A stretch of 29,273 nucleotides of DNA from positions 1 through 29,273 of the IMG/VR virus record IMGVR_UViG_3300009034_001039, one strand, 5' to 3'. The notes under the pieces are model-generated. The model saw only the letters and a list, made by a program, of their open reading frames with translations. It did not search any database and was not told where the DNA came from. Of the stretch, positions 1 through 29,273 are shown one piece after another; the stretch's first letter is position 1; each line of letters opens with the position of its first letter. The position numbers and the translations under genes were made by a program. The DNA comes from a virus.

Positions 1-141
1 TATAAGGATCGGCGCAACAAACGCGGTGAGCTTATCCTGTCACTAACGCCAAACTGTCATCGGATAATCTTGGCAGACGAATTGGTCTGGATACTAAAAG
101 CGGAAGTCCAGGACGAATGGCAAGTTGAACACATAGAGTAG
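1..141 (+). CDS. C-terminal end of an unknown protein (partial)
   Basis: The frame is open from the first base of the window to a TAG at 139-141, giving the last 46 residues of a protein whose start lies outside. The fragment is basic at its beginning (DRRNKRGEL) and ends acidic (VQDEWQVEHIE). It is accepted as coding because its stop codon overlaps the Shine-Dalgarno sequence of the next gene (AGGAGG at 140-145), the usual spacing inside a phage operon. I do not recognise a family and no function is proposed. Confidence 0.6.
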   Translation, partial: YKDRRNKRGELILSLTPNCHRIILADELVWILKAEVQDEWQVEHIE

Positions 142-151
142 GAGGATACCA

Positions 152-490
152 ATGGATATTAAGCGAGCGAAAGAGATAAGGGAATTGATGGTGATGTCTG
201 AAGAGCGGCAAAATTTTATGACACGCCTACTCATTGAACGTTATGAAGAGCTTAAAAGTCAAGTCCCTCGCGATGGCAACAGCAGCCTGCTAGACACAAA
301 CACCCCAGAATTTAGAATCTTGGAGGCTTTTGAGAAGCATAGTGAGAAAATTCAATACCAAGAGGATCAACTACACCAGCGAGCAATGAGAGCATACTTT
401 GACGCTATCGAATCCGCTATCAATGACGCAGAACATGGTATGGATGGGACTAGAGCAGATCCTATAGACGGACTACTAGAGCCAAAATAA
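152..490 (+). CDS. Hypothetical small helical phage protein
   Basis: This 112-residue protein starts at an ATG placed six bases after a perfect AGGAGG at 140-145. It is charged and probably mostly alpha-helical: residues 1-40 alternate basic and acidic residues (KRAKEIRELM, EERQNFMTRLL), and residues 66-96 (FEKHSEKIQYQEDQLHQRAM onward) could form another long helix. There is no signal peptide, membrane segment or cysteine motif. It lies second in a run of small plus-strand genes that ends with an excisionase-type regulator, so it is probably an early or accessory phage gene. I do not recognise the family. Confidence 0.65.
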   Translation: MDIKRAKEIRELMVMSEERQNFMTRLLIERYEELKSQVPRDGNSSLLDTNTPEFRILEAFEKHSEKIQYQEDQLHQRAMRAYFDAIESAINDAEHGMDGTRADPIDGLLEPK

Positions 491-513
491 TTAGAAACTC
501 ACAGAGGAATTAA

Positions 514-738
514 GTGGCTACATTTTGTCCATTCTCACCCAAACGAAAGGATTGCCTAACCACCTGCGGGCTATGGAATGATCAAACAAATGCTTGCTCG
601 TATAAAACCGGCTCTGCTAGATTACTCATTATCGAGGTAGCAATTGATAACCTGACTGAAGCGGTGAAATCACTCTCACAAACGCTTAACGATTTCGGAC
701 ACGCAACGATGCACAGCCGCTGGTGGAGGAGGAGATAA
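514..738 (+). CDS. Small cysteine-cluster phage protein
   Basis: The 74-residue protein begins at a GTG codon (514-516). The start is supported by AGAGGA at 503-508 and by the position of the first cysteines. The N-terminal third carries four cysteines (C5, C14, C18, C28) in a CPFSPKRKDCLTTCGLW...C pattern that could bind a metal; small proteins of this kind are frequent in phage early regions and have no assigned role. The middle is a helix (residues 40-60) and the end is basic (RWWRRR). The stop overlaps the GGAGGAGGAG stretch that serves the next gene, so the two are probably translationally coupled. Metal binding is inference from the cysteines only. Confidence 0.6.
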   Translation: MATFCPFSPKRKDCLTTCGLWNDQTNACSYKTGSARLLIIEVAIDNLTEAVKSLSQTLNDFGHATMHSRWWRRR

Positions 739-741
739 TCT

Positions 742-942
742 ATGAGACCAGTCTCCATTGGTTTCGATTTTGCAGCACATCCCTGGAAGCCTAATTCCTC
801 ATACAAACCGACAACAAGCCGTCAGAAAGTTGTCTGGTTTTTCTTCCGACTTCGGTGGCTAGCGTTAGGACGAGTCGTCAACTTCTTCTGGCAGCGAAAA
901 TGCGGCAAACTAACTCTGGTCAATTCAACGCGTAAGTTATAA
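742..942 (+). CDS. Hypothetical basic, aromatic small protein
   Basis: The ATG at 742 lies three bases after the preceding stop and behind a GGAGGAGGAG ribosome binding site (725-734). The 66-residue product is basic and rich in Trp and Phe; residues 27-52 (QKVVWFFFRLRWLALGRVVNFFWQRK) mix aromatic and arginine residues and may associate with a membrane, although the charges argue against a classical transmembrane helix. Its last codons contain the left arm of an inverted repeat (916-925), so this element overlaps coding sequence. The family is unknown and it could be a short spurious frame, though the ribosome binding site is excellent. Confidence 0.5.
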   Translation: MRPVSIGFDFAAHPWKPNSSYKPTTSRQKVVWFFFRLRWLALGRVVNFFWQRKCGKLTLVNSTRKL

Positions 943-951
943 ATTGACCAG
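916..951. repeat. Start-associated inverted repeat, copy 1
   Basis: CTGGTCAATT at 916-925 and AATTGACCAG at 942-951 form perfect 10-base arms separated by 16 bases. The element ends 18 bases before the ATG of the helix-turn-helix gene at 970, just upstream of its GGAGAGAG ribosome binding site. Three related elements precede minus-strand late genes (23856-23875, 25165-25200, 28809-28842). No T-run follows, so it does not look like an intrinsic terminator. It could be an operator or an mRNA hairpin. Confidence 0.75.
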
Positions 952-969
952 TCGCTACGGAGAGAGACA

Positions 970-1185
970 ATGAATTTGACACCCTCTCAGGTTTGTGAGC
1001 AATTACAAGTTGACAAGAGAATTCTCTATCGCTTAATCAGGGAGATGAATCTCCCAAGCATTTTGGTTGACGGACAGAGAATGATAAGGTTCAAGGATTT
1101 TGACCGCTGGTGCAAAGCGCATTCTGGCGTCCTACAAGCCCTCGAAGATTCCAGACAAGAATCATACCAAAACGCTAGTTTCTGA
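970..1185 (+). CDS. Excisionase-family helix-turn-helix DNA-binding protein
   Basis: This 71-residue protein matches the short winged helix-turn-helix group often called the excisionase or AlpA/MerR-like family (HTH_17 type). Residues 1-55 show the usual order: LTPSQVCEQLQVDKRILYRLIREMNLPSILVDGQ, a recognition helix, then the wing and RMIRFKDFDRWCKAH. Family members bind short DNA sites as excisionases, phage repressor antagonists or small regulators. It starts at ATG 970 behind GGAGAGAG. An inverted repeat (916-951) lies directly upstream, so autoregulation is conceivable but unproven. It is the last gene before the non-coding region 1186-1490, a typical place for an att or control region, although no integrase is visible in this window. 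Confidence 0.8.
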   Translation: MNLTPSQVCEQLQVDKRILYRLIREMNLPSILVDGQRMIRFKDFDRWCKAHSGVLQALEDSRQESYQNASF

Positions 1186-1335
1186 AATCTTTTTTTTCGC
1201 ACATAACAACTGTAAAACAGGAAAGCGCATATGAGCCAAATTTGGAGTTTTTTGCTATTTTCGCATCACTTGTCAATAAAAAACCCCTGTTTTCTATCAC
1301 ATTTTCCAGAGTGTCAGATAGATTCCGAGCGAAAG

Positions 1336-1370
1336 ACTTGTAGACTGTTTATTCATCATCGTCTACAAGT
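1336..1370. repeat. Perfect 10-base inverted repeat (ACTTGTAGAC)
   Basis: ACTTGTAGAC at 1336-1345 is the exact reverse complement of GTCTACAAGT at 1361-1370, with a 15-base spacer; the centres of the arms are 25 bases apart. It is followed by A/T-poor sequence with no T-run, so a terminator is unlikely. The core GTCTACA also appears just downstream of the minus-strand promoter near 24750 (24732-24738), which may be chance. Confidence 0.6.
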
Positions 1371-1470
1371 TACACACGATGCACATTCGGCTACTCATAT
1401 TGCCCACCAGAACCAATACTTTCGTGCTCCCTATATTCTTACATGATAGCGGAGCGGGAAGTTTTTGCTT

Positions 1471-1484
1471 TTAACATTTGTTAA
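1471..1484. promoter_or_regulatory. Palindrome immediately upstream of the 1491 start
   Basis: TTAACA-TT-TGTTAA forms a 14-base element with 6-base arms, ending six bases before the ATG at 1491. No Shine-Dalgarno sequence is visible here, so the element occupies the position where one would be expected. It may be an operator controlling the gene at 1491; a short palindrome in AT-rich DNA can also be chance. Confidence 0.35.
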
Positions 1485-1490
1485 AATATT

Positions 1491-1805
1491 ATGGACGTTC
1501 AAGATTTTGTGACAGCTTGCGTTAAGGTAGAATGGGCGATCTGCTACTTAGGTAGGAGATATATCAAGCCACAGGCGAAAAAATCAATGTGGAAATTGGC
1601 GGTTAACGCCTTCGAGGAGCTGGTAGGAGACGGCGAGGAGTGGGAAAACTTCACAGCGTTAGTCATCTCATGCGTTGACAATCCACCGAAAGAGAGAGGC
1701 GAAAAACTGGACAAGGCTTGGGATATTTACGAAACTGCCAGACTGGAATTGGTCAACAAACACAAATTCAAGCTCCCTACGGATTCAGATTCCTCTCCCC
1801 CCTAA
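1491..1805 (+). CDS. Hypothetical protein, convergent with the lysis genes
   Basis: The frame encodes 104 residues beginning MDVQDFVTACVKVEWAICYLG. Composition is protein-like, with helical stretches at 1-45 and 60-92 and a Ser/Pro tail (DSDSSPP). There is no good ribosome binding site before the ATG, so the start is uncertain; the palindrome TTAACA-TT-TGTTAA sits there instead. The 3' end overlaps the end of the minus-strand endolysin gene by 29 bases, so the last residues read the complement of the endolysin C-terminus. The real protein may be this short or may be regulated through the upstream palindromes. No family recognised. Confidence 0.5.
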   Translation: MDVQDFVTACVKVEWAICYLGRRYIKPQAKKSMWKLAVNAFEELVGDGEEWENFTALVISCVDNPPKERGEKLDKAWDIYETARLELVNKHKFKLPTDSDSSPP

Positions 1806-2142
1806 TATCACAATGCAAGAATGTGCCATAGGCTATAACGTAGGGGAAGTATTCTCTGCATATTTCCTCAAAGTCATCCATGAGCCGGCGATTATATGGC
1901 GATTGATCAACTGCTTTTCCAGGAAGATGATAGCTGTCATCCTTGCCACCTTCAGCCTCGTTATGGCGAGGACACCTTACCCACGAATGGACTTTGATAG
2001 GACTCCCGAATCTCTGCCTTACCAGGAATTCAATTGATAGCAATTTTGGCTGTAGAATGATCAGACCGCAACCACATCGACACGCGATCTCCCGATAAGT
2101 AAAATATGGAATTGGCCGGTAGTCATAGTCAATGTGATTCAT
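1777..2142 (-). CDS. Endolysin, M15 (VanY/DD-carboxypeptidase type) peptidase
   Basis: A 121-residue zinc peptidase that should cut the peptide part of peptidoglycan at lysis. Family features are clear: an FTYREIACRCGCG start (residues 14-26), the VRCPRHNEAEGG segment (55-66), SYHLPGKAVD (70-79) supplying His72 and Asp79, and FLHCD (108-112) supplying His110 as third zinc ligand. The open frame extends further upstream, but the ATG at 2142 is chosen because it overlaps the stop of the XhlA-like gene as ATGA, a normal translational coupling for a lysis pair. The length fits single-domain phage M15 endolysins; no wall-binding domain is present. It is the last late gene and overlaps a convergent gene by 29 bases. 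Confidence 0.85.
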   Translation of the reverse strand: MNHIDYDYRPIPYFTYREIACRCGCGLIILQPKLLSIEFLVRQRFGSPIKVHSWVRCPRHNEAEGGKDDSYHLPGKAVDQSPYNRRLMDDFEEICREYFPYVIAYGTFLHCDIRGERNLNP

Positions 2143-2366
2143 TTTAATAATCCCAGAAAAGATGGAAGCTCTTTGACACCTAACAGAACTAATAGCAACG
2201 CGATAGCAATGCCCATCAATCTCACAATCCACCTCTGCTGCGTTTCGACTTTAGTAACCCGATCTGTCAATCCACTACCTGGATTGCTGTTCCCATAAAG
2301 GCACTCATGGATCGCTTTCACCATCTCATAAATCCTCTCTACCTTCTCCTCCGATTCTTTACTCAT
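2139..2366 (-). CDS. XhlA-like holin or holin-accessory membrane protein
   Basis: The 75-residue protein has a charged helical N-terminus (SKESEEKVERIYEMVKAI), the segment LTDRVTKVETQQRW (33-46) and one C-terminal membrane span (about 47-66, IVRLMGIAIALLLVLLGV). This is the layout of haemolysin XhlA family proteins, which work with a holin or endolysin in phage lysis. The ATG at 2366 is chosen over an earlier in-frame start because a strong GGAGGAGGG ribosome binding site (2373-2381) precedes it by six bases and the earlier part encodes only the overlap with the methyltransferase gene. It overlaps that gene by eight bases and couples to the endolysin through ATGA. Confidence 0.75.
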   Translation of the reverse strand: MSKESEEKVERIYEMVKAIHECLYGNSNPGSGLTDRVTKVETQQRWIVRLMGIAIALLLVLLGVKELPSFLGLLK

Positions 2367-2928
2367 CAAAATCCCTCCTCCTACAAACCCAGAGCATTGG
2401 AGTGAACGTCTGCTGCATGTAAGGCTGGAGACCATAACGTTCGCAGGTGTTTGCTATATCCTGATAGCAGATTTCACATTGACCAGTTCCGTCAAACTCC
2501 TCATCAAACACCCGATGATCGTGCCAGTAGTCATGTGCCATGATTATATCGCCGGGCTTCAAATGTGGAGCGAAGGTCTTGAACTCCGTTTGTTTATCCC
2601 CATTATCACACAAAAGGAGCGACATTCCCGAATGTTGAAGCCCGCCAATAATCTCCCTTCGCAAGTCAGAGAAAACATCCCCCGCTGCTAGGGCAACTCC
2701 AAATGTATTAAGCAACTCTACGAGCCGATAATCCTTCGGCAACTTCACATCGCAACTGTAAACCGTGCAATTAGTGACATAACTATAGAGACCCAAGAAT
2801 ACCGTCAATCCTCCGGCTCCAGTTCCAAGCTCAATAATCCTTGCAGGACGTGTTCGCTTGAGTAATCTATTAAAGGCATCAATGATCCCTGGCTGTTGTT
2901 GCATTGATAATCCCATCACTTTGATCAT
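2359..2928 (-). CDS. Class I SAM methyltransferase (CmcI-like)
   Basis: A 189-residue Rossmann-fold methyltransferase. Motif I is IIELGTGAGG (31-40), an acidic residue ends strand 2 (YSCDVK, D60), and LLCDNGDKQTEF followed by LKPGDIIMAHDYWHD resembles the cephalosporin hydroxylase/CmcI group of sugar and small-molecule O-methyltransferases. It is the third methyltransferase of the glycan cassette and last gene before lysis. Its ATG overlaps the preceding glycosyltransferase stop as ATGA, and its end overlaps the XhlA-like gene by eight bases. The likely substrate is a sugar of the glycan made by the neighbouring transferases; this is inferred from context only. Confidence 0.75.
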   Translation of the reverse strand: MIKVMGLSMQQQPGIIDAFNRLLKRTRPARIIELGTGAGGLTVFLGLYSYVTNCTVYSCDVKLPKDYRLVELLNTFGVALAAGDVFSDLRREIIGGLQHSGMSLLLCDNGDKQTEFKTFAPHLKPGDIIMAHDYWHDHRVFDEEFDGTGQCEICYQDIANTCERYGLQPYMQQTFTPMLWVCRRRDFDE

Positions 2929-3863
2929 ATTAAGCTCTCCACTTTCTGGAGCACATACTTGGCGCAGTGTTGCACTAAATGATGTTCCCGAATGTGATTG
3001 AGTCCATTGGTAGTGAGATCCCGCAAATAATCCTCCTGCGAATCTGAGAGAATGTGATCCAGCTTTGCCAGCATATCTGCCTCGCTCGTAAAGAAAATAG
3101 CATTGACACCATTAGTAAAGTCATCCCTCACCTCAATCGTGCTCTGGTGATTGTAAGTGAAAAGACAAGTGCCTTGTCCTGGAATTTCATAGAGCCGATT
3201 GAGATTGAATAGTCCATTCGCGCTGGGAGGTAAGCTAAAACTGACCTTCGCTGCTCTCAATATCTTCACATATTCTGCATAATTCTGTGTATACAGTTGC
3301 GGATAGATATTGTCGTATCGCTCCTGCAATGCCTCAATGTAAGGGACACGACCAGGCCAGCAAGTCCCTGCGAAAAATGTATCAAATCCTTTGACAGGAA
3401 CACGCTCAGGCATCCGCTCCTCCAACTCAGAATAGGAAATAGGATACCCGTCTCGCTCGTGGCGTTTTTCGCAGTAGAATTTGGCAACCACATTCAGATC
3501 CTCAAAATTCCACACAGACTCGATACTGAGCCCGTCCTGAGAGACGATAGCGCACCCTGTATGCCCCATAAAAGAGAGGATGTGGGCATAGACACCATGA
3601 AGATAAGGAAACGTCCATATATCGCCAATAAGCACCAAATCGAAGAAGCCTTGCTCCAGTTTGGATGTAATATCTCCCACAGCCAGCAATCCATCCATTG
3701 GCAGGTGCAAATAATTCCACCAGTGACCTTTACAAAAGAGATTATGCTTGAAAGGAAAGGCAAACAAAGTCTTACCCCATTCGTGACCTGTTCTCATTAG
3801 ACCTACCAGAATTCGATCACTCACAGATTGGCTGTGCGTGGATAATAGATACAGGATATTCAT
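2925..3863 (-). CDS. CgeB-like glycosyltransferase, paralogue B
   Basis: A 312-residue protein resembling the CgeB / Glyco_trans_1_2 group of GT-B glycosyltransferases. The C-terminal half carries the nucleotide-sugar site region (RLYEIPGQGTC, 223-233; FTNGVNAIFF then a DHIL helix) and ends in NHIREHHLVQHCAKY. The N-terminal half (MNILYLLSTHSQSVSDRILVGL) is a Rossmann-like start. It is a diverged paralogue of the protein at 5183-6118: length is almost equal and both share MNILYL, SELEER-PE-VP, DTFFAG and HHLVQH-AKY. It starts two bases after the upstream methyltransferase ends. Target (virion or host surface glycan) is not determinable. Confidence 0.75.
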   Translation of the reverse strand: MNILYLLSTHSQSVSDRILVGLMRTGHEWGKTLFAFPFKHNLFCKGHWWNYLHLPMDGLLAVGDITSKLEQGFFDLVLIGDIWTFPYLHGVYAHILSFMGHTGCAIVSQDGLSIESVWNFEDLNVVAKFYCEKRHERDGYPISYSELEERMPERVPVKGFDTFFAGTCWPGRVPYIEALQERYDNIYPQLYTQNYAEYVKILRAAKVSFSLPPSANGLFNLNRLYEIPGQGTCLFTYNHQSTIEVRDDFTNGVNAIFFTSEADMLAKLDHILSDSQEDYLRDLTTNGLNHIREHHLVQHCAKYVLQKVESLI

Positions 3864-3864
3864 A

Positions 3865-4446
3865 TTACATACACAAGTAGGTTAGATGTATTTGCCCATC
3901 TGCAGAAACGTCCAGCCGCTCGACCGAAACGGTGTCAAAATAGCGAGCCAATAGATCGTGCAAATCTGACTGGCTAAAATGATGTAGATGAGTCATATGA
4001 TCGCACGTATATCCATCAGGGACAGAGCCGACAAATATGCCACCGCTTTCGAGGATCGAGCTAATCTTCCTGAGGACTGGATCGAGACGCTGTATATGCT
4101 CCAGACCTTCCCAGAACGCAACCACATCAAAGCGACTGGTGAAGCTCTGTTCTTCAAAGGCCGCACGTATGCAAGTCGCTCTCAAGCCCCAGCGTATAAG
4201 TCCCTGTTTAACATACTCAATACACACGTCTGCTATATCAATCAAAGTGGCGGAGCGGATAGAACCATCGTTCAACAAGGTTAGGGAAAAGCGACCATTG
4301 CCACAGCCGATCTCCAGAAGGTCACCGCAATAGCAACCTCTGTATTGCTTTTCTGGAGGGGCCAAAACGAGATTATCGGCGACGTTACACTTTTCTGTCA
4401 TGTGCTTATTATATATCTCTCGCCAATTGTGGGTATTCATGTTCAT
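3865..4446 (-). CDS. Class I SAM methyltransferase
   Basis: A 193-residue methyltransferase with motif I DLLEIGCGNG (42-51), an aspartate ending strand 2 (LIDIAD, D70), and RFDVVAFWEGLEHI (105-118) at the strand 4 position, where SAM-dependent methyltransferases of the Methyltransf_11/25 group keep their active-site loop. The start at 4446 is coupled to the upstream methyltransferase by an ATGA overlap; an alternative ATG lies two codons later. Substrate unknown; it probably modifies a sugar within the cassette. Confidence 0.75.
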   Translation of the reverse strand: MNMNTHNWREIYNKHMTEKCNVADNLVLAPPEKQYRGCYCGDLLEIGCGNGRFSLTLLNDGSIRSATLIDIADVCIEYVKQGLIRWGLRATCIRAAFEEQSFTSRFDVVAFWEGLEHIQRLDPVLRKISSILESGGIFVGSVPDGYTCDHMTHLHHFSQSDLHDLLARYFDTVSVERLDVSADGQIHLTYLCM

Positions 4447-5183
4447 AATGTCATCCTTTCAAAAAAGAGCGTATTGAAGGAACACAGCATAAGCGGATTT
4501 GGGAAGATATAATAGTCCGATGGGAGCGGACATTCCACAAAACCGAAATGGCCAAAAAGCTCAATCCAAAACTCTCTCGGATGTTCATTTGGATGTTCCC
4601 ACACATCCGGGAGACTGAAGGCAGGATAGAGCCATCTTTCTTTGCCTATCAAAGACAGACGCACACGATGAGGTAAGGGATTGACAGATGTGAAGTAATT
4701 ATGCAAGACACAACCATCAATCGGATCGAGGGATCGAGTCATTGGCATTCTGAGAAAGATAAACTCAGACGACACGCGAGTCACTTCTCTAGCAGCCACC
4801 ATGATACCTTCATAATCGTGTAGATGTTCAAAGACATCAAAGCATATAACCATATCAAAGGTGGAATCTCCGAAAGGGATTCCAGACGATATGTCTGCTT
4901 CCAGCAGATACTCTTTTACTTCTTCTGACGAATGATGAAGAGGAAAGTGAGCGAAATCGAGACCATATGCTTTCTTCCCCAAAGCGCGAAGAGCATGTGT
5001 ATATGCTCCAACAGAGCAGCCACAGTCCAGGACTGTATTGAACTCTCTGAGATCTACCAGCATCTCCAATGCGACTTTCATGCTTTGGATGTCATAAGTA
5101 GGAATCCCATCGCTATTAACGTGCCTGCAATGGTCTACAAAATAACTGGCATCGTAGCCTGCCCTTCTCTGTTCATAATTCAT
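4443..5183 (-). CDS. Class I SAM methyltransferase
   Basis: A 246-residue enzyme with motif I VLDCGCSVGA (51-60), LDFAHF after strand 2 (acidic D76), and FDMVICFDVFEHL (109-121), the typical Methyltransf_11 motif following PFGDSTFD. The C-terminal part (residues 140-246) is rich in aromatic and proline residues and may form the acceptor-binding cap. It starts with a TGATG overlap on the stop of the CgeB-like gene and ends in an ATGA overlap with the next methyltransferase, so three genes are translated as a coupled block. Sugar O- or C-methylation is the likely role by context. Confidence 0.75.
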   Translation of the reverse strand: MNYEQRRAGYDASYFVDHCRHVNSDGIPTYDIQSMKVALEMLVDLREFNTVLDCGCSVGAYTHALRALGKKAYGLDFAHFPLHHSSEEVKEYLLEADISSGIPFGDSTFDMVICFDVFEHLHDYEGIMVAAREVTRVSSEFIFLRMPMTRSLDPIDGCVLHNYFTSVNPLPHRVRLSLIGKERWLYPAFSLPDVWEHPNEHPREFWIELFGHFGFVECPLPSDYYIFPNPLMLCSFNTLFFERMTL

Positions 5184-6118
5184 CAGAGCAAAGCCTCCAC
5201 AATGTCTATGAGATACTTAGCAGTATGCTGCACTAAGTGGTGATCACGAATGTGATCCAGAGCAGCCCTAGCTGTCGCCGCCAGCTTGGCCTCATCTGCC
5301 AGCAGAGCCTCCAGCTTGGCAATCATATCATCCTCATCCGCAAAGAAAAGGACATCCTCTCCATCGGTGAAGTTTTGGCGAACCTTCACTGAGGGATTGT
5401 AGTTCCAATTCATTATGGAGCAGCCCTGCGCTGCGCCTTCCCACATCTTGTCACTGTTCTTGAACTCGCCCGGCAAACCAAATGTCACCTTAGCTCCCCG
5501 AATTGCTGTTACATACTCTGACCAGACTGTGGAGTAATATTCATCATGAATATTGGCATAGCCAGCGTCCTGGAGAGCTTTAATATATTTCTCTCTTTCT
5601 GGATGCTTCGCCCCTGCAAAGAATGTGTCATAATGCTTCTCAGGCACACTCTCTGGCACACGCTCCTCCAATTCTGACCATCCAATAGCAAACGATCCAA
5701 TATATTCCTTCTCCCGCTTCCGCTCTGAATAGAATTCAGCAATCCTATTGACTGTGAGGAAATGCCAGTCATGATCGATCAATTGGTCGCTCTGACTTAT
5801 CACGATACAAGGCGTGTCGCCCAAGCTCTGCAAGATCAACTCATATCCCATTTGCAATTCGGGATATGTCCAGATATTGGCTATGAGAGCCACATCGAAA
5901 AACCCATAATTGAGTCTGGCTATGACATCTCTCATATCTAGCAAGCCATCAAGTGCCAATCCCATATAAGCGTGGTGATCTTGGCTTCTATAGAGATTAG
6001 GCTTGTATGGATATGTAAACAACTGCTCTCCAAGCTCATATCCAATTCTTGACAGACCGACAATCAGTCTATCATTGACAGATTCCACATTTGGTGATGA
6101 CAGGTAAAGGATATTCAT
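5183..6118 (-). CDS. CgeB-like glycosyltransferase, paralogue A
   Basis: This 311-residue GT-B type protein is a paralogue of the protein at 2925-3863. Shared blocks include MNILYL at the N-terminus, SELEERVPESVP near residue 150, DTFFAG, FTDGEDVLFFADEDDM (about 250) and DHIRDHHLVQHTAKY at the end. The frame is open further upstream to 6160, but the ATG at 6118 is chosen because AGGAGGGAG precedes it and because its N-terminus then lines up with the paralogue. The glycine-rich EGAAQGCSIMNW replaces the YEIPGQGTC of the other copy, suggesting a different donor or acceptor. It couples to the next methyltransferase by a one-base TGATG overlap. Confidence 0.75.
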   Translation of the reverse strand: MNILYLSSPNVESVNDRLIVGLSRIGYELGEQLFTYPYKPNLYRSQDHHAYMGLALDGLLDMRDVIARLNYGFFDVALIANIWTYPELQMGYELILQSLGDTPCIVISQSDQLIDHDWHFLTVNRIAEFYSERKREKEYIGSFAIGWSELEERVPESVPEKHYDTFFAGAKHPEREKYIKALQDAGYANIHDEYYSTVWSEYVTAIRGAKVTFGLPGEFKNSDKMWEGAAQGCSIMNWNYNPSVKVRQNFTDGEDVLFFADEDDMIAKLEALLADEAKLAATARAALDHIRDHHLVQHTAKYLIDIVEALL

Positions 6119-6129
6119 AATGCTCCCTC

Positions 6130-7386
6130 CTATTTGTACTCTCCTACCGTTCCTGACCATGAGCTAATCTCAGACATTTCCGCCTTCATGTGGATATACA
6201 TTTTCCAGATTGTGTCCTGAGTCAGATCCTTTGTGCAATATGTTACCCACGCGGTCTGGTCTCCACAAACTTGGAAATAATGAGAGAAGTCACGATCCAG
6301 GATTTTGATTCCAAACTTCCCTGGATTATTCCATAATTCTGTGCCTGGATAAATGATTAGTGGATAGATTGAGTGCTCATGCAGTTTCATAGTTCTGGCA
6401 AAATCCAGAGTCTCCTCTATCGTTCCCCATGACTCTCCTGGAAAACCGACCATAAAATATCCCCTAACAATGTGTCCAGCATCTTTAGCTCTTCTAATCC
6501 CCGCCTTGATCCGCTCTGGCGGCTCGCCCTTATTCATGTGATCAGCATCCAGAATCATAGACGATCCACTTTCCACTCCGATGGCAAGGTGGCGACATCC
6601 ACCTTCATATAAAAGCTCCGCAACACCAGGATTTGCTAACGTGTCTCCTCTGACAAAGGCGCGATAGATAATATCATACTCTTTGACCAACTCAGTAAAC
6701 CGAGCCAGCCACGAATACTTCAAAGCAAACAAGTCGTCCTCGAATCTGAAAGCTCTCCTCCCAAGTGCTCGATGAAATGCAATCTCCTTCACTACATTCT
6801 CAGGAGACCGGAATCGCGGCTTATTGCCTTTCCCCATAATTTGGGAGTTGCAGAAGACACAGGAATATGGACATCCTCTGCTTGACTGGAGGCTGATGGA
6901 TGGCATCCCACCAACTATGCGATCATAACTTCCCAGATTGACCAGAGAAAAATCAGGGAAAGGCAGAGCATCCAGATTAGCGAAAGGTAGTCCTTCCACA
7001 ATGCGCCTAGTAGCAATGCCCCTCAGAATCCACTCTGTTGGCATCTCTCCCTCGCCAGTCACTACAAACTCAAAGTCTTTAGCGACTTCTCTTGGTAACG
7101 CTGTCGCGTGAGGGCCGCCAGCAATCATTCTGGCATAGGGATTCACAGAGCGGCAACGCTCCACAATCTTCTTTGTGCGATGGTATGATGTGGAATATGT
7201 TGTGAATCCATACCAGTCAGCGACAGGGATTTTCCACTCAGACTCCTCCTGCCCGGATAAATCCAAAAACGTAGCCCCATATCCTACCGAGCGGAGATAG
7301 CTTGTGATCGATAAAGCCCCTAACTGTGGCTGCAACCTATCTTGCTTCAGTTCAGGCACCGGAGTCTGAATCATGCACAACTGCAA
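6130..7386 (-). CDS. B12-binding-domain radical SAM enzyme
   Basis: A 418-residue radical SAM protein of the class B (cobalamin-binding) type. The N-terminal 130 residues have the B12-binding-like fold markers (LGALSITSYLRSVGY, IAGGPHATALP at 89-98, VVTGEGE), followed by the 4Fe-4S motif CPYSCVFC (Cys172, Cys176, Cys179), RFEDDLF, and the downstream VESG and GYFMVGFPGES segments of the barrel. Family members methylate unreactive carbons or cyclise substrates. The start is the TTG at 7386, seven bases after GAGGAGGAG; the ATG four codons later is too far from it. The gene overlaps the upstream GT2 gene by 35 bases. A C-methylation of a sugar or lipid in this cassette is plausible but unproven. 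Confidence 0.85.
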   Translation of the reverse strand: MQLCMIQTPVPELKQDRLQPQLGALSITSYLRSVGYGATFLDLSGQEESEWKIPVADWYGFTTYSTSYHRTKKIVERCRSVNPYARMIAGGPHATALPREVAKDFEFVVTGEGEMPTEWILRGIATRRIVEGLPFANLDALPFPDFSLVNLGSYDRIVGGMPSISLQSSRGCPYSCVFCNSQIMGKGNKPRFRSPENVVKEIAFHRALGRRAFRFEDDLFALKYSWLARFTELVKEYDIIYRAFVRGDTLANPGVAELLYEGGCRHLAIGVESGSSMILDADHMNKGEPPERIKAGIRRAKDAGHIVRGYFMVGFPGESWGTIEETLDFARTMKLHEHSIYPLIIYPGTELWNNPGKFGIKILDRDFSHYFQVCGDQTAWVTYCTKDLTQDTIWKMYIHMKAEMSEISSWSGTVGEYK

Positions 7387-8299
7387 CTTCTATCTCCTCC
7401 TCATATTGATGATCCATGAAAATCTCATCCTCTAGCTCCTTGCCATATTTCTTCAGATACATCTCCATCGCATCATCATATCCGAGCATATATGTGAATT
7501 GTGTTCCATTCATGACTCCAGGAGGATCACCAATGTATGGGAAGGAGCAGGCGTCGTCTTTGTAGCCCATGACATGGCGAATCGCCCAGGCTGCTATCGC
7601 CATATCACCAGCTTGACGAACATGCTCCATAGGCTCTCCCCACGCGCCCATCGTGATATTTCTGATGTGTTTCTCCACCTGTGCCTCAAACCCACTAATC
7701 CAGCCATAATGGTATCGAAACGCGTGTGGTAGGAAAAGATAATCCTCAGAGGTGACTTCCGCCAAATCCAGATGTGGCCCATGATGGAAATATGGTCTTA
7801 ACTCCATCGAGATGATAGGCACGTCTCCAATCACTGGCAGCTTAAACCACTCATTGAGAGTACCTTCACCGCCGCCATAGAGTCTAACGTGCTCTTCATC
7901 CAGCCAGAATTCTATGAATAGGCAATAGAAGACCTTGCGCTCTGGGAAGGTTCTCACAGCATTGCAGAGCATTTCTATGTCTTTCTTGTCGTAGATCATG
8001 TCTCCGCAATGCAACAGCAAATAGTCTCCAGTAACTTGACTCAGGCCAGAGTTCCGCTGAGTAGATTCGTCCCATGAGCCATCGGGCAGCGCATACTTTC
8101 CAGTCATATACCTTATCCTTTTCGGATACTTCTGGATGTAGGATTCGATGATCTCTGGAGTGCGATCTGTTGACGGCCCTGTCGGACTGCCATCGACAAT
8201 CACAGCCTCATCTATATACTCCAGAACCCATCTGAGTGATTGTTCGATAAAAGCTTCTTCATTATAAACTGGCATTAACATTGAAATTTTAGCTGACAT
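7352..8299 (-). CDS. GT2-family glycosyltransferase
   Basis: A 315-residue GT-A glycosyltransferase. The start MSAKISMLMPVYNEEAFIEQSL (residues 1-22) is the standard GT2 opening; EAVIVDGSPTGPSTDRTPEI (31-50) carries the nucleotide-binding acidic residue, and LLLHCGDMIYD (94-104) occupies the DXD position, with a single aspartate D100 in the HCGD form rather than a classical DXD. Start ATG 8299 follows GGAGGG. The C-terminus is acidic (EEEIEVAVVHDSDSG) and overlaps the radical SAM gene. It transfers a sugar to an unknown acceptor, part of the nine-gene glycan cassette. Confidence 0.85.
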   Translation of the reverse strand: MSAKISMLMPVYNEEAFIEQSLRWVLEYIDEAVIVDGSPTGPSTDRTPEIIESYIQKYPKRIRYMTGKYALPDGSWDESTQRNSGLSQVTGDYLLLHCGDMIYDKKDIEMLCNAVRTFPERKVFYCLFIEFWLDEEHVRLYGGGEGTLNEWFKLPVIGDVPIISMELRPYFHHGPHLDLAEVTSEDYLFLPHAFRYHYGWISGFEAQVEKHIRNITMGAWGEPMEHVRQAGDMAIAAWAIRHVMGYKDDACSFPYIGDPPGVMNGTQFTYMLGYDDAMEMYLKKYGKELEDEIFMDHQYEEEIEVAVVHDSDSGA

Positions 8300-8326
8300 C
8301 TTGTCCCTCCATTTATGATTGGCGGA

Positions 8327-9391
8327 TTAACAACTGGCTGCCTTTTCCAACTCAGCCACCTTCCCGCCGTCCTGACTAATAATTATACCATACTCGGCTA
8401 GAAGTTTCAATACCTCCCCTGTCATGCCTCGCCACGTCAGATTAGCCAGAACGTAGGCAGAAGCTACCTGTCCTTTCCGCTGCGCTTCCATTCTCTGCCC
8501 ATTGGCATATCGCATTATTGACGCCAAACTATGCACGTCAGGAACGCGCCAATAGCCTGCGGTCTTTGGTAAGCATCTGGATACTGGAGCATACTCCTCT
8601 GACATATTGATCCACCATCCATGCTCGTCTGTAAAGAACTCAGAAGGAGACGAGCAACGAGCAACCATCCCCGCCATCCCTGTTGCCATCCCCTCAAACG
8701 GAATGAGACCAAATCTCTCAGACAGATGCGGAGACACAATTATATGGTGGTCTCGATAATACTCAATCGGTGACTTGGCAACTCTAGTAGTGAATGTGAT
8801 CTGAGGATGCCTACCATACTCCCTCTCCAGTTCAGCATACATTGTAGAATTACCTAAAAAGCAAGCGATTGTCAAATGCACAGCGTCTGTCTTTCGGAAA
8901 GCGGCTATGAAGGCTTCAGGAACGAGCCAACTCCCTTTCCGAAATTGTGCGTTGCCAAGATGCAAGAATCTGAGAGTGCCTGTCCAGTCCCGTTGAATGT
9001 AGTGATATTGTGTGTCATCCACACCAAACGGGATTATATGAATTGGCACATCAATGGGAGCTTCTTTGAAAGCAGTAGTCGCGTGTTGTGAAGGACATAT
9101 TAGGAAATCGCATTCATTGATATTATCAATCACATCCTGTCGCCCTTCTTTCAAAATGCTGCGCGCCTCAGATAAAGCGATCCCAACCTTGCATTTCACT
9201 CTTCGTAGTCCAGACCAATCCCAATGTTTTGGATCACACCACCACATCTCGATAATATCATCGTCTGGCGGTGGCTGAAAGGGATTCAGAGGAATATCAC
9301 AACCAATATGCCCAAATGCGCGCCTTAGATGATTCCATACAATCGTCCATGAGCACCGCTGTAAACCGTTAATCCGCAACCATATTTTCAT
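8327..9391 (-). CDS. GT4-family glycosyltransferase
   Basis: A 354-residue GT-B retaining glycosyltransferase. The C-terminal domain has LRFLHLGNAQFRKG (140-153) at the domain start and the EX7E-type motif SERFGLIPFEGMATG with E225 and E233, which holds the donor nucleotide-sugar in GT4 enzymes. The N-terminal domain includes a DFLICPSQHA segment (95-104) typical before the interdomain linker. It overlaps the end of the GT9 gene by 23 bases; its own ribosome binding site is weak (GAGAGGG about 12 bases upstream), so it is probably coupled to GT9 translation. Acceptor unknown. Confidence 0.85.
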   Translation of the reverse strand: MKIWLRINGLQRCSWTIVWNHLRRAFGHIGCDIPLNPFQPPPDDDIIEMWWCDPKHWDWSGLRRVKCKVGIALSEARSILKEGRQDVIDNINECDFLICPSQHATTAFKEAPIDVPIHIIPFGVDDTQYHYIQRDWTGTLRFLHLGNAQFRKGSWLVPEAFIAAFRKTDAVHLTIACFLGNSTMYAELEREYGRHPQITFTTRVAKSPIEYYRDHHIIVSPHLSERFGLIPFEGMATGMAGMVARCSSPSEFFTDEHGWWINMSEEYAPVSRCLPKTAGYWRVPDVHSLASIMRYANGQRMEAQRKGQVASAYVLANLTWRGMTGEVLKLLAEYGIIISQDGGKVAELEKAASC

Positions 9392-11204
9392 AAGCGTTTA
9401 ACACCCTCTCTGGTGATATGCTTTTCATGCAGATTGGTTCGACCATCTCTCTTGGGCAATGTTCAAACCAATCATCTGTTCTGAATAAACAGCATTTACA
9501 ATTATATGAGTCTACACAAACATGCCCCGGATACTGCAATAACCGCGAAGCCGTCGATCCCCGAATTACCATCACATTCTTGCATCCCAAAGCATAAGCC
9601 ATGTGCATAATCCCGCCTTCGGTAACAATTATGCTATGGGCGTTCTTCAATACAATCGCTAATTGCTTTAGATCGGTCTTCCCTCTGAGGTCAATAGCTC
9701 CGGGAGTGAATGGATCAAAGCCTGTGCCAACTTGGAGGAATTTCGGATACCCGTCCTCGCTTGCGCTCTCTACCAAGCGATTCCAATGAGGCCAGCATTT
9801 CGTCTGTACTAAGCCTTTATGGATTGTGTCAACGCCATTAGCAAAGACGATGTAATCATTACTAGGCAAAAGAGCATTGATCGGATCGCCTTCATCGAGA
9901 TCAAAAAACAGACCAGTATTTATGGTATCATAAGGCAGACCTAACATCTTGTCGGTCAACTGAATGTGGTGCATCCTAAGAGATGATAGCTGCCCTTGAT
10001 GGAGAGGAAACTGATCATAGTAGTATTGCCAGGGGGCAAACCATTGAAATCTCTTCCCATACCACTTCGCCACAGCAAACTTAATATCCGCCAGAGCCAT
10101 GAAGCGATCCTTATATTCTGCCAGCGTATCCTCCCACTTGACATAGCCGACTTGTATAATATCATCAATGTATGGATTCCCCTCAAATAGCTCCGCATGA
10201 TGTCTTATAATGACTGTGACTTTCTCGTCCCATTTTTCCTTGATCTTATATGCCTGATCTGAGAGAGTAAGAGTACCACCCAGACCGTCAAGCCGCAGGA
10301 GACCAATTCCGTTGCTCTTTCTCCGCTTCTTTCGTGGCGGTCGGTCTGGCAATAAGATGGATTCTACCCTATCATAAACATCCGTCACTTTAATCCTACG
10401 CAGACATGGACGCCATGAGCAAGGTTTTGGCCAACATGGTTGCTTTGAACAGGGAACTTTGATCCAGTGCGCATTTACATACATGGAAGCCAGAAGGAGC
10501 GGATCGGTTGTACCAAATATCGCCAGAAAGGGCGTTCCAACGCCACCAGCAATGTGTAGCCCTGCGCTGTCCATAGTGATTATCAATTTCATGCGTTCGA
10601 CCAGACTGGTCAGACGATCCAGCGGATAACCCACCACTTGGGATACATTTGGAGAATTGATAGACAACTTCTTTTCGCCATCAAAGCAAAAGACAGCACA
10701 CCCAGAATTGGCCAACATCTTGACCAGTTTAGCCATGCCGTTCCATGTGCGATTCTTCTCCGCCGCTCGCCAAAAGACACCAATCGGGATCTTTTCACCA
10801 GCGGCATTTCTGACAAACGCATCTGCCCATCGTTTTAACTGAGTAGGTATCCAGAGAGTTTGCGGTCTTCCATCCCATTCTATGCCCTCCAAGTCGTGCG
10901 CTTGTAAAGCGTCTGATAGCTGATTACAAAACAGTTCATGCTTCACAGTTCCAGAATCATACTTGACTAAATCCATGTTCACAAGAATGTCAGACTCAGG
11001 GAGATCTTGATCGCTGTGGTAGATATTATCAATCGCTGGATGTTTCAATAAGGCAGGATATTGGCATCGAACATTTATACAGGCTCGCGGATGGGCAAGC
11101 CGCAAGAGTTCAATAGACCGGAGCATAATCGCTACATCACCAATATGCTCCAGATGCCGCTCTATTGTGATAACTTCACTCGTCGTATTCGTACTCGTAG
11201 ACAT
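9369..11204 (-). CDS. Double-domain GT9 (heptosyltransferase-like) glycosyltransferase
   Basis: The 611-residue protein is two GT9-type units in one chain. Unit 1 (about 1-288) has the LEHIGDVAIMLRSIELLR opening, the MDSAGLHIAGGVGTPFLAIFG motif (211-231) that binds the nucleotide-sugar, and a cysteine array C252, C257, C262, C267 with even four-residue spacing. A very basic linker (residues 291-296, RKKRRK) leads to unit 2 (about 298-611), which repeats the order: GIGLLRLDGLGG start, VTEGGIMHMAYALG, and a second Cys-rich tail (CVDSYNCKCCLF, then CPRE and ICMKSI). Single GT9 enzymes are about 320-350 residues, so this is a tandem fusion or internal duplication. It starts at ATG 11204 behind AGGGAG and overlaps the tail hub gene by 29 bases. 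Confidence 0.8.
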   Translation of the reverse strand: MSTSTNTTSEVITIERHLEHIGDVAIMLRSIELLRLAHPRACINVRCQYPALLKHPAIDNIYHSDQDLPESDILVNMDLVKYDSGTVKHELFCNQLSDALQAHDLEGIEWDGRPQTLWIPTQLKRWADAFVRNAAGEKIPIGVFWRAAEKNRTWNGMAKLVKMLANSGCAVFCFDGEKKLSINSPNVSQVVGYPLDRLTSLVERMKLIITMDSAGLHIAGGVGTPFLAIFGTTDPLLLASMYVNAHWIKVPCSKQPCWPKPCSWRPCLRRIKVTDVYDRVESILLPDRPPRKKRRKSNGIGLLRLDGLGGTLTLSDQAYKIKEKWDEKVTVIIRHHAELFEGNPYIDDIIQVGYVKWEDTLAEYKDRFMALADIKFAVAKWYGKRFQWFAPWQYYYDQFPLHQGQLSSLRMHHIQLTDKMLGLPYDTINTGLFFDLDEGDPINALLPSNDYIVFANGVDTIHKGLVQTKCWPHWNRLVESASEDGYPKFLQVGTGFDPFTPGAIDLRGKTDLKQLAIVLKNAHSIIVTEGGIMHMAYALGCKNVMVIRGSTASRLLQYPGHVCVDSYNCKCCLFRTDDWFEHCPREMVEPICMKSISPERVLNAYENMVAD

Positions 11205-14200
11205 TCTCCCTATACCTTCCAGGAGCCACCAATGCCACCATCTTAATATAGAAATCCGATAGAACCATCTCCATCTGGCGCAAGCGCGCTATTGAATAAT
11301 CGAAAATCGTTCTTGCAGTTTGCTTGATGCTTAACGTATTGCCTAAGTCTAACTGCGGCTGCCATTTGGTCTCCAGCGTGACAAGTGTGTGGCGATGATG
11401 CCAAAAGTCAAAGGCTCGAAAGCCAAGACTCTCAGCCTGGTATATATCGTCATCTGTGAGAAAGTTGTTGTCAATCCGCATCGTGCGCCTGCCATATTTC
11501 TGCTCTGACGATCCGATCCAAGGCCCCTTATTCATCTTCCAATCAAAGACCAATTCCCTATCACCATATGGGACTTCGATATAATTATAGATGTCATCCC
11601 AATTTGGCTCTTTCTGAGCATACTTCAGATTAGCCCCCTCTGCCGGCGCGAAGTTCGCCAAGACTTCATGGATCTCCCAGATTCTATCATCCTCAGAATG
11701 CGTTGCTGCTGTGGATTCCCAAGCTCCACGCGTACAACCTGTGAAGTCATTGCCGCTAATCCCTGTATGCTTAATCACTTCCGTGCCGATCTGAATCATA
11801 CCATCGCTCTCAAAATCGTCTATATTCGTCCCATCAGACGGGATTGTTACTACAGAAGCGTTAATATTAGATGCCAAGACAGAAGTAGTAGAAAGCCGCT
11901 CACGCCAAAAGACTACCCCTTCTTTGGAGACGCCTAACTCAAAATTAGCCAGCTTCGCCAATTCTGAAAGCACATCCCAGACTTTTCTGCCATTCAGATT
12001 CGCTTCCCGGACTATAGGCACAAACGTCTTTGCATAATGGCCGAGGGAGTATCCATACTTATCATCATAGCGCACAATCTTGTCAGTGGCGATATAAAAG
12101 ATCGCCTGATCGCTGCTTCTGTAGACCATAACAGCAGAATGTCCTGAGACTTCATCTCTCAGAAAGTGAGTATCCTCTGTTACTGGTCGCAAAGAGAGTG
12201 CTCCCATGTCTTCAATCTCATTATCGCCAATCTTATAAATATGTCCAGTCCCTTCATCTTGATCGCCATCCATAGCAACTCCAGTTCCCCTAATCATCCA
12301 GACATGCCCATCATAGATAACTCCGCCGCAGAATCGCCCATGCCAGGCATCGTATTTCTTGTCTCCATATCCATCATGCTGGATTAGATCCGTTTCTGTG
12401 ATGAAGTCTTTATCAATGGAGCAGAACCAGCAATGCCAGTTGACGCTAATCCTCAGAATGTTCATATAAATCTTCCCGTCAGTGGAATTATAGATACAAT
12501 CCACAGGGATCAATAAATCTACCGAATTCTTGATGAATCCATGATCAACCCATGTGCCGGTCGATTTTGTGAGAGTTTCATATCTTATCTCATATCCGCC
12601 GCCGCCAACGTCTTTGGTATAGAAAAATTCTATCGTTGTGCCAGTGTCCACAAAATCCGACCTACCGTTGGTACTTAGTGAACGAGTGTACTTTGTAGGC
12701 GATCCACCAGTGAGGGCGATCTTTGCTATGCCCCGATTGCCGCCAGAATCTCTGAATAGATACCAAACAACTGAATTAGTATCATCAACTGTGAAGTTTG
12801 GCCACTGACCACCTTCTTGATCTGTCTCATCGCCATAGTTGCGATAGTCTGCGCCGCCAGTAACATCTCCAGTAAGCAGAAATGATATTGCCTCTCCATC
12901 GAATTTGAATATGCTGCGATATGTCCCTGAATCTGTCTTGCCACTAATCCCATAAACGTTGCCACTGGCGTCCAGACCGAGTTTATATATGAAATTATCC
13001 GGCCCCAGATTGGCGAGCAAATCGTACTTCTCACCATCCCATTTGATTAGATATTTTCCAACGCCAATATAGATATTCCCGGAACTATCCACAGCCAAAG
13101 CATAGGCTTTCATTCCCGGAATCATCGTAAGGCTGCCACCTTGATATGCGCTGGTTACTTTGCCGATATTGATGGGGATTGTGCGCCCCAGATAATCTGC
13201 CAAGACCGCCTCTTCAACAAGAGTTGTAGCGAATCCCTCCGCTTCCAGTAATCGTTTAGCAAGTGAGTAGTATGTTATTGTGCGGAAACAACTTTTATAT
13301 GTAGAGGTTAGTGTTGTCAGATCAGTAGGAGCGGCAAGTAGTTCTAAGACGCCAGCATCATAATCAATAAAGCCAGTAGTTTTCTTATCTACGTTCGGAA
13401 CTCCCAACAGCGTCCCTTCTTCAACAATATCAATCTGACCATCGCTTGACGTGGCATTTTCAACACTGCCTTCTGAGAGAGGATATGCCATAAATTGGAA
13501 ATATCGTCCGTCGGTTGCGCTCCCATCCATAAGCGTCAAGGCGACTTCTGTTTCATTGTCATGCGCTGCTGGCGTTGTACCGAACCTGCCCCTCATGCAG
13601 CCTTTCAACGTGCTATTTTCATAATAACTGTAATAAATGATTTCATCATCTAACTCGACAAATCCAAATGGTGGAAAAGCACCAGGATAGTTACCAGTAG
13701 GGTCTCCACTCCTGGTGTTCTTAACGGGAATATTTGGCTCTTGTGTTCCATCCCAAGCGGCGGGAATAGGAGCGGAAGTATAGCAAAATGTGTCTCCACC
13801 ATAAAGCCGCTCATTAGTCCATTGCTCCCCGAAATCTTCAATCTTGGCATCCCTCAGCTTTCTGGATACGCATTGGAGATCGATAGTCGCTACATCATCT
13901 TTGAGTGTTGTGTCAATATCTACCAGAACACCATAAAAGACAGTAACTAAGATTTCCTTTTCATCTCCTTCTGAAGTCCTGTAACCGCACTTGATAACCA
14001 CCGGGACTTTATAACCATCCTGAGATCTGCCAAGAGTGCCCACAAAGAAATTGCTGGCGTTATCTATATCAAATCTCGCATCCTCATTTTTCAAAGATAT
14101 TTGACAGTTATTTGCCGTGAAAACATTGGGATGTAGAGCTTGCTCCACTTGCCACAGGATTCTATCGAAATTGCTGACCCAATTGGTGATCTCATGCTCT

Positions 14201-15561
14201 CCATCGCCGCTATCCAGCATATATGCCCGTCTCACCGGCAACCAGTGTGGCTTCCGTACTTCTGCCATAAAGGCTGCCATATCAGCAGGAATTGTAAGAT
14301 AAGCAGTAACGCTAGTTTGAGTCGCCGCTGTGCCAGCCAGAAGAAATGTGCCTGTAAGATCAGCAGTTACAGCGGTCGTTGTGTTTGATGATCCATCGAA
14401 TCCAATGGAAATCTCAAAGCTACTGAGGGCATCATCATCCGGTGGCCCACCGCCCAAGTCAGGCTCTCCAGCGACGGTAAACAGATAAGGAGTGCCACCA
14501 ATTTTCACAAGATCGCACCCCTTAACGTTATTCAAATAATTAGGAGAGCCAGCCCCATAAATCCTACCAACAAAGCTAGCAGAAGCAGGCGTGGTAACAT
14601 CGAAGGCAGACACATTATCTGTGTCGTGACAGGCGACTGTGGCATATTCTTTCCCTTGAATTGTAATAACAGCAACACGTCGAGGAGCGTCCAGATAATA
14701 AGGAGCACCGGAGCCTACAAAGGTTTTTACAAGGGTAGGACTAGAAGGAGTGGTTATATCAATAATAGTAAACGAGCTATCGTTAATACTACAGACGAAA
14801 GCATAGAAATTGCTCCCAATTTGTTTGAGTTTTACATCTCGGGCATGATCAAGGTAATTAGGACTACCGGCACCGCTTATAACTCCTACGTGAATAATAT
14901 TATCATAATCTGATATATCAAAGATCGTCAATGCGTCATCATACTCGGCAGTAAGGATAGCATACTCTGTACCGTCTATCACAATGCACTCAACACTGGT
15001 TGCGTAGCCAAGATAGTTGGGAGAACCAAAACCACTTATATCTCCCTTCTCAGTAAAGGTAGCGTTATCCACATCAAACAAAACTAACCTGTGTTTGCCA
15101 CGTACAGCAACCGCAGCGATTTTCGTACCGCCAATATCAATCACTGATACGTCACGCGCGCCAGTTAAATCTGTCCAGTCTTGGAAGTAAGTTTTGTGAG
15201 AAGCACTGGTAGGATCATCTACGTCAAACATCGTGACAGCACGGCTGTCTTCAGAGGCTATAATGCAGTACAGTTTGTTATCGCTGGCCTCATATATATC
15301 TAAGCCGTGAGCAGCGCCCAAATAGTAAGGTGAGTGATTACCGCCATATGTACTCCAACCAACTTCATACAGAATATTCGAGGGATCAGTAACTTTGAAA
15401 ATACTAAAGTAACTAAGAGTACCTGTTGTGAAGCCTTCAGTGGTGACAAAGGCCCAGTAATCGCTCCCTATTTGCAGAACTTTGACACACTTTGGCCCGT
15501 CGAGATAATAGGGAGAGCCTTTACTTTGTACTGTGTCCTTGTGGATAAATATGAAAGACAA
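11176..15561 (-). CDS. Tail hub / tip protein with two beta-propeller regions
   Basis: At 1461 residues this is the largest protein here. Residues 1-390 form an LVIVD-type propeller: about seven repeats of roughly 50 residues carrying a GSPNYL-type turn followed by an aliphatic strand. Residues 425-800 look like a baseplate hub: LDSGDGEHEITNWVSNFDRILWQVEQAL, then VFYGVLVDIDTTLKDDVATIDLQCVSRKLRD. A second propeller-like stretch (about 810-1180, AVDSSGNIYIG, LDASGNVYGIS, IFYIATDKIVRYD) is inserted, after which the hub resumes (GRKVWDVLSELAKLANFELGV, about 1190). Start is TTG 15561 with TAGGAGA just before it, overlapping the preceding stop region. Location downstream of tape measure and fibre genes supports a tip and receptor-binding role. 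Confidence 0.75.
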   Translation of the reverse strand: MSFIFIHKDTVQSKGSPYYLDGPKCVKVLQIGSDYWAFVTTEGFTTGTLSYFSIFKVTDPSNILYEVGWSTYGGNHSPYYLGAAHGLDIYEASDNKLYCIIASEDSRAVTMFDVDDPTSASHKTYFQDWTDLTGARDVSVIDIGGTKIAAVAVRGKHRLVLFDVDNATFTEKGDISGFGSPNYLGYATSVECIVIDGTEYAILTAEYDDALTIFDISDYDNIIHVGVISGAGSPNYLDHARDVKLKQIGSNFYAFVCSINDSSFTIIDITTPSSPTLVKTFVGSGAPYYLDAPRRVAVITIQGKEYATVACHDTDNVSAFDVTTPASASFVGRIYGAGSPNYLNNVKGCDLVKIGGTPYLFTVAGEPDLGGGPPDDDALSSFEISIGFDGSSNTTTAVTADLTGTFLLAGTAATQTSVTAYLTIPADMAAFMAEVRKPHWLPVRRAYMLDSGDGEHEITNWVSNFDRILWQVEQALHPNVFTANNCQISLKNEDARFDIDNASNFFVGTLGRSQDGYKVPVVIKCGYRTSEGDEKEILVTVFYGVLVDIDTTLKDDVATIDLQCVSRKLRDAKIEDFGEQWTNERLYGGDTFCYTSAPIPAAWDGTQEPNIPVKNTRSGDPTGNYPGAFPPFGFVELDDEIIYYSYYENSTLKGCMRGRFGTTPAAHDNETEVALTLMDGSATDGRYFQFMAYPLSEGSVENATSSDGQIDIVEEGTLLGVPNVDKKTTGFIDYDAGVLELLAAPTDLTTLTSTYKSCFRTITYYSLAKRLLEAEGFATTLVEEAVLADYLGRTIPINIGKVTSAYQGGSLTMIPGMKAYALAVDSSGNIYIGVGKYLIKWDGEKYDLLANLGPDNFIYKLGLDASGNVYGISGKTDSGTYRSIFKFDGEAISFLLTGDVTGGADYRNYGDETDQEGGQWPNFTVDDTNSVVWYLFRDSGGNRGIAKIALTGGSPTKYTRSLSTNGRSDFVDTGTTIEFFYTKDVGGGGYEIRYETLTKSTGTWVDHGFIKNSVDLLIPVDCIYNSTDGKIYMNILRISVNWHCWFCSIDKDFITETDLIQHDGYGDKKYDAWHGRFCGGVIYDGHVWMIRGTGVAMDGDQDEGTGHIYKIGDNEIEDMGALSLRPVTEDTHFLRDEVSGHSAVMVYRSSDQAIFYIATDKIVRYDDKYGYSLGHYAKTFVPIVREANLNGRKVWDVLSELAKLANFELGVSKEGVVFWRERLSTTSVLASNINASVVTIPSDGTNIDDFESDGMIQIGTEVIKHTGISGNDFTGCTRGAWESTAATHSEDDRIWEIHEVLANFAPAEGANLKYAQKEPNWDDIYNYIEVPYGDRELVFDWKMNKGPWIGSSEQKYGRRTMRIDNNFLTDDDIYQAESLGFRAFDFWHHRHTLVTLETKWQPQLDLGNTLSIKQTARTIFDYSIARLRQMEMVLSDFYIKMVALVAPGRYRENVYEYEYDE

Positions 15562-15569
15562 GATGTCTC

Positions 15570-16358
15570 CTAATCTAAAGTAACATCTAAGTCCTGGTCG
15601 CCAAACTTGGCCGTGTCGCCATTGCCGATCACTTTGGTTTCATCAAGGACACCATAGAATAGGACATTGCCAACAGTAAGAGCGTCAACCAGAGCAAAAC
15701 CAGTTATCGTTCCCCAAGCACCGGTAGCTGTGACAAAGGTAATGATGCCATTGTTGCTCGATGCTCCAGCGGCAGCAGCATTCCAACTATTGTGTAACTT
15801 ACGGGCATAGCTTCCACCAACAGGCTCAGTAATCGTAGACCCCGTATCAGCGTCGCCTATAGCAGCAGTTACTAGAGCAACATAGATATTGGTCGGCACA
15901 GTATATGCGCTATTCTTGAAAACATGATCAAGCAACTTATTGGCGAGGTAGTTACTGACACCGCCAGTGTTAACTGACACAGCAATGCTCTGAGCCACAA
16001 AATAGAGAGTATCTCCTGTGCTCACAGTCTTAGGCACAGTCAATGCTCCATGAGCGAGCATATTGCCCCCACTAATAGCATCCATTATAGCGATATGTGT
16101 TATGTTGCCCCATGAGCCAGTAGGGACAGCGAAATTCACCTGATTGGTATTTCGGATCAATCGGCTGGCTGCGGTATCCCAAACATTACACACAACGCGG
16201 GCATAACTCCCACCGCTTGGCTCTGCTAATCCTGAGCCATCATCTAACGGATCGGCTGTGGAAAGGGCGATGTAAATGTTAGTCGGCTGTACAAATGCGC
16301 CCACTTTCAGAACGTGATCGAGCAGTTCAAGCTCCAAATAATCACTCAGAGATCCCAT
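15570..16358 (-). CDS. Tail fibre-like protein with two tandem homologous domains
   Basis: The 262-residue protein consists of the same domain twice. Residues 1-132 and 134-262 share DYLE-ELLDHVLK / NYLANKLLDHVFK, PTNIYIALSTA / PTNIYVALVTA, EPSGGSYAR / EPVGGSYAR, PTGSWGNITHIAIMDA / ATGAWGTITGFALVDA and GNMLAHGAL / GNVLFYGVL. Similar single domains are found in phage tail fibre or minor tail proteins with no known activity; the compact beta-rich pattern suits a binding module. The ATG at 16358 is preceded by GGAGGAGAC. It lies between a holin-like protein and the tail hub gene. Confidence 0.7.
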   Translation of the reverse strand: MGSLSDYLELELLDHVLKVGAFVQPTNIYIALSTADPLDDGSGLAEPSGGSYARVVCNVWDTAASRLIRNTNQVNFAVPTGSWGNITHIAIMDAISGGNMLAHGALTVPKTVSTGDTLYFVAQSIAVSVNTGGVSNYLANKLLDHVFKNSAYTVPTNIYVALVTAAIGDADTGSTITEPVGGSYARKLHNSWNAAAAGASSNNGIITFVTATGAWGTITGFALVDALTVGNVLFYGVLDETKVIGNGDTAKFGDQDLDVTLD

Positions 16359-16635
16359 CTTGGTCTCCTCCTCTCTTCAATTGGATATAATTCTTGCTCA
16401 CAGAATGTGCTCCAGAGGCCGCCATCGCGATCACAATTCCTCTCACAATAGCACTCCAGAGAGACATCGAATGACTGATCAATGCCTCAATAAGAGACAT
16501 GCTAAGAGCCACCAGAAAACACACCAGCGGAGCGAATCGCTTTTTGTCTATACATGCTGGTGGAAGCCTCATAACCAAGTCGGTGAGATATTTCACCATC
16601 GCTATTCCAACAATAGATTTGCCTTGCTCAATCAT
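16342..16635 (-). CDS. Two-span membrane protein, holin-like
   Basis: A 97-residue protein with two likely membrane helices, about residues 35-52 (FAPLVCFLVALSMSLIEALI region) and 59-77 (LWSAIVRGIVIAMAASGAH), and a charged C-terminus (KNYIQLKRGGDQDGISE). Size and topology suit a class II holin, but no family motif proves it. ATG 16635 follows GGGAGAAAGG. The end overlaps the next gene by 17 bases. A second lysis-type membrane protein lies far downstream at 2139-2366, so this one could be the pore-forming holin or an unrelated small membrane protein. Confidence 0.55.
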   Translation of the reverse strand: MIEQGKSIVGIAMVKYLTDLVMRLPPACIDKKRFAPLVCFLVALSMSLIEALISHSMSLWSAIVRGIVIAMAASGAHSVSKNYIQLKRGGDQDGISE

Positions 16636-16665
16636 GCCCTTTCTCCCTGTTTGGCTTTTCCTTTG

Positions 16666-18300
16666 TCAAGGAGCTTCAGAAATTTGTATAAACCCCTCGG
16701 CTGTCTTGAAAGCGAATGCGGAGAAGTTGATAATAACATTATCCACCTCAGAAGTGTCTGTCTCCAGATTGAGCCGAAATGACATGACATCATATATCTC
16801 AATGTCATTACCACCGCCGGGATTATAGTCAATAGTAAACAATGCCTGGAAAGTTTTATACTGTGGCGATTTGCCGACTATGGTTGCCTCTTCCAGAGTT
16901 TGTGTCTTGCTCGCAGTATCGCCTTCACCCTTGTAATAGCAAAGCAATTGCAGATCGACTGTATCTGAATCAGCCCCGCCTGTGTTATCCACATTGACTT
17001 CAAAGGAAATCCCCATCCTCAAGTCGGATGCAGCATCCCAATTAGGACAAACGCGCACACTGAAATATAAATATTCGCCAGCAGCATCTAGCTGATAACC
17101 ACCTATAGTATTCGCGCCCGGAGCCGTCCATGTAGCTCCGCTCGCTCCCGGAGATGCTTCGAGCATATCTATGTAGTGGCAAAACCACCATTTGCTTGTA
17201 ACACCTTCAAAATCTCCACCCGCTGTCACCTTGAACTGGTCTGTCAATCCCCCTGCTCCATCGCGTGTGGAGAAATACAACTCAGTGCCGCGCTCGGACG
17301 ATCCCCAATTGGCGTCTGCTTTGGCATAAACCCTAGCACCATCATCAAAACTGTTGTCGTCATATCCATCGAAATCTATCGTCCCAAGAATAGCACCTTG
17401 ATCCACCGCCGTAGGTAAAGCTTCAGATCCGTCGGCCTTTCTCAAGGTTAATAACGGCGTTGTTGTTTCCGTGTCATGGTAGGCACTAATATAACTGGTA
17501 GCGTTGGCAGAATCTTTACTTATCTCTAATTGCCCGTCTGGTGAAGTAGTCCCTACACCGAAATCATTTGACGCAGCGAGAGTGGGCGCAGTTATGAGGA
17601 CAAGCCCGTCAGTGGTGTTATCAATCAGTTCGCTGTTGGAAAGGACAACATCCGCCGTTCCAATTGTTGCGCTACCAAGATCAATCCCATAACTAGCAAT
17701 AGTACCAAGCATATCAATGCCATTGGTCAAAGTCCCACCGGCCCCATTGATCTGAATAGCGTTTGGCATTGTGCCGTGATTGGCGATATATAGACCCGAT
17801 CCCTGCATTGTCGTGCCACTGTTTGCGGTGATATAAACAATATCACTCACGTTAGCATTACTTTGAGTCTCAAATCTGGCGACATGAATATCTGTGCCAT
17901 TAGGGGAGGTATCTGATCCCTTGAAAATCGCTTGGAGGGCATAGGCTGGCTTGTCTAAGGCTGTGTAGCCAGCACTTCCAGCGTTTAACACAAATTGACC
18001 ACCAAACCAGCAGCCTGTGGATGGCTGAATATCCGCCGCTCTTGTCAGTTCTACTTTGACACCATGAACCCACGCTCCTTGCTGTTCGGTGATATTATAC
18101 TCAGCTTTGAAGGCTTGCGCTATTTGTGAACTGACAATGACGCTAGCTCCTATGATTGTAACATCCACAACTGACTGAAATGATCGCCACACATATAGAT
18201 TCCGGGCATGGACATCTTTGCCTCTTCCCTGAGACCAAACAGGGAGAGCAAAAGCCAGAAGCAAAGACACAATAAGGGCAAGTGAAAATAGTTTCCTCAT
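16666..18300 (-). CDS. Exported fibre-like protein with N-terminal signal peptide
   Basis: The 544-residue protein begins with a textbook Sec signal peptide: RK at residues 2-3, a hydrophobic core LFSLALIVSLLLAFALPV and a likely cut after VWS (residue 23). The rest is beta-rich; DFGVGTTSPDGQLEISKDS (about 246-265) is the 'GIGTTSP' type element common before C-terminal fibre and intramolecular chaperone domains, and the last 170 residues look like a beta-sandwich. Start ATG 18300 follows TAGGAGA. Position is between two structural genes, so it is expected to be tail-related, yet a cleavable signal peptide is unusual for a virion protein assembled in the cytoplasm. It may instead act at the cell surface. 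Confidence 0.65.
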   Translation of the reverse strand: MRKLFSLALIVSLLLAFALPVWSQGRGKDVHARNLYVWRSFQSVVDVTIIGASVIVSSQIAQAFKAEYNITEQQGAWVHGVKVELTRAADIQPSTGCWFGGQFVLNAGSAGYTALDKPAYALQAIFKGSDTSPNGTDIHVARFETQSNANVSDIVYITANSGTTMQGSGLYIANHGTMPNAIQINGAGGTLTNGIDMLGTIASYGIDLGSATIGTADVVLSNSELIDNTTDGLVLITAPTLAASNDFGVGTTSPDGQLEISKDSANATSYISAYHDTETTTPLLTLRKADGSEALPTAVDQGAILGTIDFDGYDDNSFDDGARVYAKADANWGSSERGTELYFSTRDGAGGLTDQFKVTAGGDFEGVTSKWWFCHYIDMLEASPGASGATWTAPGANTIGGYQLDAAGEYLYFSVRVCPNWDAASDLRMGISFEVNVDNTGGADSDTVDLQLLCYYKGEGDTASKTQTLEEATIVGKSPQYKTFQALFTIDYNPGGGNDIEIYDVMSFRLNLETDTSEVDNVIINFSAFAFKTAEGFIQISEAP

Positions 18301-18309
18301 AACATTCTC

Positions 18310-18735
18310 CTACCTTCCGTGTGCTTGATAGGTGATCTCAATCACAGCAGCGCAAGCCGCCGCTCCTGTTTGGATTGAAATATCACCTACAATCTCAAGT
18401 GCTCTATCCTCGTTCACATAATCCCACTCCGTAGCGTTGAGCTTTCGCGTCTCTGCCTGCACAGCAATATCTTCATAGACGATATGCTTCGCCAAACGCT
18501 GATAGCTCCGGTATATCCGCATATCAGACTTTGTAGAGACCGCCGCTCCATTGGCTGGATTGATATGCGAGACAGTAATGCCTGTGATCTTCATCCCGCG
18601 TGGGATGGCATTACCATCAATATCCTCGGTTATCTCGAAGTTCGTAGCCGCCGCTCCTGGCGTAAATGATCCCGATGTGGGAACTTGCAGAATTGCCGAT
18701 CTTATTTTAGCTCCAATTAACTGTTGTATAGCCAT
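18310..18735 (-). CDS. Small structural protein of unknown function
   Basis: A 141-residue protein, ATG 18735, with AGGAGGG seven bases upstream. It appears to be a single beta-rich domain: alternating hydrophobic segments (ILQVPTSGSF, MKITGITVSHI, DMRIYRSYQRLAKHIVYEDI, ALEIVGDISIQT) without helices, signal peptide or membrane span. It lies between a beta-helix protein and the exported fibre-like protein, so a role in the tail tip or fibre is likely by context. I do not recognise the family. Confidence 0.6.
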   Translation of the reverse strand: MAIQQLIGAKIRSAILQVPTSGSFTPGAAATNFEITEDIDGNAIPRGMKITGITVSHINPANGAAVSTKSDMRIYRSYQRLAKHIVYEDIAVQAETRKLNATEWDYVNEDRALEIVGDISIQTGAAACAAVIEITYQAHGR

Positions 18736-18770
18736 GATACCCTCCTAACATTCCTTGAACTAAAGACACT

Positions 18771-20003
18771 TTATCCAACGCCAAGCCGCATCCCAAAGCC
18801 ATCTTCTGTCGCTGTCGGTCTACTATAATCCCCATTAGCAGCATCATTATAGAGCGGATCGTAGGATTTATCATTATCTCCAATCTCCGCATTATTGCGA
18901 TCCGTCCCGTTGTTGTGAAAGAGATTATAGTCAAAATGGTTATTCTTGTATTCACTATCCAACGTTATGCCATAAGTGACATTATTGCTGAATATGTTAT
19001 TCCTGAAGACATCGCCATAAGAAGCATTACTATCGAATCCTTTGTCATTGGCATCTATCGTGTTATGCTCAATAGCGAGGAAGCTCATACCATCGGCTAC
19101 TATACCGGCCGCTGTATTATGATCTATTACACAATCTATAATATGAGTATGACTGCCATTTGACAGAATGGCAATTCCCTCATTGCTATGATGGGCACGG
19201 CATTGCATAAATTTACAAGCATATGTCGCTCCGAAAGCTCGCCCATTTGCTGATTTGCCAACGCAATCAATCAATCTAACACCGTCAACGCGAAAAGCCC
19301 TGTCAGTAGATAATGCACCCGTATTTTCCCAATCGAGATTGATACCTACACAATAGGTACTCATATAACATCCATTACTATGCGTAGTAGTACCTCTCAC
19401 GTTTTTCATCAAGTTATACGTGCCTAAACTCCACCCGTTGCCTCCCTGCGCGATGAGCGGCCGCGATAGACCAGTCGGATTGTCTCCTCTTGCGGAGGAG
19501 TAGCCAATAATCCTGCTCTGAGTCGTGCTATTCCCATTGGCGAATGTAATACTACCAGCAAGCGTATATGTGCCAGCTTTCACATATACGATATTACCAG
19601 CAATCAGAATACTGTCCATCACTTCAAAACCGGCAAGGCAGCCACCAAGCCTACCTGTCCCGTTAGTAGTGCCAGCACTGGCCCATGCTCTATCTAAAAG
19701 AAGGTAACTTCCATCGCCATCACTGCCCTGCCCTTCAACGTGATAGAAGCCTGTCAAGACATTTGATCCAGCGGAGAACTGGATGCCATTATCTATCTTT
19801 TCAGACGTTAATTGAGCACCGCTAGCGACAGAATACGCTCTATCGAGCTTGCCAGCAACAGCCTTCCAGTCGCTCAAATCCAACTGTGGAGCGGCTTGTT
19901 GTGAAAAGTCCGTACCTGAGCCACCGAGTTTGAATAGACCAGAGTTGAGGTCGTTTCCAACTCCGCCTTGAAGTTCCCAAACCATTGCTGCTGGTAGAGT
20001 CAT
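18771..20003 (-). CDS. Right-handed beta-helix (tailspike-like) protein
   Basis: The 410-residue protein has a clear parallel beta-helix in its C-terminal two thirds (about 150-370): successive coils such as VRLIDCVGKSANGRAF, KFMQCRAHHSNEGIAIL, HIIDCVIDHNTAAGIV, LAIEHNTIDANDKGF and VFRNNIFSNNVTYGI, each ending in an Asn-rich turn. This fold is used by phage tailspikes to bind or cut surface polysaccharide. The N-terminal 130 residues, starting with MTLPAAMVWELQGGVGNDLNSG, resemble an anchoring part. ATG 20003 follows GAGGAG. Catalytic acids cannot be assigned from sequence alone, so enzymatic activity is not claimed. Confidence 0.75.
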   Translation of the reverse strand: MTLPAAMVWELQGGVGNDLNSGLFKLGGSGTDFSQQAAPQLDLSDWKAVAGKLDRAYSVASGAQLTSEKIDNGIQFSAGSNVLTGFYHVEGQGSDGDGSYLLLDRAWASAGTTNGTGRLGGCLAGFEVMDSILIAGNIVYVKAGTYTLAGSITFANGNSTTQSRIIGYSSARGDNPTGLSRPLIAQGGNGWSLGTYNLMKNVRGTTTHSNGCYMSTYCVGINLDWENTGALSTDRAFRVDGVRLIDCVGKSANGRAFGATYACKFMQCRAHHSNEGIAILSNGSHTHIIDCVIDHNTAAGIVADGMSFLAIEHNTIDANDKGFDSNASYGDVFRNNIFSNNVTYGITLDSEYKNNHFDYNLFHNNGTDRNNAEIGDNDKSYDPLYNDAANGDYSRPTATEDGFGMRLGVG

Positions 20004-20016
20004 ATCATATCACTCC

Positions 20017-20886
20017 TCAGTATTCCTCAAATAAAAGGCGGCCTGCAAATCCAGCCCCACGCCAGCCGTCTTGATAAACTAATGGAAAGCTCTTGTCTCC
20101 CCAGATAACACGAAGCATCTTTTCTGGATAGTTCTCCCAATCTGCCCAAATTGTCAATAGAGGGCGGATTACTGGAGTCGAAAACAATGTGTATAAATTC
20201 CCACGCGCTGTTATATCCAGTCGGTCAAAAGTCATCTCAATATCATCAAAAATTCTGTCTCCAGCGAAGCTAGTCATTTGACCATCGCCAAGCTGATATG
20301 CCCCGCCTATCCTGTCATGACTGGGCATTTCGACTCTGGCAGGCATGGCTGGCAGTGTATTCAAGACCAATCGCTGTTTCATAAGCATCACTTCATAGAA
20401 CTTGACATTTGACCCACCTGCTGTTTTGCTGTTCACTAAGATTCGCCAATATCGTTTAGTCGCTGCGGTAAAGGCAAAGGAGTAATTGATCCCATCAGCA
20501 TTGCCTGTTGTTGTGTCGTCTGCTTGTGTCCATGATGTGCCATTGTCGGAATGATAAACAGTATAGGTGGCAATATTGTCTGACTTAAACCAGATTGAGT
20601 CAATTTCATAAGCAGCGCCCAAGTCAAACTTCATCTCAGGATTCGCATGAGCAATTTCGCAGTAAGTCGATTTGTCATAATCTACAGCGTCAGCAGCAGG
20701 ATGCCCTGATTGAGGAGTCCCTACCAAGACAGAAGCAACAGCATCGAATTTATATGTGTATGATTGCGTAAAGAAATATATCGGATAAGGCACAATTTCT
20801 TCACTGACGGCGGCCGCCTGCTCTTGCCACGCGCCAATATATTTCTTCCTCTGCCACGCTCCAATAAACACCTTGCTCTGTGCCAT
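20017..20886 (-). CDS. Distal tail protein with discoidin-like carbohydrate-binding insert
   Basis: A 289-residue protein directly following the tape measure gene, the usual place of a distal tail protein. It starts with a short repeat (FIGAWQRK, residues 7-14, and YIGAWQEQ, 16-23). Residues 45-170 resemble an F5/8 type C (discoidin) module: SGHPAADAVDYDKSTYCE, MKFDLGAAYEIDSIWFKS, YTVYHSDNGTSWTQAD, KRYWRILVNS and KFYEVMLMKQRL. The remaining 120 residues (DDIEMTFDRLDITARGNLYTLF, LTIWADWENYPEKMLRVIWGD) look like the tail-attached part. ATG overlaps the tape measure stop (TAATG), with GAGGAG upstream. A role in reversible binding to surface glycans is inferred from the module. Confidence 0.65.
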   Translation of the reverse strand: MAQSKVFIGAWQRKKYIGAWQEQAAAVSEEIVPYPIYFFTQSYTYKFDAVASVLVGTPQSGHPAADAVDYDKSTYCEIAHANPEMKFDLGAAYEIDSIWFKSDNIATYTVYHSDNGTSWTQADDTTTGNADGINYSFAFTAATKRYWRILVNSKTAGGSNVKFYEVMLMKQRLVLNTLPAMPARVEMPSHDRIGGAYQLGDGQMTSFAGDRIFDDIEMTFDRLDITARGNLYTLFSTPVIRPLLTIWADWENYPEKMLRVIWGDKSFPLVYQDGWRGAGFAGRLLFEEY

Positions 20887-23846
20887 TAGTAAGCGTCTCC
20901 TCTGTGCCTCACTCTATCATTCCTACGTTCAAGCACCGAATGTAACTCTCTGCCATCAATCTGTAGATTGAATGATGGCGGCTCTGAGAGTATCTTTTTC
21001 AGCTCATGTAATACATCTTTAGTCTCACTATCCGCTTCGGCACGACCATCGCCAGCAGTCGCCCGCGCACGGTCTGTAAAACCCTTCTGGAAATTCCGCA
21101 GCATATCATCAGCCGACCTCTGCCCCAGGTCGGTGGAAGCCCTAAATGCTCCAGCCATCTTTGCTTTGTAATCATTGCGTGGATTGTCAAACGAAGCACC
21201 GAGCATCATTGCTGTACTACTCCCATACGCTTTGGCAAGAGCATCATTAGCCGGATTATCAAACCCAAAGAGACCAAGCGACAATTCACCCGGAGCGATG
21301 CCACCTAACGCTGCCCCCCATCCACCAGTCGCTACTCCCAAGCCAAGCCTCGCCAATCCACTAGCAACCTGAGCAGCCAGCATATCTGAAAGCATTTGAA
21401 TGAACATAGACTTGACGCGATTCATCAGAGATTCCCAAGCTCCCTCAACTCCCATCATGCCGGCAACCATATCATCAAAAAATGGAGCAAGTGTGCCTTC
21501 CATATCTTTGATGGCAGCTTCTTCTGCTTTTCTGCGCTTTTCGGTTTGCTCATTGATAAAATCTGTTACCCATTTCTCAGTCTCTTGGCGTTCCTTTGCT
21601 TCTTCTTCGCGAATCTCCGCTCCACGCTCTGCCATCTCTTGCTGTTTTTCTAAGTCGGCTTCATTCATCGCTGCATAAAAGGCGTCACGTTCCATCAATT
21701 CCTGTTGCTCTTCTTCCCAAGCCGCTTCACGGATCTCTTTTTGCTCTTCCATAAACGCTTCTATATCTTCCTTCACCTTCTGCTGCTCTGCTTCACGAAT
21801 AGCTGCCCCCCGTTCGGCCATTGCTTGCTGTCTCGCCAAATCCTTTTCGGCCATCTCAGCATAGAAGGCATCGCGCTCGGCAAGTTCTCTCTGCTCGTCC
21901 TCGCGTTCTTTCTCACGCTCTCTTTCTTCCCGTTCCCGTTTCTCTTTGGCATCTGCCTCGATTTCGTCCTGATACTTTTTATAGTGGATGATTTGTGCTT
22001 TTCTTATTCCTTCATCTGTCACGCCCAACTCTGTGAGTCTCTTTTTCTCCGCTTCCCATTGCTTGTCTAAAAGCTCCTTTTCAGAAGACATCACTTTTTC
22101 ATATTCTGCTTCAATTATCTTTAATGCAGCCGCCGCAGCCTCAGCGCCTGCTTTGCCGGCGTCTTCTGTTTCCACGTCGAGACTATTCATCTCTTTAGTC
22201 AATGCTGCGATCTTGTCCTTCTGAATATCAGCAAACTTACCAATGCGATCAGCTTCTCGCACATATTCTCTGGCAGTGAGCTTGCCGTCCCGAAATTCTT
22301 GGTTAAGCTCTCGTAGCCTTTTGGTGAAACCAGCCAGAGTGCTTTCATGCGCTTCGACGCGCCCAGATAGTGACTCATATTTATCAGCAGCCGTCTCCAG
22401 ATTCTCGGTATACTTCTTAATCTCCGCGTCAATCATAGCCTTTCTGAATTCACGCATGTCCTCAGTGGCTTGCTTCTGCTTTTCACTGAAATGTGTAAGG
22501 GCTATAGTAACACCAGCGACCGCCGCTCCCACAGCCACCAGACCCAGGCCGACAGGCCCGGTCGCTACGGTCGCGAAAGTCGCCCAGGCTATTGCCAGTT
22601 TGGGTAGTATCAATGCCAGAGCCGTAGCAGCAACAGTAACGCCTGAAAACGCTATGCCAATCGCCGTTCCCCATGCGACCATCCGCTTCTGAGTGTCTGA
22701 AAGTGCCTGCAATCGCTTAATAAACTCATTCAGAAAGATAACCGCAGGCCCGGCGAACGTCTCTCCCATAACTATGCTCAAATCCTTGAGATTGTTTTTC
22801 AAGACCTTCCACTGGTTGACCAGAGTTTTTTCCATTCTCTTATAGGCGTCTTCAGTCGCGCCAGCCGAGTTGGCCACCTCCGCCATAGTTACCCTGAAGG
22901 CATCCAGATTGGTAGCCATGACTGTGATGGCTCTGGCGGCTCTGATGTCAAATCCCATTTGCTTCATCAGATCAACGCGAGCCTCTTCTGTCATGCCTTC
23001 CATTTTCTTAGCGATCTGCTCCATCACATTGATGATGCCAAGATATTCGCCCTTTTCTCCAAAGACTCTGACGCCCATGTCTTTTAATTTGGCTGCCTTC
23101 TGGCCAAGTCCATCAAGTGCTCTGGCAAATGAGACTGAGGCCATTGCGGAATCCATAGCGTTCTTTGTTAAGAACGCGATAGACCCGTAAACCTCATCTA
23201 TCGTAGATCCCATCTTGGCAGCCGCAGGCAAAACTTGCCCCATCGCGCCAGCAAGCTCTGAGAATGTCACCTTACCAGCGCGAACTGTGGAGAAAGCCAC
23301 ATCAAAGACTTTATCAGCCTCATCAAACGCCATGCCTAATGCGTTGATCGTTCCGGTTGCAAGATTCGCCGCCGTCTGGACATTTGAGACGCCAGCAACA
23401 GCAGCAACGCCGGATTGCTTGAGCATTTTAAGGCTTTTGTTTACAGGGACACTTGCGGAGAGTAGGTCGTAGAGAGCGGTGTTTAGAATCGAAACGCCTT
23501 GCGGAATTGTGCGGGATATTTCTCGAACGCCTTTGGCGAGGAGCGCTGTGTTTTCATCCACATTCTCCCGAACCATTGTGCTCACTGTAGCCACTTCATG
23601 GCCAAATCTGGCAAAATCTACGGTTGCCTTGATTGCAAGAGCACTAAGCGCCGCGAAGGTTACTCCAGCAGCAACTCCTATGCCCTTGAGAGCACCCTTC
23701 GTCTTTTCGGTTTCTTCCCCCAAATCCTCGACATTTTCTGTTGCTTCTTTCAAGGATTTGTTGGTCTTAGCAATATCAGCGCGTACCTGAGAGAGAGCAG
23801 GTCTCGCCATATTCCGCCCAGAGATACGCATTGAGAGATCAGCCAT
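20886..23846 (-). CDS. Tail tape measure protein (TP901 type)
   Basis: The 986-residue protein fixes tail length during assembly. Residues 80-330 match the PhageMin_Tail/TP901 core domain (EVATVSTMVREN, REISRTIPQG, TALYDLLSASVPVNKSLKML, GKVTFSELAGAMGQVLPAAAKMG). A strongly hydrophobic stretch at about 385-452 (ATALALILPKLAIAWA onward) is the membrane-active region typical of tape measures. Residues about 600-780 form a long, highly charged coiled coil with a 62-residue internal duplication (ERDAFYAEMAEKDLARQQAM and ERDAFYAAMNEADLEKQQEM). At the common 1.5 angstrom per residue rule the tail would be near 150 nm. Ribosome binding site is weak; an inverted repeat (23856-23875) sits nine bases before the ATG. 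Confidence 0.9.
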   Translation of the reverse strand: MADLSMRISGRNMARPALSQVRADIAKTNKSLKEATENVEDLGEETEKTKGALKGIGVAAGVTFAALSALAIKATVDFARFGHEVATVSTMVRENVDENTALLAKGVREISRTIPQGVSILNTALYDLLSASVPVNKSLKMLKQSGVAAVAGVSNVQTAANLATGTINALGMAFDEADKVFDVAFSTVRAGKVTFSELAGAMGQVLPAAAKMGSTIDEVYGSIAFLTKNAMDSAMASVSFARALDGLGQKAAKLKDMGVRVFGEKGEYLGIINVMEQIAKKMEGMTEEARVDLMKQMGFDIRAARAITVMATNLDAFRVTMAEVANSAGATEDAYKRMEKTLVNQWKVLKNNLKDLSIVMGETFAGPAVIFLNEFIKRLQALSDTQKRMVAWGTAIGIAFSGVTVAATALALILPKLAIAWATFATVATGPVGLGLVAVGAAVAGVTIALTHFSEKQKQATEDMREFRKAMIDAEIKKYTENLETAADKYESLSGRVEAHESTLAGFTKRLRELNQEFRDGKLTAREYVREADRIGKFADIQKDKIAALTKEMNSLDVETEDAGKAGAEAAAAALKIIEAEYEKVMSSEKELLDKQWEAEKKRLTELGVTDEGIRKAQIIHYKKYQDEIEADAKEKREREEREREKEREDEQRELAERDAFYAEMAEKDLARQQAMAERGAAIREAEQQKVKEDIEAFMEEQKEIREAAWEEEQQELMERDAFYAAMNEADLEKQQEMAERGAEIREEEAKERQETEKWVTDFINEQTEKRRKAEEAAIKDMEGTLAPFFDDMVAGMMGVEGAWESLMNRVKSMFIQMLSDMLAAQVASGLARLGLGVATGGWGAALGGIAPGELSLGLFGFDNPANDALAKAYGSSTAMMLGASFDNPRNDYKAKMAGAFRASTDLGQRSADDMLRNFQKGFTDRARATAGDGRAEADSETKDVLHELKKILSEPPSFNLQIDGRELHSVLERRNDRVRHRGDAY

Positions 23847-23855
23847 TTATCATCT

Positions 23856-23875
23856 CTGGTCAATACATTGACCAG
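23856..23875. repeat. Start-associated inverted repeat, copy 2
   Basis: CTGGTCAAT (23856-23864) and ATTGACCAG (23867-23875) form perfect 9-base arms around two bases. The element lies between the stop of the frameshifted chaperone (23886) and the ATG of the tape measure gene (23846), only nine bases from that start, in the place where a strong Shine-Dalgarno would be expected. As RNA it would make a seven-pair stem with a six-base loop, or nine-base arms if read as a DNA operator. Confidence 0.75.
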
Positions 23876-23885
23876 CCCTCTTCGG

Positions 23886-24128
23886 CTATTTGACGCCAAA
23901 TATCGCCTTGATTAGCGTAGTATAGTATTTCATCTCAAGCCGTTTTTCTTCGGCGCGATTCTGGTGTTCTTCTCTCGCGCCGTATTCAAAGATGATATTA
24001 TCAATCGCAAGCCGGATGTTAGGATTCCGCCTTTTCGGAAACAGTAGTTCCGATGGTCTCTGCTGGTATGCCTTCGCTATCTGATGGATTCTGATCGCGC
24101 TCTGCTGGTTCTCCTTCACCTTCTTCGC
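23886..24128 (-). CDS. Tail assembly chaperone frameshift extension (T part of GT)
   Basis: This frame has no credible independent start (a GTG at 24119 lacks a ribosome binding site) and overlaps the end of the G gene in the +1 frame. It encodes about 80 residues after the shift: helical and charged, with HQIAKAYQQRPSELLFP and NIIFEYGAREEHQNRAEEKRLEMKYYTTLIKAIFGVK, similar in character to the T segments of other phage GT chaperones, which recruit the tape measure and tail tube proteins. It lies immediately before the tape measure gene, as in lambda-like tails. Fused to the first 193 residues of G it would give a 273-residue GT protein. Confidence 0.7.
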   Translation of the reverse strand, partial: AKKVKENQQSAIRIHQIAKAYQQRPSELLFPKRRNPNIRLAIDNIIFEYGAREEHQNRAEEKRLEMKYYTTLIKAIFGVK

Positions 24129-24708
24129 GAAAAAAGTTCACCATGCCGATCTCCTCATTGCTTGCCGTCAATCGGATGATAGCGTTGAATACTTCACAGA
24201 GATCCTGGAATGGCAATAGCCACACGGAAATTTCTTCAGCAGATTTATCGCAATCGCGCTGGTCTTTATCGACAAACTTCAGCGATATGACTCCAGTGCA
24301 GATAACCTCTCTTGCGAACGCCTGGAAGCTATCTCCTATGAGGAGATCCACTTGCTGATCCGTAGGCAATGAGTCGAGTTTTTGCAAAGCTTCGAGCGGA
24401 TTCTCTATGTCCAGACCAAACCCTATCAGAGCTTTGGCTAATGGTGAGCCTATGAGTGCCATAAAATCGCCCGGCGATAGACCCTGGACTTCAAAGGTCT
24501 TGCCCGACGATGTTTTGACATAGCAGGTCTTGTAACCTGCCAGAAATTCATCATAGCTTGTGAGGTCAGCGTTGGAAGTAGGTTCAGCAGACTTTTGACC
24601 CTTCTGAGGCTCCCCCAGAGATTCAAGCAACCGTGCCTGATCCTCCGTTTCCTTTGTGCTGGCGGTGGCTCTGTCCTGTGCCAATTTTTTAGCGTCTTCA
24701 ATTCCCAT
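24019..24708 (-). CDS. Tail assembly chaperone G
   Basis: A 229-residue protein between the tail tube region and the tape measure gene. Residues 50-185 form the conserved-looking part: a strand-rich LAGYKTCYVKTSSGKTFEVQGL, then LSPGDFMALIG, LIGDSFQAFAREVICTGVISL and WLLPFQDLCEVFNAIIRLTA. The last 40 residues are acidic and low complexity (EEGEGEPAERDQNPSDSEG), as is usual where frameshifting occurs. Gene order and the overlapping +1 frame identify it as the short chaperone product; the long GT product arises by slippage near residue 193. ATG 24708 follows AAAGGAG, and a promoter lies 40 bases further upstream. Confidence 0.75.
   Translation of the reverse strand: MGIEDAKKLAQDRATASTKETEDQARLLESLGEPQKGQKSAEPTSNADLTSYDEFLAGYKTCYVKTSSGKTFEVQGLSPGDFMALIGSPLAKALIGFGLDIENPLEALQKLDSLPTDQQVDLLIGDSFQAFAREVICTGVISLKFVDKDQRDCDKSAEEISVWLLPFQDLCEVFNAIIRLTASNEEIGMVNFFREEGEGEPAERDQNPSDSEGIPAETIGTTVSEKAES
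24129..24135 (-). other. Candidate +1 ribosomal frameshift site
   Basis: On the minus strand the G frame reads AAC TTT TTT CGC with the two Phe codons at 24135-24130. Phe-tRNA on the second TTT (24132-24130) can re-pair one base forward on TTC (24131-24129), moving ribosomes into the T frame with GCG as next codon. The T frame is open only after a TGA at 24140-24138, so the shift must happen in the short span down to the G stop at 24019, and this is the best slippery position in it. The frame difference is +1 (or -2), not -1. Confidence 0.6.
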
Positions 24709-24746
24709 GACTTTTGCTCCTTTCTAGTGTTGTCTACACACCTAAT

Positions 24747-24775
24747 ATTATACACCAAGAAAGGATAATATGCAA
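24747..24775 (-). promoter_or_regulatory. Sigma70-like promoter before the chaperone and tape measure genes
   Basis: Read on the minus strand there is a perfect -10 TATAAT (24752-24747) and a -35-like TTGCAT (24775-24770, three of six consensus bases) separated by exactly 17 bases. Transcription would start near 24740, about 30 bases before the ATG at 24708. The gap 24709-24791 is the longest intergenic space in the late region. A lone CTGGTCAA half-site (24782-24789) lies directly upstream of the -35 box, and a small GTGT-AGACA-ACAC stem lies at the expected transcript start. Confidence 0.6.
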
Positions 24776-24791
24776 GTCTTTCTGGTCAAGA

Positions 24792-25148
24792 TTATTGTCT
24801 ATAGAAATAAGACGCCAGATCGGTAATGTGCCAGATTACCATTATATCATCCCATACTGGATGGATTGGCTCAGGTTTGCTGTTGGGAATCTCTTTGTAG
24901 AGAACAGCCTTGTCCTTGATTCCAGCAACAGCTTGCTTTGTAGCAACTATCGCTATAGCCTTTGGCAGGACTGTGTTTTTCCTGCTTGTATCAAAGACGA
25001 AAGACCGCTTCTGACCAGTCTGGTCAATAGTAACCCGGATTCGGCACTGACGCCAAAGAACGCCGCGCGGGATTACAAGATCAATCCCATCAGCTAACCG
25101 AAACTTGCCGCCATTCTCACTGATGTTGTAGTTCACAGACTCAGCCAT
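24792..25148 (-). CDS. Hypothetical protein between tail tube and chaperone genes
   Basis: A 118-residue protein; ATG 25148 is preferred to an upstream in-frame start because GGGAGG lies nine bases before it and because the longer form would run into the inverted repeat 25165-25200. It is basic in the middle (RGVLWRQCRIRVTIDQTGQKRSFVFDTSRK) with strand-like segments and a C-terminal DDIMVIWHITDLASYFYRQ. Its own coding sequence contains a 15-base element TGACCAG-T-CTGGTCA (25012-25026), related to the intergenic repeats. Function unknown; position suggests a tail or tail-assembly role. Confidence 0.6.
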   Translation of the reverse strand: MAESVNYNISENGGKFRLADGIDLVIPRGVLWRQCRIRVTIDQTGQKRSFVFDTSRKNTVLPKAIAIVATKQAVAGIKDKAVLYKEIPNSKPEPIHPVWDDIMVIWHITDLASYFYRQ

Positions 25149-25164
25149 GTTACCAGACCTCCCT

Positions 25165-25200
25165 CTGGTCAATCAATAGATTGACTTCTGAATTGACCAG
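25165..25200. repeat. Start-associated inverted repeat, copy 3 (nested)
   Basis: CTGGTCAAT at 25165-25173 pairs with ATTGACCAG at 25192-25200 (perfect 9-base arms, 18-base spacer). A second, nested pair GTCAATC (25168-25174) and GATTGAC (25179-25185) could form a competing hairpin with a four-base loop, so the left arm has two possible partners. On the minus strand the element ends directly before the GGGAGG ribosome binding site of the gene starting at 25148. No T-run follows. The two alternative pairings could in principle act as a switch. Confidence 0.75.
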
Positions 25201-25204
25201 TATT

Positions 25205-26548
25205 TTAGACCTCGCCAGCTTCCGTGTTGACCAGAGTAACTTTCATTTCATCACTAGTCGAAGCCGCTGCGCTTCTGATCGGCTCTAGCGACAACTCTTG
25301 TGTTAGTTCTGCGAAGTCAGTCACTTCTGGATCAGGAAATGCTTTGATCTGACATCGTGGCATATCTATCTGTATGCTGAATTCGGCCCCCGCATAAGGC
25401 AGTCTATAAGCCAACAATTTCGCCTGCACGACCTGATTGTGATACATCTTCAAATCATAGTCGGGATTTGTTGTGTCATAATCCACAGCAACGGTCAGAC
25501 CGGTGCCTCGCAAGCTCTGTCTTGTTGGCTTTGCTTCTGTCCTGATATTCCTGTATCTCCGAGGATAGCCAAGATTGTGATTGAGATTGAGAGTGGCTGT
25601 TTCAATCCCTATTGCCGTAGCACTACCCTCCAGGTAAAGAGCCAAACCCCATCCTGGAAAGATCTCTTCAGTAATTCTGGTGTATGCGCTCACATCAGTG
25701 GGCGTTGCGCTTACAGTTGGCGTCGTGCCAGAAGCAGGAACTTTGTAGCGATTCCATCCTCTTTTGGCAAGCAAGCTCATTGTCAGCGTCAATGTATCGC
25801 CCAAATCCAGTGTTGCTGCACTAACCAGCGCGCCTATGTAAACGCTTGGAATTCCAGCCTTCACCATCTCTATTGTGAGACCGTTAAGGACACCATCGCC
25901 CAGAGCAATTATATGAGTGAAGGTGTTTCGATCTGACTTGATCAATAGCGTTGTAGCGACACTGAATCCAGACGGGTAGGTAATTCCAGCAGCATCCACC
26001 GTCTCGAAATATTTGGTAGTAGTCTCTGTAGCAGACGCGTCAAATACCAAAGCCTCAGTGATGATAGCACCGTTTTGATCCGTTCCCACTATTGTCATTG
26101 TTCCCGAATCAGCTTGATCCAATGTAAAGATCAACTTACCCGGTGCACTTACTGGATCGGTCGCTCCTGGCTGTGTATCTAGCGTAATCGGTGACGAAAA
26201 CGCTTTTCCTGCACCTGCTCCGTCACCAAAGACCTCCTGCGCAACGAAATCAGTGGAACTGGTCTCGCTCGCCGTCGCGTGCATGATTTGTGCCCACAAT
26301 TCAAACATATTGTCAACGTGTAACTGCATGACAATATCGCCGCCAGCAGTGATCCAGTTATTCATCTGGCGCAATGGCGATGGATTACCATGAAACCGCT
26401 CAGGCACGACTGGAGTAGATCCCGACCGTAGGGTCTGACTGATAAACTCGTAAATTATTTGCTCCATAGCCGCCGTCAAGACAGGCGTGTCCCAGTCTGT
26501 GCCTTGAACGCCGATTATGAAATAGCTTGAGTATCCGAAGCCTGGCAT
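25205..26548 (-). CDS. Major tail (tail tube) protein
   Basis: A 447-residue beta-rich protein in the place of the tail tube gene, between a tail terminator and the assembly chaperones. The opening GYSSYFIIGVQGTDWDTPV and LRQMNNWITAGGDIVMQLHVDNMFELWAQIMH resemble phage tail tube proteins that begin with an 'x-G-x-E-x-x-x-G-T' region. Residues about 135-210 (LIFTLDQADSGTMTIVGTDQNGAIITEALVF) look like an inserted beta-sandwich exposed on the tube surface, and the C-terminal half (TETVTLNLNHNLGYPRRY region, AVDYDTTNPDYDL) returns to the tube fold. ATG 26548 follows AAGGAGGA. This length is long for a tube protein because of the insert. Confidence 0.65.
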   Translation of the reverse strand: MPGFGYSSYFIIGVQGTDWDTPVLTAAMEQIIYEFISQTLRSGSTPVVPERFHGNPSPLRQMNNWITAGGDIVMQLHVDNMFELWAQIMHATASETSSTDFVAQEVFGDGAGAGKAFSSPITLDTQPGATDPVSAPGKLIFTLDQADSGTMTIVGTDQNGAIITEALVFDASATETTTKYFETVDAAGITYPSGFSVATTLLIKSDRNTFTHIIALGDGVLNGLTIEMVKAGIPSVYIGALVSAATLDLGDTLTLTMSLLAKRGWNRYKVPASGTTPTVSATPTDVSAYTRITEEIFPGWGLALYLEGSATAIGIETATLNLNHNLGYPRRYRNIRTEAKPTRQSLRGTGLTVAVDYDTTNPDYDLKMYHNQVVQAKLLAYRLPYAGAEFSIQIDMPRCQIKAFPDPEVTDFAELTQELSLEPIRSAAASTSDEMKVTLVNTEAGEV

Positions 26549-26560
26549 ATTGATTCCTCC

Positions 26561-27067
26561 TTACGTCCTCTCTTCGATCTTGAACACAAAATCGAGTTGT
26601 ACTCCGCGCACGAATGGATTGGTAAGCATAGCCATCACGCCCAAAATGTTCGGTGTACCAATCCGGCCAATAGTCCAATCTTTGACGCCAGATACAGCGA
26701 AATGGTTTTCCTTCTTGGTAGTCCAGAAGACATACTTAATATCTGCCGCTATGTCTCCAATCCCCTTATTATCCGAACTTCCATCGTTGAACACAAGATT
26801 AGTCGGATCGCCGCGATCAGCAAAAGTCATAGCAACACAGGCAATCACAAACTGATGTTGCCATACTCTGGGAGCAGCGTAAGCATCTATCTCTGCCTCT
26901 CCACCATATTCGATAAAGACCCAGGGATAAAGCGAAGGAGCGAACAGGTTATCTGTGAGTGGGAGAAAACCCCGCTGCTTTGTCTTGAAATAAGCAAAGG
27001 TAGCATGGTTTTCCAAAGTTGTGAAAAACTCAGTGTAAATATTCCCCTCTACATCCCCAAAAGCCAT
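26561..27067 (-). CDS. Tail terminator or tail completion protein
   Basis: The 168-residue protein starts at ATG 27067 behind GGGAGGGGG, two bases after the preceding gene's stop. Features such as YPWVFIEYGGEAEIDAYAAPRVWQHQFVIACVAM (a strand, charged loop, strand pattern) and a C-terminal RGVQLDFVFKIEE resemble small alpha/beta tail terminator proteins of the gpU type, which cap the tube and join it to the head. Identification rests on this pattern plus position just before the tube gene; similarity to a named family was not tested. Confidence 0.6.
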   Translation of the reverse strand: MAFGDVEGNIYTEFFTTLENHATFAYFKTKQRGFLPLTDNLFAPSLYPWVFIEYGGEAEIDAYAAPRVWQHQFVIACVAMTFADRGDPTNLVFNDGSSDNKGIGDIAADIKYVFWTTKKENHFAVSGVKDWTIGRIGTPNILGVMAMLTNPFVRGVQLDFVFKIEERT

Positions 27068-27069
27068 CG

Positions 27070-27606
27070 CTACCCCCTCCCGCGAAAATACCGCTTCGCT
27101 TCGCTCTGGATTTTCTTTTTCAGATACTTCTCCAGAGAAATCACAAGCAGCGCGTTGAGTTTGCTATTGTTTTCCAGTAATTCAAAGACCGGTCTTGCCG
27201 GCAACCTCGACTTCGTGCTACCTCTTTCATGTACTACAGGATAGGGAAACCCAAATTGAGCGGCAAACCATCCTAAGTCAACTCCCCAGATCATAAAATC
27301 CCGGTGTACTTCAAAGATGTTGCCATACATTTTCCGTGTCGCTGCTTGCATATACCGATCTTGGCGTCTGAGGATGGTCTTTCCAGGATAGCGTTTTGCC
27401 TTCTGACGTGCATATGCTGGCGAAAGTGGAGGCCATCTGCCATACCCTTCCGTAGCAAAGATTTTGGCGATTTCTTGGGCGACCACTGGCTGCGCTCCTT
27501 CTTTCCAAAATTCCCTCAGATCGTCAAGGACATTTTTCTCGACGCCGGTGATAAACCTCTGCAAGTCATCCAGAGAAGGTGTAACGTCAAATGTCAGATC
27601 ATACAT
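27070..27606 (-). CDS. Virion morphogenesis protein (Mu gpG / HK97 gp10-like)
   Basis: A 178-residue neck or tail completion protein. The diagnostic stretch is residues 48-90: KIFATEGYGRWPPLSPAYARQKAKRYPGKTILRRQDRYMQAAT, split here as FATEGYGRW, LSPAYARQK and ILRRQDRYM, matching the 'F..eG...W.pLsp.Y...K......iL...G.m' signature of phage virion morphogenesis proteins. The C-terminus (RGSTKSRLPARPVFELL) also fits: these proteins end with a HxxG/PARPFL-like segment. The frame is open to 27798 but the ATG at 27606 is chosen because the longer part overlaps the preceding gene, and GAGGAG lies upstream. Confidence 0.75.
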   Translation of the reverse strand: MYDLTFDVTPSLDDLQRFITGVEKNVLDDLREFWKEGAQPVVAQEIAKIFATEGYGRWPPLSPAYARQKAKRYPGKTILRRQDRYMQAATRKMYGNIFEVHRDFMIWGVDLGWFAAQFGFPYPVVHERGSTKSRLPARPVFELLENNSKLNALLVISLEKYLKKKIQSEAKRYFRGRG

Positions 27607-28087
27607 TCGGCACAATACTCCTCTCGCGCATCTTAGACAAAATGAGCCGCTGCCACAGCGGAATGGATCTCGCTGTTGCATTATCCAGCGTTTGATCAAC
27701 AAAAATCGCCTGGAGTTTTCCCCATGCTTGGTTAGCGTAGCGATCAGTCCATTCTGTGAGATCATTCCCCATAGATGCGCCCATGCGTCCTCGGCCAATT
27801 CTGGCGGCGGTCAGCATAGCCGCAGCAGAGACTAATACTTGAGCGGGAGCGTAGACCGACAAGACAAGCGATACGGAGAGGTATCGGAATATATCATGTA
27901 CTACCATATTCTCCATCCTGATCGCATCAGCGACAGCATATGTATCACTTGCTGTGTCGCCAATATCTATGGTGGATTCTCTATCCAGAAAGACCTGGAT
28001 GTCTGCCTCAGTACACCAGATATAACCGAAATAGGCATCACAAGCTGCTATTACTGTGCATGTGCCTTTAAGGGCCACGTCTGCCAT
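27599..28087 (-). CDS. Probable head-tail joining protein (gp36/DUF1320-like)
   Basis: A 162-residue protein with an EADIQVFLDRESTID segment, the VADAIRMENMVVHDIFRYLSV helix (about 52-72), a hydrophobic helix VLVSAAAMLTAARIG (84-98) and a DRYANQAWGKLQAIFVDQ helix (114-131). This order of helices fits the helical head-tail connector group to which Mu gp36 belongs, but the resemblance is weak. The start ATG 28087 is preceded by GTAGGTGAGGGA. It overlaps the next gene by eight bases and sits between an unknown neck gene and the morphogenesis gene. Confidence 0.5.
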   Translation of the reverse strand: MADVALKGTCTVIAACDAYFGYIWCTEADIQVFLDRESTIDIGDTASDTYAVADAIRMENMVVHDIFRYLSVSLVLSVYAPAQVLVSAAAMLTAARIGRGRMGASMGNDLTEWTDRYANQAWGKLQAIFVDQTLDNATARSIPLWQRLILSKMRERSIVPNV

Positions 28088-28095
28088 TCCCTCAC

Positions 28096-28788
28096 CTACC
28101 CTCTCGTCCCATATGGAACGCGTTTGACCAGGGCGTTGAATTTATCTAGTGACTCCCCCGCGAGTGTGCGATACCGCTTTGAGGAGTCACCAAAATTCAC
28201 AGTTGTTGACGCTCCATCTGGGCTACGGTCAGTGATGCTAATAGGCGTTTGCGACTCGCCCGATTCTGCATTCTCAGCCGCCGCTGAAGCCTTATTCTGG
28301 AGAGCCAAATACTCGATGTAATGAGCCAGAGCCTCCAAACCCGTATCTTTGATGGTCTCCATCGTGTGGAGCATGGCATATTCGATGTCAAATGCTGTGT
28401 ATGTTTCCACTGTGCCGCTTCCCTGCTGTGTTGACAAGGGATCTGTGTAATACTCTTGCTCCAGCAGTCCTGCGTAGGAACTCATAACCACATTCCCAGG
28501 CTTGATCTTCTCTCCATTGCCCTGGTTCTCAATGGCGAAGCTAATTTGGTTGCCAGTGGATGAAGAGCGGAGCTTGATAATCCTGAGCGCACCAGTAGGA
28601 TAGTCATATAGTTCTTTACCAGATACGACAGCATTATCGGGACTTACTTGAAGCTCTGGCAAGGTCAACGAATATGCCCGTAAACCAATATCAATGAAAG
28701 TACCAAGCACACCATCGCTGAATCCAGATAGCAAACCTGATCTAACCTTCAACTCAACAATATACTCTGCCTTTGTGACACCTGACAT
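28096..28788 (-). CDS. Unknown structural protein in the neck region
   Basis: The 230-residue protein has an N-terminal helical part (TKAEYIVELKVRSGLLSGFSDGVLGTFIDIGLRAYS), a strand-rich middle (YDYPTGALRIIKLRSSSTGNQISFAIENQ), a central helix (DIEYAMLHTMETIKDTGLEALAHYIEYLALQNKASAAA) and an SITDRSPDGASTTVNFGDSSKRY tail. ATG 28788 has only a moderate ribosome binding site (GTAGGTG) and lies 20 bases after an inverted repeat. Gene position suggests a connector or adaptor of the head-tail neck. I do not recognise a family. Confidence 0.6.
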   Translation of the reverse strand: MSGVTKAEYIVELKVRSGLLSGFSDGVLGTFIDIGLRAYSLTLPELQVSPDNAVVSGKELYDYPTGALRIIKLRSSSTGNQISFAIENQGNGEKIKPGNVVMSSYAGLLEQEYYTDPLSTQQGSGTVETYTAFDIEYAMLHTMETIKDTGLEALAHYIEYLALQNKASAAAENAESGESQTPISITDRSPDGASTTVNFGDSSKRYRTLAGESLDKFNALVKRVPYGTRG

Positions 28789-28808
28789 ATTGCACCTACT
28801 GTATCTGA

Positions 28809-28842
28809 CTGGTCTATTCAGAGGTAACTATGAATAGACCAG
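28809..28842. repeat. Start-associated inverted repeat, copy 4 (co-varied arms)
   Basis: CTGGTCTATTCA at 28809-28820 is the exact reverse complement of TGAATAGACCAG at 28831-28842, giving 12-base arms and a 10-base loop. The outer CTGGTC/GACCAG is shared with the other three elements, but the inner part differs on both arms in a compensating way, so base pairing is retained although sequence changed. It fills the gap between two neck genes and ends 20 bases before the start codon at 28788. No T-run follows on the minus strand. Confidence 0.8.
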
Positions 28843-28853
28843 AATCTTTGATG

Positions 28854-29273
28854 CTATTCTGGGAGATGAGGCGTTAACCATTCGCTAATGGCAAAGCTCA
28901 AGTCGCCAGAGACATCCTCTTGAGCGACCGTCAAATCACGTTGCCGCAGTAGCTCTGCGAGGCAATATTGCATTTCATTTTCGGGAAGTACAATAGGGTC
29001 TGCCTCAAGGTCAACGTCGCCAATGTAAATATTGACATACCAACGCCTATTATCCATCGGATTCCCAACATCATTCAATTCAGAATGGCTATTACCATCA
29101 ATAGCAGTAGTGACAATGTCAAGATTCACACCGGGAACACTGGGAATTTGTGGTGTGGAACCTGTGGCAGTTATTACCACGTCCGGTTTTGATCGTTTAA
29201 CTGTTTCCAAGGTCACTTCCTTCCCAAGCTCAATCTTGACACCCAGCTTGGTAATTTGGATTCTGAGGTAGCG
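28854..29273 (-). CDS. Chimeric frame: oxidoreductase-like start joined to a phage neck protein (partial)
   Basis: The frame is open to the window edge, so the start is outside. The C-terminal part, from about MDNRRWYVNIYIGDVDL (ATG 29057) to the stop at 28854, is a small acidic protein placed where a head-tail adaptor would be. The N-terminal part visible here reads RYLRIQITKLGVKIELGKEV, then PDVVITATGSTPQIPSVPGV, which is the FAD/NAD(P)-binding signature of old-yellow-enzyme/2-enoate reductase type dehydrogenases ('kPD.VI.ATGs.P..P.iPGv'). No stop separates the two. Either two genes recombined in frame, or an assembly joined two sequences here. The phage part could start at 29057, but no strong ribosome binding site is seen there. 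Confidence 0.55.
   Translation of the reverse strand, partial: RYLRIQITKLGVKIELGKEVTLETVKRSKPDVVITATGSTPQIPSVPGVNLDIVTTAIDGNSHSELNDVGNPMDNRRWYVNIYIGDVDLEADPIVLPENEMQYCLAELLRQRDLTVAQEDVSGDLSFAISEWLTPHLPE

Follow-up and report, generated by a model that had tools for sequence, protein, structure and literature searches.

Phage lambda Lom, a 206-aa outer membrane protein, and N15 Cor, a 78-aa lipoprotein, are exported products encoded between tail-tip and tail-fibre genes. The gene described here is similarly placed, and its product passes the same leader rule (given below) as Lom and Cor, but neither of these has a fibre module or a head, whereas our protein has both. T5 Llp is a phage protein that is exported to the periplasm and blocks its receptor from there (PMC9586334). 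We suggest Llp as an analogue of function only. It is small, lipidated and without fibre domains, whereas our protein is 544 residues long and has no lipobox, and is thus not of the type of Llp and Cor, which are small exclusion lipoproteins with a lipobox Cys. Hol44-type holins cooperate with signal-peptide endolysins (PMC8878798). In these systems (fOg44 and the J5a clade) there is a late Sec-leader protein, and our locus has an adjacent holin-like gene of that family, but the fOg44/J5a-clade systems have an endolysin domain and our protein has none. Finally, proteins of uncultivated phages (in contigs L003, L004, L005, L007, L009, L045 and others) share the C-terminal head of our protein, and the 991-aa protein of L003 also shares its GVGTT-type repeat module. 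Unlike our protein, none of them has a leader, and they carry varied phage adaptors at the N-terminus.

A position in a tail-fibre cluster is not in itself new, because the exported lambda lom and N15 cor are known there. The new aspect appears to be that a signal peptide and a phage fibre head are combined in one protein, which was not found elsewhere. No description of a leader-bearing tailed-phage fibre was recognised in the literature searched, and the absence of a precedent in so limited a search is weak evidence.

The window, meaning the whole stretch of 29,273 nucleotides that was analysed, is nearly the entire virus record of 29,274 bases. The gene and its immediate surroundings are as follows.

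16666..18300, minus strand: whole fibre-head gene, 544 aa, TGA stop.
18307..18311, minus strand: Shine-Dalgarno AGGAG, 6 nt 5' of the ATG; it overlaps the TAG with which the preceding gene ends.
18232..18300, minus strand: signal-peptide-like leader, residues 1-23 (MRKLFSLALIVSLLLAFALPVWS); predicted cleavage between VWS and QG, alternatively between AFA and LP after residue 18.
17593..18231, minus strand: residues 24-236, without detectable relative, including a hydrophobic stretch at 43-61.
17197..17592, minus strand: residues 237-368, fibre-type module with GVGTTSPDG at 248-256, matching the L003 fibre repeats.
16669..17196, minus strand: residues 369-544 (domain to about 540), beta-sandwich fibre-head domain common to 16 other phage proteins.
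18310..18735, minus strand: neighbouring gene on the 5' side, 141 aa, which shares its frame with the fibre gene; it resembles a virion protein weakly at best (phrog_486, E 0.02).
16342..16635, minus strand: neighbouring gene on the 3' side, holin-like, 97 aa; it matches Phage_holin_5_2 of the Hol44 family with E 5.5e-4, which is under the gathering score, and the holin phrog_1299 with E 7e-5.

The right half of the window is a minus-strand structural cluster. It contains neck/tail-completion genes, putative tail proteins and a tape-measure protein (PhageMin_Tail, E 1e-23), then an F5/8C lectin-like gene, a beta-helix gene, the 141-aa gene, the fibre-head gene, the holin-like gene, a Gp80-type virion protein and a 1461-aa tail protein. 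The original prediction placed a fibre-like gene within a structural cluster, and the neighbouring tail genes bear this out. It also gave the correct coordinates for the open reading frame, but omitted the strand, which is minus. Other candidates for virion adhesion are the 1461-aa tail protein, the beta-helix protein (410 aa) and the F5/8C protein (289 aa), a point in favour of the export reading given below. The tape-measure and 1461-aa proteins gave only distant tail relatives, and there is therefore no kin phage for a comparison at the level of the locus. The tape-measure protein was not detected in the contigs that carry the head domain, some of which are fragments. One further contig (L002), retrieved through the upstream 141-aa gene, was discarded, since the protein matched there is unrelated, has 1428 aa and is only weakly similar.

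The start of the gene is firm. An in-frame TAG four codons 5' of the ATG, which is also the stop of the preceding gene, excludes a longer open reading frame, and the ribosome-binding site fits only the start that includes the leader, none comparable being present at downstream starts within 200 codons. Readthrough or recoding of this TAG, which would fuse the 141-aa protein to the fibre, was considered and rejected: TAG ends 6 of the 26 genes in the window as an ordinary stop, so there is no sign of recoding. The same arrangement, in which the preceding gene ends a few codons 5' of a head-domain gene in the same frame, occurs at 18300-18312 of the window and at L007:7890-7905. Readthrough would in both cases fuse a small protein to a fibre, but the likeness is likely to be coincidence.

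Residues 1-23 had been described as a classical signal peptide, and this description holds, on the grounds of charge, hydropathy, cleavage sites and the firm start. The n-region is MRK (net +2), the h-region has a mean Kyte-Doolittle hydropathy of 3.05 across 10 residues, and there are two acceptable (-3,-1) sites, AFA (18) and VWS (23). The protein contains neither a lipobox nor an LPxTG motif. Judged by sequence features, with a basic n-region, a hydrophobic h-region, small residues at -3 and -1 and no lipobox, this is a textbook Sec/signal-peptidase-I leader. A leader of this type is found in only one of the 26 genes in the window, namely the fibre-head gene. Random N-termini drawn from the composition of the protein's own body matched its hydropathy and charge in 11 of 200,000 trials, which corresponds to about 0.0014 expected over 26 genes.

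The leader rule scores n-region charge, hydropathy and (-3,-1) sites, and two 50-kb stretches of E. coli K-12 served to calibrate it. It passed 15 of 20 proteins that we take to be exported, from annotation and general knowledge, and none of 61 others. In lambda and N15 the only proteins that pass are Lom, Rz, Rz1, Bor, Cor and N15 gp54, all of them non-virion. Within the window, one other open reading frame of 199 passes, an antisense frame inside the tape-measure gene. It should be added that residues 43-61 form a second, moderately hydrophobic stretch (mean 1.65), which is borderline for a membrane span. It could form a second span, and this counts against the reading of the product as a soluble exported protein.

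The family of the C-terminal head was assembled in three ways. A search with the C-terminal third gave six contigs at 53–58% identity, an alignment search added three further contigs, and matching the DNA to a degenerate pattern for the NLETDTSEVD core brought the family to 16 distinct other proteins. The heads are about 50–60% identical to that of the window protein in the members measured, and the motifs of the family (the NxETxTSEVD core, WD and FEVNxDN) are all present in it. An AlphaFold model of the head, made with seven relatives, is good (pLDDT 78.9). Foldseek matched it to C-terminal heads of collagen-like viral proteins, proteins of uncultured phages, tail fibres and carbohydrate-binding modules. 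PDB structures matched in this way, among them Cry toxins and other sandwiches, had query-normalised TM-scores below 0.5 and indicate fold class only. Relatives of the head were found only in contigs of uncultivated phages; head-domain queries gave no match in INPHARED, and the head-domain profile gave none among PDB sequences.

The head relatives are diverse in their N-termini. They include the 991-aa fibre of L003, a 1134-aa protein in L045, and heads of around 200 aa in L007, L009 and L044, and their genes sit among lectin-like (Laminin_G), tail-fibre and head-decoration genes. These N-termini are phage sequences, polar and quite different from the leader, and that of L005 is an adaptor common to nearby genes. 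Conservation of the leader in homologues had been put forward as a check. This came out negative, since none of the 14 relatives with a complete N-terminus has a leader (the remaining two of the 16 run off the fetched DNA), and the window protein, which belongs to the family by its C-terminal domain only, is alone in having one. However, only the C-terminal third is common to these proteins, and the leaderless relatives therefore point to domain swapping and do not refute the leader.

Residues 374 and 418 of the head (17179-17181 and 17047-17049 of the window) covary. They are Cys-Cys in three members including the window protein, Glu-Glu in eight, and mixed in six. In the window protein C374-C418 is probably a disulphide or paired site, but it is not in itself proof of export, as the same two Cys residues occur in two relatives that have no leader.

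The GVGTTSPDG fibre-type element noted in the original prediction is present, and the module that surrounds it (residues 237-368) resembles the repeats of the leaderless L003 fibre (phmmer E 5e-16). The N-terminal segment searched alone in viral contigs had no relative, nor did the whole protein in viral contigs, INPHARED phages, plasmids and genome contigs, and none was detected in 84,980 species genomes at the sensitivity of that search. No leader-bearing orthologue was found, and the association of leader with fibre head is a single unreplicated example in one genome. A match to an adnectin in the PDB (E 0.0027) was not accepted as homology, and the full-length AlphaFold model without relatives was poor (pLDDT 37.8) and was not used.

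The simplest account is that an export signal has been swapped onto a phage fibre head, in place of the N-terminus that would attach it to the virion. This is suggested because the body is of phage origin, and because the N-termini of the complete relatives are assorted and none is a leader. We consider that the protein is probably exported from the cytoplasm and does not serve solely as a part of the virion. The Sec leader would carry a late-made protein across the inner membrane, and signal peptidase I would remove about 23 residues to leave a soluble product, whose beta-sandwich head, of receptor-binding type and likely to be stabilised by the C374-C418 disulphide, would act outside the cytoplasm. 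That an exported phage-derived head acts in this way on the envelope or the receptor is a reading we adopt tentatively, with nearly as much for it as against it. Since the head is of receptor-binding type, the most natural role would be to occupy the receptor that the phage itself uses, or to block it, leading to superinfection exclusion or keeping progeny off infected cells and debris. Given export, such receptor masking is possible but should be held with some reserve. The exclusion proteins described to date are small, and in many cases they are made early or from a prophage; both the 544-aa length and the late cluster count against an exclusion role. The outcome would also depend on the host. 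A host with one membrane would release the product, which could then be a true decoy. In a two-membrane host a signal peptide alone takes a protein only as far as the periplasm, where the product would stay until lysis.

If export is true, the same receptor-binding head would exist in phages both as a part of the virion and as a free exported protein, and the location of a gene among tail genes does not prove that it encodes a virion protein. It would also make it possible to ask directly whether phage adhesins serve their own phage in preventing reinfection or in releasing progeny from debris. The wider proposal, that in some tailed phages the receptor-binding head of the fibre is given a Sec leader and exported in free form to block receptors or act as a decoy, so that the adhesin itself would bring about superinfection exclusion, is doubtful as things stand.

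The chief rival explanation takes the protein for a normal virion fibre: its unusual hydrophobic N-terminus would play no part in export and would be an attachment helix packed into the tail tip, or else export would be too slow to matter. The gene does sit between tail genes, and the head family rides on leaderless and apparently virion-borne proteins, such as the 1134-aa protein of L045 and the adaptor fusions of L005. However, an attachment helix has no need of the n-, h- and c-region features of a leader or of an allowed cleavage site, the N-termini of the relatives are quite different and polar, and under the leader rule not one of the virion proteins of lambda and N15 passes. We regard an ordinary virion fibre as unlikely. 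An improbable reading is that the protein is exported as a late lysis or envelope-remodelling factor, a partner of the adjacent Hol44-type holin. Its gene lies directly 5' of the holin gene, holins of this type work with signal-peptide-bearing endolysins (PMC8878798), and in L003 the head-domain gene comes after an amidase gene. Against this, the protein has no enzymatic domain in Pfam, PHROGs, NCBIfam or PADLOC and no match to a peptidoglycan hydrolase domain in the first three of these, and the endolysin gene is elsewhere (1777-2232) and itself lacks a leader.

The original prediction also raised capture from a host secreted protein, which might act as a moron in lysogens. The leader itself, and the lack of any phage relative for residues 24-236, would fit such an origin. 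It is nevertheless not supported, because the relatives of the head are found only in phage contigs and not in genome contigs, the middle of the protein matches a phage fibre repeat, and the search of the species genomes was negative. The GC content is moreover uniform across the parts of the gene (0.42–0.49, against 0.465 for the window), and we judge capture to have little probability. The sequence comes from a single uncultivated contig, and an assembly chimera or misread start would make the leader and body unrelated. This is very improbable given a continuous open frame with its own ribosome-binding site, an in-frame stop upstream and the same uniformity of GC. Export of a phage fibre head remains our preferred reading.

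Several other features of these contigs are worth recording. In L005, three nearby genes (7139-11119) have a near-identical N-terminal adaptor (MKNYRKIPNPITGKMQRVLSDEY twice and MKKFRNVPNPFTGGTQRVLSDEY once) followed by differing C-terminal parts, and by their sequences form a modular fibre array. In L045, a gene for a 156-aa protein with a lipoprotein leader (5973-6443) lies on the same strand, about 240 bases 3' of the 1134-aa fibre-head gene, and its product is possibly a lipoprotein for exclusion, here in a different phage. The L039 contig, which has the same fibre-head domain, encodes two short proteins with strong export-type leaders (5553-6059 and 5166-5471).

In the window itself, the 1461-aa tail protein (11176-15561) has weak LVIVD and SBBP beta-propeller-type matches, and its C-terminal stretch is similar to the 'tail tube B' of the Pelagibacter phage Skadi. 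The Gp80/phrog_240 virion protein (15570-16358) has two matched stretches, indicating a domain present twice in tandem. An M15 endolysin (1777-2232) and a small coiled-coil/TM gene occupy 1777-2435, about 14 kb from the holin-like gene, and the lysis genes are therefore split. At 2359-11204 this phage structural contig has a region of about 9 kb with genes for glycosyltransferases, methyltransferases and radical-SAM/B12 proteins, whose content suggests glycan synthesis or modification of the virion or host surface.
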